This document shows positions 1 through 64,000 of a stretch of 64,000 bases of DNA, piece after piece (position 1 is the stretch's first letter; every line of letters begins with the position of its first letter). The stretch spans positions 1 to 64,000 of the forward strand of contig CACZHK010000012.1 of NCBI GenBank assembly GCA_902780915.1, written 5' to 3'. The notes under the pieces are model-generated. The model was not told where the DNA came from and ran no database searches. It was given only the letters and a program-made list of their open reading frames with translations. The stretch comes from Pseudoselenomonas ruminantium (GTDB lineage Bacteria; Bacillota; Negativicutes; Selenomonadales; Selenomonadaceae). The translations under genes and the position numbers were made by a program.

Positions 1-596
1 AGGTGTGAATCCACCAGGTCACCGGGAGTACGGCCCACCATAAGCACACGCCAGGCACCCAGGTGTTCCCCTGTAGGATTGACAATCCTCTCCGGTATGA
101 CCGACATCTTGGTGGAACCTGTCTCAGATCGCAATCTCATAGGCCATCCGTCAACTCCAAGACACGCCTCATGCACACCCAGATAAAGGTCATCGGCCGC
201 CTTGGCAATCATTATCGGCAGTCTTTCGCCGTTGGCATCGGACAGTTTCTCGGGGCCGATGTTATGACGCTCGCCGTTGTAATACCAGGCGGTGTAGTCA
301 TCGGCAAAATTGAAATCCGTATGTTCTCTGTATTTTTCGGGATACATTCCTGACGCTTTCTGCTCCGAATAAGTCTCAGTAGATGAAGCTGTATTCATTA
401 GTGGGGCGCATCTGAAAGCAACGCCCTCATTATAAACGCGCACCTCAAACAGCACATAGCCGGGATAACAGACAACCATCCTATCGGAATAGCTACCCTT
501 GACAACGGAACGTTTGCCCCAGACCGGAGTCCACTTATACTTGTTTTTCGTGGACCCGAACAAATGGCCTAACGGTTTCAGAGTAGTATATTTCAT
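1..596 (-). CDS. GH97-like glycoside hydrolase, N-terminal part only (runs off left edge)
   Basis: An open frame runs from an ATG at 596 leftwards to the window edge without a stop. The translation carries marks of the GH97 N-terminal beta-sandwich: a WTPVWG block about 25 residues in, then VRVYNEGVAFR, a VHEA block and finally AWRVLMVGRTPGDL, where the catalytic barrel would begin. GH97 enzymes are exo-acting alpha-glucosidases or alpha-galactosidases, usually secreted to the periplasm and most common in Bacteroidetes. Family members normally have a signal peptide and several dozen residues before WTPVWG. Here only about 25 codons precede it, and the in-frame upstream DNA reaches a stop within about 25 codons without a signal peptide. 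The gene is therefore probably 5'-truncated, or displaced from its true start. It may be a transferred remnant, or foreign sequence at a contig end. The family call is from recalled motifs and fairly firm; functionality is doubtful. Confidence 0.65.
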   Translation of the reverse strand, partial: MKYTTLKPLGHLFGSTKNKYKWTPVWGKRSVVKGSYSDRMVVCYPGYVLFEVRVYNEGVAFRCAPLMNTASSTETYSEQKASGMYPEKYREHTDFNFADDYTAWYYNGERHNIGPEKLSDANGERLPIMIAKAADDLYLGVHEACLGVDGWPMRLRSETGSTKMSVIPERIVNPTGEHLGAWRVLMVGRTPGDLVDSH

Positions 597-693
597 TTGT
601 TTGTGGCAGCATTTGTCGATGCCATGATTATGGCAGTCGCAGATCGAGTGGCTTACATATCATGTGCTGTGGAGGGGTTACACTATTATGCGT

Positions 694-721
694 TTGCAAA
701 AACGAATTTAATTCTTATATT
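694..721 (+). promoter_or_regulatory. Probable promoter of the RiPP-like cassette
   Basis: TTGCAA (694-699) and TATATT (716-721) are separated by 16 bases, in AT-rich DNA just upstream of the first cassette gene. The rest of 597-737 shows no convincing gene. Confidence 0.45.
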
Positions 722-737
722 GGTAGGTTGATTTAAA

Positions 738-1034
738 TTGGATAATAAAAGAGAATATTATCAATATAATTGTAAACAATGCGGAATGTGTTGTAGGTAT
801 TTACATTTGATAGATGAAATGAAGGCGTATGATAGAGGGGATGGAGTATGTAGATATTTAGATGATGATAATAAATGCAAAATATATAATAATAGACCTA
901 GCTTGTGTAACGGAAAATATGTATACGAAGCATTCTATACACATATGTCAGTAGAGGAATATCATAATATGCTAGATGGATATTGTAAAGTTATAAGGAG
1001 CGGTGAATTTGAAAGATTACATCAAAATATTTGA
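738..1034 (+). CDS. YkgJ-type CxxCxxCC cysteine-cluster protein of the RiPP cassette
   Basis: A 98-residue protein beginning at TTG. It has an N-terminal CKQCGMCC motif and further cysteines in GVCRYL, NKCKIY and SLCNGK. This is the cysteine layout of the YkgJ / UPF0153 family, thought to chelate zinc or an iron-sulfur cluster. No enzymatic role is established for the family. The gene is AT-rich, unlike the housekeeping genes from 3.4 kb onwards. Its 3' end overlaps the start of the radical SAM gene by about 26 bases, so the two are likely translated together. I infer that it assists the radical SAM enzyme, for example in cluster supply or electron transfer, but the sequence does not prove this. 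The upstream ribosome-binding site (GGTAGG at 722-727) is weak. Confidence 0.7.
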   Translation: MDNKREYYQYNCKQCGMCCRYLHLIDEMKAYDRGDGVCRYLDDDNKCKIYNNRPSLCNGKYVYEAFYTHMSVEEYHNMLDGYCKVIRSGEFERLHQNI

Positions 1035-2055
1035 GGCTGCTGATGCTAAAAGAGCTAAGCGGGAAAAAGAAAATATAATAGCATTACAGAAAGAAGGACT
1101 TTATCCAAAGAAGTATTCTTTTCCCACGACATTACAGTTTGAATTGACTGGAGCGTGCAATTTAGCTTGTAAGCATTGCTATAATCGTTCTGGAGATGAT
1201 GATCGAATTAAAAATACAAGAATGACTGTAAATGAATGGAAAAGATTGGCTGGATATATAGTGGATAACGGAGGTATATTTCAGTGTATAATATCAGGAG
1301 GAGAACCGCTATTATTGGGAGATGGATTGTTTGAGATAATGGATATACTGCACGAAGATGGTACATCTTTTGTAGTTATAACAAATGGTATGCTATTGAA
1401 TGAAATAAATATAAAGAAGTTTAAACGTTATAGGTATTTTTGGTTCCAAATATCCATAGATGGTTCATCGGCAGAACTACATGATTCATTTAGAGGTGTA
1501 AAAGGATGCTGGGAAAAAACAGTTGCAGGGGCAATGGGGGTGACCAGTAGTGGAATTCCTCTCGTAGTAGCACATACGGTCATTCCTAAATCACTGCCAC
1601 TGTTAGAAGATATGGTGAAACTGGCCTATTCATTAGGTGCTGGTAGTATTATGATTGGCGAAGTGCTTCCGAGTGGAAGAGCAATATACAATAAAAATAT
1701 TATATTGAGTCATGAGCAGAGAAATTATCTTTATGAACAAATAAATGAGTTGTCTATTAAATATGCAGGACGAATAAGAATAGAGCGTTCAATGAATGTA
1801 CGTTCTTCTATGGCTCGTTATCTATCACAGCCAAATTGTGGGGGAATCATTAGACCTAATGGAGATTTTAGATTGGATTGTATGGTTCCGTTTAGTATTG
1901 GCAATGTGTTGGAAAGTTCACTGAAAGATATATGGGATAGAAGTGGATGCGATGCTTGGCATAATCCCCTAGTCATGGATTTTATAAGGTCAATAGATGA
2001 GGAAACACAACAAGGTGATATACTGAATCATGTAAGTGAGGATATAAGGATATAA
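1009..2055 (+). CDS. Radical SAM peptide-modifying enzyme with SPASM/twitch-like C-terminus
   Basis: A 348-residue protein. The radical SAM motif ACNLACKHCY lies at about residues 49-58, with Cys50, 54 and 57 ligating the [4Fe-4S] cluster that cleaves SAM. An ISGGEP block follows near residue 95. The C-terminal NCGGIIRPNGDFRLDC plus a GN..ESSLKDIW block resembles SPASM or twitch domains, which bind auxiliary iron-sulfur clusters in peptide-modifying enzymes. I place the start at TTG 1009, eight bases after AAGGAG (995-1000); GTG 1003 lies too close to that site. It sits between a cysteine-cluster protein and two small peptide genes flanking an RRE protein, the usual setting of a RiPP maturase. 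The modification is unknown. The predicted cores lack Cys, so a thioether (sactipeptide-type) product is unlikely. Epimerisation or C-C crosslinking are open possibilities. Confidence 0.88.
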   Translation: MKDYIKIFEAADAKRAKREKENIIALQKEGLYPKKYSFPTTLQFELTGACNLACKHCYNRSGDDDRIKNTRMTVNEWKRLAGYIVDNGGIFQCIISGGEPLLLGDGLFEIMDILHEDGTSFVVITNGMLLNEINIKKFKRYRYFWFQISIDGSSAELHDSFRGVKGCWEKTVAGAMGVTSSGIPLVVAHTVIPKSLPLLEDMVKLAYSLGAGSIMIGEVLPSGRAIYNKNIILSHEQRNYLYEQINELSIKYAGRIRIERSMNVRSSMARYLSQPNCGGIIRPNGDFRLDCMVPFSIGNVLESSLKDIWDRSGCDAWHNPLVMDFIRSIDEETQQGDILNHVSEDIRI

Positions 2056-2074
2056 GATACGGAGGTGGTGTACA

Positions 2075-2278
2075 ATGAAGGATAAGTATCAGAAACCTTT
2101 ATTGATAACAGAGGGGCATAGTGAAAGCGTTATTCCTGCTGGCTTAGCTGGTGCTGTAGCGGCTTTTACAGCTGGTGTTGCAGCTGGTGTTCAAGTAAAG
2201 AAAATGTTGAATGGTCGTGTTAGTTATGTCAAAAATCGCCCCCTGGTGGAAATCGAAGAGGTGAGTTATTCAATATGA
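2075..2278 (+). CDS. Putative RiPP precursor peptide 1
   Basis: A 67-residue peptide with a good ribosome-binding site (GGAGGTGG at 2061-2068). It begins KDKYQKPLLITEG, matching the general Y-x-x-P-x-L-(x)n-G leader pattern recognised by RRE/PqqD-like domains. The middle is VIPAGLAGAVAAFTAGVAAG, an almost pure Ala/Gly/Val stretch with small-xxx-small spacing that could form a membrane helix. A more polar tail follows, ending in EEVSYSI. There are no cysteines. The stop overlaps the start of the RRE gene (ATGA at 2275-2278). No double-glycine cleavage site is obvious, so where leader ends and core begins is uncertain. I do not recognise a named family; the call rests on size, context and the leader shared with the peptide at 2562. 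Confidence 0.68.
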   Translation: MKDKYQKPLLITEGHSESVIPAGLAGAVAAFTAGVAAGVQVKKMLNGRVSYVKNRPLVEIEEVSYSI

Positions 2279-2556
2279 TAGTATGGGATTGGTTGTGTGA
2301 GAAAAAACCTGTAGATATTTCTCTAAAAAAACGATTGGAAGGAGATGTAGCTGTAGTTTATGGTAAGGAGTTAGAAATATGCTATCTGAACAAGATAGGT
2401 TGGCAGATATTGGACAAAAGCGATGGTAATAATACATTAAACGATATTGCCAAATATTTATTGATGATATATGAAGTTGATGAAGATGAATTGAAGTGTG
2501 ATATTGTTGAGTTGATTAGAGATTTGCAGTGGAAAAGATTGATTAGATTGGAGTGA
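2275..2556 (+). CDS. PqqD-like RiPP recognition element (RRE) protein
   Basis: A 93-residue protein with the PqqD fold pattern. A hydrophobic strand region near residue 30 precedes YLNKIGWQILDKSDGNNTL, then IAKYLLMIYEVDEDELKCDI and a final helix LIRDLQWKRLI. PqqD-type proteins bind the leader of a precursor peptide and present it to the radical SAM enzyme. The gene overlaps the end of precursor 1 by four bases and is followed within six bases by precursor 2. This places the adaptor between its two likely substrates. A good ribosome-binding site (GAGGTGAG, 2258-2265) lies inside the precursor 1 gene. Whether it binds both leaders is inference from their shared motif. Confidence 0.8.
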   Translation: MIVWDWLCEKKPVDISLKKRLEGDVAVVYGKELEICYLNKIGWQILDKSDGNNTLNDIAKYLLMIYEVDEDELKCDIVELIRDLQWKRLIRLE

Positions 2557-2561
2557 TAGCT

Positions 2562-2780
2562 TTGGATAAATATATCAAACCATGTTTGGTGGCTCAAACT
2601 GGAATAAAGGGAATTATACCGTTGGCAGCTGTTGGTGCAGCTGTTGCTGGAATGTCAGCTGCACAATTAGCAGGAGTGGCTATGGCTAGTGGTTTAGCTG
2701 TTGGTATGGCTGCTACTTCAAATTCTAAAGGATCAAACGATTTTATATCCTATAGATCAAGGTTGATATTACAAGAATAA
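2562..2780 (+). CDS. Putative RiPP precursor peptide 2
   Basis: A 72-residue peptide read from TTG 2562, eight bases after GGAG (2550-2553); an in-frame GTG at 2553 overlaps the previous stop and is less likely. It starts LDKYIKPCLVAQTG, sharing D-K-Y-x-K-P-x-L with precursor 1. It continues into IIPLAAVGAAVAGMSAAQLA and a further small-residue stretch, then a polar tail with DFISYRSRLILQE. The only Cys is in the leader-like part. The two peptides look like diverged paralogues, or partners of a two-component product. A strong terminator follows at 2829-2860, so this is the last gene of the cassette. Confidence 0.66.
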   Translation: MDKYIKPCLVAQTGIKGIIPLAAVGAAVAGMSAAQLAGVAMASGLAVGMAATSNSKGSNDFISYRSRLILQE

Positions 2781-2828
2781 AATTATCATTGTGATGCTAT
2801 ATGTGGTGATAAGCGTATATTATACTAA

Positions 2829-2860
2829 TGAAAAGCACAGGTTTTCACCTGTGCTTTTCA
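2829..2860 (+). terminator. Terminator closing the RiPP-like cassette
   Basis: A perfect 14-bp stem (2829-2842 with 2847-2860) and a four-base loop. The descending arm ends in a TTTT-containing segment. The reverse orientation also has an A/T-rich arm, so it may serve both strands. Confidence 0.75.
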
Positions 2861-2907
2861 TGTTTATAAGCTGACTGTTACTGACACGGCTTCCTGTCAC
2901 CAGACTG

Positions 2908-3333
2908 CTACGCTTTACTGTCGCCAATGCCGGATTGGTGGGGAATCCGGGCCATATTCATCTTGGCGAAGTAGTCAGCCAAAAGGTCGTGTTCTTTGCA
3001 ATATTTGATAGCTGAGGCGATGGTCTGGTGAAGAGTGCTTCCGGCGGCCACCTCGGTGTGCACATGGTCGACGAAGATGCTATAGCACTTGAGGTCGTGG
3101 CATTTCTGCAGGAGCTCGCTGTTCTTGGAGTAGTTGATGTTGAACACTGTTACCACAAGCTCTAGGTTATGCCCGTCCTCTGCGAAGGCATCGGAGAGCC
3201 GCATCGTCCACCTTGCTGGGGCATCGTCCTTGCCGTTGTAGAACATATAGAAATGCGGTGCTGGTAAAGGGATGCGGGTCTTCTTGTAGGGTGCATCTGG
3301 ATTTACCTGCTGCCTGTACAGCTTGGCAATATA
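2908..3333 (-). pseudogene. Rpn / PD-(D/E)XK nuclease-transposase family remnant
   Basis: The frame reads YIAKLYRQQVNPDAPYKK, then PHFYMFYNGKDDAP, RLSDAF, LELVVTVFNIN, NSELLQKCHDL and AIKYCKEHDLLADYF. This is the second half of the Rpn family (recombination-promoting nuclease, formerly a transposase family) that is abundant in Selenomonas-like genomes. The N-terminal nuclease half, including the catalytic D/E-x-K region, is missing: an in-frame TAG (3334-3336) lies directly upstream of YIAKLY and no family-like sequence is visible beyond it. The reading frame from ATG 3246 is intact for 112 codons but is only a fragment. It marks the boundary between accessory DNA on the left and housekeeping genes on the right. 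Confidence 0.72.
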
Positions 3334-3394
3334 CTATTCTACGTTGATTATACCATGAAACCAGCAGGAAGGAAGATTGTCGATTCATCTTATC

Positions 3395-3424
3395 TTGTCT
3401 ATTCTTCTTTTTTTATGGTAAAAT
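3395..3424 (+). promoter_or_regulatory. Promoter of the site-2 protease-scpAB operon
   Basis: TTGTCT (3395-3400) and TAAAAT (3419-3424) are 18 bases apart, 43 bases before the first start codon. Confidence 0.5.
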
Positions 3425-3467
3425 GATACCCATGTAAGTTCAAATTCTAAATATTGGAGGATTTTAT

Positions 3468-4094
3468 ATGTTCGATTTCAGCTGGCAGTCTATCGTAGCT
3501 GGCTTGCCTGGGCTTATTATTGCCCTGGTGATACACGAGTATGCCCATGCCAGGGTGGCGGTGGCCATGGGGGACTTCACTCCCAAGATGATGGGGCGTT
3601 TGACCCTGAATCCTAGAGCGCATATCGACCCTATAGGCCTGTTGATGCTCTTTTTGGTGCGCTTCGGCTGGGCCAAGCCTGTCATGATCAACCCCAGGAA
3701 TTTCAAAGATCCCAAGAAAGGCGATATCCTGGTCTCCTTGGCAGGGCCAGGGGCCAATCTGCTGACCGCCTTTGTGGCTCTGGTGGTGTGGCTGGTGCTC
3801 ATCAAGCTGGGTTTCGGAAAGTCCGCCGGGGTAACCATGGTTTTTCAGCTTATCGTCATTTACAATATCAACTTTGCTATCTTCAACATGATACCTTTGC
3901 CGCCTTTGGACGGCTCGCATATACTGAAGTATTTCCTGCCCCATGATCTGGCGTATAAATTTGTCCAGCTGGAGCGCTATAGCTTCCTGATCTTGGTCGT
4001 ACTTATCTGGACGCCAATCCTGCATATGATTTTCGTGCCGGCACAGCGTATCATCTGGGATATCTTCATCACTGTGCTCAGCCCCTTCTTCTGA
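3468..4094 (+). CDS. Site-2 protease family membrane protein (M50)
   Basis: A 208-residue membrane protein. The zinc-binding HEYAH motif lies at residues 23-27 and the third-ligand region NMIPLPPLDG at 140-149, as in short M50B peptidases (YwhC type). Several hydrophobic segments cover most of the length. Substrates of this subgroup are generally unknown. The gene is preceded by GGAGG and followed after two bases by scpA. The order M50 protease-scpA-scpB is common in Firmicutes, which supports a single operon. Confidence 0.88.
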   Translation: MFDFSWQSIVAGLPGLIIALVIHEYAHARVAVAMGDFTPKMMGRLTLNPRAHIDPIGLLMLFLVRFGWAKPVMINPRNFKDPKKGDILVSLAGPGANLLTAFVALVVWLVLIKLGFGKSAGVTMVFQLIVIYNINFAIFNMIPLPPLDGSHILKYFLPHDLAYKFVQLERYSFLILVVLIWTPILHMIFVPAQRIIWDIFITVLSPFF

Positions 4095-4096
4095 TA

Positions 4097-4843
4097 ATGC
4101 AGGAAGAAGCAAGGCCCAAGGGCTATACGGTGCATCTGGAGGCCTTTGAAGGGCCTATGGACCTTCTCATGCACCTGATTGAGAAAGACAAGATCGATAT
4201 TTATGACATTCCTATCGCTCAGCTTACGGAGCAATATCTGGCCTACTTGCAGCAGATGAAAGAGTTTGATATGGAGATTGCCAGTTCCTTTCTGGTGATG
4301 GCTGCCACTCTTCTGCAAATCAAATCCCGCATGATGCTGCCAAAGCCTCCCACACCCCAGGAGGAGGAAGAGGAGGATCCCAGGCTGGAACTGGTGCGGC
4401 GCATTCTGGAATATCGAAAATTCAAGCAGGTCAGTTCTGTGCTTGAGGGGATGGCGGGACACCATGAGAGATATGTCTCAAGGGAGCCGCTGCCTTTGCC
4501 TGTCCACCATCTGCCGCCGGAAAATCTCAAGCTATCCCAGCTGCTGGAGGCCTTCCAGACGGTGCTGGATGTGAAAGAGGAGCTATCCATCCCCAAAGCC
4601 CTGGTGGAGCCGGAAAGCTATAATATCCAGGATAAGATGCAGTACCTGCTAACACTTTTAGATCGCAGCGGGGGGCGCTTGCTCTTTGCGGAGGCTTTTC
4701 CCACGGGCAGCCGTAGCGAATTGATAGTCACCTTCCTGGCTATGCTGGAGCTTATCAAGCTGAAAGCGGTGGTGGTCAGGCAGCAGCGGCTGTTTGCGGA
4801 CATTTATATCTGCGTGAAGGGGGAGGAGGAAAAAGATGAGTGA
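4097..4843 (+). CDS. scpA: Segregation and condensation protein A
   Basis: A 248-residue kleisin subunit of the Smc-ScpAB condensin, which compacts and segregates the chromosome. The N-terminal LEAFEGPMDLLMHLIEKDKIDIYDI is diagnostic; family members use it to engage Smc. A Pro/Glu-rich linker lies near residues 92-103, and a C-terminal winged helix ends the protein. It starts two bases after the protease stop with only a weak ribosome-binding site, so translational coupling is likely. It overlaps scpB by eight bases. Confidence 0.95.
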   Translation: MQEEARPKGYTVHLEAFEGPMDLLMHLIEKDKIDIYDIPIAQLTEQYLAYLQQMKEFDMEIASSFLVMAATLLQIKSRMMLPKPPTPQEEEEEDPRLELVRRILEYRKFKQVSSVLEGMAGHHERYVSREPLPLPVHHLPPENLKLSQLLEAFQTVLDVKEELSIPKALVEPESYNIQDKMQYLLTLLDRSGGRLLFAEAFPTGSRSELIVTFLAMLELIKLKAVVVRQQRLFADIYICVKGEEEKDE

Positions 4844-5480
4844 AGGATCTCTCTCCACGGCCACCTTGGAAGCGGTGATGTTTGCCGCTGGCGACCCCAT
4901 GAGCATGGAAGACCTGGCGGATATTCTTCGCACCGATCTTCTGACTGTGCAGAATCTCATGACCAGGCTGGAGAAGGAGTTGGCGGAACGCCATAGCGGG
5001 CTGACTGTGCGCCGGGTGGCGGGAGGCCTTCAGCTGGCCACTCGGCCGGAGCTTTACCCGGTGGTGGAGCGTCTCTCCCAGGTAGTGGACAGAAAAATTT
5101 CCGCACCCACTATGGAAACCCTTTCCATCATCGCTTTCAAGCAGCCTATCACCAAGCAGGAGATAGAGCATATCCGTGGAGTGCGCATTGAGCGTGCCTT
5201 GACCAAGCTCATCGAGCTGGAACTCATTGCCGAGGTGGGGCGCAAGCAGGTCTTGGGAAGGCCTATCCTCTACGGCACCACGGATACCTTCCTGCGTACC
5301 TTCGGCCTCAATTCCCTGGAGGATCTGCCCAATTTGCCCAGCGACAGGGAAGCTGCCGTGGGCATGGACGATGAGCAGCTGGAACTTTTAGGCGAACTCG
5401 AAGGCTTGGAGGAAAGCGAAGCCCCCGATGAAATTGGAAAAAAGGAAGAAAGCGATGGCAATGATAGCGCCCTGCCGTGA
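4836..5480 (+). CDS. scpB: Segregation and condensation protein B
   Basis: A 214-residue winged-helix partner of ScpA. LEAVMFAAGDPMSMEDLADIL at the N-terminus and IIAFKQPITKQEIEHIRGV in the second winged-helix domain are typical. GRPILYGTTDTFLRTFGL marks the end of the folded part. A Glu/Asp-rich tail of about 45 residues follows. Its stop lies within the stem of a terminator. Confidence 0.95.
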   Translation: MSEGSLSTATLEAVMFAAGDPMSMEDLADILRTDLLTVQNLMTRLEKELAERHSGLTVRRVAGGLQLATRPELYPVVERLSQVVDRKISAPTMETLSIIAFKQPITKQEIEHIRGVRIERALTKLIELELIAEVGRKQVLGRPILYGTTDTFLRTFGLNSLEDLPNLPSDREAAVGMDDEQLELLGELEGLEESEAPDEIGKKEESDGNDSALP

Positions 5481-5496
5481 CACGGCGGGGGCTTTT
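5468..5496 (+). terminator. Terminator overlapping the 3' end of scpB
   Basis: A GC-rich hairpin of CCTGCCGTG and CACGGCGGGG, followed by TTTT at 5493-5496. The stem includes the scpB stop codon. Confidence 0.6.
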
Positions 5497-5537
5497 GTGC
5501 TAGAATAGAACGTAGCTTTTAGAAGGAGGGCAATAGC

Positions 5538-6779
5538 ATGGAATCAATGATAAGAGATATTAAGCTGGCACCGTCCGGCCATGATAAGATTGAGTGGGTC
5601 AAGAACTTCATGCCGGTGATGGCAGCGGTGGACGAGGAATTTTCCAAGTCCAAGCCCTTTGCAGGCAAGAAGATGGTCATTACCCTGCACCTTGAGGCCA
5701 AGACGGCCTATATGGCTGAGATTTTCCATCACGCAGGAGCTGAGGTGGCTCTTACCGGCAGCAATCCTCTTTCTACCCAGGACGATGTGGCAGCTGCCCT
5801 GGTAGAGGACGGGGTCAATGTCTTTGCCTGGCATGGCTGCACCGATGAAGAGTACAATACCTTCATCAACAGGGCCTTGGATATCAAGCCTGATATAGTC
5901 ATTGACGATGGCGGCGACCTGGTGCATATGCTCCATACCAAGCGCCGTGAGCTTCTCACTGGCATTATTGGCGGTTCTGAGGAAACCACCACAGGCGTGC
6001 ACAGGTTGAGGGCACTGGCAGATCAGGGCAAGCTGGAATTCCCCATGATCGCTGCCAATGATGCTTACTGCAAATACCTCTTCGACAACCGTTACGGTAC
6101 GGGCCAGTCCACATGGGATGGCATCATGCGTACTACCAATCTGGTCATTGCAGGCAAGACCGTAGTCATTGCAGGCTATGGCTGGTGCGGCAAGGGCGGT
6201 GCCATGCGTGCCCGGGGCCTGGGTGCCAATGTCATCATCACCGAGGTTGACCCCATCAAGGCCATTGAGGCTGTCTTTGATGGTTTCCGAGTCATGACTA
6301 TGGACGAAGCTGCCAAGGAGGGCGATATCTTCCTGACTCTCACTGGTGACAAGGATGTGATTCGCGACCGTCACTTCAAGGTCATGAAGGACGGGGCTAT
6401 GATGGCCAACTCCGGCCACTTCGACGTGGAAATCAACATTCCCGAGTTGGAGGCTATGTCTAAATCCCGCCGCAAGGTGAGGAACAACATCGAGGAATTC
6501 CTGCAGGAAGACGGCAGGAAGCTCTACCTGCTGGCAGAGGGGCGTCTGGTGAACCTGGCGGCAGGCGACGGCCACCCGGCAGAAATCATGGACCTGTCCT
6601 TCGGCGTGCAGTTCTTCTCTGCCCTGCACCTTTTGGAGCATGGCAAGGAGATGGAGAAGGCTGTGCATCTCATGCCGGATTCTATCAACCAGCGCATTGC
6701 GGAAATCAAGCTGAAGTCCCTTGGAGTCAGCATCGACAAGCTGACTCTTGAGCAGCAGGCTTATCTGAGCATGGCTTGA
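5538..6779 (+). CDS. ahcY: Adenosylhomocysteinase
   Basis: A 413-residue enzyme that reversibly cleaves S-adenosylhomocysteine to adenosine and homocysteine in the activated methyl cycle. The Rossmann motif GYGWCGKG is at 213-220. VIDDGGDL at 121-128 and SEETTTGVHRL at 147-157 form the active-site region. The C-terminus ends in the usual YL-hydrophobic tail. AAGGAGG (5523-5529) places the ATG at 5538. The next gene follows after 15 bases and uses the same metabolite, so the two form a SAH-handling pair. Confidence 0.95.
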   Translation: MESMIRDIKLAPSGHDKIEWVKNFMPVMAAVDEEFSKSKPFAGKKMVITLHLEAKTAYMAEIFHHAGAEVALTGSNPLSTQDDVAAALVEDGVNVFAWHGCTDEEYNTFINRALDIKPDIVIDDGGDLVHMLHTKRRELLTGIIGGSEETTTGVHRLRALADQGKLEFPMIAANDAYCKYLFDNRYGTGQSTWDGIMRTTNLVIAGKTVVIAGYGWCGKGGAMRARGLGANVIITEVDPIKAIEAVFDGFRVMTMDEAAKEGDIFLTLTGDKDVIRDRHFKVMKDGAMMANSGHFDVEINIPELEAMSKSRRKVRNNIEEFLQEDGRKLYLLAEGRLVNLAAGDGHPAEIMDLSFGVQFFSALHLLEHGKEMEKAVHLMPDSINQRIAEIKLKSLGVSIDKLTLEQQAYLSMA

Positions 6780-6794
6780 CAGGGAGGATAGGTT

Positions 6795-8072
6795 TTGAAG
6801 ACACTAATCAAGAATGTGCAGGCCCTTTTGCCTGATGGCACCACGCCCCTCACCAATATCATGATTGAGGGCGACCGCATCAAGGCCATGGGGGAAGTGC
6901 CGGAAGGCTTTTTGCCGGATAAGACCATAGACGGCAAGGATCACTTTGCCATTCCCGGCCTGGTGAACGCTCATACCCATGCTTCCATGAATCTGCTGAG
7001 AAGCTATGCAGATGACATGGAGCTCATGGACTGGCTGACCAATAAGATTTGGCCTGTTGAGGAAAAGATGGGCAGCGATGATATTTACTGGGGAGCCATG
7101 CTGGCAGCGGCAGAGATGATCCGCTCCGGCACCACTGCCTTCGCTGACTTGTACGGGCCCTGCGAGGAAAGGGTAGCCGAGGCGACCCTCGAATCCGGCC
7201 TGCGGGGGATTCTTTCCCGCGGCCTCATAGGCGTAGCTCCCGACAGTGACAAGATGCTTGACGAGGCTGCAGCCCTTTACAGGGACTTCCACGGTGCAGG
7301 GGAGGGCAGGGTGACAGTGATGTTTGCCCCCCATGCCCTTTATACCTGCCCGCCGGAGTTCTTGAAGAAGGTCAGCAAGGCGGCTGATGAATACAATGCT
7401 GAAATCCATATCCATATGTCCGAAACCCAGGGGGAAGTGGAGAACTGCCTGAAGGAATACGGCAAGCGTCCCTTTGCCCATGTGGAGTCCACAGGGCTTT
7501 TCGAGCACGGCACCATGGCGGCTCACTGCGTGCATGTGGATGACGAGGATATTGATATCATCAAGAAGCATCATATCCGCGTGGTCCACAACCCCGGCAG
7601 CAATATGAAGCTGGCCAGCGGCGTGGCTCCCGTGCCCCGCTTGCTGAAGGAAGGTATCTGCGTGGGCTTGGGCACAGACGGAGCTTCTTCCAACAACAAT
7701 CTTGATATGCTGGAAGAAGTGCAGCTCTCTGCCCTGCTGCACAAGGTTGCCGCCTGTGACCCGTTGGCAGTGCCCGCCTTGGAAGCTGTCAAGATGGGCA
7801 CGGAGTACAGTGCCCAGGCTGTGGGGCTGAAAGATGCTGGCAGGCTTGAAGCCGGTGCTCTGGCAGATATCGTGCTCTTTGACCTGAACGATCTCATGTG
7901 GTGCCCTCGTCACAATCTGGTGTCGCTCCTGGCTTACTCAGCCCGTTCCTCCTCTGTGGACACGGTGCTGGTGGCAGGCAAGGTGCTCATGGAAAACCAT
8001 GAGCTGAAGACTCTGGACGAGGAACGCATTCGCTTCGAGGCGCAGCGCTGCGCCGACAGGCTGACCCAATAA
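6795..8072 (+). CDS. mtaD: 5-methylthioadenosine / S-adenosylhomocysteine deaminase
   Basis: A 425-residue amidohydrolase starting at TTG behind GGGAGG. The metal-binding HTH is at residues 60-62 (NAHTHASMNLL), a second His cluster is HIHMSET, and the late metal Asp lies in GTDGASSNN. The family deaminates SAH or MTA to the inosyl derivatives. Directly downstream of ahcY, it offers a second route for disposing of SAH and methylthioadenosine. Related guanine and chlorohydrolase-type deaminases look similar; the neighbour favours MtaD. Confidence 0.88.
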   Translation: MKTLIKNVQALLPDGTTPLTNIMIEGDRIKAMGEVPEGFLPDKTIDGKDHFAIPGLVNAHTHASMNLLRSYADDMELMDWLTNKIWPVEEKMGSDDIYWGAMLAAAEMIRSGTTAFADLYGPCEERVAEATLESGLRGILSRGLIGVAPDSDKMLDEAAALYRDFHGAGEGRVTVMFAPHALYTCPPEFLKKVSKAADEYNAEIHIHMSETQGEVENCLKEYGKRPFAHVESTGLFEHGTMAAHCVHVDDEDIDIIKKHHIRVVHNPGSNMKLASGVAPVPRLLKEGICVGLGTDGASSNNNLDMLEEVQLSALLHKVAACDPLAVPALEAVKMGTEYSAQAVGLKDAGRLEAGALADIVLFDLNDLMWCPRHNLVSLLAYSARSSSVDTVLVAGKVLMENHELKTLDEERIRFEAQRCADRLTQ

Positions 8073-8094
8073 CTGCTTGAAACTGCCTGACTTA

Positions 8095-8125
8095 TCCGCC
8101 CTTAGGAGTTTTGAAGGGCGGATTT
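8095..8125 (+). terminator. Terminator after ahcY-mtaD
   Basis: TCCGCCCTT (8095-8103) pairs with AAGGGCGGA (8114-8122), followed by TTT and a further T-rich stretch. Confidence 0.75.
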
Positions 8126-8185
8126 GTTTTGAACTTATACTTATGTAAAATCAATTTCACTGTCAAGTGGAAATGAGGTGATGAA

Positions 8186-10669
8186 TTGCCTAGGAAAACT
8201 AATGGCACCCGCAGCCGGAAAACTAAGGCTGCCAAGGGTGCCAATGCAGCCCCTGCCAATCCTGGACGCCGCTATGAGCTTCTGGGGCTGGCCTGCGTGG
8301 CGGCGGGGCTGATTTCTTTGGGAGGCCTCTTTGAGCTCAATGTGGGTTATGTGGGCCTCTACTTTGCCAAGTTCCTGCACTATTTCTTCGGCGTTGGTGC
8401 GGTGCTGGTCTGTGTGCTGATCCTTCTCATGGGCTATCAGTACATCACCAAGCATTGTGGCCTGCGCTATTCCCTGCGCTTCATAGGCCTGGGATGGTTA
8501 TATATTTCGGTTCTGGCTATCTGGCATCACTTTGTCATACCTGTTGGAGAGGAAATTCTCCCTTCCAGCTTGCCGGAGGGGGGCGGTCTTTTAGGCGGTG
8601 GCTTGCTGCTTGTCCTGCGGAACTTCTTCGGGGTAGACGGGGCCATCATCCTGCTGATAGCAGGTATTATTGGCTCTGTGCTGCTTTCTACCACCTGGTC
8701 TCTGGCCACGGGAGTGCTAAAGACCAAAGAGACTGCTGTCAAGGGAGCCAGCGTGGCTGGTACGGCCCTGGCTGCCACCACCAGCAAGATGGCAGAAGTG
8801 GGGGGCAGAGTAGAAGAACGCATGGTGGAAGCTGTAAAGACCACCGTGAAGAATTCCTTTTATAATCAAGAAAAGGATGGACGCTTTGCAGAGACAGTGG
8901 AGGAAGCGCCTGCAGTTGCCAGGGAACCGGAGATGGCTCCAGTCGAGGAATTCATTCCCGTTGAGGAACCTCCCGGGGAAGCACCCCAGCCACCTGCCTT
9001 TACTATTGAGTATGGCAGGCAGGAAGCGGAAGCAGAGGAACAAACTCCCCACGAAGAATTTGAATTTTCGTCAGGAGCAGCTTCGGAAGCTGCTGCCATG
9101 GGGGCCATGACTGCCCAGCATGCTGTGGCAGAGGCCGAGGCAGAGGCCGAAGCAGCCATGCAGGCCATGGCGCGGGCAGAAGTTGCCGCCGCGGAGAACC
9201 CCGTGGAAAAGCCCCAGAAGCCTTATGTGATCCCTCAGGTGACACAAATTCTTTCCAAGCATGTCAAGCAGAAGAATGTGGCCTTGGAAATGGAGATTGA
9301 GGAGAATGCCCGCACTTTGCAGCAGACTTTGGAAAACTTCCATGTGAACGCCAGGATACTAAACGCCTGCCACGGCCCTGCTGTGACCCGTTATGAACTT
9401 GAGCCGGCTCCCGGGGTGAAGGTCAGCAAGATTACCAATCTGGCTGATGACATTGCCCTGAGCCTGGCGGCTTTCTCCGTGCGCATCGAGCCTATTCCCG
9501 GCAAGGCTGCCATTGGCATCGAGGTGCCCAACAAGGAACTTGAGGGCGTGCAGCTTCGCGAGGTGCTGGAAAGCGAGAAATTCAGCAGTGCCAAGTCAAG
9601 ACTTACGGTGGGGCTGGGCATGGACATCGGGGGACAGGCCATCTTTGCGGATTTGGGCAAGATGCCCCATCTGCTGGTGGCAGGTGCCACCGGCTCCGGC
9701 AAGTCCGTCTGCATCAATACCCTCATTACCAGCATCCTCTTCAAGGCCAAGCCGGATGAAGTGAAGTTTATCCTCATTGACCCCAAGATGGTAGAGCTCT
9801 CCGGCTACAACGGAATTCCCCATCTGATGGTGCCGGTGGTGACGGATGCCAAGAAAGCGGCTTCGGTGCTGAACTGGTCCGTGCAGGAAATGGAAAGGCG
9901 CTACTCAAGCTTTGCCGACCACGGGGTGAGGAACATGGCCGGTTTCAATGAGCATTTCCCCGACCAGAAGATGCCTGCCATCGTCATCATCATCGACGAG
10001 CTGGCAGATTTGATGATGGTAGCTCCCCACGATGTGGAGGATGCCATCTGCCGCCTGGCCCAGAAGGCCCGCGCTGCAGGCATCCACATGGTGCTGGCCA
10101 CCCAGCGCCCCTCAGTGGATGTCATCACCGGCATCATCAAGGCCAACATCCCTTCACGCATTTCCTTTGCGGTTTCCTCCCAGATTGATTCCCGTACCAT
10201 TTTGGACAGGAGCGGGGCGGAGAAACTGCTGGGCAAGGGTGATATGCTCTTTTACCCTGTGGGTTCCTCCAAGCCTCGGCGTGTGCAGGGAGCTTTCATC
10301 AGCGATGAAGAAGTGGAGCAGCTGCTTGACTTCATCCGCAGCCAGGGCCAGGAAGCGGAAACCAATGAGGATTTGGTGAACTTCACGGAGAGAGCTGCTG
10401 CCGAAGCAGAGGAAGCAGAGAGCGGCAAGAAGAGCAAGGAGCCTCAGCAGGATGAGCTGCTGGAGGAAGCCGTGAATCTTGTGCTCAGCACGGGACAGGC
10501 CTCCACCAGCTCCGTTCAGCGCCGCTTCCGGGTGGGCTATACCCGGGCTGCACGGCTCATAGATGCCATGGAAGAATTGGGCATTGTGGGGCCAAACATC
10601 GGCAGCAAGCCCAGGGAAATTCTCATGAGCAGCGAGCAAGCCCAAGCTGTGCTGCAGGGGGCACAATGA
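8186..10669 (+). CDS. ftsK: DNA translocase FtsK/SpoIIIE
   Basis: An 827-residue membrane-anchored ATPase that pumps chromosomal DNA through the division septum. Hydrophobic segments fill roughly residues 28-180. A Glu/Ala/Pro-rich linker (about 230-340) contains an AEAEAEAEA tract. The RecA-like motor has its Walker A GATGSGKS at about 500-507 and Walker [12 protein letters not shown] further on. The C-terminal gamma winged helix ([21 protein letters not shown]) reads DNA polarity sequences. It begins at TTG behind GAGGTGAT. The length is in the usual range. Confidence 0.94.
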
Positions 10670-10687
10670 CACAAATAGATTTGTCTG

Positions 10688-10717
10688 TCGACAAGCGTTG
10701 AATATTGGTGTTATAAT
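10688..10717 (+). promoter_or_regulatory. Promoter of fur-hemZ
   Basis: TCGACA (10688-10693) and a perfect TATAAT (10712-10717) are 18 bases apart. The transcript leader is about 75 bases long and no further structure was recognised in it. Confidence 0.5.
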
Positions 10718-10799
10718 ATCTTTATTTGAGTTGGTGTATATGGGGAGTTTGGTTTTGCCCTTAGTATCATAGACAGCTACAGGGAAAGAGGTATTGGTC

Positions 10800-11258
10800 A
10801 TGCCCAAGACAATTGACATGGATTATTTGAAGAAGAAGCTGCAAGAGCGTCAGCACAAGATGACTCCTCAGAGGCAGATCGTATTGCAGATTTTTTTGGA
10901 TCATCCAGGGGAGCACCTGAGTGCTGAGGATGTGCATGGACTTCTTAGGGATAAGAAGTCTGAGATTGGCCTGGCTACGGTTTATCGCAGCCTGGAGCTT
11001 TTGTCCAATCTGGGCATTCTCCAGAAGATGGAATTCGGTGATGGCTGCAGCCGCTATGAGGTGAATACCACTGACCCGAAGGCCCACCACCACCACCACC
11101 TTATCTGCACCAAGTGCAACAAGGTGATTGAGTTCGAGGAAGACCTGCTGGATGATTTGGAGCAGGATATCTGCCACAAATCAGGCTTCAAGATTCTCGA
11201 CCATCAGGTGAAGTTCTTCGGTATCTGCAAGGAGTGTCAGGCAGACAGTGAGGATTAA
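10800..11258 (+). CDS. Fur-family metal-responsive repressor
   Basis: A 152-residue winged-helix regulator with N-terminal MTPQRQIVLQIFLDH, the recognition region EIGLATVYRSLELL, and the sensor site HHHHHLICTKCNKVIEF. A second C-x-x-C (CKECQ) near the end completes a structural zinc site. Which metal or peroxide it senses (Fur, Zur or PerR) cannot be settled from sequence alone. The CxxC pairs are shared by all. ATG 10800 is chosen because AGAGG (10787-10791) is eight bases away; TTG 10794 is too close. It overlaps hemZ by 11 bases, so repressor and a porphyrin-pathway enzyme are co-transcribed. Confidence 0.9.
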   Translation: MPKTIDMDYLKKKLQERQHKMTPQRQIVLQIFLDHPGEHLSAEDVHGLLRDKKSEIGLATVYRSLELLSNLGILQKMEFGDGCSRYEVNTTDPKAHHHHHLICTKCNKVIEFEEDLLDDLEQDICHKSGFKILDHQVKFFGICKECQADSED

Positions 11259-12771
11259 GACCTTTACCCTGAACAGCAAGCAGGAAGTGATCTCCAAGAT
11301 TGTCAGGGAAATCCTGAACCTCTTCAAGGTGGAGGTGATTGGTTCCCAAGGTGAAGCAGACTATCTGCAGCTTTCTGTGGTAAACCATCAGCTGACCCCT
11401 TCCGCAGACGGCACCGGCCTTGGCGTGAGGGTGGAAAGCCGCCTGCTGCTCTTTGACAAGGAGGGCAACAAACAAGAATTCTGCCGCCTTGACGAGGGCA
11501 AGGGCGATGAGCGCGAGGCTGCCGCCAGGCACAGGCTTATCAAGCTGAACCTATACCATATCTTCCTTGAGCATTTGGGGGCGGAGGCTGCCCCCTGGGG
11601 CATACTCCATGGGGTGCGTCCTACCAAGATCGTCCACCGCTGGATAAGAGGAGGAGCAGGGCAGCAGGAAATCATTGAGCGTATCCAGAAGGATTACGCT
11701 TGCAGCCGGGAAAAGGCAGACATCATCGTGCCCATGGCCTTCCGCCAGCTGCCTTTCCTTGAAACCTCCGATGGCAAGACCGTCAGCATCTATGTGGGCA
11801 TTCCCTTCTGCCTGACCCGCTGCCTCTACTGTTCCTTTCCCGCCAATATCCTGCCGGGGGAGAAGCAGCTTCAGCAGTTCATGGAAGTTTTCCGTCGGGA
11901 TCTGGAGGCGGGAAGGGCTGCGGTGGAGCAATATGGCTTCAAGGTGCAGAACGTTTATGTGGGAGGCGGCACTCCCACCAGTTTGCCGGACGCTTTCTTT
12001 GCGGAAATGCTGGAAATGGTATATAATGCCTTTTATAAGTCGGATTTGGCCGAGTTTACCGTGGAGGCGGGGCGGCCTGACAGCATTACGTCGGAGAAGA
12101 TTGCGGCCATGAAGCGCTTCAAGGTCAGTCGGGTCAGCGTGAATCCCCAGACCATGCAGGCAAGGACGCTGCATCTCATTGGGCGCCAGCATACGCCCGA
12201 GGCGGTGGCTGGAATGTTCCATGCCCTGCGGGAGGCGGGGGTGCCTCATATCAACATGGATTTGATTCTTGGCCTGCCAGGAGAGACTGCCGAGGACGTG
12301 CGGGACACTTTGGAGAAGGTCACAGCTCTGGAGCCTGACGATATTACCCTCCATGCCCTGGCCATCAAGCGTGGTTCCAGGCTGAAGCTCCTGATGGAGG
12401 AACGCCATGTGGAGCTTCCCTCTGATGAGGAAACCCGCAAGATGTCGGAAGTGGCCCTGGGCTTTATGGAGAGGGGCGGCTATCAGCCCTATTACTTGTA
12501 CCGCCAGGGCTATATGTCCGGGGATTTGGAGAATATTGGCTGCGCCCGGCCGGGGGCCGAGGGCATGTACAATATCCAGATCATGGAGGAACACCAGACC
12601 ATCATAGGCATTGGCGGCGCTGCTACCACCAAAGTCGTGGACCATAAGGCAGGGAGGCTTCGCTCGGTGTTCAATGCCAAGGATTTGGCTACTTATCTGC
12701 GGGATATTGACATCTATATCGAGAAAAGACATCAATTGTTGGATTCGGTCTATGGGGCCGGTCCCAAATAG
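11248..12771 (+). CDS. hemZ: HemZ, oxygen-independent coproporphyrinogen-III oxidase-like radical SAM protein
   Basis: A 507-residue protein. The radical SAM cysteines are Cys188, 192 and 195 in CLTRCLYCSF, followed by VGGGTPTSL and NMDLILGLPGET as in HemN-type enzymes. An N-terminal region of about 170 residues not found in HemN is typical of HemZ. HemN family enzymes decarboxylate propionates of coproporphyrinogen III; the exact activity of HemZ in anaerobes is less certain. The GTG start lies inside fur. Confidence 0.85.
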   Translation: MRIKTFTLNSKQEVISKIVREILNLFKVEVIGSQGEADYLQLSVVNHQLTPSADGTGLGVRVESRLLLFDKEGNKQEFCRLDEGKGDEREAAARHRLIKLNLYHIFLEHLGAEAAPWGILHGVRPTKIVHRWIRGGAGQQEIIERIQKDYACSREKADIIVPMAFRQLPFLETSDGKTVSIYVGIPFCLTRCLYCSFPANILPGEKQLQQFMEVFRRDLEAGRAAVEQYGFKVQNVYVGGGTPTSLPDAFFAEMLEMVYNAFYKSDLAEFTVEAGRPDSITSEKIAAMKRFKVSRVSVNPQTMQARTLHLIGRQHTPEAVAGMFHALREAGVPHINMDLILGLPGETAEDVRDTLEKVTALEPDDITLHALAIKRGSRLKLLMEERHVELPSDEETRKMSEVALGFMERGGYQPYYLYRQGYMSGDLENIGCARPGAEGMYNIQIMEEHQTIIGIGGAATTKVVDHKAGRLRSVFNAKDLATYLRDIDIYIEKRHQLLDSVYGAGPK

Positions 12772-12799
12772 TAACATTTAGATAAGGGGAAGATGAGCA

Positions 12800-14059
12800 T
12801 TGCTTACTAATGCGCCCAGAGGCACAAAAGATATACTGCCTGATTCCGTAGGCAGCTGGAATTATGTGGAGCAGAAGATTCGCGATATCTGCGCCCGCTT
12901 TGGCTATGAGGAAATCCGCACCCCCATGTTCGAGCATACGGAGCTTTTCCACCGGGGCATCGGCGAGGGCACGGATGTGGTGGACAAGGAAATGTACACC
13001 TTCACGGACAGGGGAGGCAGGAGCGTTACTTTGCGCCCGGAGAACACGGCTTCTGCCGTGAGGGCCTACCTGCAGAACAAGCTTTACGGGGACAGCGCTC
13101 TGACCAAGCTCTTTTACATCGGCTCTATGTTCCGCTATGACCGCCCCCAGGCAGGCCGTATGCGGGAATTCCACCAGTTTGGGGTGGAGGCCTTGGGTGA
13201 GGCCAATCCTGCTGTAGATGCAGAGATTATCCTTCTGGCCATGGAGTTTTTGAAGTCTCTGGGGCTGAAGGATTTGAAGCTCAGCCTGAATTCCGTGGGC
13301 TGCCCCTCCTGCCGCCCTGCCTATCGCCAGGCCCTGCAGGAATACTTTCGGCCCCATCTGGAGGAGCTTTGCGGCGATTGCAAGGACCGCTTCGAGCGTA
13401 GCCCTCTGCGCATACTGGACTGCAAGGCCGATGCGGACAAGGAATTCATGGCAGGCGCTCCGAAAATCACGGATTGCCTCTGTGACGAGTGCCGTGAGCA
13501 CTTTGAGCAGGTGCAGTCCCTGCTGACGGAAGCCGGGGTGGAGTTCGAGCTTGACCCGCGTCTGGTGCGCGGCCTTGACTACTACACCAAAACTGCCTTT
13601 GAAATCAAGTACGCTCCCTTGGGAGCGCAGAGCGCTGTGGCAGGCGGCGGCCGCTATGACGGTTTGATTGAGGAGATGGGGGGGAATCCCACTCCCGCAG
13701 TCGGTTTCGCCACAGGCTTGGAGCGCGTGCTGCTGGCACTGGAGAAACAGGGGCTGCTGCCGGATGCCAGGAAGCAGACAGATGCCTTCGTGGTGGCCTT
13801 GGGCGAAGCTGCCCAAAAGCCTGCCTTCCGTCTGCTGCAGCAGTTGCGTGGTGCGGGCCTTACAGCTCTTATGGACTATGCAGGCCGCAGCATGAAGGCG
13901 CAGATGAAACAGGCCGGCAAGGCAGGGGCGCGTTTCGCCCTGATATTAGGTGAGGATGAAATCAAGGAAAATGCCGTGATGCTCAAGGACATGGAAAAGA
14001 GCCAGCAGCAGAAGGTGTCCCTTGATGAAGTCATAGATCAGATAACGAGCAATCGTTGA
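12800..14059 (+). CDS. hisS: Histidyl-tRNA synthetase
   Basis: A 419-residue class II synthetase starting at TTG. Motif 1 region PRGTKDILP, then TLRPENTASAVRAYLQ (motif 2 region), YRYDRPQAGRMREFHQ, the His-binding loops LVRGLDYYTKTAFE and AGGGRYDGL, and a C-terminal anticodon-binding domain are all visible. It begins 28 bases after hemZ, with aspS 80 bases downstream. No T-box leader was seen. Confidence 0.95.
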   Translation: MLTNAPRGTKDILPDSVGSWNYVEQKIRDICARFGYEEIRTPMFEHTELFHRGIGEGTDVVDKEMYTFTDRGGRSVTLRPENTASAVRAYLQNKLYGDSALTKLFYIGSMFRYDRPQAGRMREFHQFGVEALGEANPAVDAEIILLAMEFLKSLGLKDLKLSLNSVGCPSCRPAYRQALQEYFRPHLEELCGDCKDRFERSPLRILDCKADADKEFMAGAPKITDCLCDECREHFEQVQSLLTEAGVEFELDPRLVRGLDYYTKTAFEIKYAPLGAQSAVAGGGRYDGLIEEMGGNPTPAVGFATGLERVLLALEKQGLLPDARKQTDAFVVALGEAAQKPAFRLLQQLRGAGLTALMDYAGRSMKAQMKQAGKAGARFALILGEDEIKENAVMLKDMEKSQQQKVSLDEVIDQITSNR

Positions 14060-14139
14060 AACGCCGAGAAGAATACCTTGTCCTAGGCAAGATTTGGACT
14101 GCAGCGTTTTAAAAAATTCAATCTGAGGTGAAAGTTTAA

Positions 14140-15951
14140 ATGGAAATGGAAACACTGAAAGGCATGGAGCGCACCCATCACTGCGGGCAACTCCGCAAGT
14201 CTGAAGTAGATCAGGAAGTCGTGCTCTGCGGCTGGGTCTCCCGTCGCCGTGACCACGGCGGACTTATCTTCGTGGATTTGCGTGACCGCAGCGGTCTGGT
14301 GCAGGTAGTCTTTGACGAGGCAGCTATGGGGGAGGGCACCTTCCACAAGGCTGAATCCCTGCGCTCCGAGTTCGTGGTAGCTGTCCGTGGCAAGGTTCGC
14401 AGCCGTGCAGCAGAGACTGTGAACCCCAATATGGCTACCGGCGAAATCGAGGTAGTCTGCGAGGAGCTGCGCATCCTCAACAAGTCCAAGACTCCCCCCA
14501 TCGAGATTCAGGATGGCATCACCACCGATGAGATGGTGCGCCTGAAGTACCGCTATCTTGACCTGCGCCGCCCGGAGATGCAGAAGAACATCATCCTGCG
14601 TCACAAGGTCACCAAGATCATGCGTGACTTCTTTGACCGTGAGGGCTTCCTGGAAATCGAGACCCCCATGCTCTGCAAGAGCACTCCTGAGGGTGCTCGT
14701 GACTTCCTGGTGCCCAGCCGTCTGAATGCTGGCGAGTTCTACGCTCTGCCCCAGTCTCCCCAGATTTTCAAGCAGCTCCTCATGGTGGCAGGCTTCGAGA
14801 AGTACTTCCAGATTGTCCGCTGCTTCCGTGACGAGGATCTCCGCGCTGACCGTCAGCCGGAGTTCACCCAGCTGGATATCGAGACTTCCTTCCTGAACCA
14901 GGAAGATATCCTCCAGCTCATGGAGAACATGGTCACCGAGCTTTTCGACCGCGCTATCGGCGCCAAGATTGAGAAGCCCTTCCTGCGTATGACCTGGGAC
15001 GAGGCTATGCGCCGCTTTGGTTCCGACAAGCCTGACCTCCGCTTCGGCATGGAGCTCATGGATATTTCCGAGTATGTGAAGGGTTCTGAGTTCAAAGTCT
15101 TCAACTCCGTGCTGGAGAATGGCGGCCAGGTGAAGGTCATCAATGTAGAGGGTTACGCTGATATTCCCCGCCGCGAGCTGGACGGCCTGGTGCAGTATGT
15201 CCAGGGCTACGGCGCCAAGGGCTTGGCCTGGATTCAGTATGCTGAAGAGGGCATCAAGTCTCCCTTCAAGAAGTTCTACAGCGACGAGACCTTCGAGAAA
15301 ATCAAGCAGGCTACTGGCGCCAAGACTGGCGACCTGTTGCTGGTCATCGCCGACAAGCCTTTGGTGGTGGCGCAGGCTCTGGGCCAGCTCCGTCTGGAAA
15401 TGGGACGCCGCCGTGGCCTCATCGACGATGACAAGCTCTGCTTCCTGTGGGTGGTTGACTTCCCCATGTTCGAGTACAGCGAGGAAGAGAAGCGCTGGAA
15501 GGCTATGCACCATCCGTTCACTTCTCCCCGTCACGAGGATATCCAGTATCTCCTCAGCGACCCGGGGCGTGTCAAGGCAGATGCCTATGACATGGTGCTC
15601 AACGGCGTGGAAATCGGCGGCGGCAGCCTCCGTATCTACAACGCCGACCTGCAGGAGAAAGTCTTCGAGGCTCTGGGCCTGTCCAAGGAAGAGGCTCACA
15701 CCAAGTTTGGCTTCATGATGGACGCTTTCCAGTATGGCACGCCTCCCCATGGCGGCCTGGCCTTCGGCCTTGACCGTCTGGTGATGCTGATGGCCAAGAG
15801 AAAATCCATCCGCGATGTCATTGCCTTCCCGAAGAACCAGAGTGCCGCAGATGTCATGAGCCAGGCTCCCAGCCTGGTTGATGAAAAGCAGCTCCGTGAG
15901 CTCTACATCCGCACGGCTGTGCCCAAGAAGAAGGAAAAAGAGAATAACTGA
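14140..15951 (+). CDS. aspS: Aspartyl-tRNA synthetase (bacterial type)
   Basis: A 603-residue synthetase with an N-terminal OB anticodon-binding domain (VLCGWVSRRRDHGGLIFVDLRDR), class II motifs including FLVPSRL, QSPQIFKQLLMVAG and RCFRDEDLRADRQPEFTQLD, and the bacterial GAD insertion domain. The C-terminal GLAFGLDRLVMLMA is motif 3. Bacterial-type enzymes are about 590-600 residues, so this is complete. The hisS-aspS pair is a common Firmicutes arrangement. Confidence 0.96.
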   Translation: MEMETLKGMERTHHCGQLRKSEVDQEVVLCGWVSRRRDHGGLIFVDLRDRSGLVQVVFDEAAMGEGTFHKAESLRSEFVVAVRGKVRSRAAETVNPNMATGEIEVVCEELRILNKSKTPPIEIQDGITTDEMVRLKYRYLDLRRPEMQKNIILRHKVTKIMRDFFDREGFLEIETPMLCKSTPEGARDFLVPSRLNAGEFYALPQSPQIFKQLLMVAGFEKYFQIVRCFRDEDLRADRQPEFTQLDIETSFLNQEDILQLMENMVTELFDRAIGAKIEKPFLRMTWDEAMRRFGSDKPDLRFGMELMDISEYVKGSEFKVFNSVLENGGQVKVINVEGYADIPRRELDGLVQYVQGYGAKGLAWIQYAEEGIKSPFKKFYSDETFEKIKQATGAKTGDLLLVIADKPLVVAQALGQLRLEMGRRRGLIDDDKLCFLWVVDFPMFEYSEEEKRWKAMHHPFTSPRHEDIQYLLSDPGRVKADAYDMVLNGVEIGGGSLRIYNADLQEKVFEALGLSKEEAHTKFGFMMDAFQYGTPPHGGLAFGLDRLVMLMAKRKSIRDVIAFPKNQSAADVMSQAPSLVDEKQLRELYIRTAVPKKKEKENN

Positions 15952-15973
15952 GAACATATTGTTCTTATACAAG

Positions 15974-16000
15974 CTGGCAGATTCGTCTGCCAGTTTTTTT
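15974..16000 (+). terminator. Terminator after aspS
   Basis: An 8-bp stem CTGGCAGA / TCTGCCAG with a TTCG tetraloop, followed by seven T residues. Confidence 0.9.
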
Positions 16001-16077
16001 ATGCCAGCCATTCAAAATCAGACTGCGGGGAAGGATTTACACCATTTATAGAGAAGAATAAGGAGGGGGTGATAAAT

Positions 16078-17070
16078 ATGCGTTCAGTAAAGAACAAAAT
16101 AACAACTGTTATCATGTGCATTGCAATCATTACCATGGGCATTTCTGCCGCCGTGGGTGTGATGGCTCTGAGGTCTGTAGGAACCAGCAATGCAGACCAG
16201 CTTCTGCTCCTGATGTGTGAGACAGGACAGAAGAATCTTGATCATGATTACCAAAGCGTAGAGCAGTCGGTAGCCATGATCGCTGCCTATGTGGAATCTG
16301 ATCTGGACGGTCTGAGCGAAGAACAGATTCAGGCACATCTAGCTCGTGTCAAAGGTATTTTCACCAGGATAATCAGCAAAACTGACGGTGTCCTGACCTA
16401 TTATTACCGCATAGACCCGGCTGTTTCCCAGACTTCCAAGGGATTTTGGTATGTCAGCAATGACGAGGGCTTTTTCGAGCATGAGGTGACGGATATTACC
16501 CAGTATAACACGCTTGATACTTCTGCCCTGGTCTGGTTCACCGTACCAAAGACAACTGGCAAGCCGGTCTGGCTCCCGCCTTACATCACGGAAAATCTTG
16601 GAGCCAGGGTAATTTCCTACAATGTGCCTATATATCATCAAGGTCGTTTTGTAGGAGTCATCGGCATTGAGCTTGATTACTCCAGTCTTGCAAAAATGGT
16701 TGATAATATCACTTTGTATGACAATGGCTACGCTTTTGTCAATGATGCGAAGGGGAAAATCATCTATCATTCCCGCATGGATGTCATGAGCATGGCAGAG
16801 CAGCCCAAGGTGCCGAACGGTCTGCTGAGCAATAACAAGTTTGTCCGTTATACTTTTGAGGGAGTGGAGAAGCAGGCTGTCTGGCTGCCTCTGAGCAACG
16901 GCCTGCGCTTGAATCTCTGTGTGCCGGTGGAGGAAATCAATGCTGAATGGCGGGAGTGGAGCATCAAGCTGGTCGCCATCATAGCAGTGCTGCTGATTCT
17001 TTCTGTTGCAGTTATCAAAAGTGTAGTAGGGATGGTCATAGACAACCGGAATAGCAGTGGCAAAAACTGA
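16078..17070 (+). CDS. dCache-domain membrane protein without an output domain
   Basis: A 330-residue protein with one transmembrane segment near residues 8-30, an extracytoplasmic region resembling a double Cache sensor (YYYRIDPAVSQTSKGFWYVS, VGVIGIELDYSSL, GYAFVNDAKGKIIYHS) and a second transmembrane segment near the C-terminus (VAIIAVLLILSVAVI). Only about 15 residues follow it: no HAMP, GGDEF, MCP or kinase domain. Cache domains bind small ligands such as amino acids and organic acids. The protein may be a receptor that has lost its output, or a co-receptor working with the GGDEF proteins nearby. ATG 16078 is preferred, 11 bases after AGGAGG; GTG 16069 is too close. A terminator follows immediately, so the short C-terminus is not caused by a nearby frameshifted domain. 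Confidence 0.75.
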   Translation: MRSVKNKITTVIMCIAIITMGISAAVGVMALRSVGTSNADQLLLLMCETGQKNLDHDYQSVEQSVAMIAAYVESDLDGLSEEQIQAHLARVKGIFTRIISKTDGVLTYYYRIDPAVSQTSKGFWYVSNDEGFFEHEVTDITQYNTLDTSALVWFTVPKTTGKPVWLPPYITENLGARVISYNVPIYHQGRFVGVIGIELDYSSLAKMVDNITLYDNGYAFVNDAKGKIIYHSRMDVMSMAEQPKVPNGLLSNNKFVRYTFEGVEKQAVWLPLSNGLRLNLCVPVEEINAEWREWSIKLVAIIAVLLILSVAVIKSVVGMVIDNRNSSGKN

Positions 17071-17078
17071 TGCATAGG

Positions 17079-17121
17079 AAAATCCCCCACGGTATGTGCA
17101 GCATCTCGCGTGGGGGATTTT
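17079..17121 (+). terminator. Bidirectional terminator between the Cache gene and the DUF192 gene
   Basis: AAAATCCCCCACG (17079-17091) pairs perfectly with CGTGGGGGATTTT (17109-17121). The arms end in A4 and T4, so it can act on both converging genes. Confidence 0.8.
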
Positions 17122-17131
17122 GTAGTATCTA

Positions 17132-17491
17132 TTATTTTGCCATGTGTGTTGCAATCAGCTTCTGGCCTGCTGCCCAGCCCAGTTTTTCCGCTGTATCCGA
17201 AGGGATTTCCAGGCAGGCCTTGGCCTTGGGGCAGATGCCAAGGCCAAGGCCTGGGACAAGATGGGGGATGATCTTTATGATGCGGTATTCTTGGTCCAGA
17301 AAAACCGCATCAATGGGGAAGCGCATGAACATCATGTGTATGCAGTTGCAAGGGGAAAGCAATAGCCCATGCCTTTCCGGCAGGGCTTTTTTCCCCATCA
17401 GGCCCAAGAATCTACTGAAGAAGCCATCTGCTACTTGGGCTGAGATTGCAGCCTTCGGGGCATTTTCCGGGGCAAGAGTCACTGTGCGCAT
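17132..17491 (-). CDS. DUF192 family protein
   Basis: A 119-residue protein with the DUF192 hallmarks: FLGLMGKKALPERHGLLL, an HMMFMRFPIDAVFLD block and a closing PHLVPGLGLGICPKAKACLEIP. The family forms a small beta-barrel; its function is not settled. The start is put at ATG 17491, six bases after GGAGG (17498-17502 on the plus strand); an upstream in-frame ATG has no such site. It is often found near prepilin peptidase genes in this group, and here the divergent gene encodes one. Confidence 0.85.
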   Translation of the reverse strand: MRTVTLAPENAPKAAISAQVADGFFSRFLGLMGKKALPERHGLLLSPCNCIHMMFMRFPIDAVFLDQEYRIIKIIPHLVPGLGLGICPKAKACLEIPSDTAEKLGWAAGQKLIATHMAK

Positions 17492-17550
17492 ATTTTTCCT
17501 CCGTTCAATCAATGTTGTAGATAGAGTTTGTCAGAAAGGCTGGTATCAGG

Positions 17551-18168
17551 ATGGCAGCAGTGATTTTAGTCCTCTCTGCAGTGCTGGCACTATGGGCTTC
17601 GGCCTGGATAGATTCACTATATCAGAGGGAAAGGGAGATATTAACCTTCCCCCTGAAGGTGAGGGCTTCTGCCTTCAGATTGCCGCTGCTTATTTTAGGC
17701 TTTGGTTTTATGTCGGTTTGTCTGACAGGGGCTAAGATGGAAATTTATGAATTGCTGAAGCGGCTGCTGCTTGCCTATTTCCTGCTTATGACCATCGTCA
17801 CAGATCTGGAGCAACATCTTATCTTCGACAGGATGCAGCTGCCCTTCGCTGTCCTTGCCTTGCCCTTCCTTTTCCTGACGGGGCAGACTGGTGCTCATCT
17901 GCTGGCTGCTTTGGCAGGTGGGGGGAGCTTTCTCCTGCTGTCAATTCTGATGGGGGGAGCTATAGGCGGGGGTGATATCAAGCTGATGTTTGTGCTGGGG
18001 CTATGGCTGGGCGGAGAGGCACTGCTGGCCATTGCCCTGGGGGGCTTCCTGCTGTCGGGGCTGGTGGCGCTGGTGATGCTGGGGACGGGGCGCTGGAAGC
18101 GCGATGAGCGCTTTGCTTACAGTCCGTATTTTTCTCTGATGGCCCTATCGCTTCTCCTGCTCAAATAA
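17551..18168 (+). CDS. Prepilin peptidase (A24 family)
   Basis: A 205-residue, very hydrophobic protein with about six membrane segments. The two aspartates expected of A24 aspartyl peptidases are in TDLEQHLIFD and GGAIGGGDIKLM. It lacks the N-terminal zinc-methylase domain of PilD, so it matches the short CpaA/TadV type that trims Flp pilins. The Tad operon starts about 3.5 kb downstream and has no peptidase of its own, so this is its probable partner. Confidence 0.88.
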   Translation: MAAVILVLSAVLALWASAWIDSLYQREREILTFPLKVRASAFRLPLLILGFGFMSVCLTGAKMEIYELLKRLLLAYFLLMTIVTDLEQHLIFDRMQLPFAVLALPFLFLTGQTGAHLLAALAGGGSFLLLSILMGGAIGGGDIKLMFVLGLWLGGEALLAIALGGFLLSGLVALVMLGTGRWKRDERFAYSPYFSLMALSLLLLK

Positions 18169-18173
18169 AAAGA

Positions 18174-18200
18174 GGCTGTGTAAACACAGCCCCTTTTTTT
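18174..18200 (+). terminator. Terminator after the prepilin peptidase gene
   Basis: GGCTGTGT (18174-18181) and ACACAGCC (18184-18191), followed by CC and seven T residues. The T-run overlaps the last bases of the converging diguanylate-cyclase-like gene. Confidence 0.8.
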
Positions 18201-19782
18201 ATGCATCCAGGTCATCTGCCAGCTTATAGCTGTCCCTGCCTTGCTCCTTGACTTCGTAGAGAGCCAGGTCTGCCGCGTGGAACAGGTGATTGTAGGTCTT
18301 GCCGTTGTGAGGGGCGATGGCTACGCCAATGCTGACGGTAAGTCCCACTTTTTCTTCTCCCAGGGAGATATTCCTGGCGGTTTCATTGATGAGTTGGGCC
18401 TTGGCGCGGATGGTTTCCTTATCCTTCTGCTTGTCCAGCACCACCACGAATTCGTCTGCCTCCAGGCGGCCTATGCAGGCACTGTCTTGGAAGAGGTTTT
18501 TCAGCTTGTCGGCGAATTCTTTCAGGACCTTGTCGCCGTACAGGCGCCCTTCTTCCCGGTTGGCCTTTTTGAAGTGATCCAGATCCACCAGCATGATGGC
18601 TATCAGGCCGGGGGAGGGGGCATCTTCATACTCCCGGAGCTTGTGGCGACAGAATTCTTCCACGGAATATTGGTTGAAAAGTCCTGTGAGCTTGTCCACC
18701 TGGGCTTCTTTCATGAGCCCTTCATGGATATTGCGCATTTCATTGAGGGCAGTGGAGATATCTCCCAGCTCGCTATCTTTGTAGGTGTGCAGCAGGTCGA
18801 TATCGCTTCTGCCGCTGGCCAGATTGCTGATGATCTCGTTGATTTCCTCCAGGGGGCGGGTGAGGCGGGTGGCCAGGAGATGAGCCGCCAGATTCACGAA
18901 CAGCATGATGACGAAGCCCAGGATGGCTCCCCTGATGATGGCATCGTGAACCGTGTACCAAATAGTGCTGTAGGGGGTGATGGTGAGGATGCCCCAGCCG
19001 GTGAATTTATCCCTGGAAAGGGTCACCAGGCAGTCCTGCCCATTAAGGTCCATGCGGGTCACCCCGTCTCCCCAATCCAGCGCTTCGCTTATGTGCCTGT
19101 ATTCCTCCGATAGATCCATGCCTTTGGTGTAGGTTTCATTTCCTTTGGTGTGGGCGATGATGTTGTTGGCGCGGTCGGTGATGATGACGGAAACATGATC
19201 GCTGCTTTGGGTCTGGATGAATTTCTGCACCTGGTTCAGATAGAAATTCCTCTGCACCAGGCCGATGACCTTGTGCTGCTCGTCAAAAACTGGTGAAACA
19301 GCTATCAGCACAAATTCTCCGGTGGACAAACTGCTCATGACATCTGAAATGTAATCCCGTCCTCCCATGGCCTCCTGGAAATGCTTCCTCTTGGAGATAT
19401 TTACCTTGGGAAGGCTGTCCGTGCGCAAGAGCTGCATACCTTGCGCATCGGTCAGAGCCGTGGTGTTGTTGTCCTGGAAGACATTATTGGTGTTCGTCAG
19501 CAGCTGCAAGGTCATGGCCTCATCTTCCGGATTATGGTTTTCCAGATACCTGCGGATGATGGGAGCGCCTGCCAGGGTGCGCAGCACGAAGAAGTTCTTC
19601 TCTGCCATCTGGGTCAGGTGTTCGTTGATGGTGATATTCCTGGTCCAGGCATCCACTCTGGCATGCTGCTCCAAATGCAAGACATTCCGCCAGCCTATGA
19701 AGATGATGGCAGCGATGAAGGGGATGGCTCCCATCAGAGCCAGCAATAGGAACAATTTGGTTTTGATGCTTTTTCTGTTCAT
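18199..19782 (-). CDS. dCache-HAMP-GGDEF protein with degenerate EADEF signature (paralogue 1)
   Basis: A 527-residue protein: N-terminal membrane segment (residues 8-28), a periplasmic dCache domain (about 35-280), a second membrane segment with HAMP (RLTRPLEEINEIISNLASG), and a C-terminal GGDEF domain (DKLTGLFNQYS, LVDLDHFKKANREEG). The catalytic signature reads GRLEADEFVVVL instead of RLGGDEF. The I-site RxxD expected just upstream is also missing. Diguanylate cyclases need this loop to bind GTP, so activity is doubtful; it may be a receptor. It is 29 bases downstream of a close paralogue in the same orientation, suggesting tandem duplication. Confidence 0.88.
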   Translation of the reverse strand: MNRKSIKTKLFLLLALMGAIPFIAAIIFIGWRNVLHLEQHARVDAWTRNITINEHLTQMAEKNFFVLRTLAGAPIIRRYLENHNPEDEAMTLQLLTNTNNVFQDNNTTALTDAQGMQLLRTDSLPKVNISKRKHFQEAMGGRDYISDVMSSLSTGEFVLIAVSPVFDEQHKVIGLVQRNFYLNQVQKFIQTQSSDHVSVIITDRANNIIAHTKGNETYTKGMDLSEEYRHISEALDWGDGVTRMDLNGQDCLVTLSRDKFTGWGILTITPYSTIWYTVHDAIIRGAILGFVIMLFVNLAAHLLATRLTRPLEEINEIISNLASGRSDIDLLHTYKDSELGDISTALNEMRNIHEGLMKEAQVDKLTGLFNQYSVEEFCRHKLREYEDAPSPGLIAIMLVDLDHFKKANREEGRLYGDKVLKEFADKLKNLFQDSACIGRLEADEFVVVLDKQKDKETIRAKAQLINETARNISLGEEKVGLTVSIGVAIAPHNGKTYNHLFHAADLALYEVKEQGRDSYKLADDLDA

Positions 19783-19811
19783 CCTTGCTCACCTCACTTG
19801 TTCTTTGCCTC

Positions 19812-21392
19812 TTATGCTTCGTCATCTGCCAGCTGATAGCAGTCCCGGCCCCTTTCCTTGGCTTTATAGAGAGCCAGATCAGCTGCGTGATAAAGCTGGT
19901 TGTAAGTCTTGCCGTCCCGGGGAGCTACAGACACGCCTATGCTGGCAGAGAGCCCTGCATTGTTTCCCTCCACGGTGATTTCCCTGGCCATTTGGTTTAT
20001 GGCCTCGGCACTCTTTTTTATGGCATCCACATTCCTCTGGTGATCCAGGATGACCATGAATTCATCTGCTTCCAGCCTTCCCACGCAGGTGGCAGAACCA
20101 AAATGATCCCTAAGGCGGCCGGCGAAGTCCTTCAGCACATGATTGCCGTATTCGTGGCCTTCTGCCTTGTTGGCTTTCTTGAAGTTGTCCAGGTCTATGA
20201 GAACGATGGACACCAGCCCGGGGGAGTCTGTTGCTTCCATGTATTCCTGCAGCCGCCTGCGGCAGAGATTTTCCAGGGCTTCCCGGCTGGCCAGGCCCGT
20301 GAGGAAATCGTGCATGGCGGTATTGTTGGCATTTTCCTGCATGGCTCTCATTTCGTTGACAGCCAGAGCCATCTCTCCCAGCTCATCGTCGGAGAAGACG
20401 TGCAGATTGTCGATGTCGGTCTTGCCATTGGCAATTTTCGTGATGGTTTCGGTTATCTCACGAATGGGGCGGGTGATGCGGGCGGACAGCAGATGGGCAG
20501 CCAGATTCACGAAGAGCATCACTACGAAGCCCAGAATAGCCCCTCGCATGATGGCATCATTTACCGTCGTCCAGATGCGGTTGTAGGGCATGAGCGTGAC
20601 GATGCTCCAGTCACTGAGGTTGTTCTTAGAGTAGGTAGTCAAAAGATTTTTGTCCTTGGCTTCGATGTGAGCCGTGCCCTGGTGGCCATCCAGTGACTGA
20701 TTGATAAGTGCCAGTTCCTGGGAAATGTCTATCTCGTCCAGAGATTTGTCGCCTTCGGAGTGAGCAACGATTTTATTTTCACGATCCAGCAAATAGATGG
20801 ACGTATAGTCGTTGTTCTGGGACTGGATGAAATTCTGCAATACATCCAGGTAGAAGTTTCGCTCTACCATGCCGATGACACGGTGGCTGCTGTCATAGAC
20901 GGGAGTGCCAATCACCACTAGCAACTGGCCGGTGGACTTGCTGATCATGAGGTCAGATACATAATCTTGTCCTTTCATGACTTCCCGGAAGTTCTTGCGC
21001 TGGGAGATATTCACTTTGGGGGAATTGTCGGTGCGATAGAGCTGATTGCCGGTGGTATCTACAATGGCCAGAAGGTTGTCGTCCCTGAAAATGCCATTGG
21101 TTTCTCTCAGGATTCCCTGCATGGTTGCCTCATTCTGAGGAGTGGGGGCTTGCAGGTAGTCCCTGACGGCAGGGGTGACGGCCAGAGTGCGGAGGACATA
21201 GAAATTTTTGTCCAGCTCCTGGGTCAGGTGGCTGTTGATGGTGATGTTTTTCGTCCAGCTGTCTTCTCGGGCGTGACCGTCCAGATGGATGACATTCCTG
21301 TAGCCTATGAAGATGACGGCCACCAGGAAAGGAATCGCCCCCATGAGGGCGAATAGTAGGAATAACTTTGTACGAATGCTTTTGCTGCCCAT
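19812..21392 (-). CDS. dCache-HAMP-GGDEF protein with degenerate EADEF signature (paralogue 2)
   Basis: A 526-residue paralogue of its downstream neighbour, alike along the whole length (for example SIRTKLFLLFALMGAIPF, GAILGFVVMLFVNLAAHLL). The order is membrane segment, dCache, membrane segment, HAMP, GGDEF. The signature again reads GRLEADEFMVIL, so the substitution predates the duplication. ATG 21392 is chosen: AAGAGGTG lies about seven bases upstream, whereas the longer frame upstream has no such site. It is transcribed divergently from the Tad operon, so the 21.4-21.7 kb gap may hold control elements for both. Confidence 0.88.
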   Translation of the reverse strand: MGSKSIRTKLFLLFALMGAIPFLVAVIFIGYRNVIHLDGHAREDSWTKNITINSHLTQELDKNFYVLRTLAVTPAVRDYLQAPTPQNEATMQGILRETNGIFRDDNLLAIVDTTGNQLYRTDNSPKVNISQRKNFREVMKGQDYVSDLMISKSTGQLLVVIGTPVYDSSHRVIGMVERNFYLDVLQNFIQSQNNDYTSIYLLDRENKIVAHSEGDKSLDEIDISQELALINQSLDGHQGTAHIEAKDKNLLTTYSKNNLSDWSIVTLMPYNRIWTTVNDAIMRGAILGFVVMLFVNLAAHLLSARITRPIREITETITKIANGKTDIDNLHVFSDDELGEMALAVNEMRAMQENANNTAMHDFLTGLASREALENLCRRRLQEYMEATDSPGLVSIVLIDLDNFKKANKAEGHEYGNHVLKDFAGRLRDHFGSATCVGRLEADEFMVILDHQRNVDAIKKSAEAINQMAREITVEGNNAGLSASIGVSVAPRDGKTYNQLYHAADLALYKAKERGRDCYQLADDEA

Positions 21393-21569
21393 TCGGGTAC
21401 ACCTCTTATCATTTATTTGGCAGAAAAAAAACGATATCAGCATAATTAGAAAAACTCTGCCGAGAAACATTATATCAAAATTTTCGCAATAAGTACATAA
21501 GTAGTATTAGAGAATGCAAAAAGTGGTGTAAAAATAAAATTATGGAGGAATGTGCACATAAGATGGACG

Positions 21570-21667
21570 TAATTGTTGTGGGGGGGGACTTCTGTGTTAT
21601 AATTGTTGTGAAGGATAGGTAGACAAGATGTTTACCATCTTGATAAATGTGACGAAAGTGATATAAT
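21570..21667 (+). promoter_or_regulatory. Tad operon control region: two promoter-like boxes, an inverted repeat and a direct repeat
   Basis: The 319-base gap between divergent genes (21393-21711) holds several signals. TTGATA (21640-21645) and TATAAT (21662-21667) are 16 bases apart and fit a promoter for cpaB. A perfect inverted repeat CAAGATG-N5-CATCTTG (21624-21642) overlaps that -35. Upstream, TAATTGTTGTG occurs twice (21570-21580 and 21600-21610), separated by a G-run; a second TATAAT lies at 21598-21603. The rest of the gap is AT-rich with nothing recognised. Confidence 0.5.
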
Positions 21668-21711
21668 GAAATAAATAAACTGAAAAATAAGTGAAAATCG
21701 AGGGGATGCCC

Positions 21712-22623
21712 ATGTTTTCGAAATTGCTGGATATCTTGAATGATCTGAAGCCCAGACAGTTGCTGATGCTGGCAGGAACGGCTGCACTATTGATGTTCGT
21801 GGTGGTGTATCTTTCTTTGACCAGCCTGTCGGAGAAAAAAGAGACGACTGTGACGGTGCCACTTTCCCAGACTGTCAATCGTTCGGTGGTGATGGCCAGA
21901 GATGACATAGCTGCCAACACCATCCTGCAGGAGGATATGCTGGAGGTGCGGGAAGTGCCCACCACGGCGGTGCCCAAGGGTGCCGTCATAAACATGAAGG
22001 ACGTGGTTGGCCAGTCGGTGGCATCCACCATCTACGCCGGTGATATCATCACGGTTTCCAAGGTCTTCACGGACAGGAGCATGGCGGGCTTTACCGGTGC
22101 CATACCTGAGAATTGCCGGGCGGTGTCTGTGGGAATCAGCGAGATAACAGGTGTGGCAGGCTTTGCCAGACCGGGGGATTATGTTGATGTGATCCTGGTG
22201 GAGAAGGGCAAGACCGGAGCTTCCAGCCGCTTCCTGCTTCAGAATGTTCTGCTTCTGGCGGTGAACCAGAATGCAGCGGCCAAGGCGGATAGCAAGGAGG
22301 ATGACGGCAAGAAGGCAGGCAGCAAGCCCGCCATTGCCACACTGGCTCTTGCCCCGGAAGAGATGCTGGAGCTGGTGTCCGCCGCTTCCGTGGGGGAAAT
22401 TTATCTGGCACTGCGCCCCTTCCATGCCAAGGATCTTTATGCAGGTTTTGGCGAGTATACGCTGAAATCCTCTTTGACAGAAAATACAGTCTCTGTAGCT
22501 CCTGCCGCACCTCAGCCGGCATCCCAGCCGGCCTATCAGCCTCAGGCTGCGCCCCAGCCGGAAGCTGCGGCACCATCCTCGGGCATCAGGATCATTCAGG
22601 GCGATAAAATACTTGGGAAGTGA
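21712..22623 (+). CDS. cpaB: Flp pilus assembly protein CpaB
   Basis: A 303-residue protein with an N-terminal membrane anchor (LLMLAGTAALLMFVVVYLSL) and an SAF domain (VVMARDDIAANTILQEDML, VVGQSVASTIYAGDIIT). A Pro/Gln/Ala-rich C-terminus with repeated QPASQPAYQPQA-like sequence follows the RcpC/CpaB domain. CpaB is a periplasmic component of the Tad secretion machine associated with the secretin. ATG 21712 follows GAGGGG with six bases; the earlier GTG and ATG are less well placed. First gene of the Tad operon. Confidence 0.9.
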   Translation: MFSKLLDILNDLKPRQLLMLAGTAALLMFVVVYLSLTSLSEKKETTVTVPLSQTVNRSVVMARDDIAANTILQEDMLEVREVPTTAVPKGAVINMKDVVGQSVASTIYAGDIITVSKVFTDRSMAGFTGAIPENCRAVSVGISEITGVAGFARPGDYVDVILVEKGKTGASSRFLLQNVLLLAVNQNAAAKADSKEDDGKKAGSKPAIATLALAPEEMLELVSAASVGEIYLALRPFHAKDLYAGFGEYTLKSSLTENTVSVAPAAPQPASQPAYQPQAAPQPEAAAPSSGIRIIQGDKILGK

Positions 22624-22634
22624 GGGTGTCTGAT

Positions 22635-24176
22635 TTGGAGAAGGGAATTTTCAATGGTGTGGGATTACTGACGGCAAGCTGCCTGCTCATGGCACCGTCA
22701 CCTGCGTTTGCTTCGGAGCTTATCTCTATTGATATGCACAGCTCACGCTGCATGGCTATGCCGGACAGCATTGTGCAGATTGCCGTAGGCGACCCTGAGA
22801 TTGCCACGGTGGTGGAGGTGCCTTCTGCCAGCAATGAGTTCCTGTTGGTGGCTCACAAGGCTGGCACCACTACTCTCTTTGTCTGGACGGCTTCAGGCAG
22901 CCGCTACGATTATGTGGTGGGCGTGTCTCCTGAAGATGCGGGACAGGCCATGGTCATCGAGCATGCCATCAATCTGCCGGATGTCCATGTGAAGATGGTG
23001 GACGGCAAGATCATGCTCACAGGCACGGTAGAAAATCAGTATGAGAGAAATTACGCTGTGCGGACGGCGCAGCTTTTTGCCAAGAATGGGGACAAGGGCA
23101 GCCTCAGTGTGGGCAGCAATGCCAATGTACGGTTGGAAACCCAGAGTGCTCTCAACAAAGACAACAATCGGACAGTTGGGGGCAGCGAGATAGGGGATGA
23201 TGGTTCTGTCATCGACCTCCTGCACATGATACACCCCTCCCAGATTCGTCTGGAAGCACAGGTCATTGCCATCAATCCTTCTGACAGCAAGAATCTGGGC
23301 ATTGTCTACGGCTCTGGCACAGGTTCCAATCTTTTCAGTTCGCCCGGAGTATTCTATGTGGGAGAGTCCTACGGTTCCGGTGATACCACCTTTGCGCATA
23401 ATCCCTGGCAGTGGCTGACAGACAGGCATGGGAGCATAAATATGGGCATCAGTGCGCTGGTGACCCAGGGCAAGGCGAAGATCCTCTCTCGTCCCAGCAT
23501 CACTACCATGAGCGGAGAAGCGGCAGTCATCCAGGTAGGTGGCGAGATTCCCTATACCACCCGCGACAGCAACGGCACACCGCATACGGAGTTCAAGGAT
23601 TACGGCATTATTCTCCAATTCAAGCCTGTGCTGGATGCCGAGAAGCGCATTGTCACTTCCGTGCATACAGAGGTCAGCATGCCTAGCGGTGAGTCAGTGG
23701 ACGGACAGCCAATTCTCGACCGCAGGAGAGCTGATGCAGTGGTGACAGTTCCTTCGGATGCCACCATGGTTATAGGCGGTCTCATGGATTCGAGGGATTA
23801 CAAGACTGTGAGGAAGTTCCCCCTGCTGGGAGATATACCCGTCATCGGGGAATTCTTCAAATACACTTCCCATACCAAGGACAAGCAGGAACTCATCATC
23901 CTGGTGACACCGCATCTGGTGGAAGAGTACGAATCCACCAGGGCAAGGATGACACCGGAAATGGAGGGAATCTACAGGCAGGGGCAGAGGGAGGAATCTG
24001 CCAAGAAAGATGTGGATCTGCTGGCTCCGCCGGAAGAACCGCAGGAGGAAAGCTATTCCTATGATGAAAGCGAAGAGAAAGCGGGAAATATCTCTTCATC
24101 AAGGGACGGATCCATGCTTGGCAAATACCTGAACAGGAAAGCATTGCCCAAGGAAAGCCCGGCAGAAGATAAATGA
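22635..24176 (+). CDS. cpaC: Tad secretin CpaC/RcpA
   Basis: About 513 residues. An N-terminal signal peptide ends near PSPAFA-S. A pilus/BON-like N-domain follows, then the secretin domain with VTQGKAKILSRPSITTMSGE, VQVGGEIPY and VIGGLMDSRD, and a final PLLGDIPVIGEFFKYTS. It forms the outer-membrane channel of the Flp pilus, which implies a diderm envelope. I favour TTG 22635, eight bases after GAGGG; GTG 22620, overlapping the cpaB stop, is the alternative. The last about 70 residues are charged and low complexity. Confidence 0.9.
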   Translation: MEKGIFNGVGLLTASCLLMAPSPAFASELISIDMHSSRCMAMPDSIVQIAVGDPEIATVVEVPSASNEFLLVAHKAGTTTLFVWTASGSRYDYVVGVSPEDAGQAMVIEHAINLPDVHVKMVDGKIMLTGTVENQYERNYAVRTAQLFAKNGDKGSLSVGSNANVRLETQSALNKDNNRTVGGSEIGDDGSVIDLLHMIHPSQIRLEAQVIAINPSDSKNLGIVYGSGTGSNLFSSPGVFYVGESYGSGDTTFAHNPWQWLTDRHGSINMGISALVTQGKAKILSRPSITTMSGEAAVIQVGGEIPYTTRDSNGTPHTEFKDYGIILQFKPVLDAEKRIVTSVHTEVSMPSGESVDGQPILDRRRADAVVTVPSDATMVIGGLMDSRDYKTVRKFPLLGDIPVIGEFFKYTSHTKDKQELIILVTPHLVEEYESTRARMTPEMEGIYRQGQREESAKKDVDLLAPPEEPQEESYSYDESEEKAGNISSSRDGSMLGKYLNRKALPKESPAEDK

Positions 24177-24194
24177 TAAGGAGTGGTACTGAGT

Positions 24195-25061
24195 ATGGAA
24201 GGGCGTAGAAGCATAGTCATTGCTGTCTTCAGTACCTCTGCCGGCAGCGGCAAGACAGTTACCGCCATCAATCTGGCGGCAGGGCTGGCCAAAGAAGGAT
24301 ATCAGACCTGCCTGGTGGACTTGGATCTGCAGTTCGGGGATGTGATGGGCTATCTGGACATGGTGGGGGATGTGACACTGGCCGATGCCCAGGCGGCCTT
24401 GATGCGGGATGAGGCATCTTTCCGCATTGAGGATTATCTGGCGGAGTACAGCTGTGGCGGCGTTTCTTTTTCTGTATTGCCGCCGCCCAAAGAGATAAAC
24501 GATGCTTACTTAGTTGATGTTGATGCGGTGGCGGAAATCATCAGCCGCATGGGCGGCTTCAATTTCATTGTGCTGGACATGACTGCTGTCTTCAGCACTT
24601 TGAACCTGGCTATGCTGGATATGAGCACTGTCATCAATTTCATGGGGCGTTCTGATTTCCTGCCCTCGGTGAAGAATTACAAAGTAGGCTATGATACATT
24701 GTTGCGCTTCGAATATGAGGAACGGAAAATCTGTCTGGTGGAAAACAGGGCAGAGGAGAACGACCTCATCAACTATCGTGACGTGGAAAGGCTGCTGGGG
24801 GCTAAGTTCTATCACAGGCTGCCTGTTGACTCCCAGGCGGTGACACGGTCCATACGCATGGGCAGGCCGCTGATGTTCTCAGCGCCTCTTTCGCCGCTGA
24901 CCCAGAGTTACTGGCAACTGGTGGGACGCTACACCAACCGCAGCATAGCCCCCAGGCAGGTGCAGGAGCAGGAAGTTCCTGCCGAGGAAGAAAAGCATAG
25001 TGGCTTCTCTTGGTTCTTCAAGAGGGGCAAGAATCATGCTGAAGGCCAAGTGAAGGGGTGA
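24195..25061 (+). CDS. MinD/ParA-like ATPase of the Tad operon
   Basis: A 288-residue P-loop protein beginning at ATG 24195, preceded by AAGGAG. The Walker A region STSAGSGKTVTAINLAAGL keeps the catalytic lysine. VDLDLQFGDVMGYLDM is the switch region, as in CpaE/TadZ. It lacks the receiver-like N-terminus found in the next gene. TadZ-type ATPases position the pilus machine at the cell pole. Two adjacent MinD-like ATPases in one Tad operon suggests duplication with specialisation. Confidence 0.8.
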   Translation: MEGRRSIVIAVFSTSAGSGKTVTAINLAAGLAKEGYQTCLVDLDLQFGDVMGYLDMVGDVTLADAQAALMRDEASFRIEDYLAEYSCGGVSFSVLPPPKEINDAYLVDVDAVAEIISRMGGFNFIVLDMTAVFSTLNLAMLDMSTVINFMGRSDFLPSVKNYKVGYDTLLRFEYEERKICLVENRAEENDLINYRDVERLLGAKFYHRLPVDSQAVTRSIRMGRPLMFSAPLSPLTQSYWQLVGRYTNRSIAPRQVQEQEVPAEEEKHSGFSWFFKRGKNHAEGQVKG

Positions 25062-25066
25062 CTGCT

Positions 25067-26173
25067 ATGAAATACCGTGCAATTCTGGTGGAACGGGATT
25101 CTGTCATGCTTCCGCATTTGGCGGGAGCATTGAAAGCAGATGCGGACTTTGACTTGGCGGCTACCTACCATGACGCTGAGCAGGCTCTAGGGCAGAGCAG
25201 CGTGTTCCGTCCCAATCTTTTCCTCATTGATGTGGATTCTCCCAAGGGACTGAAGCTTTTGCCTGATTTCATTGATTTCTTTCCCAATGCTGATTTTCTT
25301 GGCATGATGGAGCATTGGAAGGCAGATACGGCAGAAAAAGTAATCCAGGCGGGAGCTTTAGGCAGTATTGTGAAGCCCTTCCGCACCAGGGATATCCTGA
25401 AAGCTATGGAGATATACGGACGGCGAGGACAGAAAAAACCGACCCGTACCATGGCTTTTTTCAGTCCCAAGGGACACTCGGGCCGCACCACTCTGGCTTC
25501 GGTGATGGCGCTTGAGCTGGCGAGGAAAAGTGGGGAGTCTGTAGCTCTCATAGATGCTGACCTCCAATTCGGCGATGTGTCCATGTTCTTCGATGTGGTG
25601 CCTCAGCACAATGTGGTGGAAGCCTCCCATGATATACGTCTGCTGAATCCCGCCACCCTGGAAGCTTACTTCCATCCAGTGGGACAGGGCGTGTGGGTCA
25701 TGGGCGGGCCTGTCCGCCCGGAGCATGCAGAGCTGGTGGAGGCCGACCGTCTCATAGAGGTGGTGCGCATGGCAGGAAGCCTTTTCCGCTATGTGCTGGT
25801 GGATTTGCCTGCCGGTTTCAATCCCATATCTTTGGCTTTGGCTGAGTTTGCCGACACTGATATTCTGGTGTCCATGATCAACAGCGGACAGGAAGTCAGG
25901 CACATGAAGCGCTCCATGAAAATGTTCCAGATGTGGGACGCTTACGGGAAGAAAATCTATCCGCTTTTCTCTGGTGTGAAAAGATGCACCCCTGAGCAAA
26001 AAAAGAAGATAGAAGAGGAATTTGGCCGTTCTGTGACGAAAATTTTACCAGAAGAAAGTCACATCACTGCCATTACGGGCAGTGGCCGCCTGCTGAAGGA
26101 TCTGCCAGAAGATATGCCCTATGTGAGGGCTGTGGATGATATGGTTGGCGAGATTATAGCGGGCAGGAGGTGA
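25067..26173 (+). CDS. cpaE: CpaE/TadZ-type protein: receiver-like domain plus degenerate MinD ATPase
   Basis: A 368-residue protein. Residues 1-115 resemble a response-regulator receiver (NLFLIDVDSPKG around the acceptor Asp, GSIVKPF near the end). The rest is a MinD-like ATPase with ALIDADLQFGDVSMFFDV. The P-loop reads SPKGHSGRTTLAS: the lysine before T/S in the usual GKT/GKS is arginine, so ATP hydrolysis may be lost. The neighbouring ATPase at 24195 keeps it. The pair could work as an active/inactive couple in locating the pilus. ATG 25067 is chosen over GTG 25058, which overlaps the previous stop. Confidence 0.85.
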   Translation: MKYRAILVERDSVMLPHLAGALKADADFDLAATYHDAEQALGQSSVFRPNLFLIDVDSPKGLKLLPDFIDFFPNADFLGMMEHWKADTAEKVIQAGALGSIVKPFRTRDILKAMEIYGRRGQKKPTRTMAFFSPKGHSGRTTLASVMALELARKSGESVALIDADLQFGDVSMFFDVVPQHNVVEASHDIRLLNPATLEAYFHPVGQGVWVMGGPVRPEHAELVEADRLIEVVRMAGSLFRYVLVDLPAGFNPISLALAEFADTDILVSMINSGQEVRHMKRSMKMFQMWDAYGKKIYPLFSGVKRCTPEQKKKIEEEFGRSVTKILPEESHITAITGSGRLLKDLPEDMPYVRAVDDMVGEIIAGRR

Positions 26174-26177
26174 GGCC

Positions 26178-27079
26178 ATGGCTGCTTTCATGATAGCTAT
26201 GGTGGCCGCAGCTCTTTCTTTCTTGCTGGTGCTGATGGTCATGTACTTTATACGCCAGCAGAGGCGTACCAATCTGTTCTATCGTCTGCGCCGCTATAAT
26301 ATAGTGGAGGCGGGAATCTCAGATGATGAGGCCTATTTATCGGATAGGCTCAGGCATCTTTTGACCAGGCTGGCCGCCCCCATAGCGGAGCGGAAACCCG
26401 TGCAGGAACTGGACATGAAGATGCGTCAGGCAGGCATCCCCCTGCTTGGCGGCGAGTTTCTGGTCATGTTCTTTGGTCTTTCTCTTGCAGTGGCTATCGT
26501 CACCTGGATGCTGACTCTGGATGGCAGCATGGCTTTCCTCTTAGGCATCACAGTGGCAGGCATTATCTGGGCGGTGGTATCCATCCGGGTACGTCGCCGC
26601 CGCAATGCTTTCACTGAGCAGCTGGGGGACTGCCTCAATACCATTGCCAATGCGCTCAGGGCTGGCTACAGCTTCCAACAGGCCATGGAAGTGGTGGCAA
26701 GGGAGATGGAGCCGCCCATCAGCGATGAATTCGTCCAGGTGAATCGGGAAGTTGCCATGAGCGTGCCTTTGGATACGGCCTTAGAAGCCATGGGCAAGCG
26801 GGTTGGCAGCGGGGATTTCGACCTGGTGGTGACAGCAGTGCTGATGAGAGAATCCGCATGAAGCGCGAGATCATGGCCCTGACTGCTCAGGGCAGGCTGT
26901 CAGCCTGGGTGCTGATACTTCTGCCCTTTGCCATGGCGTTGTTCATGTTTTTGTTCGCCCAAGAGCAGCTGATGGTTCTGCTCACAGATCCCATAGGACA
27001 ATTGGCTATGCTTGCAGCTTTTGTATTTGAGCTTATTGGCTATGTGGTTATTCAACGCATAGTTGATATAGAGGTCTGA
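26178..27079 (+). pseudogene. tadB: tadB, split by an internal deletion
   Basis: Two overlapping frames together encode TadB, an inner-membrane protein of the Flp pilus motor. Frame 1 (26178-26861, 227 residues) has the N-terminal membrane helices and the start of the T2SSF domain up to DFDLVVTAVLM. Frame 2 (26858-27079) continues with MKREIMALTAQGRLSAW and the last membrane helices to IVDIEV. In intact TadB about 25 residues, containing a GGNLAEIL-like stretch, lie between these. The DNA before frame 2 (GAG AGA ATC CGC ATG) still encodes the expected ERIRM in that frame. So DNA of length not divisible by three has been lost near 26845. The frames overlap at ATGA, so coupled translation of two pieces is conceivable. 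Pilus function is doubtful unless this is a sequence error. Confidence 0.82.
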
Positions 27080-27106
27080 AAAGTCTTTCGAAAGGGGGTG
27101 AAGGGG

Positions 27107-27328
27107 ATGTTACAGCGTATTGAAAAGTTTTTCCGTAGGGATTCCCAAAAAGGGCAGGGTATTGTGGAGTACGCCTTGATTCTGGCATTTGTGGCAGCTA
27201 TTGCAGCTTATGTCTTTACGACTTCAGGCCAAGGCAGCATCAAAGAGTCCATAACTGGATTGTTTGATAGTGCAAAGGGTAATATTAACCAAGCCAAGAC
27301 TGACATTCAAGGTCAGCAGAGTCCGTGA
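27107..27328 (+). CDS. flp: Flp-type major pilin
   Basis: A 73-residue prepilin. A short basic leader ends at KGQG, followed by IVEYALILAFVAAIAAYVF, the typical G/xxxxEY cleavage site and hydrophobic helix of Flp/Fap pilins. It would be processed by the A24 peptidase and polymerised by the Tad machine. ATG 27107 is preferred; AAAGGGGG (27091-27098) lies eight bases upstream. A hairpin follows. Confidence 0.9.
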   Translation: MLQRIEKFFRRDSQKGQGIVEYALILAFVAAIAAYVFTTSGQGSIKESITGLFDSAKGNINQAKTDIQGQQSP

Positions 27329-27353
27329 TTAAGGTTTTGCCAAATGAATTCTA

Positions 27354-27388
27354 AAGAAAGAGCTTCCTGTTTTTGGGGGCTCTTTCTT
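27354..27388 (+). terminator. Hairpin after the flp pilin gene
   Basis: AAGAAAGAGC (27354-27363) pairs with GCTCTTTCTT (27379-27388). The following sequence has no strong T-run, so it could be a leaky terminator or an mRNA-stabilising structure that raises pilin levels over the downstream genes. Confidence 0.5.
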
Positions 27389-27422
27389 ACCTATTTAGCG
27401 AATTTTTTGGGAGGTGACGGTT

Positions 27423-27827
27423 ATGAGGAGAGGTCAGAAAGGGCAGTCTGTGGTGGAGTTTGCCGTGATAATACCGTTATTTCTCATGTTTGTAATGGGC
27501 ATAATATACGGCGGCTTCGCCTATGCTGACTATCTGAGGTGCAATAATGCAGTGCGCGAGATAGCCAGGGCTTATTCTGTTAAAGAAAATGAGCGTGAGA
27601 CTTTCAAGGATAAAGTGAATAGCAATAATGGAGCATTCTTGGAGGGTTATAATGCTGTGCCTGTGACAAAATTATATAAAGTTACATATAATTTGGACGA
27701 CACAACCAAAAGTGACTATGTAACAGTCAGTGTTACTTTTGAACTCAATATCGGCGACAACGATTTCGGTAGAAAGGTTTTGCCGGAGGAACTTAAACCA
27801 ATGCGATGCACCATGCCCTTGGAGTAG
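27423..27827 (+). CDS. TadE-like pseudopilin
   Basis: A 134-residue protein with a short basic N-terminus, then KGQSVVEFAVIIPLFLMFVMGIIYGG, a class III prepilin-like site followed by a membrane helix. The TadE-family part is the first 60 residues; the remainder is a small extracytoplasmic domain. TadE-type pseudopilins prime Flp pilus assembly. ATG 27423 follows GGGAGGTGAC. Confidence 0.8.
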   Translation: MRRGQKGQSVVEFAVIIPLFLMFVMGIIYGGFAYADYLRCNNAVREIARAYSVKENERETFKDKVNSNNGAFLEGYNAVPVTKLYKVTYNLDDTTKSDYVTVSVTFELNIGDNDFGRKVLPEELKPMRCTMPLE

Positions 27828-27913
27828 AACTGAATCAGCCAAATGGTAATAACTAAGAAAAGCACAGGCGATTGATGATTGTCTTGAGATACATGAGAAG
27901 TGGGGGGAGACAT

Positions 27914-29446
27914 ATGTCGCTTTTGAAGCGCTTGGGAAAAACCAAGGAAAATGCTATCAGGGAAGTAGAGCATCCGAATGTGGAGGATTGGCGTCAGACG
28001 TCAGCTGCCAAAACTACGCCCCAGGCGGCCTCTAAAGGATTTAGGGCAGATAACCAGGGGGCTTATCCTCATACGGCGGAAACGCCAAGGCATATTCATA
28101 CCCAGATGGCCTCTGCTTTTGCAGGGCGGCGCACTGCCGTGGTGGAGATTGACCAGATACAGGAACTGAGGCTGGCTATCCATCGCCGGATTGTGGACGA
28201 AATGACGGTGAATGAGCAGATGCTCCTAGCACAGGGGGAGGCAGCCCGGGAGCAGATCAAAGCCTTGATTTCCTCGTATTTCGACAAGGAAATGGCCGGC
28301 AACACTTATTCCCTGTCCAGGGCAGAGCGCATGGCGCTGGTGGATGATATCTGCGATGAGATGCTGGGCCTTGGCCCCTTGGAACCGCTGCTGAAAGACC
28401 CTACCATCACGGAAATCATGGTAAATGGCCCCAAGGATGTCTTCGTGGAACGGGAGGGCAAATTGCTCCTTTCGGATACCCGCTTTTACGATGATGCCCA
28501 CCTGATGAGCATTATCGAGCGCATTCTGGCACCACTGGGGCGGCGGGTGGATGAGTCTTCGCCCTTGGTGGATGCCCGCCTGGCTGATGGTTCCCGTGTA
28601 AATATCATCATACCGCCCCTGTCTCTGGTTGGCCCTGCGGTGACTATCCGCAAATTCTCCCAGAAGGCTCTGGGAGTGGAGGATCTAGTGCGGTTCGGCA
28701 CTCTGGATGAGAAGATGGCGGTTTTTTTGGAAGCCTGTGTCAAAGCCAGGCTAAATGTGCTGGTATCCGGCGGTACCGGCTCCGGCAAGACCACCACGCT
28801 CAATGTGCTTTCCTCCTTTATTCCCGCTACGGAACGCATTGTCACCATCGAGGATGCGGCAGAGCTGAGATTGCAGCAGCGTCATGTGGTGATCTTGGAG
28901 GCTCGCCCTGCCAATATCGAGGGTACAGGTGCGGTGACCATACGAGATCTGGTGAGAAATGCCCTGCGCATGAGGCCTGACCGCATCATCGTGGGTGAGG
29001 TTCGCACAGGGGAGGCTTTGGATATGCTGCAGGCCATGAACACCGGCCATGATGGCTCCCTGACCACTGCCCATGCCAACAGCCCCCGTGATGTGCTGTC
29101 CCGCCTTGAGACTATGACCTTGATGGCGGGCATGGAACTGCCCGTGCGGGCGGTGCGCACTCAGGTAGCTTCTGCTATCGACCTCATCATCCAGCAGTCA
29201 CGCATCAAGGACGGCAGCCGCAAGATAACTCACATCACGGAAGTGCAGGGCATGGAAGGGGACACCATCATCCTGCAGGATCTTTTCCGCTATGTGCAGG
29301 ACTACATTGACGAGAACGGCAAGTCCATAGGCCACTATGAGGCTACGGGACTGCAGCCCTCCTTTATGGAGAAGTTCCAAATGAATGGAGTGGAACTCCC
29401 CAATAGTATCTTCAGAGGGAAAAATGGGGGAGGAAAGAGCGCATGA
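27914..29446 (+). CDS. cpaF: Tad pilus ATPase CpaF/TadA
   Basis: About 510 residues. The N-terminus of roughly 90 residues is variable, then come the type II/IV secretion ATPase features: [36 protein letters not shown], Walker [30 protein letters not shown] (Asp box), [19 protein letters not shown] (Walker B) and [16 protein letters not shown] (His box). All catalytic motifs are present, in contrast to the damaged tadB. ATG 27914 follows GGGGGGAGA; earlier in-frame TTG and ATG codons are less well supported. Confidence 0.93.
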
Positions 29447-30423
29447 TTACTTTATTGGTTGCTATTCTGGCAAGCGTGCTTTTTCTGGCCATGGTGTTCC
29501 TGCTGATATATGTCGGACGGATGCCAAAGACTCAGACTCAAAGACGCATGAACCAGATGATTGCTGAGGCGGAAAAGGAACGGCAGGAGGCCAGCAAGCA
29601 GAAAAAGCGGATTTCCGAATACAGCAGCGTGTATGACGATAATCGCACCATATCCGAAATGTCCTTCCGGGAGCGCGTCATCCAGCCTATCTTGTCAGGC
29701 GCGGAAGGCAGGCTGATGCAGTTCGCTCCCCAGGAACTAAGGAATATGATGGAGCAGATGCTCTTCCGCCTGGGAGTGCAGGAGCAATGGAGCGTGAAAA
29801 GGCTGGCGGCTGGCTGGGTAGTATCTGTTGGTATAGGTGTTCTGGCAGCCCTGCTGGTGATATACTATTCCAACCTGCACTTTGTGCAGCAGGTTGCCAT
29901 GCTGGTGATAGGGGTGATCGGGGGCGCGTTGGTGCCTTTCCTGGCTCTCCAGTCTGCCATCCGGCGGAGAAAGCTGCAGCTTCGCCGCCAACTGCCTGAG
30001 TTTTTGGACTTCCTCTGTGTCAGCGTGCAGGCGGGGCTTTCCTTTGACGGGGCGGTAGCAAAGATCACAAGCCGCATGAAGGGCCCTCTGATTGACGAAT
30101 TTCGCCGCATGCTCAGGGACATGGGCCTGGGCATGACTCGCCAGCGCACCCTCAACCAGTTGGCGAAAAGGTGCGATTTGGAGGAGATATACCTGTTCAC
30201 TTCTTCCGTGATACAGGCAGAGCACTTGGGCACAAGCATGTCGAGAACCCTGAAGATACAGGCAGACAATATGCGTGACCGCCACCGTCAGGCTGTGCGG
30301 ACGGCTGCCATGCAGGCGCCTATCAAGATTATCTTCCCCATGGTGTTCTTTATTTTTCCCTCGATTTTCGTCATGGTAGTATTCCCAGCGGCTCTGTCGC
30401 TGATGAAATCTCTGGGAAAGTGA
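29443..30423 (+). CDS. tadC: Tad pilus inner-membrane protein TadC
   Basis: A 326-residue protein overlapping cpaF by four bases (ATGA). Membrane segments sit at the N-terminus (residues 2-26), in the middle (about 125-175) and at the end. The T2SSF domain includes RRQLPEFLDFLCVSVQAGLSFDGA and LGTSMSRTLKIQADNMRDRHRQ. It is intact, and provides the reference for what the split tadB should look like in this operon. Confidence 0.9.
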   Translation: MITLLVAILASVLFLAMVFLLIYVGRMPKTQTQRRMNQMIAEAEKERQEASKQKKRISEYSSVYDDNRTISEMSFRERVIQPILSGAEGRLMQFAPQELRNMMEQMLFRLGVQEQWSVKRLAAGWVVSVGIGVLAALLVIYYSNLHFVQQVAMLVIGVIGGALVPFLALQSAIRRRKLQLRRQLPEFLDFLCVSVQAGLSFDGAVAKITSRMKGPLIDEFRRMLRDMGLGMTRQRTLNQLAKRCDLEEIYLFTSSVIQAEHLGTSMSRTLKIQADNMRDRHRQAVRTAAMQAPIKIIFPMVFFIFPSIFVMVVFPAALSLMKSLGK

Positions 30424-30433
30424 GGTGCGGGCA

Positions 30434-31243
30434 ATGTTGCCTATAGGAAAAATCCGTCAGATGCTAAAGCAGGAACGGGGACAGAGCCTGGTAGAAATGG
30501 CTCTTCTATTGATGTTTGTAGCTGCAGTGGTGCTGGCAATAAATTGGGACGGCCTCAGAGACAGTGCTGGAGGCGCCTACCGGGAAATGGCCAGAAGCAT
30601 GGAGACGAAGGAATCTCGGACACGAATGGTAGAAGGCTATACAGGAAACTACGCAGAAAAGGCAGCAAGATATAAGAGCATGTCCACTGAGGAACTTAGG
30701 CAGACAGATAATACGGAACGCATTGCCATGGACAGGGCTAACATAGCTGCTCTGGGAGAGTTCCTGCTGACTTTGAACAAAAGTCAAATCAAGAGCCTGT
30801 TTCCTGGAGTCTCTGATGCTAGATTGACAGGCAATGATAGCAGCAAGCCTGGTGTGGGCTTGGTTGACTACAGCATTGGAAATACCGGCGATAATGGTGA
30901 AGCCTTGAAAATCAACCTTCGCTACAATAGTGGGGGATATCTGAATAATAAGCAGGCCCTGGAGTGGATGCAGGGGCATTATGACACTAATACGGCAAAT
31001 TACACAGACAAAACAGAATATCCTATTTCTTATCGGCTCTTTTACTCGGATGGTGCCATAGACCCTAAGCCAGCACCAAATGCAGGTGGTGTGCAGTCAG
31101 CTACCGTGTGGGCTGCTTTTGACTTTGATAACGCGGGCAATGTAACGTCTGTCAAAATGAGTATGACCAGAAGCTATCAAGTTGGTAGTAGCTGGAAGCG
31201 CTTATCTTGTGAAGGCTTATCGGATATTGTTGTAAGCAAGTAA
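30434..31243 (+). CDS. Large pilin-like protein of the Tad operon
   Basis: A 269-residue protein with an N-terminal ERGQSLVEMALLLMFVAAVVLAI, a prepilin-like cleavage site and helix as in TadE/Flp proteins. About 235 residues of polar, probably extracytoplasmic sequence follow; I do not recognise a domain there. Position between tadC and the tadG-like gene suggests a minor pilin or tip component. ATG 30434 lies six bases after GAGGTG. Confidence 0.72.
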   Translation: MLPIGKIRQMLKQERGQSLVEMALLLMFVAAVVLAINWDGLRDSAGGAYREMARSMETKESRTRMVEGYTGNYAEKAARYKSMSTEELRQTDNTERIAMDRANIAALGEFLLTLNKSQIKSLFPGVSDARLTGNDSSKPGVGLVDYSIGNTGDNGEALKINLRYNSGGYLNNKQALEWMQGHYDTNTANYTDKTEYPISYRLFYSDGAIDPKPAPNAGGVQSATVWAAFDFDNAGNVTSVKMSMTRSYQVGSSWKRLSCEGLSDIVVSK

Positions 31244-31256
31244 GGAGGTGTGAAGC

Positions 31257-32957
31257 ATGCGAAGACTGGGAAGCTATTCACAGAAGGGGGCCGTCCTGGT
31301 CTTTTTTGCCCTCTTGCTGCCTATCATAGTTTTTTTTGGTGGCATGGCAATAGATTTCGGACGGGCTTATATGTATAAATCGCAACTGCAGAATGCCGCA
31401 GATGCTGCGGCTTTAGCCGGAGTTACTGCGGCAGCGGCAAGAAACAAGGCACGACTGGTGGAAGACCCTGAAGATGAAGAACTTGCGATTGTCGATGATG
31501 CAGACAGGATTGCTAGGGCAAAAAAAGCAGCCAATGTTGTCTTGACCAAGGACACGGGAAAAGCAAGTGCCAATGATGAGAACACCAGTCTGGGGTATAC
31601 GTCGGAAAATGATGCTTACTATTACAAGGTAGAATTGACCGACGAAGTGAAGATGGTCTTTGCTGGTTTTTTTCTGCCCAAGAGCTTGTTTCCTGATGAC
31701 TGGAAGGTAAAAGTGTCAGCCAGGGCTTGGGCAATGGCTGGCACTGGCGGTTCTGGTGGTTCTGGTGGTTCTGATCATGGTAATGACGGTATTGATAAGC
31801 TGACCCAGACGGCGCAAGCTGTAACAGAGAATACAACGGAAGACTTCTTTGATTGGGAGAAAGAACTCAAGCAGATTTTCCGGGAGCAGGGGATAAGTCT
31901 CACCAAGGATGAGCTGCGTGCCAGAGCCAGGGAGTTCAGCTTTACCAACGAGGGTGTTCAATATGACTACGAGGGCAATCGCAGTGAAGTATTCAACATG
32001 GATGACAGCATTGAAGCCAGAAATCAAATGAAGGACTTCTTCATAAATTTCAAGCAGGATGTGTATGGCGACGTGACAAATAATTTTGATGTCACCGATT
32101 TGCGGGGGCTGAGCTATGTAGAAGCAAGAAATTTATTTTATGCAGACAACAAAAAATTTGAAAACATCATACTTCCTGATGGCACTTTTGTAGCAGGTCC
32201 AATTACGTGGGATGAGCTTGTAAGGCGTTTTGGAAGTCAAATCGGTACTAAGAATTCTGATACTTGGTGGAAACTTACCAATAATAAATTGCCATGGGAG
32301 GATATCAGCAAATCTGAGCGTGACATCGTCTTGAAAGCCCTTACTTCCAAGATAACCGCTCAAATAAATGTGAATGTTGCCTATGAAAAAAGGAATGTGG
32401 ATGAGTTATCCGCCAGAGAGGTTTCATTAACTCCCCAAGGAAAACCAAACTATCAGGATCCTCTTTTCGTAAGGATAGAAAGCGAGGAGTTCAACGCTAG
32501 TGGCGTGTCGAATACCATCCATGACATCAACATCAATATAAATGTAGACAATACAGACAATAACTACCGCCCCATGGTTTTTGTTTATGATGGCCCCATT
32601 GGCGATATAGGTGGAGGGCGGCAGTCCGGTACAGTGGTTTTGAATCTGAAGGAAGGTATCAATTTCAAGGGGATTATTTATGCTCCGAATAGTCCTGTGC
32701 AGGTAATAGGCAATAACAATGCATTTAGAGGATATATTATTGCCAAGCGCATCATAGGCCCCAATGGCAAGGACTTGACAGATGAGATGCCTTCACACCA
32801 GAATAGTGAAACCGATGCAGCATTGCAGGCGTTTTATGAGAATTTGGGGCTCAAAGAGGCAAAGTATGATAATTTTAATGTAGTGAGACTGAATGTTTAT
32901 CAAAATCCTGACAAGGATATTATTTACATCACAGAACGCGCTAAGATAACCATCTGA
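31257..32957 (+). CDS. TadG-like pilus assembly protein
   Basis: A 566-residue protein. The N-terminus (SYSQKGAVLVFFALLLPIIVFFGGMAIDFGRAY followed by LQNAADAAALAG) matches the TadG-like N-terminal domain. A Gly/Ser linker (GTGGSGGSGGSDHG, about residues 161-174) separates it from a long polar domain with no recognised fold. TadG-like proteins are accessory, envelope-anchored components of the Flp system. It is preceded by AAGGAGGTG and is the last gene before a strong terminator. Confidence 0.8.
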   Translation: MRRLGSYSQKGAVLVFFALLLPIIVFFGGMAIDFGRAYMYKSQLQNAADAAALAGVTAAAARNKARLVEDPEDEELAIVDDADRIARAKKAANVVLTKDTGKASANDENTSLGYTSENDAYYYKVELTDEVKMVFAGFFLPKSLFPDDWKVKVSARAWAMAGTGGSGGSGGSDHGNDGIDKLTQTAQAVTENTTEDFFDWEKELKQIFREQGISLTKDELRARAREFSFTNEGVQYDYEGNRSEVFNMDDSIEARNQMKDFFINFKQDVYGDVTNNFDVTDLRGLSYVEARNLFYADNKKFENIILPDGTFVAGPITWDELVRRFGSQIGTKNSDTWWKLTNNKLPWEDISKSERDIVLKALTSKITAQINVNVAYEKRNVDELSAREVSLTPQGKPNYQDPLFVRIESEEFNASGVSNTIHDINININVDNTDNNYRPMVFVYDGPIGDIGGGRQSGTVVLNLKEGINFKGIIYAPNSPVQVIGNNNAFRGYIIAKRIIGPNGKDLTDEMPSHQNSETDAALQAFYENLGLKEAKYDNFNVVRLNVYQNPDKDIIYITERAKITI

Positions 32958-32960
32958 CGA

Positions 32961-32990
32961 AAAAAACGCACCGGAAGGTGCGTTTTTTTT
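32961..32990 (+). terminator. Terminator at the end of the Tad operon, shared with the converging hydrolase gene
   Basis: AAAAAACGCACC (32961-32972), a GGAA loop and GGTGCGTTTTTT (32977-32988), with T continuing to 32990. The symmetric A- and T-runs suit both directions. Confidence 0.9.
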
Positions 32991-34611
32991 AGCGGAACAG
33001 TTTCTTATGGGCGTTGATGATCTCACCCATGAGCATCTTTCCCCGTATATCCGGATGCAGTCCGTCGATGGCAAAGCCTGTGTCCATCTGCTGGCCGGTT
33101 GGGTCGTAGAAATATGGCTCCAGGTCTATATGATAATCCTGCTGACGAATCCATTCATTGACCATATTCAGCTTCAGTCTCCACTGTGGGTCCGTGTCCG
33201 TATGGAAGGCGTATTTGATATTGCCGGGGTTTATGGGCATGAGGGTAAGGAAGATGGGGCGGATGTCGTGAGAGATGCATTTCTTTTTGATTTCTTCCAG
33301 ATCACTTATGATGGTCTGAGGGGGAATCTCAGGGGCACGCAGGCTGTTGGAGCCGGTGAGTATCAGTAGATTCAAGGGATGCATGGGCAGCACATCCTGA
33401 TCGAAGCGGTCTTTCGTCATGGTGGAGGTGTCGCCGCTCCTGCCCAGGTTCAGGCAGGGGAAGTCGAGGTAGGTGGTGTAGCTGTACTCCAGGGAAGCGG
33501 GGGAATAGGAGATTGCTCCGCCCCCGTGGGTGATGCTGTCGCCCAGCACAGCGGTCTGCACCCTTTTATCCAGCTGGGGCATCACGAATTTTGCTGTATC
33601 GGACCAGGTGCCGATGATATTATTATTGGCATCCAATGCCCGCACTCGCCAGTAGTATTCTCCCGCATATGGGCGCGGGTATTCATCATAGCAGGTGTCG
33701 GCAGAATCCACGATGCGGCTCCATACTCGTCCTTTGTCTGGCTGGGTGCTGTGCTCTTTTTCAGGCGGCGCGGTCAGAAGTTCCACTTCATAGTGCATGA
33801 TGTCATGAAGGGGAATCCAGTGATAGACAGGATAGACCGGTTGCTGGAAATCTGGCATCTGGTCAAAATTGTTCAGCATGGGAGCCTGTGGCATGGGCAA
33901 AGATGAGTCGATATAGATAGGCTCGGCCTTGGAGAAGACTCCGATAGGCTGCAGATGCAGGTCAAGGGCTCTGGCACGCCAGTAGACTACTTGTTTTGAG
34001 GCATAGGGGCGCAGGTCAGCTTGCCAGCCGTTGGTATAGACCTTGCGGGTAATATATAGCTGCGAGGCCTTGTCTGGCTGGATGCCCCCTTCCTGGGCAG
34101 GAGGTGCAGACAGAAGTTCCACTTCGTAGCACACTGCATCAGGAACTGTATGCCATACCAGGAAGGGCATCAGGCTGGCAGGGTTATCCTTCGTGTAGTG
34201 AAAGATGGAAACAGGTGAGGACTCTTGCTGATTGGCTTTATAGTTGGGATTTGGGATAGGAGAAGAAGGATCTGTCAGTTGTCCGAACATTCCATAGGCC
34301 GTCACCTTGTAATACATAGGGATAGCAGATCGAGGAACTTCGTAGGAATTGCTGAAGGTGAAGCCGCTGCGGAAAAGGTGCAGCGCAGGCTCTTTTTCCA
34401 CCAGTCCCGTAGTTTTTGAATAGGTCTCTATGCGGTAAAAACAGGGATAGGGAAGCCTTTTCCAGGAAAGTACCAAATGCCCGTCAGTTTCTTGGAAGGA
34501 AACCGAGAGGGCCTTTTGCCTGAGGCCAAGGACATCGGTCTTTTCTGCCACAAAGATTGACAGAAGGGTAAAAGATAAGATTATGGCGGCAAAAAGCAAA
34601 AATTTCTTCAT
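32989..34611 (-). CDS. Membrane-anchored or secreted SGNH/GDSL hydrolase with repeated beta-sandwich-like modules
   Basis: A 540-residue protein. An N-terminal hydrophobic segment (FLLFAAIILSFTLLSIFVA) serves as signal or anchor. Residues about 35-345 contain repeats of the type YEVELL.APP.......Y.R..YWRARALD, which look like fibronectin-III-like modules. The C-terminal third is an SGNH hydrolase: GDSITHGGG (block I), GRSGDT (block II), LTGSNSL (block III, with N) and DGLHPD (block V). Such enzymes deacylate cell-surface glycans or lipids; the substrate here is unknown. It lies convergent to the Tad operon. Confidence 0.8.
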   Translation of the reverse strand: MKKFLLFAAIILSFTLLSIFVAEKTDVLGLRQKALSVSFQETDGHLVLSWKRLPYPCFYRIETYSKTTGLVEKEPALHLFRSGFTFSNSYEVPRSAIPMYYKVTAYGMFGQLTDPSSPIPNPNYKANQQESSPVSIFHYTKDNPASLMPFLVWHTVPDAVCYEVELLSAPPAQEGGIQPDKASQLYITRKVYTNGWQADLRPYASKQVVYWRARALDLHLQPIGVFSKAEPIYIDSSLPMPQAPMLNNFDQMPDFQQPVYPVYHWIPLHDIMHYEVELLTAPPEKEHSTQPDKGRVWSRIVDSADTCYDEYPRPYAGEYYWRVRALDANNNIIGTWSDTAKFVMPQLDKRVQTAVLGDSITHGGGAISYSPASLEYSYTTYLDFPCLNLGRSGDTSTMTKDRFDQDVLPMHPLNLLILTGSNSLRAPEIPPQTIISDLEEIKKKCISHDIRPIFLTLMPINPGNIKYAFHTDTDPQWRLKLNMVNEWIRQQDYHIDLEPYFYDPTGQQMDTGFAIDGLHPDIRGKMLMGEIINAHKKLFR

Positions 34612-34691
34612 AAACCTACCGGCTCTTAAAGGATTTTCCCTGAATTGCAGGGAATACTGTATAGTATATCACAAAATAGAGGTGTTGCGAA

Positions 34692-35231
34692 ATGGAAAAG
34701 CATGGCTTGATAATGGTGCATACAGGTGACGGCAAGGGCAAGACTACGGCGGCATTGGGCCTTGCCATGAGAGCCTGGGGTGATGGGCTGAGAGTCCTTA
34801 TCCTGCAGTTCATCAAGGGCGGTTGGAACTATGGGGAGCTCAAGACCATCGAGGAACTAGGGAAGCTCTCCGAGGGCCGCATCCGGGTGGAGCAGTGTGG
34901 CAAGGGCTTTACCAATACGGGCAAGGTCAGCATGGAGGAACATAAGGCCGCTGCCCATGAGGCACTGGAGAAGGCTGAGGAAGCCCTGACTAATGGACAG
35001 TGGGATTTGGTCATCCTTGACGAGATGAATTACGCCGTGAAGTATGAGTTGGTGACTGAGGATGAGATGATGGCCCTCTTGGACAAAAAGCCAGCTGACC
35101 TCCATGTGGTGCTGACAGGGCGGGATGCCTGCGATGCTCTGATTGAGAGGGCTGACCTGGTGACGGAGATGCATCTGGTGAAGCATCCCTATGACCAGGG
35201 AGTGAAGGCTCAGAAGGGCATAGAGTTCTGA
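34692..35231 (+). CDS. cobO: Cob(I)yrinic acid a,c-diamide adenosyltransferase (CobA/CobO type)
   Basis: A 179-residue enzyme that transfers the adenosyl group of ATP to cobalt in corrinoids. The Walker A-like loop HTGDGKGKTTAALGLA is at residues 10-25, followed by QFIKGGW and VILDEMNYAVKY. Length and motifs are normal. Immediately upstream, TTCCCTG-N5-CAGGGAA forms a small inverted repeat in the promoter area. No cobalamin riboswitch was seen. Confidence 0.92.
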   Translation: MEKHGLIMVHTGDGKGKTTAALGLAMRAWGDGLRVLILQFIKGGWNYGELKTIEELGKLSEGRIRVEQCGKGFTNTGKVSMEEHKAAAHEALEKAEEALTNGQWDLVILDEMNYAVKYELVTEDEMMALLDKKPADLHVVLTGRDACDALIERADLVTEMHLVKHPYDQGVKAQKGIEF

Positions 35232-35301
35232 CTCTTGCAATTTTCTCCATAAAGTTGTAAACTTGTAACATCTTGCTTGCACATTTGTGTACGAAGACTA
35301 A

Positions 35302-35318
35302 AGCCCGATTTTCGGGCT
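35302..35318 (+). promoter_or_regulatory. Small hairpin in the ilvD leader
   Basis: AGCCCGA and TCGGGCT with a three-base loop lie 22 bases before the ilvD start. There is no T-run and no leader peptide or T-box motif, so its role is unclear. Confidence 0.35.
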
Positions 35319-35340
35319 GTCAGGTTAGGAGAGCTGATAT

Positions 35341-36993
35341 ATGAGAAGTGATGTTGTCAAGAAGGGCGCTACCCGCTGTGCCCATCGTTCCCTGTTCAAT
35401 GCTTTGGGCTTTGGCCCTGAGGACTTGCAGAAGCCCCTTATTGGTGTCTGCAATTCCTTCAATGAGGTAATTCCCGGCCATATGGGTCTCAAGGAGATTA
35501 CCGAAGCAGCCAAGCTGGGCGTGGCCGCTGCCGGTGGCACTCCCATGGAGTTCCCCGCCATCGGTGTCTGCGATGGCATTGCCATGGGGCATACGGGCAT
35601 GAAGTATTCCCTGGCCAGCCGTGAGCTTATTGCCGACTCCATTGAGGCGGTGGCTATGGCTTCCGGCTTTGACGGCCTGGTGCTGATACCGAACTGCGAC
35701 AAGGTGGTGCCGGGCATGCTCATGGCGGCAGCCCGCTTGAACATTCCAGCTGTGGTGGTATCTGGCGGCCCCATGTTGCCTGGACGCTATCAAGGTAGGG
35801 ATATCAGCGTCAGCCAGTCCTTTGAAGCTGCCGGCAAGTTTGCTGCCGGGGAGATGGATGAAGCAGCTATGGCAGACCTGGAAGCCCATGCCTGCCCGGG
35901 TTGCGGCTCCTGCGCCGGTCTTTTCACCGCCAATACCATGAACAGCCTTACGGAAGTGCTGGGCATGGGCCTGCCGGGCAACGGCACCATTCCTGCCGCC
36001 TATAGCGGGCAGCGCCGCCTGCTGGCCAAGCGGGCAGGGGCAGCGGTGATGGATATGATCAAGAAGAATGTCTGCCCCCGCGACATTATGACCAAAGAGG
36101 CTTTTGAGAATGCTATCACCGTGGATATGGCTATCGGCGGTTCGTCCAATACGGTGCTGCATTTGACGGCTATCGCCCATGAGGCAGGCATTGAGATTCC
36201 CGCCCCTCTCTTTGACGAAATCAGCCGCCGCACTCCCTATATCGCCAAGCTCAGCCCGGCGGGCAAGCATCATATGACCGACCTCAATGAGGCAGGCGGC
36301 ATTCCTGCCGTCATGCATGAGCTCTCTAGAAAGGGTCTTATCCACAAAGATGCCCTCACTGTCACGGGTACGGTGGCAGACCGCATCAAGAACGCGGAGG
36401 TGCTGGACAGGAATGTGATTCATTCCGTGGAAGACCCCTACCGCAAGGAGGGCGGCATCGCTATCCTGCAGGGCAATCTGGCCCCGGACTATGCGGTGGT
36501 GAAGGCTTCTGCCGTGGCAGAGGATATGCTGGTGTACGAAGGCACCGCCAAGTGCTACAACTCTGAGGAGTCTGCCTGCAAGGCCATCATGGAGGGCGAG
36601 ATCAAGGACGGCAATGTGGTGGTTATCCGCTACGAAGGCCCCAAGGGCGGCCCTGGCATGCAGGAAATGCTGAACCCCACGGCAGTCATCACCGGCATGG
36701 GGCTGAAGGTAGGCCTTATCACCGATGGCCGCTTCAGCGGCGCCAGCCAGGGCGCCTGCATAGGCCATATCTCCCCGGAAGCCATGGCAGGCGGCCCCAT
36801 CGCCCTCATTGAGGATGGGGATGTGATTTCCATTGATATCCCTAACCGCAAGCTGGAGCTGAAGGTCAGCGAGGAGGAACTGGCCAAACGCAAGGCTGAG
36901 TGGAAGCAGCCGGAGCCCAAGATCAAGACCGGGTATCTGGCACGCTACGCCAAGCTCACCACCTCCGCCAGCACCGGGGCAGTGGTACAGTAA
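35341..36993 (+). CDS. ilvD: Dihydroxy-acid dehydratase
   Basis: A 550-residue iron-sulfur enzyme of branched-chain amino acid synthesis, dehydrating dihydroxy acids to 2-keto acids. Cluster and active-site motifs are visible: [18 protein letters not shown] and [17 protein letters not shown]. The late GFRFSG-type region reads [20 protein letters not shown]. It stands alone, with its own leader and a strong terminator; no other ilv gene is nearby. Confidence 0.95.
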
Positions 36994-37012
36994 AAGCAGA
37001 ATAGAATTTCAG

Positions 37013-37051
37013 TTGGCAGCTGGTCAATCAGACCGGCTGCCAATTTTTTTT
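37013..37051 (+). terminator. Terminator after ilvD
   Basis: A 13-bp stem (37013-37025 with 37031-37043, one G-T pair) and a five-base loop, followed by eight T residues. Confidence 0.9.
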
Positions 37052-37070
37052 GAGTGCGGGAGCACAAAAC

Positions 37071-37099
37071 TTGTTTTTATATTCTCTATTGGCTATAAT
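37071..37099 (+). promoter_or_regulatory. Promoter of trmL-murB
   Basis: TTGTTT (37071-37076) and perfect TATAAT (37094-37099), 17 bases apart. Confidence 0.6.
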
Positions 37100-37132
37100 T
37101 ACTTAGTCAAACAAAATATAGAGGTGACATTC

Positions 37133-37590
37133 TTGCATATTGTACTGATTGAGCCGGAGATTCCCGGCAATACGCCACGGGCATAGAACTGCATCTGGTG
37201 AAACCCCTGGGTTTTGAGATAGACGACAAGCATTTGAAACGGGCAGGCCTTGATTACTGGCATCTGGTGAAGGTTCATGTCCATGAAAATTTTGCCGAGG
37301 TGCAGGAAAAATACCGGGGGCATCATTTTCACTATTGCTCCACCAAGGCACCCCGTGCCCATAGCGAAGCCCGCTATGAAGAGGATGATCTGATTGTCTT
37401 AGGCAAGGAAACGGCTGGGATTCCCGAAGAAATATTGCAGGAGCATTGGGATGAGTGCGTGCGCATCCCCATGGTGTCGGATGCTCGTTCCTTGAACCTG
37501 GGCAACTCTGCCGCCATTGTAGCTTATGAGGCATTGCGCCAGCTTGGTTTTCCGGGACTTTCTGAGACAGGCCCGGGACTTCATATTTGA
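37133..37590 (+). pseudogene. trmL: trmL, frameshifted by a small deletion near the 5' end
   Basis: The expected TrmL start is present: TTG 37133 behind GAGGTGA, encoding HIVLIEPEIPGNT. The frame then hits TAG at 37184-37186. From TGIELHLVKPLGFEIDD the protein resumes in another frame and runs to the normal end (VLGKETAGIPEEIL, IPMVSDARSLNLGNSAAIVAYEA). Between PGNT and TGIEL, SPOUT family members have a GNIARTCAA-like stretch; it is missing here, with loss of a length not divisible by three. TrmL 2'-O-methylates the wobble base of certain leucine tRNAs. The surviving downstream frame (from ATG 37198) lacks the first about 30 residues. Either decay or a sequence error. Confidence 0.82.
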
Positions 37591-37609
37591 TAAGGGGAAA
37601 TTTTAGCAA

Positions 37610-38527
37610 ATGAAAATCAACGAAGAATTTATCAAGTCCTGCCGTGAGTTTCTGCAGGAAGAACAGTTGCTTTTGGACGAGCCCATGAGCCGCCAGACCT
37701 CCTTTGAGATTGGCGGCCCTGCAGACTGCCTGATCTTCCCGCGTGATCTTGAAGAAGTACGGCAGGTGGTAGCGCTGGTGAATGAGTACAGCCTGCCTTT
37801 GACGGTGCTGGGCAACGGCTCAAACCTGCTGGTGCGCGATGGGGGCATAAGGGGCGTGGTGCTGAAGTTCAACGGCCCCATGTCCGACCTGCGTCTGGAT
37901 GGGAACCACATCATAGCCGGCGCCGGTGCTCACATGAAGGATGTAAGCGAGTTTGCCGCCGCCAACGGGCTGACGGGGCTTGAGTACGCCTGCGGCATTC
38001 CGGGCAGCATTGGCGGTGCCATTTTCATGAATGCAGGAGCTTATGATGGGGAGACAAAGAATGTGGCCTACGGGGTCAGAGCCGTTACCCGTCAGGGGGA
38101 AATCAAGGAATACAGCAAGGACGAGTTGGGCTTAGGCTACCGCCACAGCGTATTCCAGGAGAACGGGGAGCTTATCTGCGAAGTGGAGCTGTCCCTTGAG
38201 CCTGGCAATGAGGCTGATATTCGTGCCAAGATGGCAGATTTCACCCAGCGCCGTGAGTCCAAGCAGCCTCTGGAAATGCCCAGCGCAGGCTCCACCTTCA
38301 AGCGCCCGGAGGGGTATTTTGCCGGCACGCTGATAGACCAGACGGGCCTCAAGGGCCTCAAGGTGGGCGGTGCTCAGGTTTCCACCAAGCACGCAGGCTT
38401 CGTGGTGAATGCAGGGGGTGCTACCGCAGCTGATGTGCAGAATCTTATCAAGGAAGTCCAGCGCCGGGTCTTTGAAGCCCATGGGGTGAAGCTCTATCCG
38501 GAAGTGCGCATGATAGGCGAAGATTGA
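37610..38527 (+). CDS. murB: UDP-N-acetylenolpyruvoylglucosamine reductase
   Basis: A 305-residue FAD enzyme of peptidoglycan synthesis that reduces the enolpyruvyl group to give UDP-MurNAc. FAD-binding parts include VLGNGSNLLVRDGGI and ACGIPGSIGGAIFMNAGAY; the C-terminal domain has MPSAGSTFKRPEG and LIDQTGLKGLKVGGAQVS, as in type IIa enzymes. It follows trmL by 19 bases and is complete. Confidence 0.95.
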   Translation: MKINEEFIKSCREFLQEEQLLLDEPMSRQTSFEIGGPADCLIFPRDLEEVRQVVALVNEYSLPLTVLGNGSNLLVRDGGIRGVVLKFNGPMSDLRLDGNHIIAGAGAHMKDVSEFAAANGLTGLEYACGIPGSIGGAIFMNAGAYDGETKNVAYGVRAVTRQGEIKEYSKDELGLGYRHSVFQENGELICEVELSLEPGNEADIRAKMADFTQRRESKQPLEMPSAGSTFKRPEGYFAGTLIDQTGLKGLKVGGAQVSTKHAGFVVNAGGATAADVQNLIKEVQRRVFEAHGVKLYPEVRMIGED

Positions 38528-38532
38528 GTATG

Positions 38533-38562
38533 AAAGTCCTTTCTATTGGGAAGGACTTTTTC
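38533..38562 (+). terminator. Terminator after murB
   Basis: AAAGTCCTT (38533-38541) with AAGGACTTT (38551-38559), followed by further T residues. Confidence 0.75.
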
Positions 38563-38622
38563 TATTTGGCAAGAATTTAACCAATATAGGAACACTCTGA
38601 TTTTTAGAAAGGGGTGGCGGCT

Positions 38623-40239
38623 ATGAGGTTGGAATTCTGGGGGGCGGCCCATACGGTGACGGGGTCCTGCTATCTGCTGGAGAGCAATGACAAGCGTTAC
38701 CTGATAGACTGTGGCATGTTTCAGGGCGCCAGGCGGGTGAGAATGCTGAATTACAATGATTTCAGCTTCAATCCGGCGGATATTGAGGCCGTAGTGCTGA
38801 CTCATGCCCATGTGGACCACAGCGGGCTGATACCGAAACTGGTGCGGCAGGGATTCAAGGGGACGGTGTATGCCACCAAGGCTACCTGCGACTTGGCTAA
38901 AATTATGTTGCCGGATTCGGCGCATATACAGGAATCTGATTCCTTGATCATGAACCGTAAAAATGCCCGGCGCGGTCTGGAGCCCTTAGAACCCCTGTAT
39001 ACCCTTGATGATGCGACGGAGGCTTTGAAGCATTTTCAGTCCTGCCCCTATGATGCGGAGTGGGATTTGGCGGATAATATCAAGGTGAGATTCCGTGATG
39101 CAGGCCATATTATCGGTTCGGCCCTGGTGGAAATATGGGTCATGGAAGGGGAGAAAACAACCAAGCTGGTATTTTCGGGGGATGTGGGGCAGAATGACCA
39201 GCCTATCCTGCGTGATCCAACTATCATCGAGGGGGCTGACTTCCTCCTGGTGGAGTCCACCTATGGTGACAGGCTGCATCCCATCTATGACAAGGAAAGC
39301 AGGCTGCTGGAAATCATCAATGATACCATGGACAGGGGCGGCAATCTCATTATTCCTGCCTTTGCCGTAGGCCGCACTCAGACACTCTTGTACTACCTTT
39401 ATAATCTGTGGCGGGCAGGAAGGCTGGACAGCGATATCCCCATCGTGCTGGACAGCCCTCTGGCTATCAATGCTACGAAGATTTTCCTGCAAAACTATGA
39501 GAATTTTGATGAGGAATCGCTGCAGATAGTGGGGCCTGACGGCACCGTGCCAGAATTTCCCCAGCTCCATCTCTGCGTGACCCCCGAGGAATCCAGAGCG
39601 CTGAATTCTTCTGAGGGCTCTGCGATTATTCTCTCTGCATCTGGCATGGCAGATGCTGGCCGTGTGCTCCATCATCTGAAGCATAATCTCTGGCGGCCGG
39701 AGTCCACGATTCTATTTGCAGGCTATCAGGCTGAGGGCAGCCTTGGGCGCCGTCTGGTAGAGGGACTGAAGCGGGTCAGGGTCATGGGGGAGGAAGTGGT
39801 AGTCAGGGCCAAGATCGAGGTGATGAACGGCTTCTCCGCTCACGCTGACGCCAATCAGCTCATGACCTGGATTTCAGCTTTCCAGAATCCCAAGCCGGCC
39901 AAGGTCTTTATCGTCCACGGCGAGTCTACCGCTCAGGAGGCTTTGAAGGCGAGAATCCAGAAGGAGTGCGGGGAGGAGGTCTACATTCCCTTCCGCGGCG
40001 ATGTGGCCAAAATCAGCGGCAGGGCTTCGGAAATCCAGTTCTCCAATATCCCGGAAGTCTCTACAGAAATGGAGATGGAGGAAGTATTGAAGACCTTCGA
40101 CGAAGATTACCGTCAGATGCGGCATAAGGTGCTCCAGTATGTCATCCGCCAGCCCAAGGCCATTGACGGCATGGTGAAGGTCATGCAGAAGCTGCGCAAT
40201 TACATGAAGAAGCTGATGGCTTCCTACAATATCGGTTAA
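38623..40239 (+). CDS. MBL-fold beta-CASP ribonuclease-like protein
   Basis: A 538-residue protein. The metal-binding THAHVDHSG motif lies near residue 64, FRDAGHIIGSA and SGDVGQ supply further ligands, and the beta-CASP region follows (IIPAFAVGRTQ, IILSASGMADAGR, FAGYQAEGS). The C-terminal NGFSAHADANQL and VHGE motifs are also typical. The family includes RNA endonucleases related to CPSF-73 and is widespread in Firmicutes; the exact substrate is unknown. ATG 38623 fits AAAGGGG better than GTG 38614. Confidence 0.88.
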   Translation: MRLEFWGAAHTVTGSCYLLESNDKRYLIDCGMFQGARRVRMLNYNDFSFNPADIEAVVLTHAHVDHSGLIPKLVRQGFKGTVYATKATCDLAKIMLPDSAHIQESDSLIMNRKNARRGLEPLEPLYTLDDATEALKHFQSCPYDAEWDLADNIKVRFRDAGHIIGSALVEIWVMEGEKTTKLVFSGDVGQNDQPILRDPTIIEGADFLLVESTYGDRLHPIYDKESRLLEIINDTMDRGGNLIIPAFAVGRTQTLLYYLYNLWRAGRLDSDIPIVLDSPLAINATKIFLQNYENFDEESLQIVGPDGTVPEFPQLHLCVTPEESRALNSSEGSAIILSASGMADAGRVLHHLKHNLWRPESTILFAGYQAEGSLGRRLVEGLKRVRVMGEEVVVRAKIEVMNGFSAHADANQLMTWISAFQNPKPAKVFIVHGESTAQEALKARIQKECGEEVYIPFRGDVAKISGRASEIQFSNIPEVSTEMEMEEVLKTFDEDYRQMRHKVLQYVIRQPKAIDGMVKVMQKLRNYMKKLMASYNIG

Positions 40240-40244
40240 ATTTT

Positions 40245-40284
40245 CAGGGCAGTCCTGCTAAATGCGTGGACTGTCCTGTTTTGG
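40245..40284 (+). terminator. Terminator after the beta-CASP gene
   Basis: CAGGGCAGTCC (40245-40255) pairs with GGACTGTCCTG (40268-40278, one G-T pair), followed by TTTT. Confidence 0.7.
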
Positions 40285-40286
40285 TC

Positions 40287-40316
40287 TTGACCTGGAAAAT
40301 ATAAAAATGTTACAAT
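40287..40316 (+). promoter_or_regulatory. Promoter of the wecG/tagA-type gene
   Basis: TTGACC (40287-40292) and TACAAT (40311-40316), 18 bases apart. Confidence 0.55.
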
Positions 40317-40366
40317 CGTAAAGATATTCAAGGCGTTAGAAGTCTTAGACAACGGGAGGGAATGCA

Positions 40367-41092
40367 GTGCCTAACAAGGTAGATATACTGGGAGTGAATG
40401 TTGATTCGCTGACCATGCAGGAAGCTGTAGAGCAGGTAGAAAAGTACATTGAGGAAAGGAATCCGGTGCTGATAGCTACTGCTAACGCAGAGATGCTGAT
40501 GAGGGCCACCTATGATGAGGAGCTTAAAAGTATCCTCAACGGTGCGGCTATGGTAACCCCTGATGGGGCTGGTACGGTGTGGGCGGCCCATCATCTGGGC
40601 TTTGCCATGCCTGAGAGGGTGGCAGGCTATGATCTGGCTCAGAATCTCATGGCAGAGGCAGCCAAGAGGGGGCAGAAGGTCTTTTTCTTCGGTTCTGCTC
40701 CCGGGGTAGCGGAAAAGGCCAAGGCCAAGGCAGAAAATCTTTATCCTGGTATCGAGATCTGCGGGGTAAGGAACGGTTTCTTCAAGGAGTCAGACGAGCC
40801 GGCCATCATCGAGAAAATCAAGGCAGCCAAGCCGGACATCCTGCTGGTGGCTCTGGGGGTGCCCAAGCAGGAAAAGTGGCTTTGGAAGTATAAGGACGAA
40901 TTGGGGGTGCCAGTTTCCATTGGTGTAGGCGGTACGCTGGATGTCATGGCCGGAGTCATGAAGAGGGCACCTCGCTGGATGCAGAAGGCCAAGCTGGAAT
41001 GGCTTTTCCGTGGCATGCTTCAGCCCAAGCGGGCAGGCAGGCTTCTGGCGCTGCCTAAGTTTGTTCTGAAGGTCCACGCTTCAAAAAGATAG
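40367..41092 (+). CDS. WecG/TagA/CpsF family glycosyltransferase (GT26)
   Basis: A 241-residue enzyme starting at GTG behind GGGAGGG. TANAEMLMRA, the VTPDGAGTVWAAHHLG block and LLVALGVPKQEKWLW are family signatures, and VGGTLDVMAGVMKRAPRWMQ ends the conserved part. GT26 enzymes transfer N-acetylmannosamine or related sugars to lipid-linked intermediates in wall teichoic acid, enterobacterial common antigen or capsule synthesis. The acceptor in this diderm is unknown. No other polysaccharide gene is adjacent. Confidence 0.87.
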   Translation: MPNKVDILGVNVDSLTMQEAVEQVEKYIEERNPVLIATANAEMLMRATYDEELKSILNGAAMVTPDGAGTVWAAHHLGFAMPERVAGYDLAQNLMAEAAKRGQKVFFFGSAPGVAEKAKAKAENLYPGIEICGVRNGFFKESDEPAIIEKIKAAKPDILLVALGVPKQEKWLWKYKDELGVPVSIGVGGTLDVMAGVMKRAPRWMQKAKLEWLFRGMLQPKRAGRLLALPKFVLKVHASKR

Positions 41093-41106
41093 TGCACTTT
41101 GAAGTT

Positions 41107-41142
41107 TTGCCTATGGCAAAAACTGAACAATTGCGTTATAAT
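41107..41142 (+). promoter_or_regulatory. Promoter of psd-pssA with palindromic -35 region
   Basis: TTGCC-TAT-GGCAA (41107-41119) is followed by exactly 17 bases and TATAAT (41137-41142). The same arrangement occurs before tsaE and before treR. Confidence 0.6.
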
Positions 41143-41217
41143 CATTAGGTGGTTCAATGGGGGAAGTGGCTTTCCCTAATATAAAATATCAAAAATTTTT
41201 GCTCAGGAGGTGGAGTC

Positions 41218-41856
41218 TTGCTCCATATCGTAAGGGAAGGCTATCCTTTCATCGGATTCTGTCTGGCCCTGGCAATCATCTTAGGCTTTTCGGTCAGCCC
41301 TTATCTGGCGGTGATTCCCGCTGTGCTGGCCCTTTATTTCATGTACTTTTTCCGCAATCCCCGCAGGGAGATTGCCAAGAATCCCCAGCATATCCTTTCT
41401 CCTGCTGACGGCACGGTGCAGGATGTGGCAGAGCTGGAGCATGATGAGGACGATTTTGTGCAGGGGCCTTGCAAGAAGGTTACTATTTTCATGTCTGTCT
41501 TCAATGTCCATGTGAACCGCAGTCCTATGGATGGGGAAATAAAGCTGCAGAAGTATTTTTGCGGCCGTTTCCGTCCGGCTTATAAGGACGAGGTTGGCTT
41601 TGTCAATGAGCATCATCTCATCGGTCTGGAAAATGACCGCCTGCGCATCACTGTAAAACAGATTGCAGGCATTCTGGCCCGTCGCATCGTGTCCTGGGTG
41701 ACTTTGGAGGACAAGCTGAAGCAGGGGGATCTTTACGGCATGATTCGTTTCGGTTCCTGCCTTGAGATTGTGGTTCCTGCTGAAGTGGAGATTTGTGTCA
41801 GGAAAGGCGAAAAGGTCACAGGGGGACAGACTGTTATCGGGAGGCTGAAGGACTGA
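41218..41856 (+). CDS. psd: Phosphatidylserine decarboxylase (short, archaeal/Firmicute type)
   Basis: A 212-residue membrane-associated enzyme producing phosphatidylethanolamine. It starts at TTG seven bases after GGAGG. Two N-terminal hydrophobic segments are followed by the FFRNPRRE motif, LSPADGTV, SVFNVHVNRSP and the self-cleavage site MIRFGSCLEI, where the serine becomes the pyruvoyl group. It overlaps pssA by one base, so both steps of PE synthesis are co-expressed. Confidence 0.93.
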   Translation: MLHIVREGYPFIGFCLALAIILGFSVSPYLAVIPAVLALYFMYFFRNPRREIAKNPQHILSPADGTVQDVAELEHDEDDFVQGPCKKVTIFMSVFNVHVNRSPMDGEIKLQKYFCGRFRPAYKDEVGFVNEHHLIGLENDRLRITVKQIAGILARRIVSWVTLEDKLKQGDLYGMIRFGSCLEIVVPAEVEICVRKGEKVTGGQTVIGRLKD

Positions 41857-42563
41857 TGAATTATCGCAAGATTATTCCCAACGCATGCACATCCATGAAT
41901 CTGGTGTTCGGCATGTGCTCAATCATAGCAACAATTGACCATGATTTCGTATGGGGTTCCATTTTTATATTGTTGGCCTTGGTGGCTGACGGACTTGATG
42001 GCCGTACTGCTCGCTTTTTCGGTGTGTCCAGCGAAATGGGCAAGGAAATGGATTCCCTGTGCGATTTAGGTTCCTTTGGCATTGCACCGGCCATTCTGGC
42101 CTGGTCTCTGGTGTTGAAGGATTACGGCTACCTTGGCATGGCAGTGGCTATTTTCTTTGCTATCTGTGGCATGTGGCGTCTGGCGCGCTTCAATGTGAAC
42201 GCAGATGTGGTGCATGGCTATTTCATGGGACTGGCTATTCCGGCAGGGGGCAATATCGTGGCTATGTCCACCCTGGTTTTTGTAGAAACCGGCTTCGATC
42301 CGCATGTACTTGGTTACAGCTATCCGCTTATTATGGCGGTAGTGGCATATCTCATGGTGAGCCATGTGCATTATCCCAATTTCAAGGGAGATGGCGCCGA
42401 GCCTATCTATCTGCCCACTAAGATTTTTGCTGCTTTATGCTTTGTCGCCATTCTCTACCTGGGTTCAGCGGCTATCGTTCCCGCCATTCTGGCAGCTGTG
42501 TTCGGCACTTATGCTGCCAGTGGCATACTCAATTCAATCATTGCAATAATGAGGAAAGGCTGA
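41856..42563 (+). CDS. pssA: CDP-diacylglycerol-serine O-phosphatidyltransferase
   Basis: A 235-residue membrane protein with about seven hydrophobic segments. The CDP-alcohol phosphotransferase motif is DGLDGRTARFFGVSSEMGKEMDSLCD. It makes phosphatidylserine, the substrate of the upstream decarboxylase. ATG 41856 overlaps the psd stop; GGAGG lies about ten bases before it. Confidence 0.93.
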   Translation: MNYRKIIPNACTSMNLVFGMCSIIATIDHDFVWGSIFILLALVADGLDGRTARFFGVSSEMGKEMDSLCDLGSFGIAPAILAWSLVLKDYGYLGMAVAIFFAICGMWRLARFNVNADVVHGYFMGLAIPAGGNIVAMSTLVFVETGFDPHVLGYSYPLIMAVVAYLMVSHVHYPNFKGDGAEPIYLPTKIFAALCFVAILYLGSAAIVPAILAAVFGTYAASGILNSIIAIMRKG

Positions 42564-42569
42564 TAGTAA

Positions 42570-43835
42570 GTGGCATACCCTTTTGATATAGTCATGGTCC
42601 CCATGCAGATTCTGATTTTCCTGTTTACCCTGTACTTTTTCGTCATTGGCTTCTGCGGCCTTTGGCGGCGCAGGGAAAAGAAGATCATGACACCTAAGAA
42701 GACCTTCGCGGTCATCGTGGCAGCCCATAATGAGCATGCTGTCATCGGTCAGCTGGTGGAAAATCTGCGGATGCTCAATTATCCCAAGGAGCTTTTTGAT
42801 ATTTTCGTCATTGCGGATAACTGCTCTGACAATACGGCAGAGATTGCGGAAAAGGCCGGTGCCATCGTCTGTGAGCGCACCCATCCTACCAAGAAGAGCA
42901 AGGGCTTTGCCTTGGAGTGGATGTTCGAGAAGCTGTTCCAGATGAAGAAGCAGTACGATGCGGTGGTTATCTTCGATGCAGACAACCTGGTGCATCCCCA
43001 GTTCCTTATGGAAATGAACAACCGCCTGTGCAAAGGCGACAAGATCATCCAGGGCTATCTGGATGCCAAAAACCCGTACGATACCTGGGTGGCAGGTACT
43101 TTTGCCATCGCCTTCTGGGTCATTGACCACATTTCCCATCTGGCCAAGACCAATATCGGCTTGTCTGCGGTACTGGGCGGCACCGGCATGTGCATAACCA
43201 CCGATGTGCTGAAGAAGCATGGCTGGCGGGCTACCTGCCTGACTGAGGATATGGAGTTCACCATGAAGTCCTTGGCCGAGGGCATCAAGACCACTTGGGC
43301 ACATGATGCCATTGTTTACGATGAAAAGCCCCTGACCTTCAAGCAGTCCTGGAATCAGCGCAAGCGCTGGGCCCAGGGGCAATTCGATGTGGCGCACCGC
43401 TTCATTCCCAAGATGCTCGTCGAGGGGTGGCGGCAGAAAGATATCCGCATCTGGGATGGCTGCATCTACCTCTTGCAGCCCCATTTCTTGATGATTTCCA
43501 CCTTCTTCATCATCATCAGCTATGTGCAGCTGGCCTATGAGCCTTTCTATACCAATATCTACACTTTGCTGCCATCTCAGATGATGACTGCCATCATGCT
43601 GGGACAGTACATTTTGCCCATGATTATTCTCTTCAAGATTCGGGCTAAGTGGAAAGCATGGCTATACATGCTGCTTTACCCTGTGTTCATCTATTCATGG
43701 ATTCCCATTATCTTCCTGGGCTTTATCCACAGAAACGAACATGAGTGGAGCCACACTCAGCACACCAGAGCCATGAATATGGCAGACCTGGTGGGCAATG
43801 TGAAGAACACCAAGGGCTTTGACAAACTGAAATAA
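42570..43835 (+). CDS. Membrane glycosyltransferase, family 2
   Basis: A 421-residue protein starting at GTG, six bases after pssA. Membrane segment at residues 8-28; GT2 core with VIVAAHNEHAVIGQLVENL, VVIFDADNLVHP (DxD-like), TEDMEF and NQRKRWAQGQ (the Q-x-x-R-W motif of processive or cellulose-synthase-like enzymes). Three or four membrane segments follow at the C-terminus. This looks like a glycosyltransferase that makes an envelope polymer or glycolipid. Substrate and product cannot be read from the sequence. Confidence 0.85.
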   Translation: MAYPFDIVMVPMQILIFLFTLYFFVIGFCGLWRRREKKIMTPKKTFAVIVAAHNEHAVIGQLVENLRMLNYPKELFDIFVIADNCSDNTAEIAEKAGAIVCERTHPTKKSKGFALEWMFEKLFQMKKQYDAVVIFDADNLVHPQFLMEMNNRLCKGDKIIQGYLDAKNPYDTWVAGTFAIAFWVIDHISHLAKTNIGLSAVLGGTGMCITTDVLKKHGWRATCLTEDMEFTMKSLAEGIKTTWAHDAIVYDEKPLTFKQSWNQRKRWAQGQFDVAHRFIPKMLVEGWRQKDIRIWDGCIYLLQPHFLMISTFFIIISYVQLAYEPFYTNIYTLLPSQMMTAIMLGQYILPMIILFKIRAKWKAWLYMLLYPVFIYSWIPIIFLGFIHRNEHEWSHTQHTRAMNMADLVGNVKNTKGFDKLK

Positions 43836-43841
43836 AAAATC

Positions 43842-43867
43842 AAGCACTTCGCAGAAGCGAGGTGCTT
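43842..43867 (+). terminator. Terminator after the GT2 gene
   Basis: AAGCACTTCGC (43842-43852), an AGAA loop and GCGAGGTGCTT (43857-43867), followed by TT. Confidence 0.7.
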
Positions 43868-43889
43868 TTCTATCTAGGGAGGAATGAAA

Positions 43890-44267
43890 ATGTATACGCT
43901 GAAAGTAGATGGGGCTTTTGAAGCCGCCCACCGGGTGGCAGGCTATCCGGGCAAGTGTGACAGACTTCACGGCCATAACTGGGTGGTGGAAGCCGAGGTA
44001 AAGGGCAAGGAACTTGACGAATTAGGCATGCTGGTTGACTTCAAGGCCATCAAAAAGGCACTGAAAAATACGCTGGAGCGTTTCGACCATCGCTTCCTGA
44101 ATGAGCTGGAGCCTTTCAAAGGGGGCATGAATCCCACGGCAGAGAACCTGTCCCGCATCATCTATGAGGAGCTTGAGGGGAATGAAGTATTCCAGCGTGA
44201 CAGCTATTTGTCTGCCGTCACCGTCTTTGAATCGCCCAAATCTAGTGTCACCTATACGAAGGACTAA
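43890..44267 (+). CDS. queD: 6-carboxytetrahydropterin synthase QueD
   Basis: A 125-residue enzyme of the T-fold family. Zinc ligands lie in FEAAHRV and LHGHNWVVEAE. DFKAIKKALKN and ERFDHRFLNEL carry the active-site region and PTAENLSR the pterin-anchoring one. It converts dihydroneopterin triphosphate on the way to 7-deazaguanine (queuosine). ATG 43890 is chosen, seven bases after GGGAGG; ATG 43884 is too close. queE follows three bases after the stop. Confidence 0.93.
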   Translation: MYTLKVDGAFEAAHRVAGYPGKCDRLHGHNWVVEAEVKGKELDELGMLVDFKAIKKALKNTLERFDHRFLNELEPFKGGMNPTAENLSRIIYEELEGNEVFQRDSYLSAVTVFESPKSSVTYTKD

Positions 44268-44270
44268 GCC

Positions 44271-45002
44271 ATGAAAGAGAATTTGATTGAGATTTTTTCC
44301 TCCATACAGGGGGAAGGCAAATACGTGGGCTGCCGTCAGGTGTTTGTACGCTTCGAGGGCTGCAATCTGGACTGCCGCTACTGCGACACGAAAAACACGC
44401 CAGGCAGCCATACTACCTGCGATATAGAAACCTATGCTGGTAGCCGTGAATTTGCCAAGCTGCCCAATCCCCGCTCTGCCAGCCAGGTGTCCATGGAAAT
44501 CAACCGCCTCTGCAACGAGGTGCCGCATCAGGCGGTGAGCTTCACTGGGGGAGAGCCACTGCTGCATGCCGATTTTATCAGGGAACTTGCCAAGGAGCTG
44601 GAGGTGCCACTCTTCCTTGAAACAAATGGCACCCTATACAAGCAACTGGCAAGTATTATAGATGCCGTTGATATTATCAGCATGGACATCAAGCTGCCCA
44701 GCATCGTAAGCCAGCCCCAGTGGGAAGCTCACAGGCACTTCATAGAGGTGGCAAAAGCCAAAGACCTCTATATCAAGCTGGTAGTAGCAGAGGAAACCAC
44801 GGAGCAGGAATTCCGCCAGGCCATAGACTTAGTAGCAGAAACAGCCCCCGAAACACTTTTCATCATCCAGCCCGTGACCCCTTACGGCGGCGTCAAAGCC
44901 GCCAGCCCGGAAAAAATCCTCATGTGCCAGAACTATGCCCTAACAAAACTGAAGGATGTGAGGGTTATACCCCAGACACATAAGTTCATCGGGCAAATTT
45001 GA
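44271..45002 (+). CDS. queE: 7-carboxy-7-deazaguanine synthase QueE
   Basis: A 243-residue radical SAM enzyme that contracts the pterin ring. IFSSIQGEGKYVG opens the protein, the cluster cysteines are in EGCNLDCRYCDTKNTP (CxxxCxxC), and SFTGGEPLLH follows. Partner of queD in preQ0 synthesis; queC and queF are not in the window. A long palindrome lies just downstream. Confidence 0.94.
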   Translation: MKENLIEIFSSIQGEGKYVGCRQVFVRFEGCNLDCRYCDTKNTPGSHTTCDIETYAGSREFAKLPNPRSASQVSMEINRLCNEVPHQAVSFTGGEPLLHADFIRELAKELEVPLFLETNGTLYKQLASIIDAVDIISMDIKLPSIVSQPQWEAHRHFIEVAKAKDLYIKLVVAEETTEQEFRQAIDLVAETAPETLFIIQPVTPYGGVKAASPEKILMCQNYALTKLKDVRVIPQTHKFIGQI

Positions 45003-45003
45003 T

Positions 45004-45057
45004 TATCTGACATAGCAAGGCCCCCGCCAGTTGGCGGGGGCCTTGCTATGTCAGATA
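45004..45057. repeat. Very long perfect palindrome between queE and treR
   Basis: A 26-bp perfect inverted repeat (45004-45029 with 45032-45057) and a two-base loop, with a GGCCCCCGCCA core. It sits between converging genes and includes the treR stop codon. Neither arm is followed by a run of T, so it differs from the other terminators here. It may still stop transcription by its stability, or be an intergenic repeat unit. Confidence 0.8.
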
Positions 45058-45779
45058 TGCTTTTTCCTGTTGGCTGTATCCTTGAAACAGAAGTAGTCCG
45101 GCTGGTGGCGTGATTGGGTGTACTCGAATTGCATGCCGTCGGCATTGTAAGTCTGGCCTGAAATCACGGCCAGGCAGTTATAGTCGCCCAGGGACAGGAA
45201 GACTTCATCTTCCCTGGTGGCGCGCTCCACAGTCATGCGGCGGCGACTGGTGGTGATGGTCATGCCCAGGGTGTTTTCGATGTATTCGTAGATGGAGTCC
45301 GTGGCGATGGCCTTGGTGAGGCCGGGCACCAGATCTTTGCGGAAGTAGTTGATGTCGAGAATCAGGGCCTTGCCGTCCAGACAGCGTATGCGACGGATAT
45401 GATAGAGCAGGGTTCCTTCGGGAAAGCCTGTTTTTTGGGCAAGGACTTTGTCTGCGGTGACTTCTTCGAAGCAGATGACGATGGTGGAGGCCTTCATCTG
45501 GTTGCGGTCAGCAGACTCCTTGAAGGACTCGATGCCGCCAATGGTGAATTCGTTCTGGAGGACGGGTTGGTAGATGACGCGGACGCCGCGCCCCTGCATG
45601 GCCTGCACATAGCCGATTGCCGCCAGGCCGCTTAGGGCCCGCCTGATGGTGTTGCGGGAACATTCGTAGGTTTGGGTCAGCTGGTTCTCGGAGGGCAGCT
45701 GGCTCTGGAAGGCATATTCGCCGGCTTCGATGCGCTGTTTGAGGTCATGGTAAATGGAGTCAAATTTTGCTTTGGGCAT
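45051..45779 (-). CDS. treR: GntR/HutC-family regulator, probable trehalose operon repressor TreR
   Basis: A 242-residue protein. The N-terminal winged helix (SIYHDLKQRIEAGEY, LPSENQLTQTYECSRNTIRRALS) is followed by a UTRA effector domain (EFTIGGIESFKES to the end). TreR of Firmicutes senses trehalose-6-phosphate and represses treBC. It is transcribed divergently from the treB and treC remnants, with two matching palindromic operators in between. The gene appears intact although its targets are broken. Confidence 0.85.
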   Translation of the reverse strand: MPKAKFDSIYHDLKQRIEAGEYAFQSQLPSENQLTQTYECSRNTIRRALSGLAAIGYVQAMQGRGVRVIYQPVLQNEFTIGGIESFKESADRNQMKASTIVICFEEVTADKVLAQKTGFPEGTLLYHIRRIRCLDGKALILDINYFRKDLVPGLTKAIATDSIYEYIENTLGMTITTSRRRMTVERATREDEVFLSLGDYNCLAVISGQTYNADGMQFEYTQSRHQPDYFCFKDTANRKKHI

Positions 45780-45811
45780 ATGCTCTCACTCCTTGTCTTT
45801 CTTATTGTACT

Positions 45812-45847
45812 ATTATACTCCATCAGCTTTGTTTTTGCCAAAGGCAA
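45812..45847 (-). promoter_or_regulatory. treR promoter with palindromic -35 region
   Basis: On the minus strand TTGCC-TTT-GGCAA is followed by 17 bases and TATAAT, the same layout as before psd and tsaE. Confidence 0.6.
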
Positions 45848-45892
45848 AATATTACGACTTTATTTTCAAATAAGAAAAGATGAAATTTCTGC

Positions 45893-45945
45893 TTGACTTG
45901 TTTGAACAAATATTTTATTATATGCTCATAAGGTTGTTCAAACAA
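45893..45945 (+). promoter_or_regulatory. treBC promoter with two TreR-type operators
   Basis: TTGACT (45893-45898) and TATTAT (45916-45921) are 17 bases apart. TTGTTTGAACAA (45898-45909) overlaps the -35, and TTGTTCAAACAA (45934-45945) lies just after the -10. The two are reverse complements, each near-palindromic, as expected for a dimeric repressor blocking polymerase from both sides. Confidence 0.75.
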
Positions 45946-45965
45946 GTTTAGAGAGGAGCAAGATC

Positions 45966-46240
45966 ATGGGTCAGTACAAAGAGGACTCCAAGGAACTGCT
46001 GCATCTCGTGGGTGGCAAGGAAAATCTCTCCATCCAGCCCCAGTATATGCCCAGCTTTGCCTTGAGCATGCTGGTGGCCATCGTGGTTCCCTTTGTACTC
46101 ACCACCATTATCGGCAAGAAGAAGGGAGTGGGGAAGGCTGCTTTGGCAACAGAGGAGGGTATAAGAACGGCGTGGAGAGCTTCAATTTCCGCACAGGCGT
46201 GGCAGGCAAGGCGGGGGAAACCGTGATTGCTTCTTATTGA
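45966..46240 (+). pseudogene. treB: treB remnant (trehalose PTS EIIBC), extensively deleted
   Basis: The frame starts as a normal EIIB (YKEDSKELLHLVGGKEN) but after about 21 residues jumps to the end of the EIIC membrane domain (SIQPQYMPSFALSMLVAIVV, FVLTTIIGKKKG). The EIIB phosphorylation Cys and nearly all of EIIC, several hundred residues, are missing. After KKKG the annotated frame becomes nonsense. In another frame the DNA reads NGVESFNFRTGVAGKAGETV before a stop at 46238, possibly the tail of a fused EIIA domain. No transport function can remain. Confidence 0.85.
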
Positions 46241-46273
46241 GCAGGCAGGATTCAGCAGGAAGAGGTGTATCGC

Positions 46274-47080
46274 ATGGCAGATTTTCATGACAAGGTGGTT
46301 TACCAGATTTATCCTAAATCCCTCAAAGAACTCTTTGCCAAGTGGCAGGAGGGCATGCAGGCAGGGCAGGGGTGGAACGCCACCTTCTGGTGCAACCACG
46401 ACCAGCCCAGGGCTGTCTCCCGCTTTGGGGATGAGGGGATTTGGTGGAAAAAGAGTGCCAAGATGCTGGGAGCCTGCATCCATCTCATGCGAGGCACTCC
46501 CTATATCTATCAGGGAGAGGAAATCGGCATGACCAATGCCGGCTATGCTTCCATCGACCAGTATCGGGACGTGGAGAGCTTGAACTATTATGATATTCTC
46601 TGCCGGGAGGGCAAGATTTCCGCCGAGGCACTGGCCATCCTAGCTGCACGTTCCCGTGACAATGGCCGCACTCCCATGCAGTGGTCGGCAGAAGCATATG
46701 CCGGGTTCTCCAGCCACGAGCCCTGGCTCCTGCCCCCGGACAATTATAAAAAAATCAATGTGGAAGCAGCCAGACAGGACAAAGATTCCATCTTCGCCTT
46801 CTATCAGCAGCTCATCCGCTTGCGCCATGAGCGAAAAATCATTGCCGAGGGGAAGATTTCCTTCCTGGAGAGGGAAGACGAGGATGTGATTGCCTATGAG
46901 CGAATTCTAGGCGCTGAGAGACTGGTGGTCTTATGCAACTTCCGCGGGCAGGAAGTGTCCCTCAGGGAAAAGTCGTTGCAGGATTATCAGGCAGAAGGGC
47001 TGCACAGGGTGCTGGGCAATTATGAAGATGTGGGATATGCTCTGCGTCCCTTTGAGGCCGTTGTACTGACCAATGAATGA
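46274..47080 (+). pseudogene. treC: treC remnant (trehalose-6-phosphate hydrolase), large in-frame deletion
   Basis: The 268-residue frame begins MADFHDKVVYQIYPKS, the usual GH13 TreC start, and then continues directly with LKELFAKWQEGMQAG, which belongs near residue 325 of the about 550-residue family. Roughly 300 residues of the (beta/alpha)8 barrel are gone, including the nucleophile Asp and acid/base Glu. The surviving part has WCNHDQPRAVSRFG (the third catalytic Asp), GTPYIYQGEEIGMTN and the C-terminal beta domain. The reading frame is kept, so a stable fragment could be made, but it cannot hydrolyse trehalose-6-phosphate. GH13 fold and neighbours support the TreC identity. Confidence 0.87.
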
Positions 47081-47314
47081 CTTCTTGCTATCAATAATGT
47101 GCCTGCGGCTTGCGCTCACTAAGTGTTCATAGTAATATATCAATGTGACATTTTTTACATGGAAAACATGGAATTTGCAGACGAAATAGTGTACTATAGG
47201 CTTATGCGTTACAAGAGAAATCACAGAGGTGCATGAAGTTATGTGATTTGTTCTCAATACTTGTAAGTCTGATAGCTTGATTTTGGGTTCGTACATGTGA
47301 AAGAGGCGATTGAT

Positions 47315-48811
47315 TTGAAGTATAGCAGCACCAGGGGCAAGGCAGAAAATTGTGATTCCGCAGAAGCTATCATCAAGGGGCTGGCGGCAGACGGGGGGCT
47401 TTTTGTGCCCGAAGAATTTCCGCAGGTTTCCTTGCAGGATGTTGAGGCCATGGTGCCGCTCAGCTATGAAGAACGGGCTGTGAAAATTCTTTCACTGTTC
47501 CTGACGGATTATACTGAGGAGGAATTGGCGGGCTGTGTGAGTCGTGCCTATGGCTCCGGCAAGTTTGATACAAAGAGGCGTGCTCCTGTTAATTCCATGG
47601 GGGATTTCCATGTGCTGGAGCTATGGCACGGCCCTACCAGCGCATTCAAAGATATGGCGCTGCAGCTCTTGCCCCAGCTTTTGAGCACGGCTTTGCCCAA
47701 GTGCGGTGTTAAGGAACAAGTGCTGATTCTGGTGGCTACTTCAGGTGACACGGGCAAGGCAGCATTGGAAGGCTTTGCCGATGTTGACCAGACCAAGATC
47801 ATGGTTTTCTATCCTCAGGACGGTGTCAGTCGCATTCAGCAGTTGCAGATGCTCACCCAGCAGGGGAGCAATGTGCGGGTTGTGGCTGTCAGAGGAAACT
47901 TTGACGATGCCCAGAGCGGGGTCAAGTCCATTTTCGGCGACAAAGACTTTGCCAAAGAGCTGTTCGATGAAGGTGTGCGTCTGTCCTCTGCTAACTCCAT
48001 CAACTGGGGACGGTTGGTACCCCAGATTGTCTACTACTTCAGCGCTTATGCTGACCTGTTGGCTGCAGGCACCATCAAGACAGGGGAGAAAATCGACTTC
48101 ACAGTGCCCACGGGCAATTTCGGCGACATTCTGGCAGCTTACTACGCCAAGCGCATGGGCCTGCCTGTACACAAACTGGTTTGTGCCTCTAATGCCAACA
48201 ATGTGCTGACAGAATTCCTGCGTACGGGCATCTATGACAGGAAGCGTGAATTCTTCAAAACAATCACGCCGTCCATGGACATTCTCATCTCCAGCAATTT
48301 GGAGCGTCTGCTTTACCATGTGACGGAAAGTGCCGAGAAGGTGGCAGGCTGGATGAATGATCTGAGCGAAACCGGCAGTTATGAGGTGGATAAAGAGACT
48401 CTGAATACCATTAAGCAGCTTTTCTGGGCAGACTGGGCCAGTGATACGAGCACCAAAGCAGAGATCGACGCTGTTTATCGGAAGCACAATTACGTCATGG
48501 ATACCCATACAGCCGTGGCTGCCAAGGTGGCGGACAAATATGCCGAGGCTCATGCGGATGACGAATGCCCCATGGTGATAGTGTCAACTGCGAGCCCCTA
48601 TAAATTCAATGGCAGCGTGTTGGAGGCGCTTGGGGCAGATATCGAGGGAATGGACGAGTTCCAGCTCCTTGACAAACTCCACGAGCTGAGTGGCCAAGAT
48701 ATTCCTAAGGGCCTGGCAAAGCTCCGTAAGGCTGAAGTGCTGCACAATGGTAGTTGCGAGGCTAGGGAAATGAAGCATACAGTTATGGAGTTTGCATCGG
48801 ATAATAGATAA
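47315..48811 (+). CDS. thrC: Threonine synthase
   Basis: A 498-residue PLP enzyme converting O-phosphohomoserine to threonine. YSSTRGKAENCDSAEAIIKG opens the protein. The PLP lysine is in LWHGPTSAFKDMALQLL, with ATSGDTGKAALEG and VPTGNFGDILAAYYAKRMG further on. TTG 47315 is chosen, eight bases after AAGAGG (47301-47306); GTG 47297 has no comparable site. The 220-base gap upstream shows no T-box or Thr-rich leader, only a weak AATCAC/GTGATT repeat. Confidence 0.93.
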   Translation: MKYSSTRGKAENCDSAEAIIKGLAADGGLFVPEEFPQVSLQDVEAMVPLSYEERAVKILSLFLTDYTEEELAGCVSRAYGSGKFDTKRRAPVNSMGDFHVLELWHGPTSAFKDMALQLLPQLLSTALPKCGVKEQVLILVATSGDTGKAALEGFADVDQTKIMVFYPQDGVSRIQQLQMLTQQGSNVRVVAVRGNFDDAQSGVKSIFGDKDFAKELFDEGVRLSSANSINWGRLVPQIVYYFSAYADLLAAGTIKTGEKIDFTVPTGNFGDILAAYYAKRMGLPVHKLVCASNANNVLTEFLRTGIYDRKREFFKTITPSMDILISSNLERLLYHVTESAEKVAGWMNDLSETGSYEVDKETLNTIKQLFWADWASDTSTKAEIDAVYRKHNYVMDTHTAVAAKVADKYAEAHADDECPMVIVSTASPYKFNGSVLEALGADIEGMDEFQLLDKLHELSGQDIPKGLAKLRKAEVLHNGSCEAREMKHTVMEFASDNR

Positions 48812-48837
48812 CTCAAACATCAGAAAATGGCATTGTG

Positions 48838-48871
48838 AATAAAACCGTCTGAGCAGTCAGGCGGTTTTATT
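48838..48871 (+). terminator. Terminator after thrC
   Basis: AATAAAACCGTCTGA pairs with TCAGGCGGTTTTATT across a GCAG loop (15 bp, one G-T pair), followed by ATTTT. Confidence 0.85.
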
Positions 48872-48984
48872 ATTTTACTGTGGCAGGAAAAGACCCTCAT
48901 CTTGCAGAATAGGAAAAAAGGTAATGTATGCTGCAAATCGTGAAATGTTCATATCTGCCTGCAAGACAGAAAGGAAGAACAAGA

Positions 48985-50625
48985 ATGGGCATCAAGCAAA
49001 AGTTTATAATGCTGGCTGGTGTGGTGGGCATTGTGCTGGCTATAGTATCTGCGCTGGGTTATTATACTGCCTATTCGAGTTTGGAGGATAGTTTGGAGCA
49101 TGAAATTGCGGCTACGGTAGAAGCCAGGGGGGCAGAACTGGAGGGCTGGCTGCAGGAAAAAGCCAAGACCGTGACCTCTGAGGCAGATTTGATGACAGAA
49201 TTGTCTGGTGTGCCCCTATCCACGGGTGATATGCATCACCTGCTGAGCCTGGCGGCCACAGACAAAGATGTGCAGGAAATGACCCGTGGCGATGAGAACA
49301 AGATGTTCCTGCCTTACTACAGCCCGGACGAGACGGGCAAGACCGATCCCACCAAGCGTCCTTGGTACGTGCAGGCCAGGGAGGCGGGCAGGACCGTATA
49401 CACTGAGGTATACCAGAGCAAGAGCACTGGCGATTTGGTGGTTTCTGCTGTGGCTCCTTTCTATGATAAGGAAAAGAAATTCATCGGTGCCATCTGCGGT
49501 GATATAACCTTGAGCGTGCTGGAAAAGCAGGTGCAGAAAATCAAGTACCGTGAGGAAGGCAGGGGCTATATTATTGAGCGTACCGGCAAGTTGCTGGCTA
49601 CTGCAGGCAAGGAGCAGATTATGTCTGAGGCCAGCGAGATACCAGGCATAGGCACTCATCTGGATGAGATGTACAGCCAGAATACAGGTTTTTTCTCCTT
49701 TGAAAACGAGGAGGGAGAGCAGGTCTTTACATATACCACAGTGCCCAGCACAGGTTGGATTGTGGGCATGGCAGTGCCATATGACTATGTCTTTGCAGCC
49801 TTCCACAGGCTGCGACTTATGTATGCCGCTCTGACCCTCGTGGGGCTTGCCATGGTGGTGATATTCTGCCGCAGTTTTTCCCTGCACATTACCAGGCCCA
49901 TTCTTGCCTTGGAAGATTCGGCTACATCTATGGCGGACGGCAATCTGATGGTGCCTGATGTGCCTGTTGATTCTGGCGATGAAATAGGCTCTCTGACCAA
50001 TTCCTTCAACCAGATGAAGAAGCAGCTGCACGATCTCATCAGTCATATGGCTGCTACTTCCTGGCATGTATATGAGTCTTCCGAAGAACTTACGGCCAAT
50101 GCCCAACAGTCTGCTGATGCCTCCATAGATGTGGCGGAGACTGTGGCAGAAGTGGCCTCAGACATGGATCGGCAGCTCAGTGATATTGACGGTGTCAAGC
50201 AGAGTGTGGATGCGGTCTTCATAGGCATTGCCGATATGACTAAACAGGTTGAAGTCACTGTGGCAGCGGCAGATAATGTGGCCTTGGCTTTCTTGGAAGA
50301 GGGGGCAATGATGAAGGCCAACGTGGACAAGTTGGGAAAAATAGATGCCCGGTTCCAGGAGTTCATGTCTGCTGTTGAGGTCATAAAAGAATCGGCTTCG
50401 GCCATACGTCAAACCATGGAGGGCATTGCCGAAGACACAGCCCATGTGGTGGAGACCATGGACGATATTGATACTGTGAGCCGCAAGACCTCTGTCAGCA
50501 CCAGGACTATTTCGGCGGCCACGCAGGAGCAGTCTGCTGCCAATGAAGAGATTGCAGCCTCCTCACAGTTCTTGGCCAAGCTGGCCTCGGATATGCAGGA
50601 GGAGATTCATAAGTTCAAGCTGTGA
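48985..50625 (+). CDS. dCache chemoreceptor (MCP) lacking the signalling hairpin tip
   Basis: A 546-residue protein: membrane segment (about 7-29), dCache sensor (SPDETGKTDPTKRPWYVQAR, AVAPFYDKEKKFIGAICGDI), second membrane segment (about 268-288), HAMP (RPILALEDSATSMADGN) and a coiled-coil cytoplasmic part ending in TISAATQEQSAANEEIAASS. The universally conserved tip, which contains NLLALNAAIEAARAGE and GRGFAVVA-like sequence and binds CheW and CheA, is absent. The N-helix (up to about KANVDKLGKID) joins directly to C-helix sequence. About 110 residues appear to be lost in frame. Without the tip it should not form normal signalling arrays. ATG 48985 follows AAAGGAAG; the longer upstream frame has no such support. 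Confidence 0.83.
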   Translation: MGIKQKFIMLAGVVGIVLAIVSALGYYTAYSSLEDSLEHEIAATVEARGAELEGWLQEKAKTVTSEADLMTELSGVPLSTGDMHHLLSLAATDKDVQEMTRGDENKMFLPYYSPDETGKTDPTKRPWYVQAREAGRTVYTEVYQSKSTGDLVVSAVAPFYDKEKKFIGAICGDITLSVLEKQVQKIKYREEGRGYIIERTGKLLATAGKEQIMSEASEIPGIGTHLDEMYSQNTGFFSFENEEGEQVFTYTTVPSTGWIVGMAVPYDYVFAAFHRLRLMYAALTLVGLAMVVIFCRSFSLHITRPILALEDSATSMADGNLMVPDVPVDSGDEIGSLTNSFNQMKKQLHDLISHMAATSWHVYESSEELTANAQQSADASIDVAETVAEVASDMDRQLSDIDGVKQSVDAVFIGIADMTKQVEVTVAAADNVALAFLEEGAMMKANVDKLGKIDARFQEFMSAVEVIKESASAIRQTMEGIAEDTAHVVETMDDIDTVSRKTSVSTRTISAATQEQSAANEEIAASSQFLAKLASDMQEEIHKFKL

Positions 50626-50640
50626 GGTATTGAGAATCGG

Positions 50641-50665
50641 AGCCGGGAAATTTGCCCGGCTTTTT
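50641..50665 (+). terminator. Terminator after the chemoreceptor gene
   Basis: AGCCGGG (50641-50647) and CCCGGCT (50655-50661), followed by a T-run. Confidence 0.8.
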
Positions 50666-50761
50666 CCTTAGAGAAAAGTCCTTAGTACTGTGACTGAGCG
50701 AAATGCCTTGTCTAAACATCAATATCGTCTTTACGGGAAGGTTTCGAGTTTTTGTAGGATA

Positions 50762-50770
50762 TGCTATAAT
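50762..50770 (+). promoter_or_regulatory. Extended -10 promoter of the M16C peptidase gene
   Basis: TGC-TATAAT (50762-50770), an extended -10, 40 bases before the start codon. The -35 is poor. Confidence 0.5.
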
Positions 50771-50810
50771 GTTCAGTGTTATTGAATTATTTTGCAGGGA
50801 GGTCATTGCT

Positions 50811-53726
50811 TTGAATATAAATGACGTAGTAAGCGGATTCAAGTTGCTTAGGAAAACTTCCATCAAGGAGGTCAGTTCCGAAGCCTATGTCTTTGAGCAC
50901 GAGAAAAGCGGCGCCAGGCTGTTTTTCTTGCAGAACGATGATGATAACAAGGTTTTTTCCATCGCTTTTCGCACACCACCGGTGGATGATACGGGAGTGG
51001 CGCACATTGTTGAGCATTCTGTGCTTTGTGGTTCCCGCAAGTACCCTTTGAAAGAGCCTTTTGTGGAACTGGTGAAGGGATCTCTCAATACCTTCCTCAA
51101 TGCTATGACCTATCCGGATAAAACAATATATCCCGTGGCTAGCCGCAATGGCAAGGACTTCCAGAACCTCATGGATGTGTATCTTGATGCAGTGTTCTAT
51201 CCTCAGATGAGGGAAAATCCACAGGTGCTCATGCAGGAGGGCTGGCATTATGAGATAGAGTCCCCTGAGGAGCCTTTGCGCTACAGCGGTGTGGTTTACA
51301 ATGAGATGAAGGGAGCTTTGTCTTCTCCTGATGATCTGCTGGAGAATCGCATCATGACCTCCCTTTATCCTGATACTACCTATGGTTGGGAGTCAGGCGG
51401 TGATCCGGAACATATTCCAGAGCTTACCCAGGAGATGTTCAGGGATTTCCATGGCAAGTATTATCACCCTTCCAACAGCTATATTTACCTTTACGGGGAC
51501 ATGGATATCGAGGAAAAGCTGGCCTATCTCGACAGAGAATACCTTTCCCATTTCGACCGCATCCCGGTGCCGTCCCATATTGATAGACAGGCTCCCTTCA
51601 CGGAAATGAAGCGTTGCAAGGACTTTTATCCCGTGGGCACGGAGGAAAGCACGGAGGAGAAAACTTTCCTTTCCTTGAATTGGCTCGTGGGTGATTCTCT
51701 TGACACAGAAACCGTCATGGGCTTGGAAATCCTCAACCATGCACTGCTCAAGACGCCTGCGGCACCTTTGCGCAAGGCATTGATAGATGCCGAACTGGGC
51801 AGCGATGTAGATTCAAGCTACGAAGAGAGTGTGATGCAGCCTTATTTCAGCATAATTGTAGCCAATTCAGAAGCTGACAGGGCGGACAAGTTTTATCACT
51901 TGACTATGGATACCCTGAAGAAGCTTTCGGAGGATGGCCTTGACAAGACTCTCCTGGAAGCTTCCATCAACCTTCTGGAATTCCGTCTGCGCGAATCTGA
52001 TTTCGGCTCAGCACCCAAAGGACTTATTTATGGCCTTGCTGCCATGAAAACCTGGCTTTATGATGGGAAGCCGGAGGATGCCCTTTATTATGAAAACTTG
52101 TTGACCCGTATGAAAGAAGGGCTGGAAGGAAATTATTTCGAGGAACTTATCAAGAAGTGTTTTCTGAATAATTCCCATAAGACTGTGGTAATCCTTTCTC
52201 CTAGCAAGACTTTGGCTGCCGAGAGAGAAACTGCCCAGGAAAAGATTTTGGCAGAGAAGAAAGCTGCTCTTTCCAAACAGGAGATTGAAAAACTGATTGA
52301 GGCCTGCAAGGAGCTCAAGGAGCGCCAACAAGCAGAGGACAGTCCCGAGGCTCTGGCTTCCATTCCCGTGCTGGATGTGGCAGATATTCGCAAGGAAGCC
52401 TATGAACTGCCTGTGGTGGAAAAAGAGCTTATGGGAACGAAGGTACTCCACAGCAAGGTGGATACTCATGGCATTGGTTATCTGAACCTGTACTTTGACG
52501 CTAGTTGTGTGTCCCAGGAGCATCTGCCGTATCTCTACCTTTTGGCAGAACTTATAGGTGAGGTGGATACGGCAGAGCATAGCTATGCGGAACTGGCCAA
52601 TCTCAAGAACCTCCACACGGGCGGTATCAGCTATGATGTGGTGTCCTATACCCGCAAGGGTGAGCCGGATTCATGCCTGCCCAAATTCCGCATCAAGGCC
52701 AAGGCACTGGTGAAGAAGTTGCCTCACCTCTGCCAGCTGCTGCAGGAAATCATCACCCGCAGTGTCTTTACTGATGCCAAGCGTATTAGGGAGCTCTTGC
52801 TGCAGGTGCAGACGGATATTGAGATGAGCCTTCAGCGCTCTGCCCATCAGGTGGTGTCTGGCCGCATTGCCTCTTATCTCACTCCTGTGGGGGCTTATGC
52901 TGATCAGGGTAGCCTGCCTTTTTACCATTTCGTGAAGGGCTTTCTGGCAGATTTTGATAATTGTTTTGCCAAATTGCCAGAGATTTTCGGTGAGGTGTTG
53001 CGCCAGGTATTCAATCAGAAGGATCTTTTGGTGAGCATCACGGTGCCTGAGACAGATTACAGGAACTTTGAGGCAGCTTTTGCTCCCTTGCGCCAGTCCC
53101 TTTCACGTCTGAACTTTCCGAAGCAGCGTTATCGCTGGAAGCTGGCTCGCCGCAATGAGGGGCTGACTTCCTCCAGCCGGGTGCAGTATGTGGGCAAGGG
53201 GGCTAACTTCCTGAAACTGGGTTATAAGTACACAGGCTCTATGCGGGTGCTGGAAACTCTCTTGCGCTATGATTATTTTTGGACGAAGATCCGCGTGCAG
53301 GGTGGTGCCTACGGTGCTTTTACAAGTTTCAACCGCAATGGCATGATGAATTTCGGTTCCTACCGCGACCCGAATCTCAAGGAGACCATTGATGTCTTTG
53401 ATAGCACGGCTGATTATCTTGAAAACTTTGCTGCTTCTGACAGGGAGATGACAAAGGCCATCATTGGCACTATCAGTGGTGTGGATACGCCACTCACGCC
53501 TCAGATGAAGGGGGAGATGGCAGATACCTGCTATCTGCGTGGCATTTCCTACCTTGATCGTCAGCAGATGCGCACGGAGATTCTCACCACTCGTCAGGGT
53601 GATATCAAGGCTCTGGCACCGCTGGTGCGGGATTGCATGAAGGAAAATGTGCTCTGCGTCTTTGGAGGAGAGCAGAAAATCAAGGAAAACAAGAAGCTTT
53701 TCGGTGTTGTAGTATCGGCACTATAA
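50811..53726 (+). CDS. M16C-family zinc metallopeptidase (presequence-protease-like)
   Basis: A 971-residue peptidase. The inverted zinc motif H-x-x-E-H is at residues 65-69 (HIVEHSVLCGS), with the SLNTFLNAMTYPDKT region next and VVYNEMKGALSSPDDLLENR further on. Four repeated M16 domains would enclose a chamber that degrades peptides. Bacterial relatives (Falcilysin/PreP/CymI-like) are about 970 residues, so it is full length. TTG 50811 follows AGGGAGG with eight bases; the annotated frame extends further upstream but crosses the promoter. No signal peptide, so probably cytoplasmic. Confidence 0.92.
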   Translation: MNINDVVSGFKLLRKTSIKEVSSEAYVFEHEKSGARLFFLQNDDDNKVFSIAFRTPPVDDTGVAHIVEHSVLCGSRKYPLKEPFVELVKGSLNTFLNAMTYPDKTIYPVASRNGKDFQNLMDVYLDAVFYPQMRENPQVLMQEGWHYEIESPEEPLRYSGVVYNEMKGALSSPDDLLENRIMTSLYPDTTYGWESGGDPEHIPELTQEMFRDFHGKYYHPSNSYIYLYGDMDIEEKLAYLDREYLSHFDRIPVPSHIDRQAPFTEMKRCKDFYPVGTEESTEEKTFLSLNWLVGDSLDTETVMGLEILNHALLKTPAAPLRKALIDAELGSDVDSSYEESVMQPYFSIIVANSEADRADKFYHLTMDTLKKLSEDGLDKTLLEASINLLEFRLRESDFGSAPKGLIYGLAAMKTWLYDGKPEDALYYENLLTRMKEGLEGNYFEELIKKCFLNNSHKTVVILSPSKTLAAERETAQEKILAEKKAALSKQEIEKLIEACKELKERQQAEDSPEALASIPVLDVADIRKEAYELPVVEKELMGTKVLHSKVDTHGIGYLNLYFDASCVSQEHLPYLYLLAELIGEVDTAEHSYAELANLKNLHTGGISYDVVSYTRKGEPDSCLPKFRIKAKALVKKLPHLCQLLQEIITRSVFTDAKRIRELLLQVQTDIEMSLQRSAHQVVSGRIASYLTPVGAYADQGSLPFYHFVKGFLADFDNCFAKLPEIFGEVLRQVFNQKDLLVSITVPETDYRNFEAAFAPLRQSLSRLNFPKQRYRWKLARRNEGLTSSSRVQYVGKGANFLKLGYKYTGSMRVLETLLRYDYFWTKIRVQGGAYGAFTSFNRNGMMNFGSYRDPNLKETIDVFDSTADYLENFAASDREMTKAIIGTISGVDTPLTPQMKGEMADTCYLRGISYLDRQQMRTEILTTRQGDIKALAPLVRDCMKENVLCVFGGEQKIKENKKLFGVVVSAL

Positions 53727-53761
53727 GGCAGGTTTTCCCCGAAAGTTTCCAACATAGGGCG

Positions 53762-53790
53762 TAGACAAAAGCTGCACGATGGCGTAGAAT
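53762..53790 (+). promoter_or_regulatory. Promoter of dapA
   Basis: TAGACA (53762-53767) and TAGAAT (53785-53790), 17 bases apart. Confidence 0.55.
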
Positions 53791-53847
53791 TGTAAACATG
53801 TATAAGCGAGAATGAAGGCAAATATGGATATTCAAGGAGGCTTCCTG

Positions 53848-54735
53848 ATGAAGAAACCGATTTTCAGAGGCGCTGGCGTAGCAATCATTACCCCGTACAC
53901 CGAGGATGGCATCAATTTTGAGGAACTGGGCCGCATCATTGATGACCAGATTGAGAACTATACGGATGCCATCATCATCACTGGCACCACTGGCGAGTCT
54001 GCCACCATGTCTGTTGAGGAACACAAGGAGGCCATCAGGTATGCTGTGGAGAAAACCAATGGCAGGGTGCCCGTCATCGCCGGTACCGGCTCCAACGAGA
54101 CCCGCATCGCAGTGGAGTTCTCCAAGTACGCAGAGGAAGTAGGAGCTGATGCCCTGCTGGTAGTGACGCCTTATTACAACAAGTGCACCCAGAAGGGGCT
54201 GATTCAGCACTATACCATGATTGCGGACAGTGTGAATATCCCTATTATCCTGTACGATGTGCCTTCCCGTACGGGGGTTTCCATCCAGACTGCTACTTAT
54301 GCTGAGCTGGCCAAGCACCCGAATATTGTGGCTGTGAAGGAAGCTAATGGCGACCTTTCAAAGATTTTGCGCCTCAGGGCGGCTTGCGGGGACGATTTAG
54401 TGGTCTACTCCGGTAATGATGATCAGATTGTGCCTATCCTTTCTTTGGGAGGGCAGGGAGTGATTTCAGTGCTCTCCAATGTGGCCCCCAAGGCTGCTCA
54501 CGATATTTGCCAGCTTTATTTTGATGGAAAAGTGGAAGAGTCGGCCAAACTTCAGATTGAGTACGCTGATCTCATCGATGCGCTCTTCTGCGAGGTGAAC
54601 CCTATTCCTGTGAAGGTAGCCATGCGCAAGATGGGCTGGGATGCTGGTCCGCTCCGTATGCCTCTTTGCGAGATGGAGCCTGCCCATGAGGCACAGCTGG
54701 AGAAAGCTTTGAGAAATCATGGCTTGATTGAATGA
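53848..54735 (+). CDS. dapA: 4-hydroxy-tetrahydrodipicolinate synthase
   Basis: A 295-residue TIM-barrel aldolase condensing pyruvate with aspartate semialdehyde for lysine and diaminopimelate. The Schiff-base lysine is K164 in VAVKEANGD, with GTTGES (46-51) and YDVPSRTG (136-143). ATG 53848 follows AAGGAGG; an upstream ATG-like start at 53812 is unsupported. Closely related lyases (NanA and others) share the fold; the motif set favours DapA. Confidence 0.92.
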   Translation: MKKPIFRGAGVAIITPYTEDGINFEELGRIIDDQIENYTDAIIITGTTGESATMSVEEHKEAIRYAVEKTNGRVPVIAGTGSNETRIAVEFSKYAEEVGADALLVVTPYYNKCTQKGLIQHYTMIADSVNIPIILYDVPSRTGVSIQTATYAELAKHPNIVAVKEANGDLSKILRLRAACGDDLVVYSGNDDQIVPILSLGGQGVISVLSNVAPKAAHDICQLYFDGKVEESAKLQIEYADLIDALFCEVNPIPVKVAMRKMGWDAGPLRMPLCEMEPAHEAQLEKALRNHGLIE

Positions 54736-54760
54736 TAGGGGTTTGTTTGACGAGAGAAAG

Positions 54761-54786
54761 GGAGGCTGCTTGTCAGCCTCCTTTTT
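54761..54786 (+). terminator. Terminator after dapA
   Basis: GGAGGCTG (54761-54768) and CAGCCTCC (54774-54781), followed by TTTTT. Confidence 0.85.
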
Positions 54787-54804
54787 CTGTATGAGGTGAA
54801 AATT

Positions 54805-55467
54805 ATGCACGGTGTGTTTGATATTGTGGGGCCAGTGATGATAGGCCCCTCCAGTTCTCATACGGCAGGAGCTGCACGATTGGGGCTTATGGCGCGGAAA
54901 ATCCTGGGGGAGAGGGCCGTGAGAGCGGAAATAAATCTGCATGGCTCCTTTGCCCAGACATATCGGGGGCACGGCACGGATAAGGCTCTCATAGCCGGAA
55001 TCATGGGCATGGAGCCCGATGATATGCGACTGCGTGAGGCACTGGAATTGGCAGATAAGAGGGGGCTTTCCTATGATTTCAGGCAGGTGGAGCTTCAGGA
55101 GGCTCACCCCAATACGGCTGTCATCTACCTCGTGGGTGAGACAGGACGAGTGGCCAGAGTCAGGGGAGCCTCTGTAGGTGGTGGCAATATACTTGTCACC
55201 AATATTGATGGTTATGAAGTAGAGCTCAGCGGCCAGTATCCGGCACTCCTGACCATTCATCATGACCGGCCCGGGGTCATTACCAGGGTTACGCAGATTC
55301 TCTCCCGCTATGAGGTGAACATTGCCTTTATGCGAGTGTCCCGCCAAAGCCGGGGAGAAACTGCCATGATGATTATGGAGCTGGATGATGAACCGGCAAC
55401 AGATGTGGTGGAGGAATGCGGCCAGGTGCCCGATGTGGAACTGGCCAGGGCTGTACCAGCTGTGTGA
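54805..55467 (+). CDS. sdaAB: L-serine dehydratase, beta subunit
   Basis: A 220-residue protein. FDIVGPVMIGPSSSHTAGAARLG is the conserved active-site segment, and an ACT-like domain closes the protein (LTIHHDRPGVITRVTQILSRY). Together with SdaAA it forms the oxygen-sensitive [4Fe-4S] enzyme that deaminates serine to pyruvate. ATG 54805 lies six bases after GAGGTG. It begins 18 bases after a terminator, so its promoter is not obvious. Confidence 0.93.
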   Translation: MHGVFDIVGPVMIGPSSSHTAGAARLGLMARKILGERAVRAEINLHGSFAQTYRGHGTDKALIAGIMGMEPDDMRLREALELADKRGLSYDFRQVELQEAHPNTAVIYLVGETGRVARVRGASVGGGNILVTNIDGYEVELSGQYPALLTIHHDRPGVITRVTQILSRYEVNIAFMRVSRQSRGETAMMIMELDDEPATDVVEECGQVPDVELARAVPAV

Positions 55468-55480
55468 GCAGGAGAGGGAT

Positions 55481-56365
55481 ATGATAAATTTCAGTAATCT
55501 TGTGGAACTTATCTCAATAGCACGGGAAAAGTCATTGCCAATCCATGAGGTAGTAATTGCCAGGGAAATGCACATCAGCCTGCGCAGCCGTGAGCATATC
55601 ATCAAGCAGATGGCGGATAGCTGGATGGTCATGCAGGAGTCCATAGAAAGAGGTCTGAACAATACTGAAAAGTCCTTGAGTGGCCTTACCGGCGGCGATG
55701 CCAGGAGGCTGAGGCTGTATAGCAGCAAGGCGGGGGCAGAGGCTCCCTACTTGGGGGAAGCGGCAATTTTGGCTGCCGCTGCTGCTGTGGGGGTCAATGA
55801 AGTCAATGCTGTCATGGGACGCATTGTGGCTTGCCCCACAGCGGGCTCCTGTGGCATAGTGCCTGCAGCCCTTTATGCGGCCAAGCAAAGAGGCGCCTCT
55901 GAGGAAAAGTTGGTGCTATCACTATTCACTGCGGCAGGCATTGGCATGGTGATAGATCAGAATGCTTCTATTTCGGGAGCTTCCGGTGGGTGCCAGGCCG
56001 AGTGCGGCACGGCGGCAGCCATGGCAGCAGGTGCCTTGGTGGAAATTGCCGGTGGTGGCCCGGAGAAAGTTGGGGAGGCCGTAGCCTTGTCTGTCAAGAA
56101 TCTCCTGGGACTGGTCTGCGATCCTGTAGCCGGTCTGGTAGAGGTGCCCTGTGTGAAGCGCAATGGCTTTGCAGTGATTGAAGCGATGCTGGCAGCAGAT
56201 ATGGCTCTATCCGGCATCAAGTCTGTTATTCCCGTGGATGAAGTTATAGGGGCTATGGACAAGATAGGACGTGCCCTGCCCAAATCTCTGAGGGAAACAA
56301 GTCAGGGAGGCTTGGCAGTCACTCCTACAGCCAGACGGATCGAGCGGGAGTTATATGGGGAATAG
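55481..56365 (+). CDS. sdaAA: L-serine dehydratase, alpha subunit
   Basis: A 294-residue partner of SdaAB. Cluster cysteines are in ACPTAGSCGIVPAALYAA and in further conserved Cys residues such as GGCQAECG and LVCDPVAG. ATG 55481 follows GGAGAGGG, 13 bases after the sdaAB stop. The pair is characteristic of Firmicutes, where the enzyme is split in two. Confidence 0.93.
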   Translation: MINFSNLVELISIAREKSLPIHEVVIAREMHISLRSREHIIKQMADSWMVMQESIERGLNNTEKSLSGLTGGDARRLRLYSSKAGAEAPYLGEAAILAAAAAVGVNEVNAVMGRIVACPTAGSCGIVPAALYAAKQRGASEEKLVLSLFTAAGIGMVIDQNASISGASGGCQAECGTAAAMAAGALVEIAGGGPEKVGEAVALSVKNLLGLVCDPVAGLVEVPCVKRNGFAVIEAMLAADMALSGIKSVIPVDEVIGAMDKIGRALPKSLRETSQGGLAVTPTARRIERELYGE

Positions 56366-56371
56366 GTGCAT

Positions 56372-56407
56372 TCGCCTGTGGCGAAATTTGAACAACTGCG
56401 TTATAAT
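56372..56407 (+). promoter_or_regulatory. Promoter of the tsaE operon with palindromic -35 region
   Basis: TCGCC-TGT-GGCGA (56372-56384) is followed by 17 bases and TATAAT (56402-56407). Compared with the psd copy, the second stem pair changes from T-A to C-G, which preserves the palindrome. Most of the 17-base spacer is shared, including TGAACAA and TGCGT. Confidence 0.6.
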
Positions 56408-56463
56408 AAGATACTGAATGGAGACTGGTATAACTGTCTATCAAAATTAGGAGAGAAAAGATT

Positions 56464-56940
56464 ATGTTTACGTGTACAACCAATTCCCCTGAGGAAACCG
56501 CTGACCTAGCCGATAAATTGGGCCAGAAAATCCGCGAGGGAACCGTGCTGTGCTTGGAAGGCGATTTGGGTGCAGGAAAGACCCTTTTTGTCCAGAGTCT
56601 GGCAAAGACTTTGGGGGTGGAGGGGGAAGTCACCAGCCCTACCTTCAATCTGATGAACATATACGAGGGCATCTGCCCTATCTACCATTTTGACCTCTAT
56701 CGTCTGGAGACGGAGGAAGAACTGGAGGAAATCGGTTTCTACGAATATCTGGAAGAACCTGAGGGAATTGTTGTCATTGAATGGCCCAACAAGTTCCCAG
56801 AGTCCATGCCGGATGATTATGTGGAAGTGTCTATTGAGCGCACCGGCGAGACTGGCCGCAAGCTCACTTTTTCTTCAATCGGCGAAGAGAACAAGGAATT
56901 TTTGAAGGAGTTGGAGACCTTTGTCAATACTGGCCATTGA
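56464..56940 (+). CDS. tsaE: tRNA t6A biosynthesis ATPase TsaE
   Basis: A 158-residue P-loop protein with Walker A EGDLGAGKTLFVQSLA, VTSPTFNLMNIYEG and FDLYRLETEEELEEIGFYEYL. It supports the TsaB-TsaD complex that makes threonylcarbamoyladenosine at position 37 of ANN-decoding tRNAs. First gene of the tsaE-tsaB-rimI-tsaD operon; it overlaps tsaB by 20 bases. Confidence 0.94.
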   Translation: MFTCTTNSPEETADLADKLGQKIREGTVLCLEGDLGAGKTLFVQSLAKTLGVEGEVTSPTFNLMNIYEGICPIYHFDLYRLETEEELEEIGFYEYLEEPEGIVVIEWPNKFPESMPDDYVEVSIERTGETGRKLTFSSIGEENKEFLKELETFVNTGH

Positions 56941-57643
56941 TACAGCCACTCAGGTTTCGAGCGTGGCCGTGGCCTCGGAGGCGAGGCTTTCCGCTGAACT
57001 TACCATGCAGGCCCGCCTGACTCACTCGGAGACGTTGCTTCCTCATATGGAGCAGGTGCTCAGAATGGCAAACGTGAAAAAAGAGGATTTGGATGGCATT
57101 GCTGTCAGCATGGGGCCTGGTTCTTTCACTGGACTTCGCATCGGTCTGGCAGCGGCAAAAGCTGTCTGCTATGCGCTGAAGTTGCCTCTTGTAGGCGTGC
57201 CTACTCTGGAAGCCATGGCTTGGCACTATCCTGTGCCTGGGGTGCGCATTGTGACACTCTTGGATGCTCAGAAGGGTAATGCCTACCGTCAGAGTTTCCG
57301 CTTCCATGAAGGGCGTATGGAGGCTCAGGAGGAAATAGCCGTGGCAGGCTTGCCTGAGGTAATTGCTTCCTGTGGGAAAATGCAGGAACAGGTAGTGCTC
57401 CTGGGGGATGTGGTTCCCAAGAAGATTGCAGGCAAGCTGGAACTTCCCGCTAATGTGAGCCTGGCTCCTGCTCATCTGGTGATGCCCAGGGCAGCTTGCG
57501 TTGCCATGGTGGGATTGAAGAAACTGGCTGCAGGTGAAGTGGGCAATGTCATGGACATGGAGCCTGTCTATATTCGTCGCAGCGAGGCTGAAGTCCTGTG
57601 GGAAAAGCGTCATCCCGAGGCAGCGGAGGGCGGTAGCAAGTGA
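56921..57643 (+). CDS. tsaB: tRNA t6A biosynthesis protein TsaB
   Basis: A 240-residue ASKHA-fold protein starting at TTG inside tsaE. ILAIDTATQVSSVAV, LPHMEQVL and VSMGPGSFTGLRIGLAAAK are family hallmarks. It dimerises with TsaD. Its end overlaps rimI by four bases. Confidence 0.93.
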   Translation: MSILAIDTATQVSSVAVASEARLSAELTMQARLTHSETLLPHMEQVLRMANVKKEDLDGIAVSMGPGSFTGLRIGLAAAKAVCYALKLPLVGVPTLEAMAWHYPVPGVRIVTLLDAQKGNAYRQSFRFHEGRMEAQEEIAVAGLPEVIASCGKMQEQVVLLGDVVPKKIAGKLELPANVSLAPAHLVMPRAACVAMVGLKKLAAGEVGNVMDMEPVYIRRSEAEVLWEKRHPEAAEGGSK

Positions 57644-58098
57644 AGCTTAGTTTCCGTGAAATGGTGCCGGATGATGCGGCGGCGGTGGAGCAGGTGGAGA
57701 AAGCCTGTTTTGCCATGCCTTGGTCCAGAGAATCCTTCTGGCGGGAGGCAGCCAATGAGAATACCCTTTACTTGTTGGCTCTGGATGAAGAGGCTTTGGC
57801 AGAAAAAAAAATCATCGGCTATGTGGGGTGCTGGATTTCCTTCGAGGAAGCTCAGATCACTAATGTGGCAGTCTCTCCTGAGTACAGGGGGCAGCATGTG
57901 GGGACAGAAATGATGGCAGAGCTCATCCGCAGGGTGAAGGAGAAAGGGGTTACTGCCCTGACATTGGAGGTGCGGCCCTCTAATGACCCTGCGCTGGCCC
58001 TTTACAAGAATTTCGGCTTCAAGGAGGCCGGGCGTCGGCCCCGTTATTATCAGGATAATGGGGAAGATGCCATAATCATGTGGAATACGAAGATTTGA
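57640..58098 (+). CDS. rimI: Ribosomal-protein-alanine N-acetyltransferase
   Basis: A 152-residue GNAT acetyltransferase starting at GTG. The acetyl-CoA loop is VSPEYRGQHVGTEMMAELI; ALTLEVRPSNDPALALYKNFGF is typical of RimI. RimI acetylates the N-terminus of ribosomal protein S18 in Escherichia coli. Its place between tsaB and tsaD is conserved in many bacteria. Confidence 0.9.
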   Translation: MKLSFREMVPDDAAAVEQVEKACFAMPWSRESFWREAANENTLYLLALDEEALAEKKIIGYVGCWISFEEAQITNVAVSPEYRGQHVGTEMMAELIRRVKEKGVTALTLEVRPSNDPALALYKNFGFKEAGRRPRYYQDNGEDAIIMWNTKI

Positions 58099-58111
58099 CA
58101 TAGGAGCTTTA

Positions 58112-59146
58112 ATGGAACAGAAAGAACAGCAGGAAATCCTGACCCTTGGCATTGAATCCAGCTGTGACGAGACTTCGGCGGCGGTGCTCAGAGGGGGGAG
58201 GGAGATTCTTTCCAATATCATTTCCACCCAGATTCCCATTCATCAGAAATTCGGCGGGGTGGTGCCGGAGATTGCTTCCCGCAAGCATATCGTGAATATC
58301 ATGCCCGTCATTGACGAGGCCATACGGGAAGCAGGCGTAGACCTGGTGGATATCGATCAGGTAGCAGTTACCTATGGCCCCGGGTTGGTGGGGGCTCTCC
58401 TGGTGGGAGTGTCGGCAGGCAAATCCCTGGCTTATGCTCTGGATGTGCCTCTTATCGGCGTGAATCATCTGGAGGGGCATATCTTTGCCAACTTCCTGTC
58501 GGATAAGGAATTGCAGCCACCCTTTATGGCCCTGGTGGTATCCGGGGGACATACGGCCCTGGTGGACGTGCGGGGCTACAATGAATTCCGTATGATGGGA
58601 CAGACCCGCGATGATGCGGCAGGAGAGGCCTTCGACAAGATTGCCCGGGTCATGGGCCTGCCCTATCCCGGTGGTCCCCGCATTGATGCCCTGGCCAAGG
58701 AGGGAAATCCCCTGGCTATTGACTTTCCTCGGGCTTTGGATGAGAAGGGCAACTATGAGTTCAGTTTCAGCGGCCTGAAGTCAGCTGTGCTGAACTATAT
58801 CAACAGTGAGAAGATGAAGGGCCATGAGCTGAATAAGGCAGATATTGCCGCCTCCTTCCAGCATTCCGTCATCGAGGTGCTGACCCACAAGGCCTTTGAG
58901 GCTGTGGCAGAGGCAGGCAGAGATACACTGGTGCTGGCAGGCGGCGTGGCTGCCAACAGCGGCCTGGAGGCAAGGCTCAGAGAAGAGGCAGGCAAGAGGG
59001 GCGTGAAGTTTTCCTATCCCAGCAAGATCCTCTGCACTGACAACGCCGCCATGATTGCCTGCCGTGGCTTCTATCAGGCACAGGCTGGGCATTTCAGTGA
59101 CCATTATCTGAACGCCGTGCCGAGCCTGACACTTACCGATAAATAA
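58112..59146 (+). CDS. tsaD: tRNA N6-adenosine threonylcarbamoyltransferase TsaD
   Basis: A 344-residue catalytic subunit. ILGIESSCDETSAAV-like opening (LTLGIESSCDETSAAVLRGG), metal-binding GVNHLEGHIFANF, and LVVSGGHTALV with DDAAGEAFDKIARVMGLPYPGGP follow. Last gene of the t6A operon, 14 bases after rimI. Confidence 0.95.
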   Translation: MEQKEQQEILTLGIESSCDETSAAVLRGGREILSNIISTQIPIHQKFGGVVPEIASRKHIVNIMPVIDEAIREAGVDLVDIDQVAVTYGPGLVGALLVGVSAGKSLAYALDVPLIGVNHLEGHIFANFLSDKELQPPFMALVVSGGHTALVDVRGYNEFRMMGQTRDDAAGEAFDKIARVMGLPYPGGPRIDALAKEGNPLAIDFPRALDEKGNYEFSFSGLKSAVLNYINSEKMKGHELNKADIAASFQHSVIEVLTHKAFEAVAEAGRDTLVLAGGVAANSGLEARLREEAGKRGVKFSYPSKILCTDNAAMIACRGFYQAQAGHFSDHYLNAVPSLTLTDK

Positions 59147-59202
59147 ATTGAGATAAGAGATGATATGCAGCAGTTTCTACAGTAAAGGACAGGGATGAGC
59201 AC

Positions 59203-59766
59203 ATGCCCCAGGAAATGCCCAAAGTTATGCTGATTGAATCGGAGTACCGTCTGAGGCTCCGATATAAGAGCCTTCTCAAGAAGGCTGGTTTTGAGTTGGC
59301 CGGAGAGTCGGGGAATCTTGCTGTAGCTGAGACCCTGGCAAAGGAAAGCAGGCCTGGGGTGGTGCTGGTGCATCTGGAGGAGGATTTGGCAGATACAGCC
59401 GATCTCGCCAAGCTGGCAAGGCTGTTCCCGGTTCTAGTACTGGGGAAAGCAACGCCTGGACTGGCTGCGCTGGGCATTTATGGTTGCCTGTCCGAGGGGG
59501 CGAAGGATGAGGAAATCCTCACTTCCCTTGCCATAGCTTCAGCCAGGTGGCAGGAGGCCAAAAATCTCCGCCAGGAAGCAGAGGAACTGCGCGATCTGCT
59601 GGCGCTAAGAAAGATTCTTGACCAGGCAAAGGGCATCCTCATGAAGAAGCATCACATGAGCGAGCAGGAAGCCCACCGCCGCATCCAGCGCTATGCCATG
59701 TACAAGCGCTTGACGGTGAAGTCTGTGGCAGAGGCTATTATCAAGGCTACTGGCGGCAAGGTATAA
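59203..59766 (+). CDS. ANTAR-domain antiterminator with degenerate receiver
   Basis: A 187-residue protein. Residues 7-115 resemble a response-regulator receiver, but the phosphoacceptor position reads VVLVHLEED instead of a D-containing strand end, so phosphorylation is unlikely. A coiled coil follows (about 110-130), and the ANTAR domain is LALRKILDQAKGILMKKHHM through MYKRLTVKSVAEAII. ANTAR proteins bind two-hairpin RNA targets to stop termination. No cognate kinase or target operon is adjacent; it lies between tsaD and groESL with its own terminator. Confidence 0.87.
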   Translation: MPQEMPKVMLIESEYRLRLRYKSLLKKAGFELAGESGNLAVAETLAKESRPGVVLVHLEEDLADTADLAKLARLFPVLVLGKATPGLAALGIYGCLSEGAKDEEILTSLAIASARWQEAKNLRQEAEELRDLLALRKILDQAKGILMKKHHMSEQEAHRRIQRYAMYKRLTVKSVAEAIIKATGGKV

Positions 59767-59783
59767 TAAATTCGATAGAATAT

Positions 59784-59817
59784 AGAGCACTCTCTGAGGG
59801 TGCTCTTTGTTTTTTTG
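59784..59817 (+). terminator. Terminator after the ANTAR gene
   Basis: AGAGCAC (59784-59790) and GTGCTCT (59800-59806), followed by TTGTTTTTTT. Confidence 0.8.
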
Positions 59818-59835
59818 ACTTTTTTATTTTACTTA

Positions 59836-59902
59836 TTGACTTTTTGATGTTCAAGCGGTATCATAATACCTGTGATTAGCACTCGGCGCTAGCGAGTGCT
59901 AA
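59836..59902 (+). promoter_or_regulatory. groESL promoter with CIRCE operator (HrcA site)
   Basis: TTGACT (59836-59841) and TATCAT (59859-59864) are 17 bases apart. A perfect CIRCE element, TTAGCACTC-N9-GAGTGCTAA, follows at 59876-59902. HrcA repressor binds CIRCE and releases it on heat shock; hrcA is not in the window. Confidence 0.92.
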
Positions 59903-59944
59903 TAGATTGAATCTTGTATATTTCTATATGGGAGGAAGATAAAT

Positions 59945-60226
59945 ATGATTAAGCCATTGGGCGAAAGAGTTGTCATTGAAGTTTCCGAGGGCGATGTCAA
60001 GACCGCCAGCGGCATTGTGCTGCCGGATACAGCCAAAGAGAAGCCCCAGAAGGGCAAGGTCGTAGCCGTAGGCTCAGGCAAGCTCCTTGATAACGGCGAG
60101 CGCGCTGCTATGGAAGTCAAGGTCGGCGATGAGATCCTCTTCTCTAAATATTCCGGAACCGAAGTCAAGGTTGACGACAAGGACTATCTCGTAGTCCGCG
60201 AGAGCGATATTCTGGCTGTTCTCTGA
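59945..60226 (+). CDS. groES: Co-chaperonin GroES
   Basis: A 93-residue lid of the chaperonin. [27 protein letters not shown] contains the mobile loop; [15 protein letters not shown] follows. ATG 59945 has GGAGGA upstream. groEL follows after 28 bases. Confidence 0.96.
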
Positions 60227-60254
60227 TAGAATAGAACCTTTGGAGGTAATATAA

Positions 60255-61880
<1,626 letters not shown>

Positions 61881-61977
61881 TAAAGTCTGGGAAGCCTTGC
61901 CACATAAGGTCTGACGAAGATTAGAAAGCCGTTTGGCAAGATTTTGGCAACTAAATTCCTGGTTTATATTTTCACAA

Positions 61978-62022
61978 ACAAAAGACACCTGCGTATTTAT
62001 TTATGTGGGTGTCTTTTGTTTT
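61978..62022 (+). terminator. Terminator after groESL
   Basis: ACAAAAGACACC (61978-61989) and GGTGTCTTTTGT (62008-62019) form a 12-bp stem, followed by TTT. Confidence 0.8.
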
Positions 62023-62176
62023 ATAAAGAAATTCACTGGTTAGACTTATGTTAACAATGTTTTACTATAATGCCAGGTTGGCCCGCAATGTCTGATGGAA
62101 ATGGGCCTACTTATGCTTGACAACTGTCTGAAAACAGTCTATAATTTTGATTACAGGTTATTGAACTGAATATTTC

Positions 62177-62318
62177 CTCATCAAGAGCGGCGGAGGGACA
62201 GGCCCGATGAAGTCGCGGCAACCATTGGAGATTTTCCAAACGGTGCCAATTCCTTTAGGCATGACCTAGAAGATGAGAGTACGCATAGAAGGGCTCTCAT
62301 GTATGGGAGCCCTTTTCT
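62177..62318 (+). promoter_or_regulatory. SAM-I (S-box) riboswitch controlling metK
   Basis: The aptamer runs from P1 arm CTCATC (62177-62182) to GATGAG (62272-62277). Inside are the conserved AAGAG, GGAGGGAC-GGCCC, GATGAAG, GGCAACC, GGTGCCAATTCC and AGATGAG segments. The expression platform is a terminator, AAGGGCTC (62289-62296) and GAGCCCTT (62307-62314), then T-rich. The 3' P1 arm overlaps a GAGAG that could pair with CTCTC in the terminator stem, giving the antiterminator. High SAM should therefore shut off metK, so MetK feeds back on its own product. The 61.9-62.4 kb gap otherwise holds only the groESL terminator. Confidence 0.95.
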
Positions 62319-62380
62319 TAAGGCCCTTTCTGAAAGGCGGGGATTTATTCAGTTGCTCATGTGCAAAGGAGGCAAACTTT

Positions 62381-63571
62381 ATGAGCAAGAAACGTATGCT
62401 TTTTACTTCCGAGTCTGTGACAGAAGGGCATCCAGACAAGATGGCTGACCAGATTTCTGATGCCATTCTTGACGCTATTATCGCCCAGGATCCTCAAGGG
62501 CGTGTGGCCTGCGAGACTTTGGTGACCACTGGGCAGGTACATGTAGTGGGCGAGATTTCCACTAATTGCTATGTGGACATTCCAAAAATCATTCGCAACA
62601 CTGTGCAGGATATTGGCTATACCCGCGCCAAGTACGGGTTTGACTATGCCACCTGCGGTATTCTGGTTTCCTTGGATGAGCAATCTCCGGATATTGCCCA
62701 GGGTGTCAATACGGCATTGGAGGCTCGCGAGGGAGAGATGTCCGTAGAGGAGGCAACTGGTGCAGGCGATCAGGGCATGATGTTCGGCTATGCTACCAAT
62801 GAAACTCCTGAGTTCATGCCTCTGCCTATCGCGCTGGCTCACCGTCTGGCCCGCCGTCTTACGGAAGTCCGCAAGAATGGTACCCTGCCTTACCTGCGTC
62901 CAGATGGCAAGACCCAGGTGACGATAGCTTACGAGGATGGCAAGCCGGTAGCTGTGGAAACCATCGTCATCTCCACCCAGCACGATGAGGAAGTGACTCT
63001 GGAGCAGATTCGCAAGGATCTCATCGAACAAGTCATCAAGCCCATTGTGCCCGCAGAGCTTATGAGCGGTGATACCCGTATCTTCGTGAACCCCACGGGC
63101 AAGTTCGTCATTGGTGGACCTCAGGGCGACTCCGGCCTTACGGGACGTAAGATTATCGTTGATACCTATGGCGGTTGGGCACGCCATGGCGGTGGTGCCT
63201 TCTCCGGCAAAGATCCCACTAAAGTAGACCGCAGTGCTGCCTACGCTGCCCGCTATGTTGCTAAGAACATCGTGGCCGCTGGCCTGGCTGACAAGTGCGA
63301 AATTCAGCTGGCCTACGCTATTGGCGTAGCAAAACCCGTTTCCGTCATGGTGGACACCTTCGGTTCCAATAAGGTGTCCGAGGAGAAGATTGAGGAACTG
63401 GTAGGGAAGCACTTTGACTTGCGCCCCGCAGGCATCATCAAGATGCTTGACCTGCGCCGCCCCATCTACCGTCAGACTGCAGCTTATGGCCATTTTGGTC
63501 GCACAGATGTAGACCTTCCTTGGGAGCACACAGATAAGGCAGATATACTGCGCAAAGAGGCGGGATTTTAA
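62381..63571 (+). CDS. metK: S-adenosylmethionine synthetase
   Basis: A 396-residue enzyme making SAM from methionine and [27 protein letters not shown] opens the protein, [12 protein letters not shown] is the ATP loop, and [22 protein letters not shown] and [16 protein letters not shown] follow. ATG 62381 lies after AAAGGAGG (62366-62373); the longer upstream frame runs through the riboswitch terminator and is not coding. It links to ahcY-mtaD in the methyl cycle. Confidence 0.96.
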
Positions 63572-63589
63572 ATCTTAAAGCAAAAATAA

Positions 63590-63632
63590 AGGCTATGGAA
63601 AAGTATGAATGCTTTTCCATAGCCTGTTTGTT
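63590..63632 (+). terminator. Terminator after metK
   Basis: AGGCTATGGAAAAG (63590-63603) pairs with CTTTTCCATAGCCT (63612-63625), followed by GTTTGTTGTTT. Confidence 0.85.
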
Positions 63633-63910
63633 GTTTACCAAAAGGTGTTTCCACGATTCTTAAAACTCAAACTTCCCACATAGAAAATACTAAGGCGTGT
63701 TAAAAATTCAGTTCATAAAGACTTTTATACAATAAGAGTGGACTGCCTGCGTAAGTCTCTTTCTTGTGTTTTGTTAACAATTTTTATCAAAATTGACGCA
63801 ATGTGAGCAAAGGCTCAATATACGCAGTAATCTTTAGAAGCCTAATAGATGTATCGCATTGCCTTTGAGATATATTTTGAGTGCAAAGCCGTTCAAATGA
63901 GGATTATATG
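63633..63910. other. AT-rich intergenic stretch without recognised features
   Basis: No open frame with a plausible start and ribosome-binding site, no tRNA-like fold and no clear operator was seen. A GTTAACAA..TTTT tract near 63773 is merely AT-rich. The end of a minus-strand gene follows. Confidence 0.5.
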
Positions 63911-64000
63911 CTATTTTCCCATATAGCTGAAGTAAATATCCCGCATTTCATCTCTGGTCTTGCTGGCCGGCCATAGTTCGCCCAGGGCTCCTTTTCTCAT
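63911..64000 (-). CDS. 3' end of a minus-strand gene (partial, unrecognised)
   Basis: Reading leftwards from the window edge, the frame ends RDEMRDIYFSYMGK and TAG (63913-63911). Only about 29 residues are visible and no family can be named. Whether the ATG at the very edge (64000-63998) is the start or an internal codon cannot be told. Confidence 0.4.
   Translation of the reverse strand: MRKGALGELWPASKTRDEMRDIYFSYMGK

Follow-up and report, generated by a model that had tools for sequence, protein, structure and literature searches.

Five packed genes in Pseudoselenomonas ruminantium (738–2780 of the analysed stretch of 64,000 nucleotides, hereafter the window) very likely form a stand-alone RiPP operon with two modified peptides as its products; this confidence applies to the operon reading and does not extend to an epimerisation step. 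They encode a YkgJ-type cysteine-cluster protein, a radical SAM enzyme, a 67-residue peptide, a PqqD-like RRE protein and a 72-residue peptide (Table 1), and their most likely products are two chemically modified, membrane-seeking small peptides made by an unusual iron-sulphur enzyme. The original prediction of an undescribed radical SAM/RRE RiPP cassette was supported and extended, without a product having been seen. Whether the cassette is undescribed was judged against the open PMC literature and curated HMM libraries only: we found no description of the gene set in the open literature, with supplements and subscription papers outside the scope of the search.

Table 1 Features of the peptide cassette and its surroundings in the window.
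Feature	Position	Strand	Details
YkgJ/PF03692 cysteine-cluster protein	738..1034	+	98 aa, TTG start; Pfam, family alignment
Radical SAM peptide maturase (putative)	1003..2055	+	350 aa; SkfB-like fold, degenerate Twitch region
Precursor peptide 1 (putative), class A, before RRE	2075..2278	+	67 aa; leader MKDKYQKPLL, core GLAGAVAAFTAGVAAG
Discrete RRE, PqqD-like	2275..2556	+	93 aa; Pfam PqqD 1e-8
Precursor peptide 2 (putative), class B, after RRE	2562..2780	+	72 aa; leader MDKYIKPCLV, core GIIPLAAVGAAVAGMSAAQLAG
Terminator hairpin	2828..2861	.	15-bp stem, 4-nt loop, folding energy
Right limit of acquired DNA	3456..3467	.	alignment to four sister species starts here, just before M50 peptidase gene

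All five open reading frames were present in the predicted order, with overlapping or abutting genes at the YkgJ/radical SAM, peptide 1/RRE and RRE/peptide 2 boundaries. The start of peptide 2 was placed at TTG 2562 in preference to the first in-frame start (GTG 2553), because the former fits the family-wide leader spacing M-x-K-Y-x-K-P. The unit is closed by a hairpin with a minimum free energy of −22.9 kcal/mol (z −8.5; none of 200 shuffles was equally stable), which bears out the strong terminator noted after the cassette. This hairpin is absent from the output of the automatic terminator scan, which is blind to it because the A and T runs sit within the stem. A promoter scan performed near chance level (15 vs 10.7 expected, sd 3.3). 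Neither an exporter nor a protease was seen in the operon, as had been noted before.

A scan of genome contigs with the single protein returned no relatives; the family was found by an alignment scan across 84,980 species, which recovered enzymes of 35–68% identity. Relatives occur in Anaerovibrio lipolyticus An883, Centipeda periodontii DSM 2778, rumen Selenomonadaceae, Synergistota, Spirochaetota, Planctomycetota, a deltaproteobacterium and Clostridia, with more distant ones in an Aenigmarchaeote and a Holosporaceae MAG. Within 189 family genomes, the enzyme was detected in 23 (E < 1e-40) and the RRE in 22, 21 of which also carry the enzyme. The single exception (G068, two matches) fits two contig-edge loci with a truncated radical SAM gene (L095/L096), an assignment inferred from matching counts only.

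We aligned and examined 43 related enzymes together with their loci. The order YkgJ-radical SAM-peptide(s)-RRE-peptide(s) is conserved across Selenomonadaceae and Synergistota, while the arrangement radical SAM-peptides-RRE with YkgJ at one end was observed in Spirochaetota, Planctomycetota, a deltaproteobacterium and Natroniella; complete cassettes were found in five phyla. The RRE gene adjoins the radical SAM gene in all assessable loci except for one clade (L075/L078/L080), and one further locus (L076) is cut by a contig end. Peptides with a YxxP motif flank about 35 of the 43 enzymes; of the eight without them, one is truncated at a contig end and another lies close to a different leader type. 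An enzyme consistently found without the small open reading frames would have refuted the prediction, and this is not what we observed. Nor did the peptides fail as coding sequence, the second proposed refutation. Peptide 1 is 61% identical to its Anaerovibrio counterpart (pN 0.26; saturation of the synonymous sites precludes a dN/dS value) and peptide 2 is 62% identical with a dN/dS of 0.22, within a range of 0.08–0.47 across measurable peptide pairs. The recurrence of the cassette in relatives and the coding-level conservation of both peptides make it more than a chance arrangement.

Neither peptide matched a Pfam or NCBIfam family. To describe the precursors, we collected 93 candidates from 36 cassettes, mostly by an automatic rule, with six added by hand from open reading frames and four false positives dropped. 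All 93 carry a Y-x-x-P-x-[IVL] leader, with a hydrophobic residue ([IVLMA]) at +5. The Tyr and Pro of Y-x-x-P are imposed on all peptides by the search; features that were not imposed are the position of Tyr at residue 4–6 (89 of 93), a Lys or Arg before Pro (69 peptides) and an Ala/Gly-rich core. As a background, the motif occurred near the start of 12 among 1244 small open reading frames outside cassettes. At least two peptides are encoded in 34 of the 36 cassettes, and in 25 the peptides flank the RRE gene on both sides.

After the leader, the 93 peptides consist of 20% Ala, 10% Gly and only 0.4% Cys, and their cores share no conserved aromatic residue, Cys or repeat motif. The absence of Cys noted for the window cores was thus found to hold almost throughout the set. 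The class B peptides of Synergistota have LEPC at their C-terminus, hence one Cys each, and the core of peptide 2 is common to other Selenomonadaceae class B peptides. Many tails contain Lys or Arg, with no invariant position for a tail Lys. As core Cys is not conserved, thioether chemistry is unlikely. The glycines in the cores follow a distinct spacing: G-x-x-x-G occurs 99 times vs 49.9 expected (sd 6.6; 0 of 300 shuffles as high), a figure inflated by related sequences, and a spacing of three is depleted (22 vs 51). Judged by sequence, this is a glycine zipper pattern. We infer that the products are probably membrane-inserting glycine-zipper peptides, which may work as a pair.

The small protein between the two peptides is supported as an RRE by the Pfam PqqD model (PF05402; 35.8 bits vs a cut-off of 23.4), the check proposed at the outset. 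Its family profile matches the solved structures of PqqD (5sxy/3g2b) and of the lasso peptide protein TbiB1 (5v1u), and no second match to this profile exists elsewhere in the genome. Discrete lasso-type RREs bind leaders of the form [Y/W]xxPx[L/V/I/A/F/Y] (PMC13381572), and the occurrence of such RREs beside radical SAM enzymes has been mentioned, as a group only, by the RRE-Finder authors (PMC7470986). By inference from sequence alone, the discrete RRE would bind each precursor by its Y-x-x-P-x-[IVL] leader and pass it on to the radical SAM enzyme.

The enzyme itself scored 82.7 bits against Pfam Radical_SAM (PF04055; cut-off 29.5; E 4e-23), and the CxxxCxxC motif recognized in the original prediction (C52/C56/C59) is invariant in all 43 aligned enzymes. 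With an AlphaFold model of high confidence (pLDDT 95.3), the best fold match in the PDB was SkfB (6efn; Z 27.7, 281 aligned residues, rmsd 2.8), which is also the nearest solved enzyme by sequence (E 1.8e-27); the fold of EpeE is related as well (Z about 19.5). The Pfam SPASM model reached only 19.4 bits, below its cut-off of 21.5. In SkfB, the auxiliary cluster is held by C351, C385 and C387, and C333 is conserved too (PMC6231123). Of these four conserved candidates, one is kept across the family: C293, the equivalent of C351, is the single further highly conserved Cys (40 of 43 enzymes), and the other auxiliary ligand positions are not conserved. The earlier label "SPASM-like" therefore holds for the shape, and fails for the usual cluster ligands, which this region lacks. 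The three enzymes without C293 form a clade without RRE and YkgJ that is paired with a second radical SAM enzyme. Another Cys, C95, occurs in 36 of the 43 enzymes. The window enzyme additionally has C279 and C316, both missing from its nearest relative (68% identity), and might still hold a partial cluster via these residues.

An HMM search of the enzyme against radical SAM RiPP families, also suggested with the prediction, yielded no NCBIfam equivalog at cut-off. The best match was AhbD (110 bits vs 500), and PqqE (82 vs 381), MftC (79 vs 265) and, for the RRE, PqqD (25.6 vs 46 bits) likewise remained below their thresholds. PADLOC returned weak viperin-like radical SAM matches only. By inference, the enzyme would cleave SAM and take a hydrogen from the core, which is hydrophobic and free of Cys.

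The first gene of the operon matches the Pfam CxxCxxCC family (PF03692) with 27.4 bits vs a cut-off of 23, and a family alignment of 27 rows revealed eight invariant cysteines (CxxCGxCC..GdGxC..C.IY..RP..C..C). Its AlphaFold model (pLDDT 87.6) gave no meaningful fold match in the PDB. In FliB, a CX4CX3CC-type motif binds a [4Fe-4S] cluster, and the enzyme performs SAM-dependent methylation of flagellin Lys (PMC8598068). By analogy, the window protein, which shares a CxxCxxCC-type motif with the FliB/YkgJ proteins, probably binds a [4Fe-4S] cluster; unlike these, it is a 98-residue stand-alone domain within a peptide operon. FliB is also the larger protein of the two.

The YkgJ gene adjoins the radical SAM gene in 30 of 43 loci, two further loci ending too early for a call, and its presence is clustered on the radical SAM tree (6 changes vs 11.4 after shuffling). 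No second match to the YkgJ profile was found elsewhere in the genome. Relatives of the protein also occur in unrelated operons (riboflavin; TerB/DUF1232), which argues for a general Fe-S function recruited here and weakens the idea of a protein dedicated to the peptide pathway. A constant role as replacement for the lost auxiliary cluster was weakened as well, by six loci that lack both YkgJ and the auxiliary ligands (L031, L032, L051, L052, L082 and L087). YkgJ may serve in electron transfer, in a second modification or as an accessory; we infer that it would either support the radical SAM enzyme or add a second change to the peptide. Our search of the open literature found no paper describing YkgJ together with radical SAM RiPPs.

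The modification is likewise inferred. We consider C-alpha epimerisation the likeliest single chemistry, a leading guess well short of a conclusion, which has not been shown. The guess rests on the lack of an auxiliary ligand set, the lone C293 and the small aliphatic cores. Such a reaction would be redox-neutral with C293 as the hydrogen donor. In PoyD-type epimerases the SAM cluster is the only one present and a single Cys is strictly conserved; C223 of EpeE has been proposed to return the hydrogen (PMC8326336). The possible likeness to the PoyD proteusin epimerases extends to small hydrophobic cores, while a nitrile-hydratase leader, typical of their substrates, is absent from the window family except near one distant locus (L088). 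Compared with EpeE, there is no fused RRE and the conserved Cys lies elsewhere than C223. Several points weaken epimerisation: C293 aligns with the SkfB ligand position and not with the epimerase donor, C95 is another candidate hydrogen donor, and GxxxG fits an alpha-helix, in which no more than a few D residues would be tolerated.

A serious contender, which we would nevertheless not expect to prevail, is that, within this RiPP operon, the enzyme makes an oxidative change (C–C bond, cyclopropane, desaturation or decarboxylation), with the [4Fe-4S] cluster of YkgJ serving as electron acceptor in trans in place of the lost auxiliary cluster. The frequent, tree-clustered occurrence of YkgJ, its eight invariant cysteines and the cluster-binding motif of the related FliB all favour this possibility, and TvgB, which converts Val of a TVGG peptide to cyclopropylglycine (PMC9062424), provides a precedent. 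TvgB resembles the window enzyme as a radical SAM enzyme acting on a small-residue Val/Gly peptide, and differs in that TVGG repeats are missing here and the gene partners are others. The six loci without both YkgJ and auxiliary ligands indicate that the enzyme is not always dependent on such a partner, and the cores conserve no aromatic, Cys or repeat motif.

We regard it as improbable that YkgJ is a FliB-like SAM-dependent N-methylase acting on peptide Lys, even though its PF03692 membership, the methylation of flagellin by FliB and the many tails with Lys or Arg would accommodate this. The window protein comprises only the cysteine domain, no tail Lys is invariant, and relatives reside in operons without such peptides.

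Returning to the RiPP reading of the operon, the general features of radical SAM/RRE systems are met: a CxxxCxxC core, an RRE with the enzyme, and short YxxP-leader precursors with a variable core. As far as its sequence allows a decision, the gene set belongs to no peptide family that we could name, in agreement with the prediction, and tests for sactipeptides, PQQ/mycofactocin, lasso peptides and LPP all failed. The sactisynthase SkfB is closest in sequence and fold, with a radical SAM barrel and a Twitch-shaped end, whereas the window family keeps only the C351-equivalent ligand, has no fused RRE and would act on cores without conserved Cys, so that neither the core Cys nor the auxiliary ligands expected of a sactipeptide system are in place. 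Whether paired glycine-zipper peptides, a radical SAM enzyme without an auxiliary cluster and a separate YkgJ protein amount to a distinct RiPP class spread over five phyla, with a modification undescribed for Twitch-type enzymes, is a tentative proposal that we put forward as possible and still unlikely.

A pathway to a redox cofactor of the PQQ or mycofactocin kind, with the peptide as scaffold only, would account for the PqqD-like RRE, the PqqE/MftC-related enzyme and the missing exporter. We consider it very unlikely in view of the several divergent precursors per cassette, the lack of a conserved Glu-Tyr or C-terminal Val-Tyr, and the NCBIfam cut-offs that are far from met. The window RRE belongs to the same fold family as PqqD and the discrete lasso RREs (TbiB1, FusB1) and has the YxxPx[L/V/I] leader motif in common with them, and LPP systems combine a discrete RRE and YxxP leaders with an HprK kinase, an NTP transferase, a SpI peptidase and an exporter (PMC13381572), as well as having several precursors with variable ends. 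A lasso or LPP system whose remaining enzymes lie elsewhere is nevertheless hardly tenable: the partner here is a radical SAM enzyme accompanied by YkgJ, the operon lacks a lasso cyclase, the B2 leader peptidase, HprK kinase, NTP transferase and SpI peptidase, and the RRE is tied to a radical SAM gene in every family genome that has it. That the small open reading frames are ordinary holin- or toxin-like membrane proteins beside an unrelated radical SAM gene would explain their Ala/Gly-rich hydrophobic segments, and is scarcely credible: every copy carries a YxxP leader, the RRE gene lies between them, and they recur in several phyla.

The cassette was horizontally acquired. Its five genes, described as AT-rich in the original prediction, have a GC3 of 0.20–0.33 vs 0.66–0.70 in the genes after 3468. 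In four sister species (G165–G168), a nudix gene lies directly before the M50 peptidase gene (3468 in the window) and this junction is intact. In the genome studied here (3.16 Mb), the window starts at the edge of its contig (C12), and the left partner (recN-nudix) lies near the end of another contig (C29), followed by about 670 bases without alignment to the sister species. These edges and the intact junction of the sister species place the cassette, together with part of a GH97 gene, within an insertion that split the nudix-M50 junction. The region did not match phage DNA, viral contigs contained no close relative (best 33% over part) and plasmids gave one distant match only (28%). A check for an Rpn-type gene common to the downstream regions of the window and of Anaerovibrio gave no support for one.

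With an RRE, an enzyme and several natural precursors per cassette, the family offers a compact substrate set for an SkfB-fold radical SAM enzyme without auxiliary ligands. It makes testable what SPASM/Twitch-type enzymes do without an auxiliary cluster, and whether a small Fe-S protein substitutes for it. Rumen Selenomonadaceae and rumen Synergistota commonly carry such cassettes, and their presence in the cultured strains Anaerovibrio lipolyticus An883, Centipeda periodontii DSM 2778 and Natroniella acetigena makes the products directly searchable.

Among the relatives of the cassette genes in other genomes, one radical SAM (rSAM) clade, formed by loci L075, L078 and L080 (hosts Lachnospiraceae, Roseburia and Clostridium algifaecis), has lost C293, the additional conserved cysteine, and reads RIDG there. 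These loci contain neither an RRE nor a YkgJ gene, and a second rSAM gene lies immediately upstream of the first, pairing the two enzymes. At L082, the usual YkgJ position directly upstream of the rSAM is taken by a zinc-ribbon protein that carries several CxxC pairs; L071 has a close relative of this protein adjoining two YkgJ genes.

YkgJ genes also occur in other operons. One type is found in the riboflavin operon, whose genes were named by eye from sequence, with ribD on one side and the riboflavin synthase gene on the other; another comes after a large protein that contains an AKETMDEA-type segment, with TerB-like and DUF1232-like genes close by. In the Synergistota cassettes (L070, L073 and L074), WYL/WCX regulators follow the LRAT-domain gene, and DUF1232 and SHOCT proteins recur nearby.

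The class B peptides, encoded after the RRE gene, of two genomes (L045, rSAM +2226; L048, rSAM +1750) are 100-aa precursors whose Ala/Gly cores are very long and look as if they had arisen by internal expansion. A possible archaeal precursor in Aenigmarchaeota combines AYMGPTV with an Ala-rich core; its ORF overlaps that of the rSAM at the mechanically assigned start of the latter. In Peptococcaceae BICA1-7, two distant rSAM relatives are located near peptides that, judged by eye only, resemble nitrile-hydratase-type (NHLP) proteusin precursors with DLDKVAGG-like motifs at their ends.

Coordinates of features at the window edge and in loci from other genomes
Feature	Coordinates	Strand
N-terminal part of a GH97 glycoside hydrolase, truncated at the contig edge	window 3-596	-
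YkgJ within riboflavin operon, several rumen Selenomonadaceae	L131:3068-3346, L133:2871-3173, L135:2753-3028	
Another YkgJ, several Selenomonadaceae	L130:2918-3181, L137:2649-2918, L139:3081-3317	
LRAT-domain protein continuing Synergistota cassettes	L070:9736-10266, L073:6357-6890, L074:9784-10329	
Zinc-ribbon protein	L082:7810-8010	
Possible archaeal precursor	L087:4837-5037	
Distant rSAM relatives and NHLP-like peptides	L088:7929-12389
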